From: Gracilariopsis chorda
Lineage: Eukaryota > Rhodophyta > Florideophyceae > Gracilariales > Gracilariaceae
Length of the DNA stretch: 64,000 bases
Assembly (NCBI GenBank): GCA_003194525.1
Contig: NBIV01000009.1
Location: 526,250-590,249, forward strand
Direction: 5' to 3'
Positions within the stretch are counted from its first letter, which is position 1. Each line of letters opens with the position of its first letter. The translations under genes were made by a program, and so were the position numbers. Positions 1 to 64,000 of the stretch are shown in pieces. The notes beneath the pieces were generated by a model. It worked only from the letters and a program-made list of their open reading frames with translations. It was not told the DNA's origin and made no database searches.

Positions 1-378
1 CTGAAGAGCAATGCATTTCTCCGTTTTTCCACGCGCTCAAGTCATGCGGAAGCTGCAGATAAGCCACCGCGCTTGCCAGAACCTCATGAGTGCTGTGGCA
101 ACGGATGTCATGAATGCGTCTGGGAGGTATACTTCGACCGGTACAAAGCTTATACGGAAAGAAAAAAGAGAGTTAAGTCTACGCAGCCGAAAGCGCCACC
201 GTAACTCACACGAACAATAAAAAGCAAAACGGCACGGACAGCATGCGCTCTCAGCAACGCAAGAGACCGAAAGGCAAAATGCTTACAAGTGGTTTATGAA
301 CAGCCTATAATATGCAGAGGGATACTCGTCAAAAGAACTGGTTAGCACTCTCAACCTCGGTCTTGAGGGTGAGCACTG
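1..378. other. No gene recognised at the window edge
   Basis: Short frames here are not convincing. The stretch lies downstream of the PinX1-like gene on the minus strand and probably holds its 3' untranslated region. Nothing else is recognisable. Confidence 0.5.
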
Positions 379-981
379 TCATTGTTTTTTCTCTTTCTTT
401 TGCTTGCGCTTTTTCTTATCGGCTTTATGAACCTTCTTAATCTTGGTCGCCACTCCAAGCTTTTCACTCTTTTCTTTCTTTCTCCGCTTTTCCGCACGAC
501 CATGCTTACGTTCGCGCTCCTGCTCCACTTCCCTCTGTATTCGTTCCTCCTCCTTGAGATCCACCTTGCTCCCGGAAACATGCACGCCTCCCAGAATTTC
601 TCTAAGCGCCTCTGCGGAGTATGCCCTGACATCCTTTTGGGCTGCGCGTCGTGCGTAGAAACCGATCGCCTTGGATGATTTGGTGCCTCTGTCCGCGCTT
701 TGCGAAGATTTATGAGAAGGATCGGAAGCCAGTTTGGAAAGCACTTCGTTCAGTCCCGCAGCAACCAGGCCTGGGGTTTGCCAAGGATTGTCCTTTGCAT
801 TCGCGACGCCCAAGCCTTGTTTATCACCTTTCTTTCTCGCGCGCAGAGCAGCCGTCCGGCCATCTTCAAGACGCCCCAGCCCTTTCCCTTCGCTCCATCC
901 CATCTTTTGCAACATCTTGAACCCGAATCGTGATTTGTCTTTTGCCCACGTTTGGTTTTGAGTATCAATAGAACCGGCCAT
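379..981 (-). CDS. PinX1/Gno1-like G-patch nucleolar protein
   Basis: A 200-residue basic protein. Residues about 10-65 match the N-terminus of the PinX1/Gno1 family: a tryptophan followed by KSRFG-type sequence, then the glycine-rich G-patch core GWSEGKGLGR, then a QGLG segment. The C-terminal third (about 150-200) is almost entirely lysine, arginine and glutamate, as expected for a nucleolar localisation tail. Family members stimulate the DEAH helicase Prp43 through the G-patch during pre-rRNA processing, and in animals also bind telomerase. The length is shorter than human PINX1 (about 330 aa). The ATG fits because the N-terminal motif starts within ten residues of it. No intron is needed. 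A role in ribosome biogenesis is inferred from the family, not from the context. Confidence 0.85.
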   Translation of the reverse strand: MAGSIDTQNQTWAKDKSRFGFKMLQKMGWSEGKGLGRLEDGRTAALRARKKGDKQGLGVANAKDNPWQTPGLVAAGLNEVLSKLASDPSHKSSQSADRGTKSSKAIGFYARRAAQKDVRAYSAEALREILGGVHVSGSKVDLKEEERIQREVEQERERKHGRAEKRRKKEKSEKLGVATKIKKVHKADKKKRKQKKEKKQ

Positions 982-3900
982 GTTGGAGTTAGGGAGTTAG
1001 TTGTAGGGGTTAATCCGCAAAGTAAGGATGGGCTCCGAAAAAAAAAAAAACTTGCCCCAACACCGTTTGAGTTCGAGGTAAGTTCAAAGGGATTGCATAG
1101 AAAGCTTTCTACTCGACGCACGGTTCAAGACACGATAGGCAGGGGACGGCTGTTCCCGACGGCGGGGCAAACGCTGCTCCCTTCTCTGGGCTGACATCTC
1201 CGATTAATTCAGAAATCTGTAATTGTACGAGAAACGAACTAATTACATGCCGCAAATGGGTGGGATCAAGGACTGCCCAAGGCTCGTGGTACATCAAAAT
1301 TTGTTAATTTAATTACGAGCTGTAGACCGATATTCTAAAAGGCTCGTTGATCTCCAAAAATGAAAATGAGCTTCGGCAAGTGTATGAAGGAGCTCGTATG
1401 CCTCTACACCCACTCTTCCACCGGTAAGTAGGCGTGACACGGCTTCGCTGACGGCGATGCGTTACGGAGGTACCGTACCGAAGGTACCTGTCGCTTCCCA
1501 TCTGGATGGAAGGACGTGTCGGAAGTTACACCTTGGTACTGCCTACTATTTCCCCAGGTCCTTTGTGCTTCTGCAAAATGCTGGCGTTCTCGACGGCGTA
1601 TGATACGTGATGTTCACTCCGGTCGCGGTCGATTACCGGAGCCCTGATGATTCAGATCGCATCCAGTTTTGGAACAACTCGCCTGCAATGACTCGTTCTC
1701 ATAGCGATACCCTTAAACAGGATCCTGGTCGGGGCAGTAAGGAAGCGTCGAATTCTACGTTCGATGATATCATCCAACACCGCACGAGAGCGGATGCAAG
1801 AAGTGCTGTTTTTATCAGATGGGTTTTCGAAAGCGTAGACCAACAAAAATGGCTTTATCGTCAATAAGATAGCAGACAAGGGAAAGGTAGGTGAAGGATT
1901 ATAAGGATTGCCAACCCTTACTCTTTGATACATACGCAAAAAAGCTATACTTATAACCCTTACAATCGCGTATTGCAGTGTTGCGTATCATAACATGGTA
2001 AGAGCTCCGACATTGCGAGCTCCGAACGGTGTATGAACGCGATGCCGCAGCCTCGAAGGCTCGGCTGCGGGTGCCGCACAGTTATCAGCAATCATGAACT
2101 CTTGACTTATTCCGCTGTTGCGACTGAATCTACCGCTTACGCTTGATGCACAATCGACGGCTATTCTTGTTACCCATGTAGCTTTCAGTGGTACGTCGTA
2201 TGGCCGCAATGAGACATTCGGCGCCCATAGTTTCGCGAACTGGGGAAGGTAGGTTAACCCTTCAACCGAAGGATGGCCCTTTAGCGCTCACCACCCTTGG
2301 GCATTAGCGATTGTAAGTCTTTCTATGAGGTAAACCGTTTGTGGAGTTCGCACTGATTTGTTAACAAGTTCACTGATTCAGTTACAAAACTTACGTGCAA
2401 CATCCACTGTTGACTCAGCAGTGTTGACTTACTCTTTAACCTGACAGTAACCGTAGCGGGGTACGCCAAGCGACTTCTAGTTTGTAGATTCTGTCTGCGG
2501 TTCCTTTGGAACCGTTGTAAAAGGCCGCAAGGTGGCTCTTATGTTTCAAGCAACAATCCAAACGATATGGTTGCTTCCAATCGTGACGCCTTAATTGACA
2601 GTTTGCGTGACAAATAACTCGTGTTGCGCCAATTTCATGCACTTGCCTGAACAAAAACCTGACCCACGGCAACTCTTCAACTTCATAGGCTCTCAGCTTC
2701 AACCTTACGAAAGAGTTGACCACCTGAGAACAACTAGATATTGTCTGAGGTGCAACCAACGGCGGATCAGATTACACCAATGTAACATTCGGAATGTTCG
2801 TCACAGCTTTCTTGCTTTTAGACTTCGTATTCAAAATTATAATACCTTAAACAAATCCTGATTCATTTATGTAGCAAGCTAGTATTCTATCCCTGGCAAC
2901 CGGGTAGAGGTCAAAAAGAGTTAATTTCGAACACCCTCATGACCTTGAAATATGTCAAGTTTTGCTTAGCTTTTGGTACGCCAGCATTGAGGGTAAACAA
3001 AGAAGGGGTTAATTTAGGACGAAGAGGAGCTTGGACGCTTTATCATCTTTTGAAACTTGCATTCTATTTTTTCATAAGCGCACTGACTATTGTAAATTTA
3101 AACCGTAACAGAGAAAAATATTGTAAGACTAGTTTATTTAAGCGCAGTAAAAATGAAAGAAAACGCGTAAAGAAAACGAAAAGCACACAAAGAAAAACAA
3201 GTAGATACTGTCAAGCAGAAAAACTAAAATATAATCATTGTAGCGTGAAAATGCAAACCCCAAAATCTAGGCAACAATTAGTTTGCAGTAAACAAAGGCA
3301 TACAACACCTTTTTTTGGCTTTTTTAGGTGTAAATTAGGGATCATGCGGAAATGACACATTGGCCTATTAATGCATGCGCTAGATTCATACATGTGAATA
3401 ATCCATGCAAAATAATAGATTAAATATCATAAAACAGGTCTATCACATAATCCTTTTGCCTTTTCTAAACCACTTCTGCAAACGCAAGACAAATAGAAAT
3501 CTGCCGTTATTTTGTGCGACTATCTTCACAAAAAGGTTATAATACGGAAACGTTCGTTCCAAAACTGGTATTTTGTGGCACAATAGAGAAACTTTCATAT
3601 TATAATGATTTGAAAAATAAGAATGAATACAAACAGTTTTATATTAATTGGAGCATACATGAAGCTTTTGTGGTGTCCAAAAACTAACAAGTCAATGGTC
3701 AAGTGCAAATTATCAAATGGTACTTTTTTAAGCAAACATAATATGCAAATTTGTAAACCATTGCAATGAAGACATAAAACGTTAAATTATGTCCAATTTC
3801 TGCGATGCTCGTGAGCGAGAGAACACCGAATGACGTTTGAGATCTTTTTTTGCTAGGAATGACCCCAGATACTTAGATCCGTGCAAGAAATGGCACATTG

Positions 3901-4179
3901 TTTTTGGTTTGTAGGACCGAAGTAGCCAGTTGTGACTTGCGAAGGAAGTTTAAAAAGAAAATCTGGTATTCAGAATAGAACTGTGGGTTTGTGAATGTTT
4001 TCGAAAATTGTAAATTTTTCAGATCATTACTACGTGAAAATAAGGGCTATGGACAATTTGAAAGCCATCCCGTAAAGATTATAAGAAAGGAAAACTGAGT
4101 CACGAGAGTAGTGCCAGATGTAAACGGCAGTGCCAATGAGTAACCCCTATACAAAGGCAAAAACAAAAATAGTTGAATT
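982..4179. other. Gene-poor spacer, AT-rich in its second half
   Basis: No convincing gene. The 138-codon frame at 2939-3355 is lysine-rich and lies in AT-rich DNA, so it is probably chance. From about 3000 to 4150 the base composition is clearly more AT-rich than the flanks. Short stretches in the first part may be highly decayed retroelement sequence, but I cannot align them securely. Confidence 0.4.
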
Positions 4180-4530
4180 AACAGTCGAAATTCTGTAGTT
4201 GTTTACCCAGGCAAGGAAGATACACTTTCCGTAGGTTACGGAACTTCTATCCAAGGAATGGTAGAGAAAACGTGAAGGCGACGAGGTCTCCAGTCAACCC
4301 CTCAGATTCGGTTTTCTTGTTGGGGAAGGTTTAAATGTCCGACAGCAACTCGGCGGCGCATTAATTACTACCCATCCCAGAATTGGGTGTGAAATACTAA
4401 GTACAATTAACTAATATTACTCTACATTGTTGGTTGATGCCCACTACTGTACCCAACCACCAATTAACTTTTCCCTCTCTTACTTGTCACCTCCACTATT
4501 AGTGGTCGTATTACATGCAATGATTACATC
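4180..4530 (-). repeat. Degenerate LTR fragment (solo-LTR family)
   Basis: The core TTGTTGGGGAAGGTTTA near 4316 and the following CCCAGAATTGGGTGTGAAA and AATTAACTAATATTACTC stretches match the reverse complement of the solo LTR at 9672-10498. The preceding 120 bases also align loosely. Clean ends (TGAAGTG / CCACA) and target duplications are not visible, so this is an old, eroded copy. The boundaries are approximate. Confidence 0.6.
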
Positions 4531-5390
4531 ACTGCAGCATTCGGGAAATCAACGAAGTGCCAAAACGTCTTCTCTGAGGGCGTTGAACTACAGTCCATAA
4601 TCAGGTTGTAGAACAGTTGCCGACGAAAAATTGAAGCTTTGAATAAGACATAGATCCAGCGCTTCTACACCATGTTCGTCCACCAACTTGTTTGTTGACC
4701 CAATGAGCATTTTACTGAGATTCTCATCCTTCCTGCGTCTTAACGTGAGCCAATTCCACGGTAACTGGTAGGCGGTTTGCATCCATTTGTAGATCCGAGT
4801 TGTAGTAGAGCGTAATTAGATCTTGTTTTGCATGCCATAGATTTTAAGAGCGATGCAAAAGCCGTATCGTCGGCTTGGTGTACTTGTTTGGTGAGAGATA
4901 GGGCTTTATGTCAGCAAACATTCGTAAATCACTCTTCCATACCAACTCTTTGAGAACTTTTGTGTTCACACATCTTACATTTTTGCTCGGCCCAGCCGCC
5001 ATGTGTACACCTGCTGTACAGTTGGAAGCAGGTTGGATTAAACGCCAGATGAAATGGTCGTCAAGCCCCCAGACGGAGATGGGTTTCTCATTCTACTGCC
5101 CTGGATATCTTTCAGCAACACATCCGTGAGCCCAAAAAGGGTTCGTGAAAGCATGCATTCAGTGTCTAAGAAGAGCAGTTGTATATCGCGAAGCAGCTCC
5201 GCATATTGAGTTCGAGGATTGTATTTAGACAAAATAGCTGTACGGCTGCGTGTCCTGTCCTTATCTTCCACGCCCAGTACAAGAAAGCATGGTAACGTGC
5301 GGCCACCTTCCTACAACCACGCAGCACTGTCTGTTATAGCAGTCATTTTCGTCTAACATTGCTCCTGACTCCGTGATACTGTGAAGGAAG

Positions 5391-5700
5391 TTGAGCACTT
5401 ATATCTTTCCAATGCCTGCGTATACCTGCAGAAAACCAACTTCTCTGTGTGGAGCAATATCACTAGGCGGGAGATCTCTCAAGTTGTTCGCTGCTTTGGT
5501 CCCTTACGAGGTAGACACAGCGACAGGCCACCCCGTACCACACGGTGTTCGGTTGTCAAGCCGAGGTGGCTCCCAGCTATACCGACGGATGACAATCCAA
5601 GCTGCTAACGAATTCACAACTGAATATAACGGATGAGTCTCGTAACCGTATGAGGACTTAGGGGGTCATCTTTCTCTTTTTCCGAATTGGTACCCTAAAG
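5391..5700. other. Unassigned sequence upstream of the Gypsy relic
   Basis: Overlapping short frames occur on the plus strand. They may be the decayed upstream part of the Gypsy relic that becomes recognisable from about 5700, but no gag or protease motif can be named here. Confidence 0.25.
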
Positions 5701-6156
5701 GTGTGGGACCATTTTCTGGTCTCCAGAAACCCAGCCACATCGTGCTTGCTAGGAACAACGTTCATCGATAAGCACGTGGGGGCCATGTTCCAACAGCGGA
5801 AATAAGTTGCTTTCCAGCCTTCCCGATCGTTTGCTCTACTTTTGGCAACCGCAAGGTTTCAAACCAATACCGTTCACGAGTCTTTTCCAACAACGGACAA
5901 TTCGATCTCTATAAGATTCGAGTAGTCCAAGCAGTCAATATACCACTTATGACCCAAGCCGAAGTTCAAGTAACTACAAACGCTGGAGGGCTTTCACTCC
6001 TCGAACTTAATCCAAAAATGGTCAAAAAGCGCCTCATGCTCATGGCCAACTGCCTTATGGAACTAATACCGAAGCTGTCATTTCGAGTACTTCTTTCTAA
6101 CTTCGGAAATGCACCCATCTATTTAGAAAGAACACCATTCTCGTCCCCGCTATGCC
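5700..6156 (+). pseudogene. Ty3/Gypsy pol relic, protease-to-RT linker (left part)
   Basis: Translated in pieces, this DNA resembles the region after the protease of the intact pol at 55773-59102. A segment with LLGTTFIDKHV near 5745-5785 corresponds to the VILGCDFCDRFVESI stretch. The frame at 5949-6176 (QAEVQVTTNAGG..., then FRVLLSNFGNAPIYLERTPF) corresponds to QAWVSVTAAPRG... FQVLIANFGKKPQYLAKNQV. Stops and frame changes show that it is dead. The relic is interrupted at 6156 by a solo LTR and resumes at about 7016. Confidence 0.65.
6152..6156. repeat. 5-bp target-site duplication ATGCC (left)
   Basis: ATGCC lies immediately before the LTR and again immediately after it at 7011-7015. Five base pairs is the usual duplication for Ty3/Gypsy integrases. 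Confidence 0.85.
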
Positions 6157-7010
6157 GGTGGTGCAATGCCCGGTGATGGGAAAACACGCCGAAGACGTTC
6201 GGGATCTTCCTGTCACGAGGGTAGCCCAGCGAAAGAGCCCTTATAGGGATGACACGACGAAGTCGGGTGTAAACCGAGGTCAACCTTTGCGACTAGCGCA
6301 GGAACGTGAATAGGTAAACCTGTAACACAGTGCAATACTCCGGTGAGGAGGGATGACTCCACACAGGGGCGCACACACAACAGATGTCGGTATGAGCTGC
6401 GGATAGCGGGAACTATCCTAAATAGGAAAGGGGAAATATAAAGGAATATGAGGGGAATGGGACAAAGGAAAGGGACGACAACGAGTCACGCGAGTGGCTC
6501 GGGGGAGGCCCGGCACTGCCGAGAAATATACCGTATACACGGACGAAACCACAACAATGGGAAAAATCCTCAAGAGGGGTATCTTGGCGAGCAAGGTGGT
6601 TGAGCACACCGTAGGCAACGGGATATCTCTCCTAAATGGAGTGGAGTACCGCCGAAGGCGAATTAGCTCAGAGCCAAGTTCTTGCAGTAGAACACCCTTG
6701 GTGGGGAAGATTTAATGGTGCGGCGGCCGCGAGGCCGGCGCACTAAGTAGTGTAGCTTCTCTAGTGTAATAACTAACTAAATAGATAATTAAATAAATAT
6801 ATAACAACCACCCGTTCACTATCTATCCTTGCCTGCAACCCTTGCCAACGCCCGTGTTCCACGTGCACCACTGGTGTACCAGGCCAACTCCTGCTCGCAG
6901 GCAGTGCCACCTGGCACTGGTAAAAGTCATGTATGAACATGTATGAAAGCCGGTGCGACCGGGAAAATTAACAAGTCCCCGGATGTCCCTCTTACGAGGC
7001 ATGCTCTTCA
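6157..7010 (-). mobile_element. Solo LTR of a Ty3/Gypsy element, 854 bp, minus orientation
   Basis: It reads GGTGGTGCAATGCC at its left end and ATGCTCTTCA at its right end. These are the reverse complements, with a few mismatches, of the LTR termini TGAAGTGCAA and GGTATTGCACCACA defined by the full element at 52524. An internal GGTGGGGAAGATTTA block (about 6700) is shared with the LTRs at 4.3, 9.9 and 52.2 kb. Perfect ATGCC duplications flank it, so it came from insertion followed by LTR-LTR recombination. It sits inside an older Gypsy pol relic, making this a nested insertion. Confidence 0.9.
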
Positions 7011-7015
7011 ATGCC
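7011..7015. repeat. 5-bp target-site duplication ATGCC (right)
   Basis: Right-hand copy of the duplication that flanks the solo LTR at 6157-7010. Confidence 0.85.
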
Positions 7016-7545
7016 CATCCCGGTTGCCTTACCTTCCCCGTCCCTACTCTTTGAGGACGACGACACAAAAAGGGGGGAGCTCATCCCCTTCCAACCAAGC
7101 AAGAACATAAGTTCGACGTGGTCAAACCCGAAGTATGGAAAAGCAAGTCCGTATAGGAGAAGAATACGAGAACGAAGGGGAAAGAATTACCGACTTTCTC
7201 GAACCTTTTGCGGATGTTTGGGATGGGCACCTGGGCTCCATCTCTATCTCCAAACACCGCATACACCTGGAAGGGGTTCAAAGCACTTCTTCCAGATGCC
7301 TTACCGAGAGGGACAAGAACGGCGCGAACTGGAAAGAAAAGAGGTAAAGAAGCCACGCTGTGCAGTTGTAATAGAGCCCTCGTCTACCAAATGGGCAAGT
7401 ACGGTCGTGTTCGCGACAAAAACTAATGACACTCTACGCTTCTGCGCGGATTATCGTCACATTAATGCGTTGAATTTCTGGAATGCTTACCCCATACTAG
7501 TAGACGAGTTTGCCGCATGGAGCACAGCCAGTATCCGTCCGCAAC
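7016..7545 (+). pseudogene. Ty3/Gypsy pol relic, reverse transcriptase N-terminus (right part)
   Basis: Continuation of the relic split by the solo LTR. One frame (around 7185-7270) reads DFLEPFADVWDGHLGSIS then KHRIHL, matching EFTSMWDGSLGEVS then EHRIDL of the intact pol. A second frame (about 7405-7495) reads VFATKTNDTLRFCADYRHIN, the start of the RT domain. The two pieces are in different frames, so at least one frameshift separates them. Similarity stops at about 7545, well before the YxDD active site. Confidence 0.8.
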
Positions 7546-8063
7546 AGGACCAAGACTATCTGATAACGAAATGTGACAAGCTTTGTAATGCCAAGAATCC
7601 TAATGGTGATCCTTCCTGCCCAACTGATGTTCGAGGTGCAAAGCACAATGCACGAAATATTCAATGCACTATTGCAGAAAAGCGCCTTGAAAATGACATA
7701 AATGCATCTACAGAATCCAGTGATAACTCAGATGAAGAGAAAAATGAGACGGACGAAGGAACTGTTGGTGCACGGAAGAAGCGTCGCCCTATAGGACAGA
7801 TTGGAGTCCATGGCAAGAAGCCCAAGACAGATGAGGTTCTAATAAAAAGTGTAGAGTCGATGACCGAGTTTATGGGAATTTTTGCCAACTCATTTGCTTC
7901 ACCGGTGTCTGGTTTAAACGACCAAGAGGTAATGATCACGAATGTGGTCAAGAAATGTAACATTCGAGATGCATTGGTATCGGATCACCGAATGATAAGT
8001 TTAGTCGATGACGACATTCATAGTTTTCGGCTACAGTACCTGGCTGTCCAGCAAGGACTATGA
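7546..8063 (+). pseudogene. C-terminal fragment of an unrecognised acidic/basic protein, probably transposon-derived
   Basis: The open frame that begins in the Gypsy relic continues without a stop to 8063, but after about 7545 its sequence is unrelated to pol. It contains NAKNPNGDPSCPTDVRGAKH, an acidic serine run (ESSDNSDEEKNETDE), a basic KKRRP patch and an MTEFMGIFANSF segment. It therefore looks like the C-terminal half of a separate nuclear protein joined by rearrangement. Such tails occur in Myb/SANT-like transposon ORFs, but the assignment is weak. No start codon of its own is evident. Confidence 0.35.
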
Positions 8064-9666
8064 GAGGAACCCTTTAATGTAGGAATGTGAACTACGAATA
8101 GTATATTCTGGTACTGTACTGGGCCTTCATTAATTATTAGTTTTGTTTTCATATTTTTAAGGTAGTTAGTGGAGAGCCACCCATTTAGGCATTACAGTCA
8201 AACTACTGCATGGCTTCGTAGCCTAGTAAAGAGCGATCTGCCCAGGTGAGGGAGGCAAAGGCCAACCAACAACCAACTTCTTACCCCGGTGGTAAGCTGG
8301 AGGAATCCTAAGTCGCTAGCGAAAATAGAGCGCCTGCAGCACCAGTACCGGACGGTATCTGAAGTACAACTTTCGTTCGGAGGATTTCCTCATATTCCTA
8401 CCATCATTGGCTCTCTTTTCGCCCCTCTTTCTGGCATTGTGTGCCACTTTCTCAGGTACTCCTGTGCTGTACTCGATGCTGAGATCCCTGGACCCTCCGA
8501 TCACTCGTCCGTTCGTGCACTCACGAGACATCACTGACTGGAACCCAAGCCTGTGTTTCTACCTAGTCACCCGCAAGGCGACGCCCGCTTATGCGGTTAC
8601 TCTGTGGCTATCCAAGACCGTTACCGAGACCCTACAGTCAACGGTGGAATACCAGAAGAAAGAAGTGAAATCTTTAGAGAAGGACGTGGCGCAGACCATG
8701 AATGACACAAAGCCAATGACAGCCGGCATGAACTTGCCTCTGCAGGTACTTGTTGTAAAGCTGTCTACTACGGGGAAAGCGAAAAATGTGCAGTAATGCA
8801 ACTGGCCACAGAACGGAGAAAACCGCTGGACGTCCGCTCGCTGGCGCTCGCATTCGCGCACTTGGCACCTCGGGCTGGGACAGCGCTTTATCGTGATTCT
8901 GTACTATCGTACGTAATGGTGATTTGATTTCGTTCCATTGTTCTTGTGAGATTGTTCAATGAACGAACCGCAAGCTGTTTTATAATCAATTGTCTCTCTG
9001 TGTCGGCTGCTAGCGTCGATTCAAGTCGACAAAGAGGGTCTTTAACAGCTCATATAGCCAACTCAGCACTTTGTCTTTCGCTGGGCAGAATACGTTGTAG
9101 AATGAGGTCGATTGCAGCGACTTCCCGTGATTAGGATATATCCGCATTTTCGTTGGTCTTGCGTGCACGTATAATTTTCCCGTTTGTACAACTAGTACTT
9201 TTGACGAACGCTGAATCTTCTAGAATCGCGTGACCGGGTGAGGCTAATTCATCGCTAAGTTTAGGATATTACAAGCCGGACAGTGTCGCCAGGTTTGTTT
9301 CATGCCAGCTTCCTGGAAATTGAATAGCTGTAGGAATCACTTCATCAAAGTAATTGAAGAAAAGTAAGTTTGTAACTTCGTTTTGCGGCGTATATCCCTC
9401 ATACTACTCATTTTGGATATTAAAGTCTCCGTATTGTTGGGATTTGAACCTTCCATCATCAGATATTCCAAACACACCCTGAACAAGAGAACCAAACTTT
9501 CTTTTTGTTCTCGAGGAATGCAGCAGAGGTCTTTCTTTCTTCCATGGTGGGCTACTGGAACTTAAATAAAACGGCCTCTTTACTTCTTGCTGCCTTTAGA
9601 AATAAGATTAGAGCATAGTCGAGCCACGCACTTAATGTCGACAGTACGATGCCGATAGAGGTACAG
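8064..9666. other. Spacer without recognised gene
   Basis: A 129-codon frame at 8407-8796 shows no known motif and is probably not a gene. The stretch around 9440 resembles the T-arm of a tRNA on the minus strand (GGGATTTGAACC), but no cloverleaf can be built around it. The rest is featureless. Confidence 0.35.
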
Positions 9667-9671
9667 AGTTA
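9667..9671. repeat. 5-bp target-site duplication AGTTA (left)
   Basis: AGTTA precedes the LTR and recurs at 10499-10503 directly after it. Confidence 0.85.
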
Positions 9672-10498
9672 TGAAGTGCAACGCCCTCAGGGAGGGATTC
9701 TTGGTACTTGATCGTTTTCCCGATATTATCGGTTGTGTAGTGTGTATATGAACTACGCCCCACAATGGTGGGTATGGACACGTGGGACACGGTTTTGGGT
9801 CAATGGGCGGTTGGCCACAGTAGTGGATGTTGCAACGAAATGTGGAGTATTTTAGTTAATATTATTTATTATTTTCACACCCATTTCTGGGAAGCTAGTA
9901 CTTAGTGCGACGGCGCACTGCCGTCGCACCAGTAAACCTTCCCCAACAAGGGACCCCAACCTGGGGAATTGGCTCTAGTTGTTGCCGCTTGCGCGCGTGC
10001 TCTACTCCTCCTTGGAGGGAAACGCCGTAAACCACGGGACATCTAACCCCCTTGCACATCTAAAGAAGCCCATCCTTGGGAGTATAATTGTTCCAATCAT
10101 ATTGGTGTTTCGCCCTGTATAGGGAGTCCTGTCCACCGGCATTGCCGTATCTGTTCGTCGCTCTCGCGACTCACTTCGTCCTCTCTTCCTCCTCTTCGCC
10201 CTTCCTTTTCCCCCTTTTTAGGGTAGCACCTCCCGCTACCCGGGGCCCTCGTGTGCGCATCCGCTCACACACCCCCAATTACGTGGAAACATACCTCTAC
10301 TGAGGATCACACCCCGCTCACGCGGATACCGATTCTTCGCCTTCACCTCCCTGCGCGAGTCGCGACAGGTGTTCCTGGTCTTACAAACCGGCTTCGCCGT
10401 GACACCTCTGGGAGGGCTCTACCCAACTGGGTTCACCTCGTGAGAGGAAGATCCCGAACGTCTTTTGGTATTTTTCTCCTTTGGGGCATTGCACCACA
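9672..10498 (+). mobile_element. Solo LTR of a Ty3/Gypsy element, 827 bp, plus orientation
   Basis: It begins TGAAGTGCAACGC, identical to the first 13 bases of the full element's LTR at 52524, and ends GGGGCATTGCACCACA, matching that LTR's end. Five-base AGTTA duplications on both sides prove the boundaries and fix the LTR termini as TG...CA. The internal part differs strongly from the LTR at 52524 and is closer to the copies at 4.2, 6.2 and 51.6 kb, so it belongs to a sister family. Confidence 0.92.
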
Positions 10499-10503
10499 AG
10501 TTA
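10499..10503. repeat. 5-bp target-site duplication AGTTA (right)
   Basis: Right-hand copy of the duplication flanking the solo LTR at 9672-10498. Confidence 0.85.
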
Positions 10504-11348
10504 GTATGCTTTAGAATTTGTTTTCAGAAAGCATGACACTATCCCAAGCAAGTCAGTCGACTTTAATAACAGTTTGTGTTCTTTTCTTGAGTTTGCGATG
10601 CGCAATGGACTGCTTTTTTTGTGTTCTTCTGGAGCTGCATGAAATAAAGGAAGCCTTTTCTCGACTGCGATTGCTTTTGTAAAGTTCATGGTTACAATGA
10701 AATCATCATCCGTGCCGTGCAAGAGAATTTCTTGCCATGGAGTGTGTTACGTGGTAAAATATGGGTGTAGTAGAGCACCCTGTTTGTGTTGCGCGCTATT
10801 GATGGCTCCAATTTGCTTTTGTTGAGGCTTGCAAACAGCCAGCAAAATCTTAAGCGTTATCGAGTAAGCGGGAACGCTGGCTGCGACTGCGCCTTTTTTC
10901 CGTTTGAATGCATCTGAGCACGTGAATATCTGATGGACGGTTTTGAATGGTGGCAGGACTCTCCGAGTACCCTTCGTGATTGCAAAATCTGGTATTTTGC
11001 ACCCCAGAGTTTATGGTGCTGTGCATTTTATTATTGTCTCATATTTGAGCGTCCGTTTATCGGGTAATTCTTGCATGCACCCATTATTGTGCGAATAGCT
11101 ACGTCCAACGACTGAAAGAAAGGCGGGAAGCAAGGCTGGAAGAAACTTTACGTGCGAAAGATAGCGGAGGTGGTTCACTGGTCAAATGAACATATAAATC
11201 GCTGACAAAAATTCTTTGTTTTAGTTTACCACAGCCTCTGAAAGTTCCTCTAAACGAATCTCGTTTCGAGATACTTTTAGAGGCTGCGCTAATGGTTTCC
11301 AGTTAAAGGTGTTTTACAGACGAAGTACAGATGCTTGACTCTAAAATT

Positions 11349-11390
11349 CTGGCTCTAAATTTCTGGCTCTAAATTTCTGGCTCTAAATTT
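11349..11390. repeat. Tandem repeat, 14-bp unit x3
   Basis: Three exact copies of CTGGCTCTAAATTT in a row, preceded by a partial variant copy ending CTAAAATT. Confidence 0.9.
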
Positions 11391-12108
11391 CGTTTGAGAG
11401 GCACAATAAAGATGCTTTGAGGGACAGTGAAAACTGAACGGACAGTTTCAGGTCATCCGTTGGACTGGGCCACGTAGTCCATCCATTTTGTCGTGTGAAG
11501 GCGGTGCGTGTCTTCCCCGCGTCTTATCTTGTACGATCAAGATAGTGTAGGGCGCGGCGTTGAAATGTTTTAGATAGTAGGCAACGGACTGTTTGGGGCG
11601 CCAGCGTCTCTTCGCTACGCTACAAAGCTCTTCTCTAGAGAGAAACTTCTGATACCCAAAAACCTGCTATCTTCCCCTTTGAGGTGAAGGAGCTGCGTAG
11701 GTAGCAGTATATTTATTGCGGAGATGCGCGCATCGTCAGCGGCTTACGCCGGCGTAAGCGGTGCAAATACACCTAAAAATATATCTCACTGGGTGGTTGT
11801 CTGCTTTTGCATAAATGGCACATCGACACATTTACTGCTGTATAAACACATTAAAACGGAGGCTACAATGCTTCATGAAGCGGTCGCACTCCGTCTGCTT
11901 TGTAACTTTAGGGTGAGTCGGGCGATATGTAACGCTTGCTGTCTTTCAGGATATGAGACGTGAGGCGAAAGTCGATGTAGGACAAGAGGTCTACTGCCTA
12001 GTAGGCAGTGCCTACCATTCAAAACGGCGAGTGCAAAGTGCAAGAGATTTCTTAGACATTGCAGGTAACTTTATGTCACGATAAACGATCTCGAGAATAC
12101 AGAATAGT

Positions 12109-12186
12109 GATGCCTGCATACGGCAGACAATCGGATGGGATGCAGACGGCAGACAGTCCGATGGGATGCAGACGGCAGACTTATCG
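12109..12186. repeat. Tandem repeat, 26-bp unit, about 3 copies
   Basis: The unit starts ATGGGATGCAGACGGCAGAC and has a 26-base period. The first copy is diverged, the second is complete, and the third changes in its last bases. It lies about 300 bp upstream of the AUDH-like start codon. Confidence 0.85.
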
Positions 12187-12316
12187 ATTAATCAGCAAGC
12201 CCTCCACCCAGCTTTAAAGGGTAACTAATAAGGGATTAAACTGTGACGTGTTCTCGAGTTCAAAAAGATGTTAACATTTTGTCGAACATATACCTTTCTT
12301 ACGACGAGATTCACTG

Positions 12317-12324
12317 TATATAAA
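12317..12324 (+). promoter_or_regulatory. Candidate TATA box for the AUDH-like gene
   Basis: TATATAAA lies 140 bp upstream of the start codon at 12465 and about 25-30 bp before the 19-bp tandem array. This would put the array at the start of the transcript. Confidence 0.45.
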
Positions 12325-12346
12325 TGCTAGAAGTCTTCCTCGGATT

Positions 12347-12403
12347 GCAACAGGTGTTGAAGTCCGCAACAGGTGTTGAAGTCCGCAACAGGTGTTGAAG
12401 TCC
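12347..12403. repeat. Tandem repeat, 19-bp unit x3, in the putative 5' leader
   Basis: Three perfect copies of GCAACAGGTGTTGAAGTCC at 12347, 12366 and 12385, followed by a broken fourth (GCAAAAG). The array lies between the TATA-like element and the start codon of the AUDH-like gene. Confidence 0.95.
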
Positions 12404-12464
12404 GCAAAAGCGTTACAGGTCTACCGCACTTCCCCATCTTCACCGCAGAAAGCGTATCCAGAAG

Positions 12465-14696
12465 ATGCATATTTGGGGCGTTTCACCAACTTTCGGCAGG
12501 GTCGACAAGACCTTGACCCCTGAGTTCGAAGAGAACATCATTCAAGATCATCGCGAGGATGGATATTGGGTTGACAGTTTTGATGTGAATGGAAGCGGGT
12601 TACCAGACATCATCGGATATGGTCTAAACTCCGGTGAACTGACTTGGTTCGAGAACCCGAACGCATCTCACCTCGCACCTAAAGAATGGACAGCAAGGAA
12701 AATTGCACAAGTAGATGAACCGGTTGGTATGTATCATGCTCCGATAGCTGGTACTGCTTACGAAGATATTGTCATATGTTCTCAGTACGGAGGTACCATG
12801 GACACCATTGACACGGAAGGCGGTAAGCTACATTGGTACCAGAACCCTCTTGGAAATGGTGGTACCGTTGATGACGTCTGGGTGAAGCGGTATATCGGCA
12901 AAGCCGCCGGTATGCATCGAGTAGTAGTTGGGCGCTTCACACAGACTGAAGAGCTCGAGGTAATGGGGTGGCCCATCTGTGGCCAGCCCGGCAACACCCA
13001 CTCGGCTATCAAAGTGAAGCTTTGGCAGAAGCCTGAAGACATACTCAATGCTTCAATGTGGAATGAGACGCTGATTACAGAGACATACTTTCACGTTGTA
13101 CATGATTTGGCGATGCGAAAATACCGCGCTACGACAGGGGACCTTCGCGACTCTTTGATTGTTGCCTCCGAAGAAGGCCTAACTTGGGTATACTTCGATG
13201 AAGGATGGAACTTTAAGCACATTGCCGACGGCGTACCTTCCTCGACGGAGTGTGGATATTGGGGCTGTCAAAATGTCGATGTGGGGCAAATCGGAGAAGA
13301 TCCTTTCGCTTTCATCGCTACATCTGGGCCATTCCATGGCAATGTGGCCATGGTTTACATCAAGCAACGGGGTGGCCTAGGCTCAATCGAGGGAGCCGAG
13401 TGGAAGGAATATACTCTTGATGTATACGGGAACAATGGACTGCCGATACGCGACGGAAACGGAGACAAACATCACGTTCTGTGCGCAGACATGGATGGCG
13501 ACGGAGATGACGAAATACTCTTCTCACTCAGAGACCAAGGAGTGGTGTACTTCAAGATCGACGACGCAACATGTGGAGAATTTCTACAATATCACACTTC
13601 GACAGCATCAGCAGCAAGAGCCACCGTTGGGGATTTTAACGGTGATGGGTCTTTAGACTACGCTACCATGGGGTATGGGGTCAAGGATTATTACGAGGCG
13701 GAGGACGTACAGTTGAATGTGTACTACAACAGTTTCGTGACGCCTTCGAAGAAACGCCTATTCAACACCCAAGAGAATGTTGCTGGCACCATTCAGCTTT
13801 CATGTACCAAGGACTCGGAAGTTCAAGTGGATATCTTTCCGGACCGCAAAGCTTTATACCAATACTTGATAACGATTTACCATTTTAGGCACACCATCGC
13901 GTACGTACCAGCTCTTAGCTACCTGTCCAAGGACTACATCAAGCGTGGTACCATGATTAAGGTCATTTCCGGATATGTGCAAGTGACGCATCAGGCGAAC
14001 ACTACCCCGGAGACTATCGGTAACACCTGCACACCACAAGGGTCATTGAATTTGACAATCCTCAGTGATGATGAGAAGATTCTGGCTGTTCAGGAAACTG
14101 TGCTAATGATCTTTCAACCAGACTTCGATCCGACCACAGAGGACTTCCCCATCGTCAGGAACGCGGGGCAGGTGAACGAATCGATCGAGTTCCAGGAGGT
14201 TTCTGGCTTGAAGGAATTTGCATTCAAACCCTACAGTGATTCCATGAGCTTCTGTAACATGACAGGTTTCACCATTAGGAAGAGGCGTTTCAAATTGTGT
14301 CATATTCAGTTCTGGTTAGCAGACCGAGGAGTCGACTGTGGTATCCATGACCACTCCGACCTGAACGCTCAGAAAACATTCTGCGAAATTCATGCCTGCA
14401 TGATCAATGGCACTGGCAGTGGAGCGATGTATCGCAGTCGCGAGCCGTACGTAATTCCGATTGGACAGATTGACCGTGAGAAAATGAAGAAGATTGTTGT
14501 TCCTTCCGGGTACGAGCATGGACCCCTCTGGAACTGGGATGAGAACGGTCGTCCCCTCCGAAGAGAAGATGGGAGTGTGGTGTATCGTGCCCATGCATGG
14601 ATAGCGGGAGATGGTGATCCCTTGAATAAGCATCAGTCGATGGACTTCTGGACAGCCTTCGAACTGAACCCAATCATTGTTGATTCTAGTTTGTAA
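12465..14696 (+). CDS. Aldos-2-ulose dehydratase-like protein (beta-propeller plus cupin)
   Basis: 743 residues. The first ~420 form repeated FG-GAP/VCBS-type propeller blades with acidic metal-binding loops, such as DVNGSGLPD (about 40), DMDGDGDDE (about 342) and DFNGDGSLD (about 390). The last ~320 look like a double cupin. The histidine cluster GIHDH (H628, H630), the stretch FCEIHACMINGTG (E641, H643) and EHGPLW (H685) strongly resemble fungal aldos-2-ulose dehydratase (AUDH, pyranosone dehydratase). AUDH converts 1,5-anhydrofructose to microthecin and glucosone to cortalcerone. The fungal enzyme is about 900 residues with a C-terminal lectin-like domain, which is absent here. There is no obvious signal peptide. 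Red algae make 1,5-anhydrofructose with alpha-1,4-glucan lyase, so a function in that pathway is plausible. Substrate and product are inferred. Confidence 0.8.
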   Translation: MHIWGVSPTFGRVDKTLTPEFEENIIQDHREDGYWVDSFDVNGSGLPDIIGYGLNSGELTWFENPNASHLAPKEWTARKIAQVDEPVGMYHAPIAGTAYEDIVICSQYGGTMDTIDTEGGKLHWYQNPLGNGGTVDDVWVKRYIGKAAGMHRVVVGRFTQTEELEVMGWPICGQPGNTHSAIKVKLWQKPEDILNASMWNETLITETYFHVVHDLAMRKYRATTGDLRDSLIVASEEGLTWVYFDEGWNFKHIADGVPSSTECGYWGCQNVDVGQIGEDPFAFIATSGPFHGNVAMVYIKQRGGLGSIEGAEWKEYTLDVYGNNGLPIRDGNGDKHHVLCADMDGDGDDEILFSLRDQGVVYFKIDDATCGEFLQYHTSTASAARATVGDFNGDGSLDYATMGYGVKDYYEAEDVQLNVYYNSFVTPSKKRLFNTQENVAGTIQLSCTKDSEVQVDIFPDRKALYQYLITIYHFRHTIAYVPALSYLSKDYIKRGTMIKVISGYVQVTHQANTTPETIGNTCTPQGSLNLTILSDDEKILAVQETVLMIFQPDFDPTTEDFPIVRNAGQVNESIEFQEVSGLKEFAFKPYSDSMSFCNMTGFTIRKRRFKLCHIQFWLADRGVDCGIHDHSDLNAQKTFCEIHACMINGTGSGAMYRSREPYVIPIGQIDREKMKKIVVPSGYEHGPLWNWDENGRPLRREDGSVVYRAHAWIAGDGDPLNKHQSMDFWTAFELNPIIVDSSL

Positions 14697-15632
14697 GAAT
14701 TGAGAAATGGTATATGGAGGTGTATACCATGTGCTCATTTGGTGCAGGTACACTTTTACATGACGTCCTCATGGCTGCTTTAGACGAAGCCTGTCGTGCA
14801 TGGCTTTTTTAGCCTTCAACTTAAGCACCGAAGGTGTAAAAGCCACATGCAAAACGTGATAATATCTTTCGTTTGTACTTGGAACTAGGCCCATCATGCT
14901 CACCGTGATTAGTAGTAACCCAGCTGTAAAAGCATCATATTACCTTTGTCCTACAACTGAGTCCGTCTTCGTGACGACGACGAAATGCGGAGAGGGTGAG
15001 GTATGTGAAGCAGAATTGCAGCCATGTTGAGCGTGCTGGCACATGAACAGGTTTTAGAAGTTGCAGCAAGTTGACGTCAAAACGTTTAGAGTTTTAGCTA
15101 TGGACCCGCGGAGCAAGTAATGTTACATGAAAGGGAGAAGAACAAAAAATATTATTTCTAAGAACCTACAACGAGCGCGACCCATGCAGCCGTGGCGCCT
15201 CAACGCCCATGAAACACCAAGCGCAATTCATGGGACGAACCGTTACCGCCACCCCAGCGTCGATGCACCATCAGAACAAAATATTCGTTTCCGTCTCGGG
15301 TGCATTCACCGAGCGAGCACAAAAATCGCAATAAACCATAACAAAACAAACTCATAGTTAGTGTGTGAACCATATGAACAGTTAGGGAACATGATCAAGG
15401 GAGTGACATATTCGATTGCAACGAAAACTACCACCGAGAGATAAACAATGCCATACAGCACTTATATCTCATGAAGAATTCCATTCGACTTCTTGAAGAG
15501 CAAAACAGTTTCCATCAAAACATACGTTGCATGTTGAAACAGAAAAACCTGTGTCACAAAGAAGCGGGGAATCGGCTTTGCGACGATTCACAGCAAACCG
15601 AAAAAGAAGTGGACAAGGGTACATGATGTTCC
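14697..15632. other. Convergent spacer
   Basis: It lies between the 3' ends of the AUDH-like gene (plus) and the transporter gene (minus). No gene is recognised. The AT-rich part near 15360-15550 probably contains the polyadenylation regions. A TGACGTCA palindrome lies at about 15073. Confidence 0.5.
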
Positions 15633-16826
15633 TCAGCTTTCTTTCTTACCAGTGCTGGAGATGACTGCACCGGAAACAATCATAGCAGCTCCCGCCATTC
15701 CGAGAGAGGTAAGTCGTTCACCCAGCATGAGCGTGGCAACAACGCTGGCCCACAATGGTTGTGCGGCAAACAAAACGGCCGCTTCAGATGCTGGAACCGC
15801 CTGTTGGCCCTTAGTTTGCAGCCAGGAAGCGGCCGCACTGACAAGCACGCCAGCCCACAAAACAATCATCAAGTTGAGAAAGACAGCCGTGGGTGTCCAC
15901 AAAACCGGCGCAGCAGCGGCGACGGAAGTAGCCGCAGCTGCACTAACAGTGCTTCCACTTTGAAAGGCTGTCTGTGCCCCCAGCCAAATGAATGAAAGCG
16001 CCGCCTGAGAGCAGACTTTGATGGCAACTAGAGCGCTGCTCTTCTTTGTATTACGTGCGTGGTACGACGTGCGAAGCATGTATACTGTAAGAATAACTGC
16101 TGATAACACCTCAAGAAGATCTCCAAGTGGTCTGAGAGTGGCGGCTGCTGCAGCGGCTGGAGCAGCTGTGAGGGTGAGAAGGCCAACGCCAGCCAGGGCA
16201 CACGCCGCACCCATGGTTACTTGCGGAGTTAGTTTTTCAATGCGTAAAGCGGCTGCTGCCAATGGCACAAGCACAGTTGACATTTGCTGCAAGAAGGCGG
16301 CGCGAGAGGCGTCGGTGTACCTCAATCCCAGCAACTGAAGTAAATTAGCAACGAACATTAGAAGACCGAGCTCCGCGCCGGCTCGAAAAAGCCGTAACAA
16401 GGGTCGGGGTGAAGAGCGCATGGAAGGGATATCTCGGATGAGGACGGGTACGAAGAAAAGAGAGGAAACGAGAAGTCGGGCAGCGTTGAAATGGGACGGT
16501 GATAGGGCTACGGGGAGAACGTAGAGCAGTTTTGCGCATGCTAGAAATGTAGCGGTGAGAAATGGAACGAGACAAAGAAGCAGGCGCGCTGGGATTGTTG
16601 CTTTGATTGGACCGAATGCTAGGGGGATGGACGAGGGTTGACGGGGGAGGATGGGTCTCTGAGCACGTGATGGGGTAGCAGCGGAGAGCTCTGGTGCGGC
16701 GACTCGACGGATAATTGGGCGACGTGGAAGGAGCGAGGGTCTGTTCGGCTGAAGCGATGGAAGGGTGTGGCGACGAAGCGAATGGTGGAGCAGAGTAGCT
16801 CCGACGAAGGCGGCTGAGTTCGTCAT
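15633..16826 (-). CDS. EamA/DMT-family membrane transporter, probably plastid-targeted
   Basis: The frame is open from 17033, but I choose the methionine at 16826 (MTNSAAFVGATLL). This gives 397 residues and removes a low-complexity N-terminus. The first ~80 residues after this start are rich in serine, proline, leucine and arginine and almost lack acidic residues, like a plastid transit peptide. Then follow about ten hydrophobic segments in two halves, typical of EamA-like proteins. Recognisable pieces are FNAARLLVSSLFFVPV, the LQLLGLRYTDASRAAFLQQM stretch ending half one, and the related EAAVLFAAQPLWASVVATLM with MIVSGAVI at the end. Relatives export metabolites or amino acids across membranes. 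The substrate cannot be told. The gene is single-exon and converges on the AUDH-like gene. Confidence 0.8.
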   Translation of the reverse strand: MTNSAAFVGATLLHHSLRRHTLPSLQPNRPSLLPRRPIIRRVAAPELSAATPSRAQRPILPRQPSSIPLAFGPIKATIPARLLLCLVPFLTATFLACAKLLYVLPVALSPSHFNAARLLVSSLFFVPVLIRDIPSMRSSPRPLLRLFRAGAELGLLMFVANLLQLLGLRYTDASRAAFLQQMSTVLVPLAAAALRIEKLTPQVTMGAACALAGVGLLTLTAAPAAAAAATLRPLGDLLEVLSAVILTVYMLRTSYHARNTKKSSALVAIKVCSQAALSFIWLGAQTAFQSGSTVSAAAATSVAAAAPVLWTPTAVFLNLMIVLWAGVLVSAAASWLQTKGQQAVPASEAAVLFAAQPLWASVVATLMLGERLTSLGMAGAAMIVSGAVISSTGKKES

Positions 16827-17992
16827 GGCGGCGGAAGGGCGGTACGGAGAAGAAGTGAAAGTCGGTCGGAGGGAAACGCGGAAAGGTGAACGGGAGCGCT
16901 TAAAGAAAGAGTATATGCAAGTGGGCGCGGGGATGGAGATGAACAGTGGTGGTGAGGAAGGTTTACGGATTATGTGACGTCGACAGAGAGGCGGGGCGGT
17001 GGAGAAGGCGGAAAGGGGCGGCGTATGGTGCAATGGCAGGGCACAGCATTCAGCCGTTCAGATTCGGAAGCAGCTCTCCGCGGCCGTCGATTGCGGCCAG
17101 ACGCGCCGCCGCTCAACTCGAGTGTGGCGCGTGACAAGATCTCACGCTGAAGCGAATACGGCCAATGCGCGATGTCCAAGTGTCGCGCGCGACGTGCTAC
17201 GCCCCACGTTTGATTCACATGGCGCATCTGGCGCAAATAAGAGCCTTGTATCATATTGCCATTTCGGACACGTTGCTGCATTGCGCGTGCGTGCTTCCCC
17301 ATCCGGCTTACCCTTGGTACCTTTGTACCCCTTCCACACCGCGCTGTCTTCGTCACGGCCTCAGCGGCTGTCTATCCCGTATGAGTACCCTTTATCTGGT
17401 GTAGCCTTTTACCCTTGGTAGGACCATTCCAAGATGCAACTCGTTCTCAGCTGTCTACATCTACGACTGCGTCTTAGTTTCATCCGCGTGAACCCACGCG
17501 ACGGCCGTAGAGCACGACGCCAACCCGCGATCAAGTGCGATACACTACAGCGCGTGATTTGTTGTTTCATCATCATCCACGTCAATTCACTGGTTCTAAG
17601 AACCTTGTCACACTCATACCCTTGACGTCTGTTCGCCAACCTCCGAAATTCAGTGCGTGTCCGACTCACAAATTCACATCGTCACTCTCATACTCTGCCG
17701 CTCCAGCTCCGCGCCGAAAGAAATCGAGATTCGAATCGGCACATTCCCTTCTGAACAACCAACAAGATCTCGCGCTAATCCCCGAGAAGCACCGAGAAGT
17801 GATAAGCTTTACGCTTTCAACATACTCTTACGCTTCAGAATCTCGCTTTCATCGTTCCACCCGTCAGCAGTGCTGACTCAGCACCATACATGCCCGATCA
17901 AGTGCCATATGATTAACTCTACAGCTTACCAGACCAGTCTCACCTCTTCCACCATTGCGCAGCAGTCCGTAGTATCACCATCACGCTGACAG
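16827..17992. other. Spacer between transporter and YceD-like gene
   Basis: Several overlapping short frames on both strands have no motif and are likely chance. The first part is the transporter promoter and leader. No RNA gene is recognised. Confidence 0.45.
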
Positions 17993-18718
17993 TCACAAGC
18001 CACGTTCCTCCAACTTCCTCTTCATTTCCATCAATCTATCACCAGCACTACGATCCCCAATAGTTTCTTCCGCATCAATCCGTTGATCTCCCGATTTAAA
18101 AACACTCCATTGTTCCCCATTCTGTACAGAAACTCCACCGCACTGTTCATTACAAATTGCTCTAGATTTCAGTCCGAGATATAGAGCATCTCTCACATGT
18201 CTAGACATTTCAATTTCATCCGACTCCACAGTTTGCACATCCTCAAACAAACTTTCATCCACCTCTTCCTCCCCCTCATTTAAAAGCACGTCAAACGTTC
18301 CATCCGCAAGCTCTTCAAATGAGTTTCCACATCGATCACACATGCGCTTCAACCATCCTTTTGCGCGCCCGCGCAGCAGCAACCCACCTTTTGCTCGTGT
18401 TGCAACCAGCCATACGCCTACTTGTTCGTCGTCGGCGCGATCTTCCTTGGGCATGTCAATTGTTGCCAATGTGGTCGTTAGTTTTGTTCTTGATGTGCGT
18501 CCCTTTCTAGTTCGCGTTTTCATAGTGGAATAGGATAGTGTAACGCCTTTGCCCGCAGTTTTCGGGGCTGATGCCTGTGAATCGAGTGAAGCAAAATGCG
18601 CTCTTCTGTGTGGAGCCGGACCAAGTTGCTTTAAGTGAGATGGTCTTCCGGCGGATGTTACGCTCGGTCGCAGGGGTATTGGATGGGTCAGCGGCAGAAA
18701 TGTGGTGAAAGCAGCCAT
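17993..18718 (-). CDS. YceD/DUF177-like rRNA-accumulation protein, probably plastid-targeted
   Basis: The frame runs from 18754. I prefer the second methionine (18718, MAAFTTFLPL), a typical transit-peptide start, giving 241 residues. The first ~60 residues are rich in serine, threonine, proline and basic residues. The mature part has the DUF177 layout: a first cysteine pair (CDRC, 139-142 of the longer form), an acidic middle (EVDESLFEDVQTVESDEIEM) predicting a conserved aspartate/glutamate helix, then a second pair (CNEQC, 201-205). Bacterial YceD and plant chloroplast DUF177 proteins are needed for 23S rRNA accumulation, so a role in plastid ribosome assembly is inferred. The second cysteine motif is looser than the bacterial GLCxxCG form. 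Confidence 0.65.
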   Translation of the reverse strand: MAAFTTFLPLTHPIPLRPSVTSAGRPSHLKQLGPAPHRRAHFASLDSQASAPKTAGKGVTLSYSTMKTRTRKGRTSRTKLTTTLATIDMPKEDRADDEQVGVWLVATRAKGGLLLRGRAKGWLKRMCDRCGNSFEELADGTFDVLLNEGEEEVDESLFEDVQTVESDEIEMSRHVRDALYLGLKSRAICNEQCGGVSVQNGEQWSVFKSGDQRIDAEETIGDRSAGDRLMEMKRKLEERGL

Positions 18719-19069
18719 ACCACTCTTGCAGTTGCTACTTGGGCGGTGATTCATCTCTGAACATCAAATCCTTTCAGTGCTGACCAGGGTTGAGCGAAAG
18801 ACAAAAGCACAAATCGGGTTGCAGTTAGCTGTGAACAACTTTGGAGATGCGCATCAGTTCATGTTTCGATTCCAACGCAATAACCCTCTAGCTAGATCAT
18901 AGCACGGCATTGCCATGCGACGCGGAATGAAGCGCTAAGATCTGGGCGCATCATTTCTCGTTTCTGTTTTTTTCGGGAATATTGAACAGGGTCGGTTTGA
19001 TCACGTGTACAAGTGTACACAGTTCAGAATCCCTGCAACGCCGCTCGATTCGCCGCATCCGTTCATCCT
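18719..19069. other. Upstream region of the YceD-like gene
   Basis: No gene seen. It presumably contains the minus-strand promoter of the YceD-like gene. Confidence 0.4.
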
Positions 19070-19072
19070 TTA

Positions 19073-19284
19073 GGCCTTTCTGCATATGGACATGGACAAA
19101 AATCTATCTTGTCCATTGTCCACGATTTTCGGGTCGCTGAAAGAGCAACCCCACGGAAGAGACACTTCGGAATCTTTCTACCAGATTTGTTTTTAAATTT
19201 TGGGCTTAGTAAACATGAATTATTTTTCATTCTTTTCCCGGTGCAGTGTCAAAAACCCATGTCCATGTCCATATGTAGAAGGCC
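19073..19284. mobile_element. PIF/Harbinger (Tourist)-type MITE, 212 bp, TTA-flanked
   Basis: Inverted ends: GGCCTTTCTGCATATGGACA begins at 19073, and GGCCTTCTACATATGGACAT reads inward from 19284 on the other strand. About 22 of 24 bases match. The trinucleotide TTA stands directly outside both ends (19070-19072 and 19285-19287), the target duplication expected of PIF/Harbinger elements, whose ends often begin GG(G)C. The 164-bp centre has no coding capacity. A Harbinger transposase relic elsewhere in the window (49871) shows that the superfamily is present. Confidence 0.8.
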
Positions 19285-19653
19285 TTATGGACAGACATGC
19301 AACGGATTTGTATCGGAATACTGGTAACCCTTAACCTGTATCTCCTATTGTTCGGTAGCGCGACTCAACAAAGGCACGGTATTGTTCGCTTCGCGGATGA
19401 AGAAAATGTGAGATATGTCTTGTATACAAATACCAAAGCAGAATAATTCGTGAAAACTTCGCGGAGGCCAGAAACTCAACTGTCATACAAGATACCAAAG
19501 ATAACGAAGGATTCAGACGAACGTCATCTGCACCCTTCGTCACTATTAATATGCTTGAGATGATGATGATCTTGGTTGTTGAACTGTCGCCAACTGGTTC
19601 CAGAGATTCGCAAGAAGATGCAGGCTTCGTCAACTCATAACATCAGTCATGCG

Positions 19654-19916
19654 ATTCCAAATCGCATATTGCGCAGGCGCAAAATGAGTTCCACGTGTAC
19701 AAAACGTGACAGTTTGAGACAATTTGCGCAAAAGGGCTACTCACGGTTGAGCCCCCTTGCAGCAAGAAATTACGAAATTTTAATGCCGCTGCCAGGACGC
19801 TGCATCAATGCACTACACGGATGCGGCGCTACGAAGGATAATTGTCACACTTTGGATCAAATCAGTCACGCCACGCATGTACTATTTGCGCCTACGCAAA
19901 ATGCAATTTGGAATTT
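19654..19916. repeat. Inverted repeat, ~45-bp arms, MITE-like
   Basis: The left arm (19654-19697, ATTCCAAATCGCATATTGCG onward) and the reverse complement of the right arm (19872-19916, ATTCCAAATTGCATTTTGCG onward) agree at most positions, including the AGGCGCAAA block. The enclosed 175 bp has no gene. No clear target duplication is visible. It may be a foldback element or an old MITE. Confidence 0.6.
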
Positions 19917-20323
19917 CAGGAGTTACCCAATGCGTAAATTAACTCCCGAAATTCCAAGGCGCCGCATTGGCAGAATCGAAACAGATTGTCAGTTCTGACC
20001 AATCACATACCGGCACGTTCGTCAAGGCCCATGGCGTTACTGTTCATCTCAACATGGTGTACGAAGCACACTCTTGTTGCATGCACTTCGATCCAAGTCC
20101 AGAAGAGACAACCTGCGCGCTGCAGGATGTGTTCCTTTTGCTTGCTGTGGGACCCATTCTCCTTATCAGGCGCTGGACAGACATGATGGGGCAGCGTGTC
20201 ACAAATGCACGGTCGTCTTCCAGCCTGCCCACCCATAAGTTGGCAGGGTGAACCGCTATAAGAACATCTGCTGCTTGTGCAAACGACGACGACGACGACA
20301 ACAGCAACACAACAAACAGCCAG

Positions 20324-20341
20324 ATATAAGCGTTGACGTCA
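20324..20341 (+). promoter_or_regulatory. TATA-like element and TGACGTCA palindrome before the SDR gene
   Basis: ATATAA at 20324 is followed at 20334 by TGACGTCA, the full CRE/ATF-type bZIP palindrome, 42 bp before the start codon at 20383. The positions suggest promoter or leader elements. Binding is inferred only. Confidence 0.35.
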
Positions 20342-20382
20342 ATAGCATTTCCAAACATCACATCCTTGCTAACCAATACGCA

Positions 20383-21054
20383 ATGGCTGCTTCAATTCTT
20401 ATCATTGGTGCCAACGGACGCATGGGACAGCATCTCATCTACGCCGCAGCTCGTGAAACAAACAAACCTACGATTCATGCTTTCGTTCGCAACCCTGCGT
20501 CACTCCCACCTCCCGTCGCCTCCGTTTGCGATTCTGTTCAGAGAGGGAATGCTCTGGAAGCTGAAGATGTGCGAGCCGCTCTTGTCGAATCTTCAGCCAC
20601 CCACATAATTGTCGCTATCGGCGTTCCAAACAGTACTGCTCGAAGCACTCTTCGCGCGGACTCTGCAAAGGCAATCACTGAGGCTATCGAACGAAGTGAG
20701 CAGCCAGTCAAAGTGGTGGTCGTATCCAGTATGGGTGCCGGCGGTACGAAGATCAAGTTCGGGTTCGGTATTGGCTCTTTGACTCACTTCATTTTGCGAC
20801 ACGTTCTGGACGATCATGACCATCAGGAAGAGCGCTTTCTCAGCTTTTTCGAGAATGACAAGGATAAGTTACTTATTGTCAGACCTACTGAGTTGACGGA
20901 GGGAAGGGCTGGTGCGAAAGTTACGCTGTTTGACGGTGATAAAAGGACCCCGTCAATGAAGGTCGATAGAGGTGATGTTGCGACCTGGATTGCAGGACAG
21001 GTTTGCAGGGATGGTGAATGTTTTGGACGCGCTGTAAACATCACCAGGGCTTAG
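20383..21054 (+). CDS. NAD(P)-binding atypical SDR (NmrA/SDR_a5-like)
   Basis: The frame is open from 20248, but the internal methionine at 20383 (MAASILIIGANGRMG) puts a Rossmann strand directly at the start, giving 223 residues. The dinucleotide-binding glycine motif GANGRMG (GxxGxxG) is followed by an aspartate/arginine-rich second turn (FVRNP), a conserved VAIGVPNS turn and the VVSSMGAGG strand. This is the arrangement in atypical short-chain reductases of the NmrA/biliverdin-reductase-B-like group. The usual YxxxK catalytic pair of classical SDRs is not visible, as in that group. The C-terminus has an RPTELTEG segment typical of substrate-pocket loops. It probably acts as a small soluble oxidoreductase or redox sensor with unknown substrate. 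Confidence 0.8.
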   Translation: MAASILIIGANGRMGQHLIYAAARETNKPTIHAFVRNPASLPPPVASVCDSVQRGNALEAEDVRAALVESSATHIIVAIGVPNSTARSTLRADSAKAITEAIERSEQPVKVVVVSSMGAGGTKIKFGFGIGSLTHFILRHVLDDHDHQEERFLSFFENDKDKLLIVRPTELTEGRAGAKVTLFDGDKRTPSMKVDRGDVATWIAGQVCRDGECFGRAVNITRA

Positions 21055-23370
21055 TAAGGCTGTGCTGTAGTTTATGGGGATGTGGCTTCTTCCGAAAGGT
21101 GTAGGTCAACGACCTTCTAGAAATTTCTTTTGCCTGTCTGCTTAAGGAAAGCGAGAGCAGAGTTGAATCCAGAGTTGTGCGTGCCATATTTGGGAGGGGA
21201 GGCGAAGGGGGCTATTATGACAGATGCGTGCGCGATGCATGAGTGATACGGTGATAGGGATGTTAATAGCAGTGCTCGTGGGTTGCGTCAAGGTTCTGAT
21301 AACTGGTCTAGAAAAGATTTGAGTTGCTGCATGAATAAAGCGTCAATTGTGCAATGGTTATCAGCGTGTTATCAGGGGTAACATGAATGGAGCCAGAGGA
21401 CTGTAGTAGGGAGCTCGGGAAAGCCAAGGGACCATGCTTAACGTGACCACTGTTAAGAATGTTGTCGATTTGTGATGAGTGCGTGAAGCAGAGTGATCTT
21501 GAGGCATTTGATGCAGTTTGGACCAGTGACATAACCTTCCAATGAACGTATCGATGACTGGAGTGGACTGTTTGAGGTGAAGATGTCAAAGTTGCGACAT
21601 GACGAAGATATTGCGCTCTCTTCCTGTATGTTACACCAATACGAATTCTGATCGTAGTACATGTACTTGGCATTATCGATGATGAGCGCAAGACTTGCTA
21701 TTCTGACGTCATTGCGCAACTCAAAAGAGAACGTCTCTTGTGGGAACGACTGGAATGCTAATGGGCTAATATGCTGCTGGGTGTTTCTCCCAGGCCTTGC
21801 ACCCTTCTTCCTCAAGAATTGTTCGCTCCAGGACATCGTAGTGGGTGGTACTGTCGCTAGGTGGTAATTGCTGTGAGCGCATTGGACTTTTTGGTGACGA
21901 AAGTGACGCAGTTGGGACAATCGTATGGGTCGCGATGACTGCGGACGCCGAACAACACGCATTTCTCTGACGGGTCATCGCTGGTTCGGTTACTCAGTAT
22001 GTAGAAATACTGAAGGCGGAGGAGGCAGCGAGGAGGGTGCAACGAAGTGGAGTGGCAAGTCTCGCGATTATGCTTCCTTGAGTGCCGGCGATAGGCGTTA
22101 TGGGTGAGAGTTTCGAGTACGATCAAGGGCACTTATTCAGCACAGGAACGGCAGCTGAGCGACGGCGGAAAAAACGCCAATGTCGGGGGTCAGATGCGCG
22201 GCTCTACCAACTTGGGCGGTAAGAAATAGCCTTGTCTTTTTGAATAAGGCTGACGGTGGGCGGTGATTAGAGCCGACAGCGAATCAGTCTCAGTGGCCAC
22301 CCCTCATTCTCAGTGCCAGTGATGTGTCGCACGGCCGCTCGCCCATTCGGCGTCCAGTAGCGTGGACGGTGGGTGGACAGCGGGACAGTAGTACTGTCAC
22401 AGTACGCGCCACGTGAGCGGAGAAAATTAGCGCGATATCTGCACGTGAGCTGCCAATCAAAGCGCTCAATCTCACCGCACGCTGTCGGTCCGCGTCGGAC
22501 TGAGCTGCCCTCGCGAGTCACACACAATCATCCGTCGTCGCTATCGACGTCATTCACAAGGCTGCTAACCGTTTATCATTCGTAGCCAACAGAGCTCTTC
22601 GCCCTCCTCGCAAAGCTTTTCACCTTACAGGCACCAGGCTGCCGGTGAAGTGAAGAGAAATCCTTTCTTCATTAACGAGAGCGCCCTCGCAGAGGTTCTG
22701 CCACATTCGCCTTACCCCTGGCTGTTTATAGAAGTTAAGACAAGTAAACAAAGTTGCATGACACATGCACGTGCCGCTGCATGCCGATGGCGAGCCAATC
22801 GCAGCAATGAACATGTGTGTAAACGTAAACAGTTCTGCCAACGCTGTCGGCCTTCATCGCCCCGGAATCGGCGCAACGCTTATAGTCTATATTGCATCAC
22901 CTTTGTGTATGCCGTTGCCTGGAGCATTTAACGGCCGCATCCTTGCTTCCCCGTCCCCAACCCTCATACGTTTCCCCTAATACAGCTTTTCTGTCGCCGA
23001 ATTCGCATCACTAGTCTGTCTGCGCGCTGCGCCAAACTCACTGTACATTTGCCTGTCCTTTCAATACCGTATTGAAAGCGGGGAGAACAGCTTGCTTGGC
23101 CCGAGTATAATCTTCCAGACACGTTTTTTCGCCCATTTCGCTTTTCCTCGCTTAATCCGATTCCCCACGCCGCCTGTTTGTACACCTTCTTTCTAAACCC
23201 CTGCGCAGCTTTCCGTATCTTATCTGTGTGAATATCTTTCTCGGTGGAATCCCAACCAACACGTTTCTTTTTCGACCCTAGTTTGAATACGCCCCAACAG
23301 CAACTGCCTTCTTCACCTACCACTGTTTAATCAAGCGTATCGCAGTCTCAACACTCGCTCCCTACAACTG
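21055..23370. other. Spacer upstream of the DEP-DUF547 gene
   Basis: The longest frame is a 169-codon minus-strand frame (21453-21962) without motifs, which I do not accept. The stretch 22110-22700 is GC-rich with CACGTG-type motifs and may be a promoter region. No RNA gene is recognised. Confidence 0.45.
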
Positions 23371-24675
23371 TTGCCATTCGCCATGACGCCTCCGCCAAAC
23401 AGCATTCCATGGCGTAACTCTCCGCCCTTCAGCCCCCCCAGTTGCGGCACCCTCTCAGACGCATCACATTCCCTCGACCTCCAATTCGGAAAGCGCCCGT
23501 CAGACCCTTCAATCGATCCCACCTTCATCGACTTAATCGACGCCTTAGACACCATGATGCAACCACCGGCCAAGCGCATGTCATTCTCCCGCAAGAAGTG
23601 GGACGGCTATAAGGCATACGTTGCTACCGGTTCGGAAATTGTTGACTGGCTCATACAGCACTCCTTTGCCTATACTACCGAGGCTGCCACCGAGTTTGCT
23701 CGCCAGCTAGTGAAAATGAGTGGACTCATCCCTACTTTCCGTGTTGATACTTCAGACAAATCTTTCTTACCTACAACTAGCGCCACATACGTACATAGGG
23801 GTTTGTCCCTCATGTCTCAGCACGGCCTCAACGTTTCAATTGCCTTTCCTGGGAAGACTCGCGATATCATTTCTATTCTGTCCGAATTGAACGACACCTT
23901 TGCTCAAGTGTGTCACACAGGGGTGTCCGTCGATGGACATTTCGTGGAGTACTCTGCCATTCGAGGGAGCGCAGCTTGGAGAAGGGCTCTTTCTTTGTTA
24001 ATTGAGCTTGCCAAATGTGATGATTCAAATATTACAACGGCCTCGGCTGATTTCAAGAAGGCCTCATTCTATAACTTGTACAATCTGCTTATCTTCCATG
24101 CCAAGCTTGTCTACGGCCATCCCACCGACCTGCTCAAACGCAGCAGCTTTTTCAATGAGGCTGCATATATGATTGCCGGCAAGTATATAACATCTGTTGA
24201 ACTTGAACATTTCGTATGCAGAAAGACCATGCCCGCCACCGATGACCGCGTGACATGGATGTTGGCCGAAAAGGACCCTCGCATGCACTTCATTCTGAAC
24301 TGCGGCGCTCAGTCGTGCCCACCGTTATTGCCACTCGATGTGGATAACGTTGAAACTCTTCTACAGAAGGCCACGGAGAATTTCATTGAAAACAACTGCG
24401 AAGTCGATGTCAAGGCCAGAAGAGTCACTCTAAGTAGACTGTGGAAGTGGTTCCGGCCAGACTTCACGCCATCGTCAACGAGTGATGCTGACCTCATCAA
24501 GTGGATTGCTGAACGAGCAAGCAAAACCAAATCCCTCCAGCTTGCGGAGCTGACATCGAAAGACTTCAAAATCAAGTTCAAGCCGTACAATTGGGCAGAT
24601 AACGGTGAAGTGAACGCAAAACCTGATATCCGTTTCATGGCTGTGTATGATCTTAGTTTTTCAAGAACGGTGTAG
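23371..24675 (+). CDS. DEP and DUF547 domain protein
   Basis: 434 residues. The N-terminal ~60 residues are proline-rich and probably disordered. Residues about 62-145 form a DEP-like domain: a basic patch FSRKKWDGY, then GSEIVDWLIQHSFAYTTEAA, then LVKMSGLI. DEP domains mediate membrane or receptor association. Residues about 225-345 carry DUF547: FYNLYNLLIFHAKLVYG, then FILNCGAQSCPPLLP and a C-terminal VTLSRLWKWF. This DEP plus DUF547 order occurs in plant and algal proteins, sometimes with a glutaredoxin domain in front, which is missing here. The biochemical role of DUF547 is unknown. Either the first methionine (23371) or the one at 23383 could be the start. There are no membrane segments. 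Confidence 0.82.
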   Translation: MPFAMTPPPNSIPWRNSPPFSPPSCGTLSDASHSLDLQFGKRPSDPSIDPTFIDLIDALDTMMQPPAKRMSFSRKKWDGYKAYVATGSEIVDWLIQHSFAYTTEAATEFARQLVKMSGLIPTFRVDTSDKSFLPTTSATYVHRGLSLMSQHGLNVSIAFPGKTRDIISILSELNDTFAQVCHTGVSVDGHFVEYSAIRGSAAWRRALSLLIELAKCDDSNITTASADFKKASFYNLYNLLIFHAKLVYGHPTDLLKRSSFFNEAAYMIAGKYITSVELEHFVCRKTMPATDDRVTWMLAEKDPRMHFILNCGAQSCPPLLPLDVDNVETLLQKATENFIENNCEVDVKARRVTLSRLWKWFRPDFTPSSTSDADLIKWIAERASKTKSLQLAELTSKDFKIKFKPYNWADNGEVNAKPDIRFMAVYDLSFSRTV

Positions 24676-25165
24676 AGTATTACCATCTTACCCGCATTTG
24701 CATGTGTACATTTCTTCCTTCTTCATGCTGCATCTAATGCTGCCTCGCATACTGAGTAACAGTTGCTGTGAACTGAGAAAGGGAAATCTTTCGAAACCCT
24801 TTTCTCCGTTCGCTTCTACTAAAGTTAACGTCTTGAGTCACCCCCGACGCTCGCACGCGTTTTAGGATCCAGGTCTTCTAGGATACTTCGCCTTTGGACG
24901 AGACGTGCTGACGAATGAACGGGTTACCGAACCGAATGCATATCGAAATCGTCTAAAACGACGACACTTCGCCACTAAATGTGAACTGCAGCAGAGTGGT
25001 TGGTCTCCGATGACTTCACTTGCGCTACTCTGCGCTACTCTATTTCCGAAGATAATCCACAACCCAACCAATAGAGCTCGCGAGCAATCAGGTTTTTCTT
25101 ACACGTCACTATGAACACCAGTCCAAAGCCTAGCACTCGCAAGTGGTTTGAAGGACGATTGTCGG
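24676..25165. other. Convergent spacer
   Basis: It separates the 3' ends of the DEP-DUF547 gene (plus) and the SLX4-like gene (minus). No gene recognised. Confidence 0.5.
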
Positions 25166-26989
25166 TTAGAAATCAGAATTCAGCTTGTTCAGGTAGTCCC
25201 TTGAACCTTTGGAGACTGCCTCTCCCTTGTACATGATGCCCTCGGTGTGCAAGAAGGTCGTAAGCGCTTTCTTAGAGACATTCAGTCCAGACTGACGCAC
25301 GCTGTTCAAAATCCCACTATAAGGAACCGATTCTACCTTGAGAATCCTGTCATATAGATCTCGATCCTTTCGGATTGCTGTAGCTATAATCTCATGCCCT
25401 GTTCCCGTTCGTTTCTTCTTTAGTCGTGATACGGCGTCCTGGCCCTCTTCTGAGTTTGAGTCTGAATCCGAGCATGCACGTTTTGGAGAAAGCCGAGATA
25501 TCCTTTTGCCTGCAGAAGGTTCTCGCAGCAGTGCGCTATTATTGGTCCCACTTTTGTCCTGTGGACTGCGTTCGCGCATAAGGTCTATCATATCTTCTTC
25601 GTCCGAGGCTGCCCGTTCCTTTTGTCTTCGGAGGGACAGTTCTCTCGAAGTACCAGGTCGCCATCCTGCCGAAAGTTTTGGGGCTTTGAAAACGTCAAGG
25701 TCACTGTCACTTTCCAAGGCACTGCCAATATGTGACTTCAAGATCATACCTCGTAAAGACTCCTCATCTGAGTCACTATAAGTATTCGAACGTTTTGCAG
25801 CACGTGCCGTCTTGGCATTGTCATCGCTTTCGGCGCTAGAGATGACAACAGTCTCGTTGATACAAATGTCTGGAGCTGCTCTTGTCTCTTCAACGGACTC
25901 GCGCACAGTTTCCTCAGTTAAATCAACAACGGCAGTCGTTCGTTGTTCGTTGAACTCTGCTTTTTGGAGAACTTCTGCCGGCCTTGTTTGATTTTCTTTT
26001 TCTTTCTCAAGCTGACTCACCATTTCTTGATAGCGGTTTTGAATCCTCTGTACGACCGCTGTATGGCGCGTCTCCTCCTGGCGTAATTGGCGTCTTCTCC
26101 AGTTTTCAATCTTCATTTCGAGTGATATCTGGGATTTGAGAGAAATGTCCCTTTCGAAGTCCAACTCACTTTCGTCAGAAGACGCAGACAGTGCACCGAG
26201 ATTCAAGGAAGAGTACTTTTCTTTCCGTAAAGATGCTGCAGTATCCAGCTTAGCCTGCGATATGCCGTAGGTTTTTGTGGTGCCCATGAGAGAGGTGCGG
26301 TCAGGAGCGCTGTCACCAGTTGGCGTGTGTCGCTGGCTTCCAGTAGGCTTTTGTGTGGGTTTGTATTCGTCATCGTCTTCTTCTTCATAGAGTGGCTTCC
26401 GCCGCTGTAGCATTGCTCCGAGCCTGCTGGTCGCGAATCTCTGTGTGGGAATGATTCGCTCTTCGTTTGTCGGCTCAACCTCATCTGTGGGTTGCAAGCC
26501 ATCTAGGATTGGCACTGCATGTAAAGCATCTGCAATGCGACGCCTGGCAGGGTCTGGTATTCGCAATCTAACAAAGTCCTCGTCTGTGAGCAGTCGCAAC
26601 GCTTTTAAGTCAATTTCTTCATCTGCGAAACGTTGGGTATATCGCTGTAGTCCGAGTAGATTCAACAGGTCTGTAAGTTGTTCGTCGCACTTCTGACGCG
26701 GTGGTGATGACACGGTCGGCCTTGCGAATTGGGCGCTCGAGTTGGGTGGCTTTCTTTTCACAGGTCGAAGGGGAAGCTGTTCGTCTGCGCAGCGATTTGC
26801 GTGTTCTTGCCGTGCAGCTGGTGTGAAGGCGCGAAGGTCTCGGTGACATGTTCCACATATCGGTGCGTCATTTGTCTTTTCCTTTGAATCGAAGCAGCGA
26901 TTAATGTGAGACTCAATATCATGGGGCGCGAAAAGCGTGAAGGGCACTGAGCAGGACGGACAGGCATCAAGAAACGTCTTGTGATTCAT
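25166..26989 (-). CDS. SLX4-like structure-specific endonuclease scaffold (2x UBZ4, SAM, CCD)
   Basis: 607 residues. Two consecutive zinc fingers have identical spacing, C-x2-C-x14-H-x3-C: C10/C13/H28/C32 and C45/C48/H63/C67. This is the UBZ4 pattern of DNA-repair proteins. Residues about 103-160 look like a SAM domain (LLNLLGLQRYTQRFADEEID then ALRLLTDEDFVRLRI). A basic-acidic coiled coil lies near 280-335. The middle is acidic, serine-rich and probably disordered. The last ~70 residues (RKDRDLYDRILKVESVPYSG then LNVSKKALTTFLHTEGI) match the SLX4 C-terminal helical domain that binds the SLX1 nuclease. SLX4 organises SLX1 and other nucleases at crosslinks and Holliday junctions in the nucleus. 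No BTB domain is seen. A SNM1- or FAN1-type protein is less likely because no nuclease domain is present. Confidence 0.68.
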   Translation of the reverse strand: MNHKTFLDACPSCSVPFTLFAPHDIESHINRCFDSKEKTNDAPICGTCHRDLRAFTPAARQEHANRCADEQLPLRPVKRKPPNSSAQFARPTVSSPPRQKCDEQLTDLLNLLGLQRYTQRFADEEIDLKALRLLTDEDFVRLRIPDPARRRIADALHAVPILDGLQPTDEVEPTNEERIIPTQRFATSRLGAMLQRRKPLYEEEDDDEYKPTQKPTGSQRHTPTGDSAPDRTSLMGTTKTYGISQAKLDTAASLRKEKYSSLNLGALSASSDESELDFERDISLKSQISLEMKIENWRRRQLRQEETRHTAVVQRIQNRYQEMVSQLEKEKENQTRPAEVLQKAEFNEQRTTAVVDLTEETVRESVEETRAAPDICINETVVISSAESDDNAKTARAAKRSNTYSDSDEESLRGMILKSHIGSALESDSDLDVFKAPKLSAGWRPGTSRELSLRRQKERAASDEEDMIDLMRERSPQDKSGTNNSALLREPSAGKRISRLSPKRACSDSDSNSEEGQDAVSRLKKKRTGTGHEIIATAIRKDRDLYDRILKVESVPYSGILNSVRQSGLNVSKKALTTFLHTEGIMYKGEAVSKGSRDYLNKLNSDF

Positions 26990-27928
26990 GTTACCAAGAC
27001 TCTAATAGGGTCGCTACCCAAGAGCGGATGTATCCCTGTACTTTCAAACTGGCTACGAGACGCGGGCTTTGAGGCCTCATAGAAAAGTGTTTTTGAAACC
27101 ATGCTGCCAGAAAAGGATTTTTAAATGATAGTCACAGCGGTCCTCTCAGGAGCAAAAACGGAATGACGCGCCTCTTTTCTATGGGAAAAAGCTACGCTTT
27201 CCCGCGATGTTCCCCGTACCCATCACGGCCATCACGGCTTTATGGGTTGGAGAAGGGGTAAAGGGAAGTCTGTAAGGGTTACAGGGATAGCTTTCCTGGT
27301 CCTGCTGTTTGTCCTCGCCCCTGCGAGCGATGGGAAGTTCGTACACGGCTTTCCAGATTTCATCGCATGCCAATTGCAGTCACGCAATTCGTGTTCTGCC
27401 TCTCCGTGGGAGACCGCTTTCAATTCATGAGGTTTTCGAGCGTCACCTTCCCCCTCCTCGATTTTCTGAGAATGCATCTCCCAAGTTTACGGGCCGGTTT
27501 CTCTCACGGCCCTGTAAGCGTTTCCGTTTTCAGCATGCGCTGTGTCGTCCTCAGTCTTTCCTTAGTTTCACAGCTCACACAGCATCTACTCGTCTCCCGG
27601 TATCTGCACTGCGACTCTCACCGCCAGACGTTGTCCAATTGTTAGTGTATGCCATAAACGCAATCAACTCGCCATGAGTCTTCAAATTATTCCACTATCC
27701 ATCAGCTAGCTGTGAAACTCCTCACGCACTTCCGCCATCCTCCTGTACGTTCCTCGGCTGTACATAAGCTCTTATGTCAAACCAACTTTACCGACAGACG
27801 CTGGTTAATATCATCAGTCCGGAACAAGCAGTTGTATGCAAACAAATTCAAAGTGAGTCTGCACCTCTCTTTGGCCAATTTCGCTTCAGGCTTCGTGTGT
27901 GTTGTTCGCGTTTTATCTCACACTATCC
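26990..27928. other. Spacer between divergent genes
   Basis: The SLX4-like gene leaves to the left and the coiled-coil gene to the right, so both promoters lie here. Overlapping short frames at 27230-27680 show no motifs. Confidence 0.45.
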
Positions 27929-28747
27929 ATGTCTAAGAAGTCGGGTCTTCTTCGACCCTCTGTAAGTCAAAGTGACCAAACCGAGTACAGAGACGCAAAG
28001 GATCGTCTAATCAAGGCATATTGTAAAAGGGCTCATTGTGAAAACCGAATTCTCAAGTATCGCAGAGAGATTGAAGCCATAGTTAAAAGGATCAATGGGC
28101 ATCTAACGAATGATGATCGGCTGGATTTCGAAAAGTTTCTTCCCTTGGTGAGTTCAACGCCTATGCGCCACACTTTTAGTCGAGAAAGCATCAAACGAAT
28201 ATCCACGTTACAGGGCAGTTTGGACACCGTTAAGGCTCGTATAAACGCACTTCTTGCGGAAAACCAGCAACTCAGGGAAACAGTCAATCGTCATAGCCAT
28301 TGTTGTGGGGCCCAAGTTTCCAAGCTCGACGTGATCATCAATGAGCTTACTGCACTTCGTGAGAAAGAACAGGAGCTAGCTGATTGTGACACCATTCCGG
28401 ATACTATTGATGAGCTTACTGAAGTGGTACAAAATGATCGAGATTACGAAGGAAGCATTGACCATCAATCCTCTCATACTTCGAAACATGATCAAGATAT
28501 GTCTGACGCTGGACTCCAACTATCACCCCGCGTGTCCTCTCCCACGCCTATCCATACGCAGGCACCCGAAGAACCGCGCACTCCGCTACTTGAACCGCCC
28601 CACTATGGACAGAATCAGGAAGTATCGACTGAACAACTGTCTCACGAGAGCCTGGAGCCCAGAACGCCACTCAATGAGAACGAAGATGCACCGGAAACAA
28701 CCTCGCATGCTCCTGTTGGAAGCGTATCCTCTCGTCATAGAGAATGA
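27929..28747 (+). CDS. Coiled-coil protein of unknown function
   Basis: 272 residues from the methionine at 27929 (MSKKSGLL). The frame opens 30 bp earlier, but the upstream residues are hydrophobic and unsupported. Residues about 25-75 and 95-185 are heptad-like and charged (RDAKDRLIKAYCKRAHCENR; NALLAENQQLRETVN; NELTALREKEQELAD), predicting two coiled coils. The C-terminal ~90 residues are rich in proline, serine, threonine and glutamate, with three PRTPL-type repeats (EEPRTPLLEP, LEPRTPLNEN) that could be kinase sites. No known domain is recognised. The layout resembles small kinetochore or spindle adaptor proteins, but that is a guess. Confidence 0.6.
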   Translation: MSKKSGLLRPSVSQSDQTEYRDAKDRLIKAYCKRAHCENRILKYRREIEAIVKRINGHLTNDDRLDFEKFLPLVSSTPMRHTFSRESIKRISTLQGSLDTVKARINALLAENQQLRETVNRHSHCCGAQVSKLDVIINELTALREKEQELADCDTIPDTIDELTEVVQNDRDYEGSIDHQSSHTSKHDQDMSDAGLQLSPRVSSPTPIHTQAPEEPRTPLLEPPHYGQNQEVSTEQLSHESLEPRTPLNENEDAPETTSHAPVGSVSSRHRE

Positions 28748-29589
28748 TGAGGATTTGTGTGTTGTTGCGTACTCTTCTATTGTTGATAAACAACACTAGC
28801 GGTAACATGAGTTTTTGGTGTAGGACGTTGGTTTTCTACTCATCACTACCGTTAAAACGAATGCTGCTTCGGAATCTCAACAGTGTCTGAGCAACTAACC
28901 TTTTACCGTGTACCGAAGGTAAACTAAAAAATGCATCGGAGACGAGCCGAGCGTCGAAATGTATCTTCATATCTTCTTCTTCTTCTTCTTTACTGTGGGC
29001 CCTTGATGTCTAACTACAACATAAGGGTAAACTGCTTCTTCTTCTTTAGTATGGTCTGTCGCTCCTGATTTCGAAGCGACAGGAGATCTATCTGATTACA
29101 GGTAGTTCTCTATCTTGAAGAAGGCCAAAAACTCTGAGGGCCATTTTCTAATCATTTCCAAAAGCGATTTGTCTTCTCTTTCAAGGGTAAAACATATCTG
29201 GTTAAAGATATTTTTTTTTCTCTCCGCAGGAAACCAATTTCTGCGGTCACCGTTAATATCTGTACCAACGGTAACCTCTTGTACGTTTTCTATGGTTCTG
29301 TTTGTTGCAAAACATTGCTTATCACTGCCCCACCTATTGTGACATCAGCAAAGGGTTTTTAGCTTGGTTAACACTCTGTCCCAACTAAAACGTTCCATTC
29401 CGGTGGAGTGGAGTGATTACCCATTGACCGTGAACATAATCTCTACCGCGAGGCCGTAGCAGATGTGTATTGTTTTCCAGCACCACATCTCATTTGCATT
29501 ACTAATATTACACTGACAGGTATTCGTTAGTCGCGATGTGCCGGGGCGGCACGGCACTGCCGGCCTCCCTCTGATGTGAAATAAATCAA
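28748..29589. other. Spacer with simple repeats
   Basis: Contains CTT trinucleotide runs (28975-28995 and 29036-29046) and no gene. A stretch near 29115 reads on the minus strand as EFLAFFK; a similar phrase, KFLAFLK, recurs near 30660, so an old dispersed repeat may underlie both. Confidence 0.4.
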
Positions 29590-29645
29590 CAGTGGGTCTG
29601 TGTGTGTGTGTGTTTACGGGCACGTGCCTCTAATTCCGAGGCAGG
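29590..29645 (+). repeat. GT-rich/AATTCCG dispersed repeat, copy 1
   Basis: TGTGTGTGTGTGTTTACGGG followed by CACGTGCCTCTAATTCCGAG. The same succession (GT-rich run, about 15 bases, then AATTCCG or a one-base variant) occurs at 30945, 42670 and 43631, and inverted near 31160-31225. Confidence 0.6.
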
Positions 29646-30072
29646 GGTATTAACTTTCTAGAAGAAGTAGAAGGCTAATCATCTATTCGACGGCTAAATT
29701 CCCCTAATAGACCCAATTGCATCTCCATTTGGCTTCCTCATCCGGCGTAACGTCACAGTCTTTTGTAGCCTTTTCGGAAGGTCGGCACACCTCGACGGGC
29801 TGAACTGCATGTGCCTTTAGCGGGACTCGCCAGTACCTTGCAGTGATCCCTCACCACAGCCGGCATCCAGCGCAAAGCGATTTTGCATCGTGGTTCCATA
29901 TGGGCTACGACAACTTTGACGCCCCAACAGTGGGTCTATGTTAGAAATTTTGCTGTCGGGACAAAAATTGATTCGCAGACTTAGTCGGAAAAAAGGACTC
30001 CGTTCACTCTCAGTAAGCAACAGAAACGGCTAGTCTTTATCAGCAGAAAACCTGTTTCCAACCAAGAGCTGC

Positions 30073-30127
30073 GCACAAAAATGATATGTGTCTAGTAGGT
30101 CCTACTAGATACATATAATTTTTGTGC
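30073..30127. repeat. Near-perfect 55-bp palindrome
   Basis: The left half GCACAAAAATGATATGTGTC through TAGTAGG and the reverse complement of the right half agree at 25 of 27 positions, with a single central base. It would fold into one long hairpin. No gene overlaps it. It may be a foldback element, a terminator-like structure or the collapsed ends of a MITE. Confidence 0.85.
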
Positions 30128-30939
30128 CCGAACCTCATGATGCTGGCCAGATGGAGAACAACAATTGAGTTTATTCTCATATAAGGTTTGCGTTCTGCCG
30201 ATTGTTGTTGATATGATAGAACAATTTGGTCTTTGTCCAGCTTCAAGGTAAGTTAATCCCGTTGGCTCGAAGGGAAGCCTTTGATGCAAGGGGACGCTAT
30301 TGAATGCACTGATTTCGCAGTTTTTGATGATTCAATAGATTCGGTTCCAATCTGCGGAGAAGCAGTTCCACAGGCAGCATTTGCACCCTCATGTCAGGTG
30401 TTCGTAGTCTAGTTATTCATGCTGCAATCCGTTCCACCACCAAGCACGGTTAACGGTTTCAAAGGTAGTTCCCGAGTATCCTATGAGTGCCTACCATTGG
30501 CCGCTCTGTTCCAGAACCTCGTCTTCATAGGAGCGCTACACCACTCACTCGAATGTTGATCACAAATTACGACTGGAAGCGCTTCTTCTTTATTGTGGAC
30601 AACAGCTTTCTATTACTAAGCTGAAGGAGAGCTTTCAGTAAAAGCCTTCTCTTTTCAGAAAGGCCAAGAACTTCTGTGGCTCATGTCGGATTAACTGCTG
30701 ACTGGTAGCGCTAATCACCCCAAAACGGGGACTCGTCGTGCGGCGAAAATCCTCATTGCTTTCGTTCGCGGCATAACGAAAGGCATTACCAACTGTGAGG
30801 TTTAGTAAACCCACTCAACCCTTAAGCTTTAGTATTTGCTCGTAATGCGCTCGTCTCACGCGGCGGGAATCAAAAAAGAAAAAGAAAGCAGATTGGCCAC
30901 TCTCCTTCAAACGCAGAGAATTCCTTCTGAGAATCAGTA

Positions 30940-30990
30940 TGTGTGTATCTGTGTTTATATGGGCTCTTGTCCATAATTCCGAGACTACCT
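30940..30990 (+). repeat. GT-rich/AATTCCG dispersed repeat, copy 2
   Basis: TATGTGTGTATCTGTGTTTA followed within 16 bases by ATAATTCCGAGAC. Same layout as the copy at 29590. Confidence 0.55.
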
Positions 30991-31134
30991 TACGGTAGGG
31001 GCTAATCTAAGAAAGATAAACCAGTAACTTCATAGTGCAAAGCTTGGTCGTCTAAAGATTGCACGCGCAGATACGGTAGTTCGTCTCGTCAAAAACTTTG
31101 AAAGCACGGTGGTAACCTGAAGGGATATATGTTT

Positions 31135-31230
31135 TATATATAGGGGTTCTTCTAGGATCCATGCCAACCGCTGTTTCGGAATTTGGGATTCGACCCATGT
31201 AAACACACAGACACACATTCGCACAATAGT
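31135..31230 (-). repeat. GT-rich/AATTCCG dispersed repeat, copy 3 (inverted)
   Basis: On the minus strand it reads GTGTGTCTGTGTGTTTACAT, then GGGTCGAATCCC, then AAATTCCGAAAC. This copy also carries a GGTCGAATCC-like box, resembling a polymerase III B box. The boundaries are uncertain. Confidence 0.5.
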
Positions 31231-32425
31231 ACAAAAGTAATGTCATTTCCAGGAGTGCAGGAAGAGGATTTGTCGGAGAGCGGAGCGGGCGAGTTGGATT
31301 ACAAGTGCTTGGTGGCAGTGCGGAATGTGGCCGTCGCATGCACACACCGGATCGCAACCGCCAAGCTTCTTGAACGCCACCTCAGCTCCTCGCTCCGTTC
31401 TCCTCCTTCGCTCCTGGTGTCAAAATCCCTCTCCTCCCACCTTATTCGAGAAGACAGCACCCGTCTTCGGTGCGAAGCGGTTGTGCGCCACTCGGCGCCG
31501 AACAAAAGCCGAACAAGGAGGGCCCATCGTTCAAGCTCTTTCTCCCAAACTATAGAGATTTCGCAATATTCGGTGACTTCCCGATAAACTGTTTGTAGCC
31601 GTCCCTTCCACGGATATTGTGCTGTTTGGTTGCCTTCTCTTGTTTTATTCTTTCGTTCCTAATATCTCGTTGAAACACTGCCGTCCTCCATGAGAGACTT
31701 CAGACGCAGACCGATTCTACCGTCCAAATATGCTGGGGCAGGTGGCTGGTCGACTTCGCTGTTGTTTAGTCAAGACCGTGAAACATTAGACCGTTATGCT
31801 TCGATACCCTAGTCACACCAGAAGAGCTCGCATTGGCCTTTGGAATCGTGTCTCTGCGGAGAGCGCCCCTTGCGTACCACATAGAAGAATGGCCCGGTTC
31901 CATAGCATGAGGTATAGCTCCGTGCGCGAGCGGAGCTACAGAAGTGTGTAACAAACACGCAAGGAATCTGAAATGGTTCTTCTTAGATGAGGGGGAGAGC
32001 AACCATGCATGATGAGCTTTCGTCTCACCATTTTGCTAGAGAGGTACGGGTTAAAAGGGATTGCTATCGTAAGTATATTCCGCAACGATAAAGGTTAAGG
32101 GTTAAGCTCTTTGCCCTCTACCAAGGAAACCCTTTCGCAGCTTCGCATTGGCGTTTAACGTTGTGTTGCGTGCCTGATACGAATGGGGGTTTATAGAGGA
32201 TAATGCTCAGGGTTTTGGGGCATTGACCTATGCCTGTGACAAACTGTCCTGCTATGGGATAGTCAGCAAGTTGACTGGAACAGACAGCAGCGTTCTTACC
32301 GTTTGATACCATGATTTGTGTTCAAGGAGCTCACGAATAGAAGTGAGGTGTTTAGGGTCAAAGGTATCTTTAATAACCCTCAACATCTTCTTGTTCCTAT
32401 GAAGAAGATGCAGTCTTCAAGTCAT
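31231..32425. other. Spacer downstream of the PPK1-Nudix gene
   Basis: A 134-codon frame at 31183-31587 is serine/arginine-rich without motifs and is not accepted. The part nearest 32425 should hold the 3' end of the PPK1-Nudix transcript. Confidence 0.4.
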
Positions 32426-35400
32426 TCAATGTGAATCTCGCAAAGTTCTCGCACTAACATTCCTGTCCTGATTATCTATGAATGTTTCCTGCACTGAACT
32501 CGCTGAGCCGTTGACTATTGACAGAGCTGGAGTAGATGGTGTAGAATGTATTGAACTAGCCCCTGCCACACCAGCATTCAGACTGCTTCCGTCTCCCATT
32601 CCATCACACCAAGACTTCACAGCGGCGATTGCCCGATCGAGTGCCTTTGCAGTGAATTCATGTCGGTGTTCGCCTCTAGAATACTCCAGCGCTTCCCGAA
32701 TAGGCATCCATTGCCGCCTTCTATTGCGCCCCACGGTAGTACCAAGCTCTTTGGCAAGAAGAACAACTGTTTGGAAAGCTGATTGCTTTTGTCCTTTGTC
32801 CACTTCAATCCATCCGAGGTTGGCTAATATTTCGTAACTTGAAACTCCCGCCTTCTCTCTTGCAATTCGAATCGTGGCGTCGATCTGAGTCTCGCCCTCG
32901 TTCTGACCACCCTTCGGGACAGCCCATGGATCGTCTGGCTCACGAGCAACCATCAATACCTGAATAGAATCAAAATCTCCCTCGCCTTCAACAAATCGTA
33001 TTGGTACCACACCGACAGCGACCTTGTCAACCATCTTAGTGTTACCCTTGATATTGATGACATATCGAGGTCGAGATCTGCTCCGCTTGGTTGGTTTCTT
33101 TGCTTCAACATGACTTTCTGAAGTAGGAAGGGCGCTTCCATTTGTGTCAGCCGGAAACTTGAGCAGTCCCTCCGAAGCTTCGTTATCCATGAAACTCGGG
33201 TCTTCAGGGCTAGGAACAAAGTCAAATTGTTCTTGGCTTCTCTCATCGGCATCACTGTCACTGCTACGGTTCTCAGCTTTCTTAGACTTTGATAATTCCT
33301 TCGCAGAAGGAGCAATAGAAACGGAGACGGGGGGTGACTTGGGCGCCGGAAAGCCTTTGTAGTAATGACCGTCTGACGCCATTCGCCACACCCACCTACC
33401 ATCATCGATAAGCTCGAATGCCTTGGATAAGCGCTTTCGCAGGTAAGCATCCCTGATAGGAACGATTACCTCAACGCGCCCCGTGAGATTCCTTGTTCGC
33501 CAGTCCGCTGAACCAATGAAATATTTACCCTCTCCACCGGCATGGAAGTAGTATACTCTGCGATGCTGCAGAAGCTGTCCGACCCAAGAGTAAACATTGA
33601 TGTTCTCACTCAAGCCCTTGATGCCTGGACGAATACGACAAGCAGCCCGGACAATAAGATCAATACGAACACCCGCTTGCGAAGCGTCATATAGTTCCTT
33701 AGTAATCTTCTTATCTGAGAGCCCATTCATCTGACAGGCAATTCTAGCCGGCTTCCCTTCCCTAGCGTTCTTGGCCTCCTGACGAATGAGGTGAATAAAC
33801 GTCTCGAGCATGTTAACAGGCGAAACTAGTAAACATCGATACTCGGTATTCTCAGAATACCCCGTAAGATGGTTGAAGACGTCCAGAACATCCGTACAGA
33901 TCTCCTTGTCTGATGTGAAGAGACAGTAGTCAGTGTATAGCTTAGCCGTCTTCGGGTTAAAGTTGCCCGTAGAGATATTGCAGTACGAGCACAAACTGCC
34001 ATCGCTTTCCTCTCGAACCACAAGCATAATCTTGCTGTGGACCTTAAGACCCATCATTCCATATGTGACGTTACACCCAGCAACCTGAAGCGCTCTAGCA
34101 TACTCCGAATTTTGAATCTCGTCGAAGGAGGCCTTAAGCTCTATAACCACACTGACTTCCTTACCATTCTTGGCAGCCCGAATAAGCGCGGCAACAATGG
34201 GAGAATTTCCACCGCCTCTGTACAAGACCGATTTAATAGATCGTACACGCGGGTCTCTCGCAGCGGCATGCAAGAAAAGTACGGCGGAATTTTCAAAGTT
34301 GTCTCTGGGATACTCGACCAAGATATCTTCTTTACGAATGATACCGAAGATAGCACCAGGGTCTGCAATGAGACGATTTTGCAAGCCTTTAAAGGGGGAA
34401 GGAACTCCAGGGTCTCTCATGACTTGTCTGAGCCAAGGCAAAGGGACAAAAGCAAGTGACATGCAGCTGGAAAGATCAAGGTACGGAGTGTCAACAACAT
34501 AGACATCGAGATCATCCAAACAAAGCTTGTTTACCAAAAGGTCGATCATTTGTTGAGGGGCATCGGTCATGACTTCAAGTCTGGTAGCCGGAGCCTGTCG
34601 TCGTCGATGGACCTCATCGACGATAAAGTCAAACAGGTCAGTCATGTCACTCAGGCTTTCATCCTCGATGGAAATCTTTGTATTCCTAGTGACTCGGAAC
34701 GGATAGGCGCCCATAACGATCATGGAATGACAGATGAGATTGAGGTTTGCAAGGCAGACATCCTCCGACGTGACAAATTTCAAACCTGATTCATCGATGG
34801 GAATGAGCCTGTTGTTAGACGGACACCGGAAAAGCACGGTTCTTCTGGCACCGTTTTTCGGGTTGAACAAACGCACGTAGATGTAGATGTCATGACTCTG
34901 GATTAACGGAAAAGGGTGCGTGGCATCGATGACGGTAGGCGTGAGCGCCGGACGAAGATTTTCCTTGAAGTAAGCCGTCATCTTTTCTTTCTGACTATCA
35001 TCAAGTTTGTCGCGACTTACAATCTCGATTCCGCGTTCGGCCAAGCGAGGTAAGAGGTCGGAGGTAAGACATTTGCTTTGTTTCTCCATAATAGTTCGAA
35101 GAGCGACGGTAAGGTCTTCCTCATACTTGGTCTTTGGTCTGACGTGTCGTCGAAGATTGATGGTGGCAGTTTTGAGGTCGTTAAGGTCGAGTTTGGGGAT
35201 TGAGCCCAGACGCTTTGCAAAGTGTTCATCCAGGGAGGAGGAGACGATGCAGAGGAATTTGAAGCGGTCGAGAAGTGGAACGGTAGGATCCATGGCCATA
35301 GAAAGGACCCGACACATCATGCTGAGCTCAGCAAACTCCTTTGAGAAGACAATATCGCTTTCCGCAAGCTCCTTTGACGGGAGCTTATCAAGCTCGGCGT

Positions 35401-35851
35401 GCGGAGTGTAGTGAACTCGTTCATCGAAGGGACAGATGATGCTTTGATAGGTATTCCCGTCTGGAGTTGTGACGATGGCCTTGGCGTTAAGGTCCATAGG
35501 CTGGGACGTAGAAGAGGGCAAGTCAGGGACGGGGAGATGAAGTAGAGGGTTCTTGAGATGGTTTTCATTGTTGAGACTGAGGGAGGAAAGAGAGGGAGGA
35601 CGCGGCATGTCTGGTTGGAGAGAAGGGTGTGAGGCGGCTAAGGCTGCGAAGACGGACTCTGCATCATTGCCCTTTGCACGCACGGCGAGTAGGGATGCGG
35701 AGTCAGTGCGGTTGTTTTCAGAATGTGTTTGTTTAGCACCATTCCATTGTTCAAAATTTGTGACGGGAGGTACGGTGACCGACGAGACGGATAGCGGACT
35801 GGCGGTAAATGCATTGTGCTGTTTACCGTTGTAATCAGAAGCTTTCTGCAT
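32426..35851 (-). CDS. ppk1: Polyphosphate kinase (PPK1 type) fused to a Nudix-like domain
   Basis: 1141 residues. After a serine-rich N-terminus (1-165), residues about 166-830 form a complete PPK1: N-terminal domain (PLLDRFKFLCIVSSSLDEHF, 192-211), head domain, and two phospholipase-D-like catalytic domains. The LKVHSKI motif gives H605, equivalent to the autophosphorylated histidine of bacterial PPK1. QHRRVYYF gives H763, and SADWRTRN follows. PPK1 makes polyphosphate reversibly from ATP. An acidic linker (840-925) leads to a Nudix-fold region (about 940-1075). Its box G981-x5-E987-x7-RIAREKAGV has isoleucine and lysine at two of the glutamate positions of REUxEExGU, so hydrolysis may be lost. 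Usual PPK1 length is about 700. PPK1 is patchy in eukaryotes but known in red algae and Dictyostelium. Confidence 0.92.
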   Translation of the reverse strand: MQKASDYNGKQHNAFTASPLSVSSVTVPPVTNFEQWNGAKQTHSENNRTDSASLLAVRAKGNDAESVFAALAASHPSLQPDMPRPPSLSSLSLNNENHLKNPLLHLPVPDLPSSTSQPMDLNAKAIVTTPDGNTYQSIICPFDERVHYTPHAELDKLPSKELAESDIVFSKEFAELSMMCRVLSMAMDPTVPLLDRFKFLCIVSSSLDEHFAKRLGSIPKLDLNDLKTATINLRRHVRPKTKYEEDLTVALRTIMEKQSKCLTSDLLPRLAERGIEIVSRDKLDDSQKEKMTAYFKENLRPALTPTVIDATHPFPLIQSHDIYIYVRLFNPKNGARRTVLFRCPSNNRLIPIDESGLKFVTSEDVCLANLNLICHSMIVMGAYPFRVTRNTKISIEDESLSDMTDLFDFIVDEVHRRRQAPATRLEVMTDAPQQMIDLLVNKLCLDDLDVYVVDTPYLDLSSCMSLAFVPLPWLRQVMRDPGVPSPFKGLQNRLIADPGAIFGIIRKEDILVEYPRDNFENSAVLFLHAAARDPRVRSIKSVLYRGGGNSPIVAALIRAAKNGKEVSVVIELKASFDEIQNSEYARALQVAGCNVTYGMMGLKVHSKIMLVVREESDGSLCSYCNISTGNFNPKTAKLYTDYCLFTSDKEICTDVLDVFNHLTGYSENTEYRCLLVSPVNMLETFIHLIRQEAKNAREGKPARIACQMNGLSDKKITKELYDASQAGVRIDLIVRAACRIRPGIKGLSENINVYSWVGQLLQHRRVYYFHAGGEGKYFIGSADWRTRNLTGRVEVIVPIRDAYLRKRLSKAFELIDDGRWVWRMASDGHYYKGFPAPKSPPVSVSIAPSAKELSKSKKAENRSSDSDADERSQEQFDFVPSPEDPSFMDNEASEGLLKFPADTNGSALPTSESHVEAKKPTKRSRSRPRYVINIKGNTKMVDKVAVGVVPIRFVEGEGDFDSIQVLMVAREPDDPWAVPKGGQNEGETQIDATIRIAREKAGVSSYEILANLGWIEVDKGQKQSAFQTVVLLAKELGTTVGRNRRRQWMPIREALEYSRGEHRHEFTAKALDRAIAAVKSWCDGMGDGSSLNAGVAGASSIHSTPSTPALSIVNGSASSVQETFIDNQDRNVSARTLRDSH

Positions 35852-36033
35852 GATTCCCGGGAAGAGGTGGAAGCAGCCGAGGAGGCAGGCGGCCGTGAAG
35901 AGGGCGGGGGAAAGAACAGGGGCGTGGCGTGACAGGGAAGGAGAAGGGGAGAGGGACGGATATGAACGGTGGTGACGGAAGTTCTTCTTGATATACGCAC
36001 GCGTGTACTACGGTGGGGAGGCGGTATCCACGC

Positions 36034-36041
36034 TTTTTATA
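36034..36041 (-). promoter_or_regulatory. Candidate TATA box for the PPK1-Nudix gene
   Basis: On the minus strand this reads TATAAAAA, 183 bp upstream of the start codon at 35851. The leader between them is GC-rich. Confidence 0.45.
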
Positions 36042-37738
36042 GGGCGCGGGGTAAAGGGTTGGACGCGGGGCGGAGATCGGGACGGGAGAGCTGTGTGGGG
36101 GTTGTGTTCCACAGCGGGCATGCAGGGCATGCGTCGCCACGGAGCGTGGGCGTGTGAAACGCGTGCCTGAAACGCCTTCAGCTTTTGAAACGCGCACCGA
36201 TTGGAAGTCGAGTGTGGACTATAGTCCTGGAGTTCACCTTGACGGTGCGAAAGGCTGGCGCGCCCCCTGCCAGTTGCGGCTTGGTCTGGTATCCTTGGTG
36301 AGGTTTAGATACAGTGCGCTCCAGCACAGAAAGGCCGCCCTTAAAACTGGTTGCTCCTTCTCACGCGCGATGAAAAGGTTGTTGTTGTTGTTGTTCTGAT
36401 GAAAAGGTGATAAACGCCTGTGCGGTCGACTTTCGCTGTGCGAGTTTACGTTCCGTTATTCATAGCTGCATGACTATTCATGACGCGCTAGATACAACTC
36501 GCTCATCTGCGTGCGGAGCACTTGACCTACGAGGGTAGCACTCAAGCGTCTGCCAGTGTTCTTCTCGTCAAATATCTACTCTGCTCTCGAGTGCGTGGCA
36601 CTGACGCCCAGTGGCAGCCGACACGCTGTCCGAATAACCAGTCCAATCACATGCGCGCAACGTCATCGCCACGGCCACTCATCGCTGCTCCCTCGTTTGA
36701 AAAAGCCGTAGTCTTCTGTACGCAACGTATTGCCTCTATGCCGTAGAGTTTCGCTGTCGTAGACCTACCAGGCTCGGCCTTCGCTCTTCTTAATTGCGCG
36801 CCCAGAAGGAAGCTCTGTCCGTTGGTTGGCGAACATCGGCGGAGCGACTGAATGAAAAAAACTGTTACATCTGGCCAATGAAAATGCATGACAACTTTGC
36901 AGCTTGCGGTATGATCACGCGCAAAGCATCCACCACACTGGAGAAACAAGTGCACTCCAGTTGCGAGCAGATACCTACACTTAAAAAAAGAATATCGTCA
37001 TACAACGCAATGAAGCACTCTCACCTCATTCATCCATCCGAATTCAGAAGGTGCTGTTGCCCCTCCCATGAATCGAACCCTACTGCAGAACTGGTTGAAC
37101 ATCATATAAGTTAGTTCCGTCCCGCAACTGCATTAAGGAAACGCACCACTAATCGCACCTGCTAGATTGCTACCCCTTTCCCTCCTGCACATGCATTTGC
37201 ACACCAACTTGGGACGGTGTTCATTGCCGCCCACAAACACGAGCGATTGTCGTGGAACACATGAACGGCAAGTCAAACCGTCCCACTCGGTATCGTCACG
37301 GTTTGTACGAAGGGTAGTTCTGGACTCTACAAAAACCTGCTTACAACAACATCAAATCTTACAAAAAGGTTTAAAACTTTCATCAAAAAAGATAAATATC
37401 TACTCCTACAGTACTGTGGCAGTAGTACTCCCGTACAAAGCCAAAGCCCCATTTTCAGTTTTGAGAAATGAATTGGCGTAGATGTCGCCGTCGTCATCAC
37501 CCGCCAAATCACCATTTTGGGATCCCCCCCAGAAACTCCAGGCGTTGCTAATTCCGACGCACACCACCTGCTCCGTCGCGCATCCGCATCCATCAACGTT
37601 CATTCCGTCCATTCTCACGCTCCTCTCACACCCCCCTTCCAATCCAACTTTCCACAATCGCTTACCGGAGGAACGCTATATTTGATCTTCAACCTCTCAC
37701 CACCAATTTTCAGCTTCCTACACGCACCCACTCGTATC
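36042..37738. other. Intergenic region between divergent genes
   Basis: It separates the PPK1-Nudix gene (minus) from the CCDC137-like gene (plus). There is a short GTT run near 36378. No gene or RNA is recognised. A T-arm-like ATCGAACCC near 37070 is not part of a full tRNA. Confidence 0.45.
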
Positions 37739-38533
37739 ATGCCTCTCGTAGTCGCCGCAGGAATAAGTCCACCTTCTGTCCAACCTTCAGCTTACTCCAC
37801 TGCCTCTGGAAACAAACCTACGCCCCAGAGTGATACAAACAGCCAGCCACGCCCAGCAAAACGAAAGCGAAAACGTCCACGCACCCTGAGAGGAAAGAGA
37901 CGCGTCGTCCTAAAAGAAGAACAAATGCCCGATCATCGAACTCGAAGTAATGGAAAACTACGAAATTTCGACATGGACATATCTACCGATGTGCCCGAAA
38001 ACGGCGAAAGCATGTCAAGAAAGCAACGCGAATTTGTAATGCGTTTACAGAGAATGAAACAGAACGCCGGGAAACCTGCAAACAAACCGGCTTCCAAAAG
38101 AGCCGCAAACAAACATCAACTGGCCATCAAACCCGGTGAAACACGTCAACAATTCATGGACAGAGTTGGAGAGCACAATAGAAAACAACTCCTGCAAATC
38201 GCCAGAGAGGATAATCGTCAACGATTAAAGAAACGTGCATATTATGAACGTCGACTTGAGCGTATGGAAAGAAAGAAGAAACGAAGACGCGGTGAACTTA
38301 GTGACAGCGATGTGGAACATGATAGTGCAGAACATGTTTCCACAGCACACGGTGTAAGTCTTAGTCAATTGCCAATGTACTGGCAGGACATTGTACGCAA
38401 CAATGGTCGTCCTGTGTCGAAAAAGAAACGTAATCGCGACTTGAAACGGAGTGAGGTCAAGTTTGGGGACCAAGCTGAGCGGCCTCCCAAACTTGAAAAG
38501 GTCGCCATTAGACACGGAAAGGCTAGGAGTTGA
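37739..38533 (+). CDS. CCDC137-like basic nuclear protein
   Basis: The frame is open from 37517. I choose the methionine at 37739 (MPLVVAAGI), which gives 264 residues and drops a low-complexity lead. The protein is very basic with repeated KKRKR/KRKRPR clusters (about 45-65 and 195-205), a long charged helix (MSRKQREFVMRLQRMKQN; FMDRVGEHNRKQLLQIARED), and a C-terminal VKFGDQAERPPKLEKVAI. The C-terminal VKFG...PP.L signature and the basic helical body match the CCDC137/RaRF family, which are nucleolar and chromosome-periphery proteins. The function in algae is unknown. The family call rests mainly on the C-terminal motif. Confidence 0.6.
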   Translation: MPLVVAAGISPPSVQPSAYSTASGNKPTPQSDTNSQPRPAKRKRKRPRTLRGKRRVVLKEEQMPDHRTRSNGKLRNFDMDISTDVPENGESMSRKQREFVMRLQRMKQNAGKPANKPASKRAANKHQLAIKPGETRQQFMDRVGEHNRKQLLQIAREDNRQRLKKRAYYERRLERMERKKKRRRGELSDSDVEHDSAEHVSTAHGVSLSQLPMYWQDIVRNNGRPVSKKKRNRDLKRSEVKFGDQAERPPKLEKVAIRHGKARS

Positions 38534-39212
38534 GCGTATAGCACTGGTGATATGCGAAATTAGCCTTCCATCTCACTGTTGACACGACTGTGTTGTAAAG
38601 CACTTGGAGATGATTACAAGAAGCCCGTGGTACACTGGCATTGTATCTGCGCGTCAAGACGCAATCAGTGATATTAAAACACGAAGTCTTGGTTGTGCTC
38701 CTTCCCTGCTAAGGAGGGCGGAAATGTGATTTACGATTCATTCAGTATCTTATGTTGGCTGCGGCGTACAGGAAAGTGAAACAAATGTAGGCGTAATTAC
38801 CTAACCTAATCGGGGAGTTGAAGATGTTTTTCAATGCATCTGGGCGACGGCACGTTTGTTGGAGCCCTTCAATGCTGACAATATCCCTAGCAATGAGCAA
38901 TACAAACAATATGCGGATTAATACAAGAGTAAAACGGTTGGAGAAGAACAGACACAACGACGATCAAAGCCAATTTTCGCTCGTATGTAGCCTGATTCCA
39001 CGGCGTTTCGACAGGTTGAGGAAGTGTGTGTGAAAAGTCAAAAGGACGGAGGAGGGGAGGGTTATGGTTACGATGGGAGTGAAACGCATGCAGAAGGGGA
39101 GTATAAGAGTTGAGAAACGCAGTAGGGCGTGAGCGAGAACGCAAAAAGAAGGACGCATGCAAAGTGAACTGTGCAAATGATTGCTCCAAACAGATTGGAC
39201 AGCAAGAGCGAG
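38534..39212. other. Convergent spacer
   Basis: It lies between the 3' ends of the CCDC137-like gene and the R-SNARE gene. No further gene recognised. Confidence 0.5.
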
Positions 39213-39899
39213 CTACTTTGTTGCCTTGACAATGCCACCGATAATAGCGGCGGCAATGATGAGAACAAGAAGAATGATGGCAATAGTCCATTTGGTGTTC
39301 TTCCACCACATTTTGTCCTTTGCTCGATGCGCGGATCTTTGAAAACCGGTGGCCTCGTTCTTCATAGTATCCGATTGATCGAGCAATGTCTCAATGTTCT
39401 CTTGGTTTCGAAGCACCGACTCTATATTATTCTGCATAGCACCTTTAACCTCCTCAACCTGAAGTGTAACGGATGCGACCTTGTCGACGTTGCGTGCGTG
39501 GTTATACTTGTCACACAGTTGAGCTAGCATCTGTTTGGCGGAACGTGATAAGGATGAGTGTCTAGCGCCGGCAACGTCGGTACGGAAGGTTTGGTCAAAC
39601 TCGTTTCGAAGCTCGCCCAGAAAGCGGAAAGCGGTGCGTTGCTGGTAGTCGCGCGCGCACACAACGAGGTAAAGACATACTGGGTCGGAGTCGTAGTGGA
39701 TACTTCCCACCTCGCGATCAGTTATTGTTAGACGGGTGTGTTCGCCGATACGGGCGGAGTGTAGAACCTTGTCGAGTTTGTCGTGGAAAAGTTTTGCTGG
39801 AAGTTGTCTCGACGGGGTTGCGGAGTATTGCGCTATGGGAACGCGGTCAACGAGACGGGCTACGGCGACGAAGCGCACATTGGGGAGGTCGTCCTGCAT
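39213..39899 (-). CDS. Longin R-SNARE, VAMP7-like
   Basis: 228 residues from the methionine at 39899 (MQDDLPNVRFVAVAR), where the longin domain begins. The frame stays open to 40361, but the extra residues are proline- and cysteine-rich noise. Residues 1-115 are the longin domain. About 130-190 form the SNARE helix, with the zero-layer arginine in ESVLRNQENIETLLDQSD. A basic-tryptophan juxtamembrane stretch (KDKMWWKNTKW) precedes one C-terminal transmembrane helix (IAIILLVLIIAAAIIGGIV). This is the full VAMP7/VAMP72 layout; such proteins drive vesicle fusion with endolysosomal or plasma membranes. On the minus strand, ATATG-GTAAGTG at 39976-39982 looks like a splice donor, so the 5' untranslated region may contain a short intron. 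Confidence 0.92.
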   Translation of the reverse strand: MQDDLPNVRFVAVARLVDRVPIAQYSATPSRQLPAKLFHDKLDKVLHSARIGEHTRLTITDREVGSIHYDSDPVCLYLVVCARDYQQRTAFRFLGELRNEFDQTFRTDVAGARHSSLSRSAKQMLAQLCDKYNHARNVDKVASVTLQVEEVKGAMQNNIESVLRNQENIETLLDQSDTMKNEATGFQRSAHRAKDKMWWKNTKWTIAIILLVLIIAAAIIGGIVKATK

Positions 39900-40693
39900 T
39901 TTTGGTCGAGGGGATGACGGCGGTACTTGTGTCAGTGGCGGGTTCACTCTAGTTGCGGAGGTGGTGTTGTGAAAGCACTTACCATATCGACGGGCGAAGA
40001 AGGCGGAGGTAAGCGAGGTTAGTGCGGGGAGGTTGCACAGCAAGGTGTGCAAAGGGGAGGAGTAAGCTGGGAGGGGCAGGCGGTAGAAGGGCAGGGGTCG
40101 CGGGTGGGGTGGGGGGCGGGGCGCCGGAGAAAGGAAGGCACTGGCGCGAGATGAGCAACAGCAGCAACCACAGGAGCAGGACTTGCGAGAGCGGGAGGAC
40201 GGCGAAGGGAAAGCGTAGCGCGGTGGTGGGAGGCTACAAGCGACGTGGTTTGAACGGCAACGGGACAGCGGCGTGCAGAAGGCGGCGTCGCAGACGTGCG
40301 CGCTGCGGCGGAGAGCGCCGCACAGGAAAGATTTAAACTGCGAATTTGTGCAGGGCGCCACACGGGTGGCAGCAGCACTGCGCGAACATGGACGTGCCCT
40401 TGCTGGCGCGTGCTCATTGGCGCCGCCAAGCCCCGTGCCACCGCGTGCTTAGTTGGCGAGGGCCCCCTTCCTTCCGTCATCATCAAGTCCGTGAGATACG
40501 ATGAAGGGTCAGGATATGAACCCTCTTTAACTCTCCTTCCTGCCATCGCTTGCCATTTGCACCCCCAAAGCAGTACCTGTTCCGCTTTATCAGCTACACT
40601 CTTACTTGTCTAGTACCCATGCCTTTGTGCTTCTTCTGTCCTTCCGTCTATACCCATCCCCCCTCTCCAACCTGCCATTATCTGCATCCCTAC
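39900..40693. other. R-SNARE upstream region and spacer
   Basis: GC-rich, with a donor-like GTAAGTG on the minus strand (39976-39982) that could start a 5'-UTR intron ending before the R-SNARE start codon. The open frames here are by-products of the high GC content. Confidence 0.4.
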
Positions 40694-41800
40694 TCACCCC
40701 TGTTCAACGCGTCCAGCCCTCGGTGCGAGCACCTTGAGAAAATCTGTAGCAAAGCATCCACGTTCCGTCAGCACAGTGTGCACCTTTTGCAGCGCCACAC
40801 GATCGTACGCCGGTGCAACGATCGAAATCGCCTCTCTTCCCCGATCTTCCCGACATTCATCGTACTTCCAGGTAGACCCCGGATGTCTCCCCATCCTCGT
40901 CATAACGTTCATCGCCGCGCTACCCTCCGCGGTAATCGTGTGCGTTCCACCGACAACCATCACCGGAATCCCTGCGCGCCACGCCCCCGCACACACCAGA
41001 GCCGACCCGTGCATGCAGAGTGCATCCTCCTCCGCTAGCATTCCAACAGCGCGTACAATAGCCACATCGCTCTCTTTTGCCGCGCTTTCAACATTCGCGT
41101 CCAAAACAGTTGACGCATGAATACCAAGCTTTTCAAGTCTCAACTTCATTTTCTCCGCGCTTTCTTCCATGTCCTCATACGCCACAACAATCGTAACCTC
41201 AACATTCACGCCTTCTGCCATTGCCTGATCAATTCCATATTCAATCACCCCCGCCTCCTCCTCAGCTAGAATCAGAATGTGACAGACATCTCCATCAGCC
41301 GTTAAACACGATGCAAGACTTTCCAAAAGTCCCCCTTCCAACGAACACACCTGCGTAACAAGATTCTCAATCCGATTTTGAACCGTCCCAAATTCGTCCG
41401 AGTCTCCAACAGCAACGATGTCGAAAATCGCCGATGCTAAAGATTCCACAATACATTTCTCTTGCACTCTCTTGCTGATCTCTTCACAAAGTTCTATAAC
41501 GGCCGCTCTAGCATCAGTGCTTTGCAGCACCGCCACGCGCAACAGCTTCACCACACCTTCCGCCAAACTGAATTCGTCAAAGCTTCCGCTTTCATATTGT
41601 CGAAGGAGTTCCTGCGTTGTTTTCAAAAGCGCGTCCGACAGTGACAGACCCTTTTCGCCTACCGACTCTTCGTCGCTGCTTGACGTCATTTTGTACCGAT
41701 CGTGATCTGGCTTGACGACCACTCCCGACCGGAAAGCGTTTCTAATCGTTGGGATACTCCTCCACCTCTCGCATGTATCAAATACACGCTCCAGAGACAT
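40694..41800 (-). CDS. eIF2B regulatory subunit, beta-like
   Basis: 368 residues. The N-terminal half is helical (about 50-160), followed by a Rossmann-like half with the eIF2B alpha/beta/delta pattern: CHILILAEEEAG, VEVTIVVAYEDMEESAEKM, LGIHASTVLDANVESAAKES, the VGMLAEEDALCMHGSALVC loop and AGIPVMVVGGTHTI. The C-terminus (APAYDRVALQKVHTVLTERG then TDFLKVL) corresponds to the YDYVPPELV...SYxYRLL end of the beta subunit. eIF2B is the guanine-nucleotide exchange factor of eIF2 in translation initiation; alpha, beta and delta form its regulatory core. The protein is divergent, and the classical NPxxG-type motif is not clear, so delta or an eIF2B-related protein remains possible. Confidence 0.75.
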   Translation of the reverse strand: MSLERVFDTCERWRSIPTIRNAFRSGVVVKPDHDRYKMTSSSDEESVGEKGLSLSDALLKTTQELLRQYESGSFDEFSLAEGVVKLLRVAVLQSTDARAAVIELCEEISKRVQEKCIVESLASAIFDIVAVGDSDEFGTVQNRIENLVTQVCSLEGGLLESLASCLTADGDVCHILILAEEEAGVIEYGIDQAMAEGVNVEVTIVVAYEDMEESAEKMKLRLEKLGIHASTVLDANVESAAKESDVAIVRAVGMLAEEDALCMHGSALVCAGAWRAGIPVMVVGGTHTITAEGSAAMNVMTRMGRHPGSTWKYDECREDRGREAISIVAPAYDRVALQKVHTVLTERGCFATDFLKVLAPRAGRVEQG

Positions 41801-42664
41801 GACACCAAAATATTGCTTTTCTAGCTAGGGTTTTGATAAATGAATATCAATTGACGTTCAAAGTTTAACCTGCAAACCTAAAAGCGCGCCTCATACGAGT
41901 TGAAAGTTACGTAGATTACAAAACTTTCGCTTGTGCCACTCGTCGATGATTTACATCACATACTACACGTAGTGTTCTCGTTACTCTCGCTATAAAGTTA
42001 GGGTCTGCGCTTTCATGGTAAGGTTGTATCCTTAAAACCTCTTTCAGGACTCTTGGGAAAGCAAAGAACTCGTCTAACGCAAATTGCCTGCCGGCGGAAT
42101 CATGTAAGATGCTGTGTTCCGAAAAAAAAAAAAACACTCTGACATTCCGACAGCCTCTCGGTATTTAGGGGGCTTTTCAAATCCGCAAGTTTTATCTCAG
42201 TTGTTCCGCTCAGTTGGTGTCGCCGTGAAGCCGTGGTTACCAGAGTTGTCCATAGGGCTTGCCGTACGGGTAGCAACTGCAAAAATTTCGGAAGGGTTAG
42301 GCTGTGCAACGAGCATCAACAGTCACCCCGTTTGTCTTGTTGTGGAGAAATGTCACAAAGAAGGATACCTGTTTCGAGGTTGCATCAATATAAGGTCAAA
42401 AAGAGAGAGAAGTTAACCAAAGCCAGCCAGTGACGCGAGTGTACCGTGAAAAATGAAAGCCTAGATGTTTCTTGGAGTATAAGAAGCCGAAATGATTCAA
42501 GAGGATCAAAAAGGCCTACAAGAATTGGACACTCATCTAAAGCTACCAAAGGTGGACGTTTTAATCTAGGGCACTCTTACGCAAAAAGTTACAGGGGTGA
42601 AGGGTAACTCTCCTAGTCTCTATCGTAGATTTGTGATTTGACGTGTACCCGCCAGTATTCGAGA
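41801..42664. other. Spacer upstream of the eIF2B-like gene
   Basis: No gene recognised. It has a 13-base A run near 42121. The first 100 bases should hold the minus-strand promoter of the eIF2B-like gene. Confidence 0.4.
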
Positions 42665-42740
42665 AGACGTGGTACATGTATGTACGTATGTATGCTTGCG
42701 GGCGCACGCTACTCATTCCGAAGGCATCGTAGGAGTTCTT
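42665..42740 (+). repeat. GT-rich/ATTCCG dispersed repeat, copy 4
   Basis: GTACATGTATGTACGTATGT, then GGGCGCACGCTACTCATTCC. The succession and the GCACGCTACT word are shared with the copy at 43631. Confidence 0.6.
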
Positions 42741-43630
42741 ATCAAAGAACTTCTATCTCCTCAAGAATTGCAGCACCCTAATCTTCCATTTTTTCGCTAC
42801 TGCTGTATCTCCCAGTCCTTGTCTTTCCCGTGCAGACGGAAAAGCATCTTGTCAAGACTTGGAGTGCTTCAACACTTCATAACAAAGTGATCAACGATGT
42901 TATTACCTCTGTGTTTAAGCTCGAACGAACAATAGCTACATAAAAAATATCTTGAACCCCAAACTTGTTCTTCTTCAAAATGCACGCGCTAGACTTGACC
43001 AATGACAGCAAAAACTTTCCGAAAAGGCTGAAAAAGACCACACCGTTACGACAGACAAGAAAGCCAAATGGACTTACGAACGGGACTACTAGGGGAACTT
43101 AGCCAAGCACTGCAGATTCGCATCAAGTTTTAATATGTGCCGTATCCTTACATTGGGGAGCGAAGCCCGACACACATTCAAAATGGTGGCGTAAACAGAG
43201 ACAGGATGCCTGTATACAGGCAGGGTGGCAACGTGGCCGGTATCTAATGTGTGCGTTAAGGTAAACGCTCTTCTGAGAATCATGTCGTTCGTTTGTTCAG
43301 CAGTAGCTTTGAGACTTCAGCAATCGGCTAGGGGCTTCTAGGGCGGACACGAAGCCTTTCTTAAACTCCAGAGAGCTAATATCTCTCCAGGTGCTGCCGT
43401 ATGGGCCCTACACTCCTCTTTGCGAGGACGCCAACGGCCTCATTTCTAATCAGTCCACAGTGTCCCGGCACCCAGAAGTATTAGAACTTCCAGAATGCTT
43501 GAGCTCCACTTTGCCACTTGCCGTAAAGAGGATGCAGTTGAAAAGCGGAGAGAAGCAGAGCCATCATTGCTTCAGGAGCTGGGTGAGGTGGACTGCGAGG
43601 CCTAGAAAGATGAGTCTGTTGGTAAACTAA
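42741..43630. other. Spacer without recognised gene
   Basis: Nothing with a recognisable motif on either strand. Confidence 0.4.
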
Positions 43631-43705
43631 TCCTGTGTGTATGTTCGTACGTTTGAGTGCACGCTACTAATTCCGGAAGCGTGAGAGATTCGAACCCTGC
43701 AAGGC
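43631..43705 (+). repeat. GT-rich/AATTCCG dispersed repeat, copy 5
   Basis: TCCTGTGTGTATGTTCGTAC, then GTGCACGCTACTAATTCCGG, then AGAGATTCGAACCCTGC. The last part resembles a tRNA T-arm, as does copy 3, and hints at a tRNA-derived short element. Confidence 0.55.
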
Positions 43706-43719
43706 AAGTGTTCTCTCGT

Positions 43720-43727
43720 CAAATGAC
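43720..43727. repeat. 8-bp target-site duplication CAAATGAC (left)
   Basis: CAAATGAC directly precedes the hAT end at 43728 and recurs exactly at 47769-47776. Eight bases is diagnostic for the hAT superfamily. Confidence 0.95.
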
Positions 43728-44000
43728 CAGGCCTCTTGCAAATCGGATCGCTTACAGAAAATCCGATTTTGGCCGAATTATAGACCTCTGTTGATCCGAA
43801 TTTAGCCGATCGCTTTCAGTAGATCTTTGAGCCCCTCTGGCCATATCAATCACTGTTTTCGCGCCAAACACGAAACCAAAACACTTAACCGCAGTACAAA
43901 AGAGATCCTGAACATCCTTTTGGTGGTTTCTTCTTCTTCTGTCTAGCCCTCCACCGCGTTCTGTCCGATCATTTCGCCCGTCACACTCTAATAGAGAGAA

Positions 44001-46160
44001 ATGGTGATCAAGAACGTTATTGCCAAACCTCGCCAACGGCGCTCAATGTCTTTTAGCAATTGCCACCGCGTTCGATTCGTAGTAAAACCTACCTCCCGTC
44101 ACAATATCTCTGGATCAGTGATTGCAGTAATTTGTAGATTTTGCGTAACCTTTGGTCGCGAGAAAAATAGTAAGAATCGTCTTGCTCCTGTTCCGTCTAA
44201 TAAAATTTTGCGCACATCCTTTCGCACGGACAACTATCTATCACATCTTAAGATTCAGCACATTCAAAAATGGACCGAATATGAAGTTCTTCAAACGTGA
44301 TAGAAAAAGATATTCTTTGACTTCGAAGTGCCGTACATCGAAAGAATAACGTCTCATTTCGGCAGTAATGATAAAATAAGCTTTACAATTGGTAAAGATA
44401 TTGTGAAGAACATTATAATTGGCATGTTCACCGAAAAGGAAGAAAATCCGCAACAAATTGAAAGAAACTGTCTCTTTAACTTTGATATGGAAAACGATAA
44501 CTAAGTTTTAACTATCAAGAAATGAAGTCATTTTCGCATGAACATCGGAAATTTGTCCTTAGGTATGTCTTTCAGGCAAGCTTACAGGTCGGCAAGAGTA
44601 ACGAAAAATATGGGGTCTTGGAGCGCTTTCTGGTTTGACTGAGAAAATGGTTTCGCAATATATACAGGCGGTAGTGGTTGTGAGTCTACAGCATATTTAT
44701 CAAATACTATGTGAGAAAAAACGCTGGGCATTTTCTATAGCATTTGATGCTGCAACAAATCAGGGAAACTTTTACATTGACTTCCGAGTTCGGGTGAGTC
44801 TATCAGGAAAAGTGGAAAATATACATGTCCCCGCCATTCCTTTTTACGATTCACATACTGGTGAGGCTATGTCTTCCGTAATCCATCCTATGTTGGAGTC
44901 CTTGATGAGTGGAAAATGGTGTAAGAAGTTGATTTCAGTTGCAAGAGATGGTGCGTTTAATATGGTTGGAAAGTACCAGGGGGCAGTTACACGCTTAAAT
45001 GCTTTTGAACTAGGAGGATTCTACCGAATTTGGTGTGCTGCGCATCAATTGGATCTTTTCATACAAGATGTAGTCTCTGGTTCTCTACATGAGCACTTTT
45101 ACTCGACACTGACGCAGATGATTGCCTTTCTAAGACGCCAAACTAATCTGCAAAATGAGATAAGAACTACATGCCCGCTTGTCGCCTGGAAGTGTTGACT
45201 TTCGCTTGGAAACGTTCTTAGTTGGCTTTCAAAGCACAAAAGTACTGTTGTGCAATACATAAGTACAATAACGACGTCCCCCATTGTCTCTTCTACTCGC
45301 AAGTGGTGGGTACTTTTGTCTGCACTGTTGCGCTTGATGGAATGCGTGGATGTGTGCTGTAAGTCTATACAGGGGAAATACACATTAACATGCGAGCAAA
45401 ACAGTCATGTTGCAACATTAGTAAAAGAGATCAGAAGCATGAGAGGAATATCGGGTCCTTTATCTAGGATGCAAATGCTTACGGCCGTCACAGAGGTTGA
45501 TGGTGTCACTCAAAGCTCAAATATTATCTTGGACGGGTTATTTGTTCGTAATTGTATTATGGATATCAGTTTGCAGTCGATGGAAGACTTCATGGCTCTT
45601 CCCGATGGCGAACAGCGAGGTATCGTGATCACTCTAGGAATTTTGTTCCTTTCTTCCTTTGAACAGATATCCAGGTTGACCGCAGAGCGCAATCCCCACA
45701 ATTCTCCATCTGAATACCGCGTCCCGCCGATTCTTCCCCAGGAGCTTGCCGGCTTACGCCCTATGGAGTTCTATCAGATCTTCATTGCGCAAAAGGAACG
45801 ACTCTCTTTTCTCTAACGCCACAGGAAATTGTGGACGTAGGACATTGTTTCGTCTAGTTCAAGGATACTCTCCGCCGAGATTCAGGGGTTTCCCAACATT
45901 TGGAGCATGTCAAAGATTCTGTTAAGTGTGGAAACGTCTTCAGTGAGTCATGGAAGAATTTCTTGCCCCGCTTCACAAAGTTGCGAGATTTCTGCGGTGG
46001 GCTCGCAACGGTGTTCCCCAGAATATCTACTGTGAAAAGCGATTTCTCAATCTTACAATGGGAAAAGGATGAACATCGTTCGAATCTCACAGACTCGGCT
46101 CTTGAAAGGGTGCTGCAATCCAAGCAATACGACATGTCGGAGACGTTAATCCGGGCGTAA
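44001..46160 (+). pseudogene. hAT transposase with BED zinc finger, disrupted
   Basis: Pieces in order: a BED-type finger (44130-44270: CRFC, then TDNYLSHLKIQHIQKW, i.e. C-x2-C...H-x4-H); a central catalytic region (44635-45198) with FSIAFDAATNQGNF, the ARDGAFNMVGKYQGAV motif and CAAHQLDLF, all typical of hAT proteins; a second frame (45250-45816); and a C-terminal dimerisation segment (45900-46160) with TVFPRISTVKSDFSILQWEKD. Stop codons and frame changes separate the pieces at about 44350-44630, 45198 and 45816. Transposases of this family cut and paste in the nucleus; this copy cannot be translated whole. Confidence 0.85.
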
Positions 46161-47690
46161 AGTAACATACGTTTTCTGCTGTAGATGAGGAGTGAAAACG
46201 AAACTAGTTAGCTTGCCTCTGCAGAAACCTTATCGTATGCTGGGATGGTGGCGGAAGCCCGAGACAAGACAGGGGTCAGTGAGACTGCGGATCTGCGATA
46301 TAGGTTTCCATCTTGCCTGCAACGTGGGTTTTGAGCAAAGGTACGGCATTGGAGGCGGTAAAATATTCGAAAGAGCTTTGCAATGTTTTGACCTTGAGTT
46401 CCTCCTCTAAACATTGATTGCCACAACGCTGCGAAGGTACCCAAAGAGGATTTGTGGCGTTCAGTGTGCCTCAACAGGTGGCTGGCCAGAAGCAGCAGAG
46501 GGTTTTCAAAGAAAGGCTGAGATGCGGAACACGTGCGACGGGGAGAGCAAGAGCAGCAGGCAGACTTGCAGAGGTGGAGTGGTGGCTGGCGGAGCACACG
46601 GGGTTTGTTGGGGACCGTAAGAAATAGGAGGGCCAAAAGTTTGCGATCGAAGGTGTGGGAGCCAGGCAGCGACAGAGCACGGATAGCCAACCAGCCGGCC
46701 AGGGGCATAGAAGAGCGCATCGCCCTTGCGAGGTAAAAGTTTGAAGGTCCGTATGAGTCGTCGGTAGTTATTTGTGCAAAGGACGGACGGTGGTGCCCAG
46801 AAAAGAAACCAGGTGGAGGTACCGACAGCGCCAATGTGTGATTCGCACTCCCAGCGAGGATGCACAGCCCACGCAGCGGCCGGTACAGCACAAAAAACCG
46901 TGCGGGACCGATGAGAGATGCGAGTACCAAGCCAAGGCGGATAAAACTACAAGGATGGGAAATACTTCCCGCTTCACAACACGCAAGCTGCACGCAAATG
47001 CGAGCAGCAGTACGAAAGAAGTAAAAGTGCGAAATGTCATTCTCACGGTTAGAGCGTGGAGGCCGGCTACCAGCGACAGTAGCAGTAGAATCCAAACTTC
47101 GAAGGCGGAGAAGCAATCGAACAACGTTGAAAGGTGCGGAGACTGGGTGGTAGATTTCGAAGCAAAAGCTCTCCGATAACAATCTTTGTCACTTTAAGGT
47201 AAAGTGGTGAACAATGTCAGAACAAAGTCAAAGCGGCGCACACATGACCCAGGAGTGTTGCGGGCATTGAAAGGGCCACCATCGGCACGAAAGAAAGCAG
47301 TATGTGTGGTGATCATGGATCCACACTCGAGGTCAAGTCTGATGATAAGAGCCAGACAGTTTGTAGGCCACAGCAGTGTCTTAGGAGAAGAACAGTAGTG
47401 CGCAAAGTTGAACAATGTCAACTGGGAATCGACCAAAAAATATGGCAGCCCAGCAGTGAGAAGAAATGTGGTCTTTGAGCTTCAGCAAAGTGTACAGACC
47501 AAGCAAAGGCCAGGAGATGCACTAAAGCGGTGAGCGAAAGCGTTTGAACGGCAAACGCCAGCAACGCGTGGGTAAGATAAGCGACGGCAGCGTCGGCAGG
47601 GAGGGTGGCTTCGCCGGCCGAGTAGCGAGAGATATACAATAGCATTCGTGAGGCTGATAGTGTGTGGCTAAAGCCAAATCCGAATTTGTG
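46161..47690. other. Unassigned 1.5-kb segment inside the hAT element
   Basis: It lies between the transposase 3' end and the right terminal region. It is richer in GC and in purine on the plus strand. A minus-strand frame at 46208-47182 is open for 324 codons, but its composition (serine, arginine, leucine, cysteine) and lack of motifs suggest a by-product. It may be captured host DNA or a second worn ORF. Confidence 0.4.
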
Positions 47691-47768
47691 CTGAATTCTG
47701 TTGTCTTGCTGCTCCGAAAACGGCCTAAAACCGGATCATTCGGATCGATCCGAATTGTAAGAGGCCTG

Positions 47769-47776
47769 CAAATGAC
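47769..47776. repeat. 8-bp target-site duplication CAAATGAC (right)
   Basis: Exact right-hand copy of the duplication flanking the hAT element. Confidence 0.95.
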
Positions 47777-48051
47777 CCAACGATAATCTTCGAAAAAAGA
47801 AGGACTATATCTACCTTGTCGCATGATAGCGGGGGAGGCTGAATCTACTTGTAGTAAAAACCGTAGAAACTCCGCCAATCACAAGCAAGAGTTCACCCCT
47901 GATCAGCGAGTGCAGTAGCCTGGGGGACCACTTCCAACGTGTGCCGCGGCATGATTGCAAGACAGCCAATCATGAGTAGGAGTTCACCCCGTCACGGCGT
48001 TCTTACCCATCTGTAACCAATTAAAAAACAACAAGTCAAATCAGTCCACAT
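47777..48051. other. Short spacer with a repeated AGTTCACCCC phrase
   Basis: CAATCACAAGCAAGAGTTCACCCC (from about 47876, quoted in part) is echoed at about 47968 by CAATCATGAGTAGGAGTTCA. These may be subterminal repeats of the neighbouring pogo-like element, but no ends are found. Confidence 0.35.
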
Positions 48052-49382
48052 TCAAACTAGGCCAAACGCGCGCTTTTCGGTACTGCTCGCACCCTCTGCT
48101 GATTTTGTGGCCTCAATATCTTGCTTCTGCTTGGTCATTCGCTCATAAAGTGCGTCCACAACCTTGGTGTTCGTCAAGACAGCACCGCGTCTTGTGTCAA
48201 TTTTGATATGGCCCGCTTCTTCCACATTTTCATCGCCTAGAAGATAACGACTTCTTTTCCTGAATGACGTAATAAACTGATCAATCGTCACCTTACTAAC
48301 GCTTCTGTTTCTTTTCTCCATACACAAACGTAGTGGTTCGAAGTTGGGAGCACAATGTTTGGGGTCCCATACTGCAGATTTTCGGAACCCGGACAATATG
48401 ATTGGAACTATATGAGAACGAGCATAAGCATTTTGGATGCATTGTCTAACTTCGAATGAGTTGAGTTTGTTTTTATGCGGCGCTGCATGATGTAATTCGC
48501 GTTGCAAAAAGCTCTTATATGAACTGAAAACGCCAAGCTCTAGCGGTTGCGTGACATGAGAGGAATGGGCCGGTAAAGCAATGAAAATTATACCGTTATC
48601 TTTGAAAAGTCTGAAGATCTTGTACTGAACGTGAGCCCCGTAACCGTCAAGCAGTAAGATCAGCTTTTAATTATTCCATCGCAGTGCAACAGTTTCCTCT
48701 ACAAGTTTTTTGCCCATTCAAACACTATATCGATATCTGCTCCGGAGGGATTTCTTTGGAACAAGTAGCAGTCCGGAAGCACGAAAGTTAAAGATTGAAA
48801 TTTGCCTTGAACCTTACGATACTGGGCCATCTTCCCGAGAAATATTATGACTGGTTTGTACATTTTGCTGCTTTCTGATATAAGCGGCATTATCGTGACG
48901 CGTTCTAGATTTCCTTTGGTAGTCAAGGCCTTTTGCACAAACGAACTACCAATTCTCCCAATTCCTTTTCTCAAACTTCTTCCCTTCATTTTCTGGAACG
49001 AAGCCCCAGATTGAACTGCGTTGATTATGTACTCTGGGCTCCTGATATTATACAGGTTGACGGCTGCCTCACTTCGCACAAAATGTTCAGTTAGTACCTC
49101 TGAGCTCACAGCTTTTGCACGTTTGTCTTCTACAATTTGAACATGGTGCAGCTGTAGGTCGTTGCGTTTCAGAAAGTGATGCACTCATCCTGAAGAAGGA
49201 AGATTAAAAATAAAACTGATTTGTTGTTGACGCTCAAGAGAAAGGAGTGAAATATATTGCTGTACCAAGTCTTTCATACCTTGGCGAGTAAGAGGAGGGT
49301 TATTTTCTGCAAAGTATTGCAGTGTTTCGGACACTACTTGTTATTCTTCTGGTCTTAGTTTTCTTGGTCTGCCTGCTTCCAT
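48052..49382 (-). pseudogene. pogo/CENP-B-like DDE_1 transposase, disrupted
   Basis: Read from 49382 leftward: an N-terminal DNA-binding part (GRPRKLRPEE...TRQGMKDLVQQYISLL), then the DDE_1 endonuclease domain with SGASFQKMKGRS, GNLERVTIMPLISES and IIFLGK, then the signature LILLLDGYGAHVQYKIFRLF with LPAHSSHVTQPLELGVF, and a C-terminal helical part (48052-48507). Breaks are visible: a stop near 49340, a stop near 49187, a one-base loss in the A run near 48705, and a stop near 48667. Family members move Tc1/mariner-type elements by cut and paste. The terminal repeats were not found. Confidence 0.88.
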
Positions 49383-49870
49383 AATGTTGAAGTGGATATC
49401 AGATTGGGCATCTGGCTAGCTTTCCGGTACGCAGCGTCTCCAGGCTGCAGAATCACGACGGAAGACACCAACAGACACTGCATGCTTTTGGGATAATCGC
49501 TGCTATGAGATTTTGCTATAGACTCGCTCGTGAACGGCGGTTAGAAGGACCTCATAGCTGGGATTCATGTTGGTTGCCTATGGCTGTGAAAGTGAAATTG
49601 TGTCTTTCTGTACTGTTTGTTCGCTTTGATTCGCTTAAAGCAAGTCTACCAGTGCTCTCTGATATAGACACGCGTCTTGAACATAACACTAAACTTCGCA
49701 CCCCAAAAAATGCGCGAGTCTACGAGTCTACCAGACGAGTGCTATATATCGTGCGTGTACGACTCCAAGTACAAGCCCCCTCCACCGACCAGCTCATTTG
49801 AGGTGCGCTTGATTGCTTCGACTCCACGTGACCGTTTTCGCCTATCTAACAGTTAGAGTCCCTTTCAGCC
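49383..49870. other. Spacer between transposon relics
   Basis: No gene recognised. A 98-codon frame at 49505 has no motif. Confidence 0.4.
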
Positions 49871-50290
49871 ATGAATATTGAACGTAGAGACCTAGTGCAT
49901 CTATACTTGCAAAATCGAACAGCCGCCGTTGCTGCGGCTCTAGAAGCAACTTCAGTTATTCACAAACGAACTTCATCAAAGCGAAATGGTAGAATAGCAG
50001 GTTTCAAAAATAATGTACGTGGGCAGAGCAATTGGACTCCCGATTACCTTGCTTCCAGCTCTATCTACTCTTTACGTTCCTTCAGATGTCATTTTCGAAT
50101 TCCGAGAATTATGTTCCTGAAGCTTGTTGAAGATCTAAATGTTTTTCCACATATATGGAAACAACAGAAGAAAGCAGCTGGGAGGAAAGGGATTCTTCCT
50201 GACATAAAGATTCTAGCCTGTTTACGAATACTGAAAACTGCTACATAGTTTGATTATTTAGATAATGGGTCTCGAATGGGAGCACAATTG
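49871..50290 (+). pseudogene. PIF/Harbinger transposase, N-terminal relic
   Basis: A 125-codon frame reads FRCHFRIPRIMFLKLVEDL, then GRKGILPDIKILACLRIL. This matches the start of Harbinger-type nucleases (FRRRFRxSRxLFLRI...; G.SPLQK..AALRML). After an in-frame TAG at 50248 the same frame continues FDYLDNGSRMGAQ, as in the family, and is then lost. The catalytic DDE part is missing, so this is a truncated, dead copy. Confidence 0.75.
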
Positions 50291-51114
50291 TCAGAAGAAC
50301 GTTGGAAACACAACAGGTGACGTTTTGGGCAGGGAAAGAGAGTGAAGAGAGTGGGAGGAACTGCTGACCAGTTGCGCGAAGATTTTCCCCCGCGCTTTCT
50401 ACCCGCCCAATGCGTGATCAATATAGAACCAATGCGCTCATTGGTCGATGGAGTGCTCAATGGTCATTGAAATTTGGAACCACGGTTGCCATTCTTATTT
50501 CTATATTCGCCGCCTATTGAAATCAGAAAAGCAATCACACTGTCGATATGGCAACGACAAATGGCAATAATACCGCTCGTAGGGATGCAAAACGCGCCTC
50601 AGTCGCGATACTTCAGGTTTTTTTTTTAGATATAGCTCTCTGCTAGACTTGCTCTTATATACTGGTAGGGAAAAGCGTGCGCTTTTTGAATTCGATGTTA
50701 GACGGCGGGAAGCTGAATGAGAGGTTCGCTATCGACAAATGCGGTGTTGCACTTGGTTCTAGTTTCAGTGATGATGACAATTGTCGTGATTACGGGCCAG
50801 TTTGCGACTTATCGGATTCTCGAAATCTGTCGTATTATTTGAGTCCTTACGCAGTCGGTTTTCACGGAGATTTCACGAAGATTTCTCCTCGACTCCATAC
50901 AGTGCTGGTACATATTGTGAAAAGCGCTGTATGGAATTGGCAAACGGCTGTCACATGTGGCCATTTTGTGAAGCTATTTAACAAAGATGTCGCCTTGAAA
51001 AGCGGCCACTAAATCCCCAGAAATGGCGGGAAGTGCACTACAAACTGCTAGCATAGCAGCTTCTTATACCAAGCGACTGGGACCATAACGGAGTTTCCTT
51101 CTCCCCCCACCGAT
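50291..51114. other. Spacer without recognised gene
   Basis: A 111-codon frame at 50677-51012 has no motif. The stretch near 50618 has a T run. This may be non-coding transposon sequence. Confidence 0.35.
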
Positions 51115-51621
51115 ATGGCTACCGTTTTACCGTCCACTCCACCACCGACCTCGCCCTCCGCGATCGTTCCCAACGAACCCCCCTCTACATCCTGTCCACC
51201 ACCAGCCTCGCGACCTTTTAACACTCCCAAAGCGAAATCGTACCGCTTCTCTGCCACTGACGAGCCCATCATCGTGCTTAAAATAGCAGCGCTGAACGCC
51301 CACATCGCTCCTTACGGCAAAATCGCGGAAGCGTGTGCAGTGGCGTCTCAGAAAGTGAACGAGAATGAGGCGCCAACTGTCAAGACAAGCAGCAAGAGCA
51401 TACAAGTTTGTTACAAGAGACTACAAGACATCTTCGACAAGAAAGATGCGCGAGAGCGCGTGATGTGGGGGATTTGTGGTGAGGTTACCGAAATGGATGG
51501 GTTGCTTGGTGCGATGGCGGAAGCGAAGGAGACTATTCAAGGTGATAAGAGCGCCGACAAGGAAGAGAAGCGTCCCAAGGAGGCTGAGAAGGAGAGAATG
51601 GGGAAGGAGATAGTTGTGTAG
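51115..51621 (+). pseudogene. Myb/SANT-like DNA-binding ORF truncated by an LTR
   Basis: 168 codons: a proline/serine/threonine-rich start (1-40), then a helical SANT-like region (YRFSATDEPIIVLKIAALNA...GKIAEACAVASQKV...TSSKSIQVCYKRLQDIFDKK), then a basic-acidic coiled segment (DKEEKRPKEAEKERMGKE). The frame runs into the reverse LTR that starts at about 51617, and the stop codon is LTR sequence, so the natural C-terminus has been cut off. Such ORFs often accompany Harbinger-type elements, and a Harbinger relic lies 0.8 kb upstream. The domain call is tentative. Confidence 0.5.
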
Positions 51622-52519
51622 TGCAATACCCGCAAGCGGGACAACACACGAAGACGTTCGGATCTTCCCCTCTGGAGGGTAACACAGCGAACGGAGCCTC
51701 TCCGGATGAGCACGACGAAGTCGGGTTGTAAAGCCGAGGCTCACCCTCACGCCAAGCGGGGAGAGTTGAAACGGTAGGATTAGGACCACCACGAATGGGA
51801 AAACAGCCCTTCCAAGGAGTACGAGTCCACGTAAGTGGGGGAAGACGTCACGGGATACCGGCAAGAGAGACACGCGTCAGCGGTGACGAGCAACCACACA
51901 AAGGGGTAGAAACCACGAGAGTGGGGTAAGGGAAATACGGGGGATGCCCGATTGGGGGCGACAGGGGTGTGGGCCAACGGGACCACGGAAAAAAGGTACA
52001 AAAGAAACCCTATACAGGGGCGAGAACACGGCGGTGGTGAATTAAGTGACAAGTGCCCAAGGCGGTGATACTCCTAGTGACGCAGGGTGGATAGGTCTAC
52101 CGTTAGTAACGTGGCTTTACCTCCGAGGAGTGTAGAAGACTCGCGAAAGCGGAAAAGACTTAGAGCCAAGAACCCTGGTTGGGGAAGTTTACTCAGTGTC
52201 AGGGCGAGGTCGCCGAGCCACTATATAGTGTAGTAATCTCCCTACTGTAGCGTAGATAAATAATAAATAATAAATATAAGTTAACTAAATGTCCACACCG
52301 TGGTGCCAACCTCCTGTTGACTATCCGTGTCACACGTGGTCCACTCACGCCTTGGGCGGCACACGGCGCATGCACAGGTGTGCACCTGGCGCACAGTGCG
52401 GATCCGCTGAGGGCTGAGACACCCGCTAATAGCGGTAGTAATCATAAACACGCGAAAGCGGCAAAAGCACCAAGTCCACAGGGCATCGCTGAGTCTTCCT
52501 CCTTGAGGATTGCACTTCA
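51617..52519 (-). mobile_element. LTR of the solo-LTR Gypsy family, about 903 bp, minus orientation
   Basis: The left end TGTAGTGCAATACC and right end GATTGCACTTCA are the reversed LTR termini. The GGTTGGGGAAGTTTACT block (about 52180) links it to the LTRs at 4.3, 6.7 and 9.9 kb. The 5 bases on the left (AGTTG) are not repeated on the right, where after only four bases (TATC) the full chromovirus begins. Either the right-hand duplication was carried away by that later insertion, or this LTR arose by recombination between elements. Internal sequence is absent. Confidence 0.85.
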
Positions 52520-52523
52520 TATC

Positions 52524-53303
52524 TGAAGTGCAACGCTCCTAGCGGTATCAGCACGTCGTGCGCTCATATCCCGCTCTGGCGATGCTCACCACTTTGCCGT
52601 GAAGTATGAGTGTTACACCGGTAATCTGTTTCCGTTGGAAGGGCCCCAATTTGGTTGACAAGTGTAGTGCACAGCATTGCTGGCTTGTGCCACACGTTTG
52701 TAGTGTTTTGCACCCCCGTAGGGACATTATTAGTTATTATTAGTTAATTACTACTGTACTGTCAGGGCGCGGACCACCACTACTTATGTGTGTGAGCTCC
52801 GGCTGCCCGGGTCAAAGTAAACGCAACAAGCGAGTGTCTGGCTCTAACTCAGGTTCCCTGGTGAGTGTCCACCTCCGTTTGGAGAGACGCCATCCTGTGA
52901 AGGCCTAGTTACCCACCTCGTGGAGCTCAGCACATTCTTACCACTATTGTGTTTGTTTTTGTGCACGCTTGTACAGCGATTATTATTCCTTGCCCCGTAT
53001 ACAGGTGTTGCTTCACTAGCAACTACCGGTGACTACCGTTGCTGTTTTCGCCACCGCCCCCCTCGTGTGGACACCGTGCCGCTCTTGCGCGTCGCCCACC
53101 ACTCGTGTGTCGCTGCATTTTCCGCTTTCCCACTCCGTGGTCTGTCTTTGTCTCTACACCTGTACGCCAGTCGTGACGGTGAGTCCCGGTCTTACACCCG
53201 GCTCCGTGTACTCACCACAGGTGGTTCTGTCGCTGCGCTACCCTGCTGAGGAGGACGTCGAACACCCTCGTGTGTCTGTCCCATCTTGGGGTATTGCACC
53301 ACA
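52524..53303 (+). repeat. 5' LTR of the chromovirus (780 bp)
   Basis: TGAAGTGCAACGC...TTGCACCACA. The end at 53303 is set by analogy with the solo LTR at 9672-10498, whose ends are proved by target duplications. It carries the promoter of the element; an exact TATA box is not obvious. Confidence 0.93.
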
Positions 53304-53306
53304 AAC

Positions 53307-53319
53307 TGGTCTCCCGACC
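53307..53319 (+). promoter_or_regulatory. Candidate tRNA primer-binding site
   Basis: TGGTCTCCCGACC begins three bases after the 5' LTR. TGG pairs with the CCA end of a tRNA, so the primer tRNA should end in GGTCGGGAGACCA. The tRNA identity is not determined. Confidence 0.65.
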
Positions 53320-53583
53320 TAGAAGACCAGCGAAGTGTGTTTTGTGATCTCGGTTTACCGGATTAGCTACCTGGTTTCCGAATTATTCGTTGAAGTTGAA
53401 TTTGTGTTGTGACCAACCGTGTTGTTGAGGATCGCCGATTGCTCGGGTGTGTCTCCCACAAGTGGTTGCGTGGTACCTCTTAGGAGTGGATGTTCGCTCA
53501 TTGAAGGTTTGCTTCTTTTTGTTGCTTGTTTGTGTGTTGTTTGGATTGTTTCCTGTTTTGTTTCAGTTTCAGTGTCTGCCACG

Positions 53584-55677
53584 ATGGGTTCTGGAAATGG
53601 ATCCCGTGGTTCGGGCCAGCCCAAGTCGCGACAAGTCGGTGCTGACTTGCCCCCGCGCTCGCGGTCGGTCCCAGAACGTTCGGATGTTGATAACCGGAAA
53701 TCCGGAAGCAGGAAGCTATCGACCAAGTCGTCGCAACCGCCAGTTGCTGGTTCATCGGATGCCCCGCTTAGGAGATTCGTACCCGCCGCTGCGGAGAAGG
53801 ACGCACTCTTTGTCGAGTTGGAGGCTCAGGTGCAGAACCTTCAAGCCCAGACCTCGGTGCTTGAAAGCTCTCACGCCGCCCTCGTCAATGAGGTTGATGC
53901 ACTCCGTATGAGGATTGATGCCGATCTCGTCGGAGGTGTATCTGAAGATCTACGTACTTTACGGACTGATGTTAATTCCCTTTTGGAGGTTTTGAGGGGT
54001 TACCCAGATATGGTGAAGGATGTTGACTCGAAGTTTCATCGGGTTCTGTCCCGTCTTGAGACGTTGGAAAATACCATCAGAGGTGATGACAATGTCGCAG
54101 ACACACCAGCGGTGGTTTCTCATCGATATGGTGACCGTGCTCGCACGAAGAACCGCCCCCGAAAACGGAATGACAACGACTATGACTCGGATTCGTCCCG
54201 GTCATCGGTGAATTCCAACCGCTCTGCGGAATCCGCTTCGTCAGACTCGTCTGCTGACGGTGATCGTCGCGCTCGTTCATCGCACTCGCGTCGTTCAGCA
54301 GCCACCCATGGTGAGATTCGAGCCCGACAGAAGGGAAGAAAGCACTCCGGTTTGAAGGAACTGAAGCCTACTAACCCTTTGTACAGGAAGCTTTTATCAT
54401 ATCGGTATTACCGTTTGGAAGATTCCTCTTTGGATCGTACACCCCGTGGAACTGGGAAAGTAAAAGACGGCATCAAGAGGATGGCTTTGTCGTTTCGTAA
54501 CCAGAATTTCACTGGAGAGGATCCGATTCTCGTTCTGGATTTTCTTTCACGCTTTGTAGCGGAGGCAGATATCCTCGGAATGAGTGAAGGACAGGCTTAC
54601 GTCGCCTTACCGTATTTCCTACGTGGAATCGCTGAAGATCAATTCAACTCTGTAAGAGGTTCGTCTCGCGCCTCTGAAGGAGGGGTCACCTGTTGGCCCG
54701 AAGCCGTTCAGTATTTACTCCGCTCGTACGCGACAGGAACCGCAATACAGGAAGCTATCCTGGCCCTACGCGATACTAAGCAACGCCCAAAGGAAACGGA
54801 GACCGAATACTCAGTCAGACTGAACAAGGCCTTCCACCGATGTGGCAATGTTTATTCCGCTAGCGAGCGTTGTACAATGTTTGTCGACGGATTGGATCCG
54901 GCTATTCGCACCCTTGTTGCCCAACGTCAGGAAGACAGGAGGAAAGTTACCTACTTAGAATTGGTACAGTACGCGAAGGCGGAAGGAGATGCCCTACGTG
55001 CCCGCTCCGGAAGCCGAGTCAGATCTCAGGCCCTACACATGGAGGCCGCCCCGTCATCAGTTTCACTGTTGCCCCAGGAATACTCTCGACGTGAGGTTGA
55101 CAATGTTTACTTTACTCAGCATGATCTGGTTTCCATACCCACAACGGAGCTCCCGTCCACCACGGAACCTTCGGTGGAACTGGATAGTCAAGTGCTGTAT
55201 GCGGATCGCCAACGCGTTCGCTGCCCACAAGTTCCGTATGCTAACGGTAATCGTTACCAGAGACCTGGTTGGGTGGATACGCGCGCGTCAGCGGTGAAGT
55301 TTCAGGACAACCGAAATATCGGGAGACATCAGACGTTGATCTGCTACCTTTGTTACGACCATGGACACACGGCCCCACAGTGTATCATGACTCTGAGGGA
55401 CATGCCCAAAGTGGTTGTTACCTTTGAAGCCCTGACCCCGGAAGAACAGGCATCAGTGCCTGTCACCGCATACTTGCGTGCGAAAACCGAGTTTCCTCGT
55501 AAGTTTACACCAGTTCAATCTGAAGCGGTACCCAGCACTGGTTCTTCCTTGGCCACCGCTTCTGCGAATCAAGCCGCTTCGGCGGATGTTTCTGTTTCTC
55601 GGCAACCGGCTCCGCAAACCGCTTCATTGCCGCGGAATACTGTTCCCGTGAAAACGGATGCCGCTCAGGAAAACTGA
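53584..55677 (+). CDS. gag: Gag polyprotein of the chromovirus
   Basis: 697 residues from the methionine at 53584 (MGSGNGSRGSGQ). The open frame starts at 53419, but its first 55 residues are hydrophobic leader-like translation of the untranslated region. Contents: a basic serine-rich N-terminus, a coiled coil (about 75-150), a charged low-complexity stretch, a retrotransposon capsid-like domain (about 300-470: ILVLDFLSRFVAEADILGM; VQYLLRSYATGTAIQEAI; KETETEYSVRLNKAFHRC), and near the end a CCHC zinc knuckle CYLCYDHGHTAPQC with exact C-x2-C-x4-H-x4-C spacing for RNA binding. Gag forms the particle that packages the element RNA. The stop at 55675 ends the frame; pol lies in the -1 frame. Confidence 0.9.
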   Translation: MGSGNGSRGSGQPKSRQVGADLPPRSRSVPERSDVDNRKSGSRKLSTKSSQPPVAGSSDAPLRRFVPAAAEKDALFVELEAQVQNLQAQTSVLESSHAALVNEVDALRMRIDADLVGGVSEDLRTLRTDVNSLLEVLRGYPDMVKDVDSKFHRVLSRLETLENTIRGDDNVADTPAVVSHRYGDRARTKNRPRKRNDNDYDSDSSRSSVNSNRSAESASSDSSADGDRRARSSHSRRSAATHGEIRARQKGRKHSGLKELKPTNPLYRKLLSYRYYRLEDSSLDRTPRGTGKVKDGIKRMALSFRNQNFTGEDPILVLDFLSRFVAEADILGMSEGQAYVALPYFLRGIAEDQFNSVRGSSRASEGGVTCWPEAVQYLLRSYATGTAIQEAILALRDTKQRPKETETEYSVRLNKAFHRCGNVYSASERCTMFVDGLDPAIRTLVAQRQEDRRKVTYLELVQYAKAEGDALRARSGSRVRSQALHMEAAPSSVSLLPQEYSRREVDNVYFTQHDLVSIPTTELPSTTEPSVELDSQVLYADRQRVRCPQVPYANGNRYQRPGWVDTRASAVKFQDNRNIGRHQTLICYLCYDHGHTAPQCIMTLRDMPKVVVTFEALTPEEQASVPVTAYLRAKTEFPRKFTPVQSEAVPSTGSSLATASANQAASADVSVSRQPAPQTASLPRNTVPVKTDAAQEN

Positions 55678-55744
55678 GTGGGGGAGTCTCTTTTAGAGAG
55701 GCGCCTGAGTCGAGGTCATCGGCGCCCGAGGCGTCAAAGCCTCG
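55669..55744 (+). promoter_or_regulatory. Candidate -1 ribosomal frameshift signal between gag and pol
   Basis: The last gag codons read GAA AAC TGA. The pol frame is -1 relative to gag and stays open across this point, without a stop from upstream of the gag end into pol. The A run GGAAAAC could let ribosomes slip back one base. Downstream, CGAGGC-GTCAAA-GCCTCG (55727-55744) is a perfect hairpin, and a weaker one (TCTCT...AGAGA) lies nearer. The site is not a classical heptamer and the spacing is long, so this is tentative. Confidence 0.4.
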
Positions 55745-55772
55745 CTCCCCGGTCAAGATCCTTTCAAGGCAG

Positions 55773-58700
55773 TTGTTGACCACCACAGACGTGGACTCGG
55801 CCCACCTCGGTGAGTTACGTCGCCCGTGGATACGGTGTAAGAATCATCGGTCACCGGATAGAGTCATGGTTATGGCCAAGCGAAACTACAAAGTTTTCGC
55901 TGACTTTGGCCTTTCCGCCCAGTATATGGTGCGTCATCTGTCTATTCTGGATACAGGTGCCGGCCCCAATTTCATTGTCGAATCTCTCTTACCGCCTGAA
56001 GTGCGTTCTCGTGTTAGACAAGGACCCGTCATGGACGTTGCTGATGCCAATAACAACCCGTTGAAGACGGCTGGTACGGTTTCTCTGAAGATCAGGATTG
56101 GTAAATGTTCGATGCAGCTCGAATTCATCGTCTGTAAGACGCTAGCGGCCCCCGTTATCTTGGGATGTGACTTCTGCGATCGTTTCGTAGAGTCAATTCG
56201 TCCGCGTGCGCGAGAAGTTGAACTAGAAGATGGTTCCATCATTCCGATAGTTCGTCGTTCATTACGGCGTGCCTCATCCAAGTTGGTTCCTCTTCCGGCC
56301 CCCTTGCAGGATTCGTCACCTCCAAAGGAGTCGCCCAAGCTACGTGTCGCACGGCCAATCTCCATACCGCCCGAATCACAGGCGTGGGTATCGGTTACTG
56401 CCGCTCCAAGAGGATTGCGTGTTGTTCAACCGCTCACCTCGCTGTACGAGAAGTATCAATTGGCCCTGGCTAACGGTGTCGTTCAGGTTTCAAATGAACA
56501 CCCCTTTCAGGTATTGATAGCCAACTTTGGCAAGAAGCCGCAGTATCTGGCGAAGAACCAAGTAGTTGGTACTGTACTTCCGCATCCAACGGCTTTAATC
56601 CCTACAAAGGTGTGCGCAGCCGATGTACTCGGATTAGTTCAAGAACCAGATGATACGCCTCATGCTAAGGAGGGGGAGGGTTCCCACTCTTCTGTGGAGT
56701 CGCTCAGCACGAAAGATTCGGAAAAGAAGGCCGTTCCTACGAGTTACGATAAGTTGGACCCTGTGAAGGAGTTAGAAGATCTGGATCTCGGACATGTACC
56801 GGATTCACACCGCGAGAAGTTGCGAAAAATGTTGCGAGAGTTCACCTCAATGTGGGATGGATCCCTCGGGGAGGTGTCAGCCACGGAACACCGGATTGAC
56901 TTGTTACCGGACACCACGCCGATTACTCAACACCCCTATAGGGCAGGCCCCAAAGCAAGGGAGGAAGAACAGTTCCATGTGGATAAAGTGCTCCGCGAAG
57001 GCGTGATAGAACCGGCTCAATCACCGTGGGCATCCCCAGTGGTACTGGCTCCGAAACCCGATGGGACTTGGCGTTTTTGCATCGACTACCGTCGCCTTAA
57101 TGCCGCCACTGTGAAAGACGTGTACCCCATACCGCGAATGGACGAGTATATTGACTCTCTCGGTGAGGCGACTGTCTTCTCCACATTGGATGCGAACTGG
57201 GGATACTGGCAAGTACCAGTAAGACCGGAAGACCGTGATAAGACCGCTTTCGTCTTTCATTCAGGTTTGTACCGCTTTAAGCGTATGCCGTTTGGGTTAG
57301 CAAACGCTCCCGCTACTTTCCAGCGTGCGTTAGATATCCTCTTGGCCCGCTTCAAATGGCGATCGTGCCTCGTCTACCTTGACGATATCATAGTCTTCTC
57401 CAACAACTTGGATGATCATTTAGAACACGTTCGTCAAATCATGACCACGTTACGTGATGCTGGAGTAACCCTCAAGCTGAGGAAGTGCGAATTCTTTACC
57501 AAATCGGTTAAGTACCTGGGCCACGTTATTCGCCCTGGGCGCTTGCTGATACAGGAAGCTCGGGTCAAATCTCTCAAAGAGGCCATGCACCCGAGAACTC
57601 AAACAGAACTCCGCTCCTTTCTAGGGTTATGTAACGTGTATAGACGGTTCATCCCAAGCTTCGCAAAGATTGCGGGACCCCTTAATGATCTTCTTCGAAA
57701 AGGACAACCGCCAAAACTGGGCCCCCTTAACCCTGCACAGGTGGAAGCTTTCAACTCTCTGAAGGAGGCTGTCACCTCTGCACCGATATTATCGTTGCCT
57801 AAGGACGGGTTACCTTATACCGTGGATACGGATGCGAGTGATTACCAAATTGGTTGTGCGTTATTCCAAACGACTCCCGATGGGGAACGGAAACCAATCG
57901 GTTTTTGGTCCAGAACACTCAACGTCCACGAACGGAACTACTCAGTCCCTGAAAAGGAATGCCTCGCCATGGTATGGGCTCTGCAAACACTCAGACCATA
58001 TCTGATGGGCACACGCTTCACCGTTAATACGGACCACTCCGCTTTGCGTTGGTTAATGTCCGTCACGGAACCATCGGGCCGCTTGATGCGTTGGAGACTG
58101 CGCCTAGCTGAGTTCGATTATGAAGTCGCCTATAAAAAGGGTTCCCTTAATACACAGGCTGATGCTTTGTCTCGTTTGGGAACGGAAGCGGAAACCCTTT
58201 CCGTCGATGACGATGATATCCCTTGTTTCCTTCTTGAAGAGAAGTTACGTTATGATCTGGTTTCAGATGATATTGCTGATGATCTGCTCGTCGCTGACGG
58301 TGACGAACCGGATACCGGATCCTTCGCACCGATCACTCCCGAAGAGATGATCCGCGAACAGTATGGAGACCCGTTTTGTACGAAGATACGCGCCCAACTC
58401 AATGGAGGTGCTAACATTCCTTTCGGAGTCGACTCACAAGGTTACTTGGTAAGGACTGTGTGTTCTTCGTCACAAATAGTGGTTCCCCATTCCCTCCAGT
58501 CGAGAGTATTACATCTCTCGCACTTCTCGAGGTTAGCTGCACACCCTGGTGGAAGGAGGCTATACACGACGTTACGTCGGCATTTCTACTGGCCTGCACT
58601 TGCGTTGGATTGCTATGCGATTGTTCGGTCTTGTACCCATTGTGCTCGTGAGCAAGTCAAGCTACGCCGCTATGCGAAGAAATTGACCCTGTTCCCGGCA

Positions 58701-59102
58701 CGGGCTCCGCTAGAATTTGTCGCCATCGATATACTCGGTGAGGTCCTTCACACTGCACGTGGTAACAAGTTTCTACTTGTAATAACGGATAGGTTCTCGA
58801 AGCTCGTCCGGACTGTACCGTTGAAGAAGATTACCGCACGATCCGTGGCAGAAGCATTTGTCCGTCACTGGGTTCTCGTCTACGGTCCACCGGTTAATCT
58901 CTTATCCGATAACGGACCGCAGTTCGCCGCGCGTTTCTTCCAAGATGTTTGTAGAATACTTGACATCAGAAATCTGTTTACAACGACATACCATCCCCAA
59001 GCAAATGGGCAGGTGGAACGGTTTAACCGAACGTTGTTGTCCGCTTTACGTGCGTATGCAGTTGAGCACCCCGTACATGGGATTTGTACACAGACACCGT
59101 GA
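55773..59102 (+). CDS. pol: Pol polyprotein: protease, RT, RNase H, integrase (tail frameshifted)
   Basis: 1109 codons from the first methionine; the frame is open further upstream into gag, so Pol is probably made as a Gag-Pol fusion. Domains: retropepsin-like protease with D60-T-G (LDTGAGPNFI); reverse transcriptase with RFCIDYRRLN and the YLDD active site at 535-538; RNase H (DTDASDYQIG near 686, then KECLAMVWAL and NTDHSALRW); integrase with H/C zinc motif (HFSRLAAHPG...CTHC) and a DDE triad at D986, D1046 and E1082. Exactly 35 residues separate the last two (DX35E). The stop at 59100 follows a one-base loss near 59077. The natural reading continues in the next frame (VTYAYNTQVHRVTGLSPFEL), so the integrase C-terminus is cut off. 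Confidence 0.93.
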   Translation: MLTTTDVDSAHLGELRRPWIRCKNHRSPDRVMVMAKRNYKVFADFGLSAQYMVRHLSILDTGAGPNFIVESLLPPEVRSRVRQGPVMDVADANNNPLKTAGTVSLKIRIGKCSMQLEFIVCKTLAAPVILGCDFCDRFVESIRPRAREVELEDGSIIPIVRRSLRRASSKLVPLPAPLQDSSPPKESPKLRVARPISIPPESQAWVSVTAAPRGLRVVQPLTSLYEKYQLALANGVVQVSNEHPFQVLIANFGKKPQYLAKNQVVGTVLPHPTALIPTKVCAADVLGLVQEPDDTPHAKEGEGSHSSVESLSTKDSEKKAVPTSYDKLDPVKELEDLDLGHVPDSHREKLRKMLREFTSMWDGSLGEVSATEHRIDLLPDTTPITQHPYRAGPKAREEEQFHVDKVLREGVIEPAQSPWASPVVLAPKPDGTWRFCIDYRRLNAATVKDVYPIPRMDEYIDSLGEATVFSTLDANWGYWQVPVRPEDRDKTAFVFHSGLYRFKRMPFGLANAPATFQRALDILLARFKWRSCLVYLDDIIVFSNNLDDHLEHVRQIMTTLRDAGVTLKLRKCEFFTKSVKYLGHVIRPGRLLIQEARVKSLKEAMHPRTQTELRSFLGLCNVYRRFIPSFAKIAGPLNDLLRKGQPPKLGPLNPAQVEAFNSLKEAVTSAPILSLPKDGLPYTVDTDASDYQIGCALFQTTPDGERKPIGFWSRTLNVHERNYSVPEKECLAMVWALQTLRPYLMGTRFTVNTDHSALRWLMSVTEPSGRLMRWRLRLAEFDYEVAYKKGSLNTQADALSRLGTEAETLSVDDDDIPCFLLEEKLRYDLVSDDIADDLLVADGDEPDTGSFAPITPEEMIREQYGDPFCTKIRAQLNGGANIPFGVDSQGYLVRTVCSSSQIVVPHSLQSRVLHLSHFSRLAAHPGGRRLYTTLRRHFYWPALALDCYAIVRSCTHCAREQVKLRRYAKKLTLFPARAPLEFVAIDILGEVLHTARGNKFLLVITDRFSKLVRTVPLKKITARSVAEAFVRHWVLVYGPPVNLLSDNGPQFAARFFQDVCRILDIRNLFTTTYHPQANGQVERFNRTLLSALRAYAVEHPVHGICTQTP

Positions 59103-60777
59103 CGTACGCGTACAATACGCAGGTACACAGAGTAACTGGCTTATCACCCTTCGAGCTGGTGCTCTCACGTCCCCCACCGCCTGTGGCGATTGAGTCGCAG
59201 CCAACGCAGGACAAGTACCCGTCAACGGTTGATCATTACCTTCGATGGAAGAGTTGGCTCACACGGATGGTCCCGGTCGCGAAATCGTCAATGACGCGAG
59301 CGCAACGAGCGTATCAACGAAATTTCGATGCCCGAGTCCGTCGGCCCTTCCCTCACTGGAAGCAGGACAGTTCGTCTTCGTCAGGAAGGAATACTACAAC
59401 CCTGAGAAGGAGAAACGCCACAAACTCTCGCCCATTGCGGATGGCCCCTACAAGGTCATTTCAGTGAGCCGAGACACAGTTGTACTGGAAGTTGGCGATT
59501 CTCATGAACGGTTCAGCCGCGATCGCGTCGTACAAGCCCCTAACCCGCATTCGGAAGTTGTACTGGCTCCCGGAATCCCGGACGCTCGACTGATGCCCAC
59601 TGCAGAAGCAGGTTCCTCGCACCGCGCAATTAGCGTTGCGCGCCCGTCGAGAGGTCTCTCGGACAGACCGATTCTGTCGCAGCAATCTTCGGAATCTCCG
59701 GTACACGTTCGCTCGCGCTTTACGCCGCGTGTCGAACCACCGTCAGACGTTGTTTCAGCCCCCGTCGCCGCCCGGCTAAGGAGGGGGAGGAGGCCAGTCA
59801 ATCCCGCTTTTCAGCGAAGTCTACACCGCCGTCGCGAGCTCCTGTAAACTCTCGTGAGGCACGGCAACCTGAAGTAGCGACACCGCACGCTACCGCCGCA
59901 CGCGTGGAACTACCTCAGCAGACTGGAAGGACCGGCCCCGCCGATGGAAAGCCTCGTGAGCACGCTACGCAGTCACCTCCGTTAAGGGAGCACACTGCCA
60001 ACCGCACTCGCGAGACGCTGCAAAGAAAACCGGACACAGACACTGTGCTGTCATCTCCCGTTGGAGGAATGAACACAGGAAGCCTGGCTCGGAACCCGGA
60101 CGCTCCGTTGGCCCCCTACTCACCGGCTCCCGTCGAGAAAGTTGTAAGGACCCCCGCCGCTGCAGCGCAGACTAAGCAAGTCACGGTAGATCCGGTGTAT
60201 GGAACCCTGATGTACAGGACGCTTCGACACCCTCGCAAGTGGATGCGCAAGGTCCCACAAATGGGTTATCTGAAATTGAATCGTCTCTCATTAGAGGAAG
60301 TCTCTCTGGTACTGTACCAAGCAGCTCAGATCATCTGAATTCAGCTCACAGTATTGAAAGACTGGTTGCGTCAACCCCAGCAGGGATGGCCCACACCGCA
60401 TATGCAGGAGAGCCTGATCGCCACGTGTTGCGAGATGTGCACCACACACCCATTCACGGTGACACAGCTCTCCAGTACAGGACGACGACAGCCAACCATT
60501 TGGATACGCCTCGCCAACCGGCACCCGCCGTGGCACATGAACCGCCTCCCCGTCACCAACCGTTGGAAATGGGACGAGGAAGCCTTCGCAGACTAGCGGT
60601 ACGATCTCCCGAATCCGATGGGGTAGTGTCAACCTCAACGAGGAATTCAGTCGACCCTCATCAGGAAATCACATGGTCAAACGCCGCAAGCGAACGCCAC
60701 GAACCGTTGGACGGACTCATCACCGGCTTTGCCGTCGGAAACAGCCGTTGTACGGACTGCAACCGGAACCGCGAAGC
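59103..60777 (+). pseudogene. 3' part of pol (integrase C-terminus and linker), frameshifted
   Basis: The continuation of integrase is readable in successive frames. 59103-59350 gives the GLSPFELVLSRPPPP motif common to Gypsy integrases. Then 59350-59600 in another frame gives the GPF/Y-like module (GQFVFVRKEYY...KLSPIADGPYKVISV...VVLEVGD). A long proline/serine/arginine-rich linker then runs through two more frame changes to about 60780. The shifts fall near 59077, 59350, 59840 and 60300. The linker of about 390 codons before the chromodomain is unusually long. Confidence 0.8.
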
Positions 60778-60779
60778 GT

Positions 60780-60977
60780 GACGTTTACTCGAAGGAGTTC
60801 ATTATCGACCGTATCGTCGGGCACAGTTACAACCCAGAGGTATATATTGAGTACCAGGTGCGCTGGTATGGGTACCCGCCGTCCCATAACACGGACGAAC
60901 CGGTAGAGAACTTGCCCCGATCGAAAATCGTGCAGTATCACCACCGTACCAGAACGGGAAATACCAGGCACGATTGA
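60780..60977 (+). other. Chromodomain at the C-terminus of Pol
   Basis: The frame ending at 60977 reads YSKEFIIDRIVGHSYNPEVY then QVRWYGYPPSHNTDEPVENL. This matches the chromodomain consensus (Y.VE.IL..R; Y.VKWKGY; NTWEP...L). The three aromatic cage positions (Y of YSKEF, W of VRWYGYP, Y of GYP) are kept; the W of NTWEP is replaced by D. It defines the element as a chromovirus. Such domains guide integration to chromatin with methylated histone H3. Confidence 0.88.
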
Positions 60978-61289
60978 CCGAGCGCTCGTTGATAATCCAC
61001 TGACTTGGTCAGGTGAGCCGTGAGCCCGGTTTTTCCGGTGTGAAGATGGATGCCTTGAGAATGCGAGAAGATGGAAACCTCATGGAAGAGAAGATGAAGC
61101 TGGCTCATGAAGAGAAGAAGAAGACCCTGGATAGGAAGAAGCAAGGAAGACAAAGAAGAAAAAGACACAAGCCCCACGAGGGAAGTTAAGCGTTTATTCG
61201 TTAACACGTAATTTTCCTCGCCTACCACTACCACGACCCCAACTATCAGGGATGGTGGACGCCAACCGTGGGAACATCACTTCGCTCCC
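60978..61289. other. Untranslated stretch between chromodomain and antisense frame
   Basis: It contains a purine-rich part (61070-61165, AAGAAGAAGA-type) that could be a secondary polypurine tract. GGACGCCAACCGTGGGAAC at 61257 recalls conserved leader words of some retroelements, but no LTR lies beside it. Confidence 0.4.
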
Positions 61290-63145
61290 TCAAGAGGATG
61301 GACCACCACTCTGATGAGGATGGCCTGGCTGCGCCAGCAGCGCTAGCATGGCCGCCCGCATTTGCGCGATGTCACCGGAAGCTCCCGAGGTATCCATTCC
61401 TAGTTCGCCAAGGAATTGGGCAATGATGGCCGCACGGTCCTGACCGGTCACACTCGCCGATGGCGTGCCACTTCCAACCGGAGCGGTATGGAAGGGACCA
61501 CCACCGACGTGAGGAATGTTCCAAGACGGAACCTGACTCGGCCCAGCCGGAGGAGCCACGGATGGACCCGGAGTAGAGTACGCCGGCACCCTGAAGCCCT
61601 CAGCTGAGGGAAAGGCCACCGCCACCGTTTGCGCCCACCCCAGTCGCGGGAGGATCATTGTCCATCATTGGATCGGCCTCCTCATAGGGTTGGAAGTATC
61701 CGTCAGTGACGATGTAGCCCGTCGGATGACCCGGTGGAACATCTGGCTCGCGATCGCGGAGTGCCAATGCCTCCGGCTCGGAGATGAAGCAACGCTCTAC
61801 GGGATCGTAGTAGACGTAATCACCCGCCAACGGAGTTCGGCGCCCCGGAGACCGGTCGGCTGGATTGGTACCCTTGATGACGGCGACTCCATTGATGGGC
61901 ACACTGTTCCAGTCAACCTGGTCCATCGCGTCCAACAGGAGATAGCCTCATTATAGTTGCCGGCACCAGCCGAGGACGAGGGAGAGATCCAATGAACGGA
62001 TGCACTACGCACTCGCGGAGGGAGATACCACAGTCTGAACTGGTCGTAAACCTCGAAGACGAGATACGCCGCTGCGCGGGCGACCCACTCAGTGAGGACA
62101 ACGGACCACCACCGGAGAACGGATTGCTGCATAGTCGACTACCGATGTAGGTGATGCATGGCGGAAGCTCGATGTAGCAACCCCTGCAAGCCTCGTGGGC
62201 AGCCCACATCCTCGGTAGGGGAACGTAACGGCCTCGCATGTACTGCGGTCGGATGCGCTCAGCTTCAACGTTCTGATACGGTATCATGTACCCGAAACGG
62301 GATCGGGAACGACGTTCAAAACGGATCATCTGGAGGAAGTTAGACCGCGGATTATGGCGAAGATAACGGAACTCAGCACGAAGTATCGGCCTTGCCCAAC
62401 ACAGGTAGTTCTGGTGAACAGATGCCGCTGGACCCCGCTCTGGGATGGACGGAGCCAACGCTGCTAAGCGGTCCCCATACCCCATTTCACCCTGGGTGCG
62501 GTAGAAGGCAATATCAAACTGATATTCTTCTGGACCGGGAATTCCGATGGAGTCCGATACAACCGCTGATACGCGAGCTGAATCATCGCGATACGCGCTT
62601 GCGCCCCACTCTCACCACGACGGTGGACCAAGACGTGCGTCGGCACGGCGACCCGTTACGCCAGTCGAAGCTGAGAGTCATCCATACGTGGAGATCGCCC
62701 GGAAGGAGTCCCGCTACCATCAGCATACTGCTCAATGAGTACTTCATTTTGCACCAACGTTGGGTGGAACCAAGGCGCACCGCTGTATGCGAGAAGGCTG
62801 CTCGGCCGGACATCAACGGATACCAGCTCGTCGTACGACGGTAAGTGCGCTCGCCGCAGGCGACGGAACCGACATACTCGGAGTGGCAGGTGTACCGCCC
62901 GAGGCGTTGCTTGGATGACCCGTCAAGAGGACAGAAGCGGTGCAGTCGGAAGACCGGAAAAGAAACCCGATGACGGAAGATTGTTCCCGCCATGCGGAGT
63001 CGTTGTTGCTGGGATTCATCGCTGAAGGCGCGGAAGGTAAAGCAGGTCGTCGCGGGATAGGCGGAGAGTTGCTGACGTCGAGTTGTTCTCGGTGGATATC
63101 CACTTGAGTGAAGACAAAAACCCGAGCCGGATACGGTACCATCAC
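61290..63145 (-). pseudogene. Antisense reading region inside the chromovirus, unknown protein
   Basis: Between the chromodomain and the 3' LTR the minus strand has a chain of protein-like frames running from about 63145 (MVPYPARVFVFTQVDIHREQ) to a stop at 61290 (LLAQPGHPHQSGGPSS). Notable pieces are GAPWFHPTLVQNEVLIEQ (about 62760), LRHNPRSNFLQMIRFERR (about 62350), then GDYVYYDPVERCFISEPEAL (about 61800) and a proline/glycine-rich end. Frame changes near 62850, 62500, 62120 and 61640 break it up. No known domain is recognised. Antisense genes occur between integrase and 3' LTR in some plant Gypsy elements, but a link is not shown. Total coding potential is about 600 codons. Confidence 0.5.
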
Positions 63146-63216
63146 TTGACGCGGACATACTTACGCACAAACGCGCTGTCGCGGCGAACGCTCACCGAAT
63201 GTGGTTCTTGCTCCTT

Positions 63217-63229
63217 AAGGAGGGGGAGA
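63217..63229 (+). promoter_or_regulatory. Polypurine tract
   Basis: AAGGAGGGGGAGA lies directly before the TG of the 3' LTR, the standard position for priming plus-strand DNA synthesis. Confidence 0.92.
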
Positions 63230-64000
63230 TGAAGTGCAACGCTCCTAGCGGTATCAGCACGTCGTGCGCTCATATCCGCTCTGGCGATGCTCACCACTTT
63301 GCCGTGAAGTATGAGTGTTACACCGGTAATCTGTTTCCGTTGGAAGGGCCCCAATTTGGTTGACAAGTGTAGTGCACAGCAATTGCTGGCTTGTGCCACA
63401 CGTTGTGTAGTGTTTTGCACCCCCGTAGGGACATTATTAGTTATTATTAGTTAATTACTACTGTACTGTCAGGGCGCGGACCACCACTACTTATGTGTGT
63501 GAGCTCCGGCTGCCCGGGTCAAAAAACGCAACAAGCGAGTGTCTGGCTCTAACTCAGGTTCCCTGGTGAGTGTCCACCTCCGTCTGGAGAGACGCCTGTG
63601 AAGGCCTAGTTACCCACCTCGTGGAGCTCAGCACATTCTTACCACTATTGTGTTTGTTTTTGTGCACGCTTTTACAGCGATTGTTATTCCTTTGCCCCGT
63701 ATACAGGTGTTGCTTCACTAGCAACTACCGGTGATTACCGTTGCTGTTTTCGCCACCGCCCCCCTCGTGTGGACACCGTGCCGCTCTTGCGCGTCGCCCA
63801 CCACTCGTGTGTCGCTGCATTTTCCGCTTTCCCACTCCGTGGTCTGTCTTGTCTCTACACCTGTACGCCAGTCGTGACGGTGAGTCCCGGTCTTACACCC
63901 GGCTCCGTGTACTCACCACAGGTGGTTCTGTCGCTGCGCTACCCTGCTGAGGAGGACGTCGAACACCCTCGTGTGTCTGTCCCATCTTGGGGTATTGCAC
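63230..64000 (+). repeat. 3' LTR of the chromovirus (truncated by the window end)
   Basis: 771 bases, collinear with the 5' LTR from TGAAGTGCAACGC to GGGGTATTGCAC. About four bases of the LTR lie beyond the window. Confidence 0.95.

What the first reader, a model, noticed from the sequence alone, without database searches (positions are those of the whole stretch)
12465..14696. Aldos-2-ulose dehydratase-like gene in what looks like a red alga
The propeller plus cupin layout and the H-x-H / EIHACMINGTG / EHGPLW motifs point to AUDH, an enzyme characterised in fungi that turns 1,5-anhydrofructose into microthecin. Red algae are known for alpha-1,4-glucan lyase, which makes 1,5-anhydrofructose from starch-like glucans. 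A downstream dehydratase would complete an anhydrofructose pathway there. The lectin-like C-terminal domain of the fungal enzyme is absent.
Basis: partly seen in the sequence, partly recalled or inferred. Interest (0 to 1): 0.75.

Follow-up and report, generated by a model that had tools for sequence, protein, structure and literature searches.

The report
Likely red-alga gene for microthecin
A seaweed gene looks like the enzyme that turns a starch-derived sugar into the antibacterial pyrone microthecin, a product reported from this algal genus in 1996 for which we found no gene named.

Summary

The host is most likely Gracilariopsis chorda: three intact alpha-1,4-glucan lyase ORFs in the genome are 100% identical to NCBI proteins of that name. 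So one genome encodes starch -> 1,5-anhydrofructose and, very likely, -> microthecin. A 1996 paper (title only) reports microthecin in Gracilariopsis lemaneiformis; the listings seen named no gene.

Activity, metals, compartment and role are inferred; the rival glucosone route could not be tested.

The parts
12465..14696 (+). AUDH-family gene, 743 aa, uninterrupted ORF
12516..13736 (+). FG-GAP/VCBS beta-propeller domain (about residues 18-424), with conserved H151, H213, H291, H336
13737..14693 (+). bicupin region (about residues 425-743); H628, H630, E641, H643, E684, H685
12315..12326 (+). TATA-like stretch about 140 bases before the ATG (read by eye, not tested)

Best explanation
The gene encodes a bifunctional aldos-2-ulose (1,5-anhydrofructose) dehydratase/isomerase of Gracilariopsis chorda. 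Alpha-1,4-glucan lyase cleaves glucose units from starch by elimination to give 1,5-anhydrofructose. A metal site in the propeller, held by conserved histidines, then polarises the C2 ketone and removes water to give ascopyrone M; a metal site in the cupin isomerises that to microthecin, an antibacterial pyrone. Shown here: homology, fold, conserved residues, one uninterrupted gene, three intact lyase ORFs in the same genome. Inferred: metal identity, both reactions, their order, and a defence role. The two-site zinc mechanism is recalled from Claesson et al. 2012, which is not held and was not read.
Against: No activity or expression data. Identity to the characterised fungal enzyme is only 27-30%. 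The lyases have an N-terminal extension before the crystallised chain (61 residues in L005 counted from the start of NCBI protein P0147), plausibly a plastid transit peptide, while the AUDH aligns to the fungal enzyme from residue 13-20 on, so the enzymes may lie in different compartments. The model's domain placement differs from the crystal (whole-length rmsd 17 A). K335, next to conserved H336, is I in P0001, P0002 and P0003. The AUDH and lyase genes lie on different contigs.
Confidence: 0.85

Rival explanations
1. The enzyme is a dehydratase but its natural substrate is another 2-keto sugar, chiefly glucosone made by a pyranose 2-oxidase, giving cortalcerone instead of microthecin.
For: A reference title in PMC11650716 describes synthesis of cortalcerone from glucose with pyranose 2-oxidase and a fungal aldos-2-ulose dehydratase; that fungal AUDH takes both substrates is recalled.
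Against: Three intact glucan lyase ORFs would supply 1,5-anhydrofructose in the same genome, and microthecin is the product reported from a congener (title). Presence of a pyranose oxidase was not tested: the genome search did not answer in 14 attempts.
Confidence: 0.08
2. Only the dehydratase half works: the cupin has lost isomerase activity, so the product is ascopyrone M (or P by a separate tautomerase).
For: The model is less certain in the cupin half: ten-residue blocks from residue 441 have pLDDT 64-94, the last three residues 41.
Against: H628, H630, E641, E684 and H685 are kept in 11 of 11 fused proteins aligned.
Confidence: 0.05
3. A non-enzymatic FG-GAP/cupin protein, for example a sugar-binding or adhesion protein.
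For: Integrin and other FG-GAP or WD-type propellers appear lower in the fold lists.
Against: The match to AUDH covers both domains and stands far above all others; the candidate metal-site residues are kept.
Confidence: 0.02

Closest known systems
Aldos-2-ulose dehydratase/isomerase of Phanerochaete chrysosporium (PDB 4a7k, 4a7y, 4a7z; organism from a reference title in PMC8023676)
   Same: Propeller followed by bicupin, conserved candidate metal-site residues, about 30% identity over 668-673 aligned residues
   Different: 743 instead of 900 aa; no C-terminal lectin domain; host is a photosynthetic red alga with starch
Fused homologues of Rotaria (P0005, P0006) and Aspergillus (P0021)
   Same: Same two-module layout; P0021 (772 aa) also ends soon after the cupin
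   Different: 30-37% identity; rotifers and fungi join as one branch (98/91) apart from the algal branch (100/100) in the propeller tree
Propeller-only proteins of about 410 aa; those with organism names are from Flammeovirga, Streptomyces, Persicobacter and Flavivirga (P0027, P0030, P0031, P0038), and UniRef already names two of these after AUDH
   Same: 36-47% identity over the propeller and the same four histidines
   Different: No fused cupin; in Streptomyces and Paraburkholderia loci a separate neighbouring gene encodes it
Alpha-1,4-glucan lyase isozyme 1 (PDB 2x2h)
   Same: Encoded in the same genome: L005 matches the chain with two differences in the part of the alignment printed
   Different: Upstream enzyme of the pathway, not a relative of the window gene

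Membership tests
AUDH (aldos-2-ulose dehydratase/isomerase) | Sequence homology to a characterised AUDH over both modules | tested here: met
   E 3.3e-94, residues 18-425 and 593-734
AUDH (aldos-2-ulose dehydratase/isomerase) | AUDH propeller and AUDH cupin Pfam domains above curated cut-offs, in that order | tested here: met
   PF22301 154 bits (cut-off 27), PF18637 150.7 bits (cut-off 25)
AUDH (aldos-2-ulose dehydratase/isomerase) | Propeller plus bicupin fold of the solved enzyme | tested here: met
AUDH (aldos-2-ulose dehydratase/isomerase) | Conserved candidate metal-site residues in propeller and cupin | tested here: met
   (conservation only); that they bind the two active-site zinc ions is recalled and inferred, no coordinates were inspected
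AUDH (aldos-2-ulose dehydratase/isomerase) | Dehydration of 1,5-anhydrofructose or glucosone and isomerisation to microthecin or cortalcerone | not testable with these tools
   needs an assay
Four-domain AUDH of the P. chrysosporium type (a subtype) | C-terminal lectin-like domain | tested here: not met
   the gene ends where chain residue 737-738 of 900 aligns. Aspergillus P0021 (772 aa) ends similarly, so this is not taken as defining the family
Alpha-1,4-glucan lyase (for L003, L004, L005) | GH31 domain and close homology to the solved algal lyase | tested here: met
AUDH cupin (for the bacterial stand-alone proteins) | PF18637 above curated cut-off | tested here: not met
   11 and 12.8 bits against 25 for the 2 proteins scanned; it is the only family listed at E up to 10
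AUDH cupin (for the bacterial stand-alone proteins) | Profile and fold homology to the AUDH bicupin | tested here: met

The most novel reading that the evidence does not exclude
The algal gene is one end of a wider, undescribed pyrone chemistry. Some bacteria carry the AUDH modules as two proteins, coded side by side with a UDP-GlcNAc 2-epimerase-family enzyme and a flavin-binding oxidase. That epimerase class works by eliminating UDP to an enolic sugar (recalled), so it could supply 1,5-anhydrofructose-type substrates from UDP-sugars without any glucan lyase, and the cluster would make an oxidised pyrone. In the alga, a lyase in the plastid with starch and AUDH outside it would make microthecin formation a damage-triggered defence.
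Probability: 0.3. Interest if true: 0.8.

Novelty: new member of a known kind. Interest (0 to 1): 0.62.

Why it matters
[quoted passage not shown] In the listings seen (two searches were capped at 30 of 85 and 25 of 2,073 papers; open-licence PMC papers only) and in passages of nine papers, no algal dehydratase gene was named. This candidate makes the anhydrofructose pathway of red algae testable with one recombinant protein. It also widens AUDH: fused forms occur in a red alga, rotifers and fungi, and related modules lie as neighbouring genes in Streptomyces and Paraburkholderia, pointing to an unexamined cluster.

Tried and rejected
(b) Intron or truncated gene model: in-frame stop upstream, no internal stop, alignment over both modules. 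(c) Clustering of AUDH with the lyases: none; AUDH is on C9, lyases on C123 (two) and C340.

Led nowhere: NCBIfam gave no family. The pyranose 2-oxidase test did not complete. Claesson 2012, Rozeboom 2013 and Okuyama 2016 are not held; the DOI tried was my own wrong recollection. A search for anhydrofructose with biosynthetic gene cluster listed one unrelated soil paper; one for hydroxyglucal, UDP-GlcNAc 2-epimerase and berberine bridge listed one kasugamycin paper, not opened.

Results against the split-AUDH reading: of 5 fetched loci with a close propeller gene (L010, L011, L012, L018, L022), 3 have a cupin neighbour and 2 (L012 Actinomycetales MAG, L022 Persicobacter) have none in the 4.6-8 kb held on each side; L013-L017 hold only distant propeller relatives and no cupin. 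Three alphaproteobacterial loci (L019-L021) have the cupin with no propeller found, beside sugar-type genes. In the plasmid collection 3 records have the propeller and 28 the cupin, 25 of these listed; 2 Streptomyces records have both. The bicupin stays under the Pfam cut-off. In the propeller tree the fused proteins are not one group: three label changes are needed, because propeller-length rows P0004 and P0012 lie inside the algal branch (perhaps truncated models), and the joint branch has support 80/80 only.

Rows dropped: the conservation count and the structure alignment used the window plus 45 of 50 hits (P0046-P0050, at 24-25% identity, left out); the tree also left out P0043-P0045 as truncated and added L010 and L011; A1 used 10 of 50 hits; A6 used 47 of 96 cupin hits.

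Full report
What is there. The ORF at 12465-14696 (+) is 743 codons long, begins at the first ATG after an in-frame stop 23 codons upstream and has no internal stop. The genome that holds the window (91.3 Mb, 1081 contigs) gives one match, 100%, at C9:538714-540942. GC is 0.49 and GC3 0.54. Of 16 other window ORFs of 200 aa or more, 10 were scanned and 9 had a Pfam family, such as synaptobrevin/longin, IF-2B, G-patch and SAM.

What it is by sequence. The only PDB sequence matched at E up to 10 is aldos-2-ulose dehydratase 4a7k, E 3.3e-94, in two stretches, 18-425 and 593-734. Pfam gives AUDH_beta_propeller at 154 bits and AUDH_Cupin at 150.7 bits, cut-offs 27 and 25. NCBIfam has nothing.

Candidate metal sites. 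Over 46 sequences (window plus 45 of the 50 hits) H151 and H291 are kept in 46 of 46, H336 in 44 of 44 and H213 in 43 of 44 rows without a gap; in the fused proteins H628, H630, E641, E684 and H685 are kept in 11 of 11 and H643 in 10 of 11. In the HMMER alignment these histidines face histidines of 4a7k. That the fungal enzyme uses one zinc in each site, with dehydration in the propeller and isomerisation in the cupin, is recalled from Claesson et al. 2012; only the entry titles (metal-depleted form; complex with ascopyrone M) were seen.

The organism and the pathway. A search for the GH31 domain found 8 matching places. L003, L004 and L005 hold uninterrupted ORFs of 1113, 1112 and 1098 aa whose only PDB match at E up to 1e-50 is alpha-1,4-glucan lyase isozyme 1. 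They are 100% identical over 1094, 1041 and 1088 residues to NCBI proteins named Alpha-glucosidase 2 of Gracilariopsis chorda; the UniRef clusters of two of them hold two members within Gracilariopsis. The window is therefore most likely from G. chorda. L007 is an interrupted copy (76% to L005 over 388 residues; 3 stops inside the match). L002 and L006 hold GH31 domains not examined further, L009 is a GH36 melibiase, and L008 was not scanned. [quoted passage not shown]

What was known. PMC2974679 says that in fungi and red algae anhydrofructose is metabolised to microthecin, ascopyrones and echinosporin, citing among others Broberg 1999 (passages). PMC12441222 says ascopyrone and microthecin have antibacterial activity (passages). 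[quoted passage not shown] the paper itself was not seen). The Gp. lemaneiformis genome paper has no occurrence of dehydratase, and its one anhydro- hit is anhydrogalactose (passages). Listings for microthecin, aldos-2-ulose dehydratase, glucan lyase or anhydrofructose, ascopyrone, and anhydrofructose + red alga + dehydratase showed no paper naming an algal gene, but one search listed 30 of 85, not all were opened, and the library is open-licence PMC only.

Relatives and history. Fused propeller-cupin proteins with names come from Rotaria, Aspergillus, Fusarium and Paramyrothecium; most other hits are propeller-only proteins of about 410 aa, 36-47% identical to the alga, of which four carry bacterial names. 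In a maximum-likelihood tree of 45 propellers, fungi and rotifers join (98/91), the branch with the alga, P0001-P0004 and P0012 has 100/100, and the two join with weak support (80/80) apart from the 35 other rows. The label 'fused' needs three changes on the tree; one fusion with two losses (or two truncated models) is possible but not shown.

How it most likely works. Shown: gene, fold, conserved residues, lyases in the same genome. Inferred: starch -> 1,5-anhydrofructose (lyase) -> ascopyrone M (propeller metal) -> microthecin (cupin metal). L005 carries 61 residues (from the start of P0147) before the crystallised chain, as a plastid transit peptide would give; the AUDH has no comparable extension. 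If starch and AUDH lie outside the plastid, as red-algal starch does (general knowledge), pyrone formation might depend on transport of anhydrofructose or on tissue damage. A wound-activated chemical defence is described for two Gracilaria species (abstract in the listing, PMC3302091), with oxylipins.

Verdict. As a family member this is a new member of a known kind; its value is that it gives a reported algal activity a candidate gene, and that it leads to a two-gene bacterial form in a biosynthetic-looking cluster.

Noticed in passing
L010:2340-7753; L011:6033-12444; L018:3806-10673: Bacterial cluster: UDP-GlcNAc 2-epimerase-family gene, stand-alone AUDH-type bicupin, AUDH-type propeller, with a flavin-binding oxidase gene (berberine-bridge domains in L010 and L011, FAD-binding by annotation in L018) and, in L011 and L018, an acyltransferase.
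   Followed up: partly
L019:7980-8675, L020:7986-8681, L021:7992-8681: Alphaproteobacterial members of the same bicupin family with no propeller gene found in the stretch held, beside oxidoreductase, sugar isomerase-like and transporter genes: perhaps catabolism of a keto-sugar.
   Followed up: partly
L007:1363-2517: Interrupted further glucan lyase copy, 76% identical to L005 over 388 residues, three stops in the matched stretch.
   Followed up: no
window 12348-12407: A unit of about 20 bases (CAACAGGTGTTGAAGTCCG) stands three times in tandem just upstream of the AUDH gene (read by eye).
   Followed up: no
window 13467-13469: Residue 335 is K (AAA) in the window but I in P0001, P0002 and P0003, next to conserved H336; a polymorphism or a base error in the assembly.
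   Followed up: no
window 32426-35851 (-): Polyphosphate kinase (all four PP_kinase Pfam domains) with a C-terminal NUDIX domain.
   Followed up: no
window 53419-59847 (+): Long ORFs that read like a Ty3-type LTR retrotransposon, judged by eye only.
   Followed up: no
P0152-P0157: Glucan-lyase-like proteins at 34-39% identity to L005 from unnamed sources, on contigs of up to 2 Mb; possibly bacterial.
   Followed up: no
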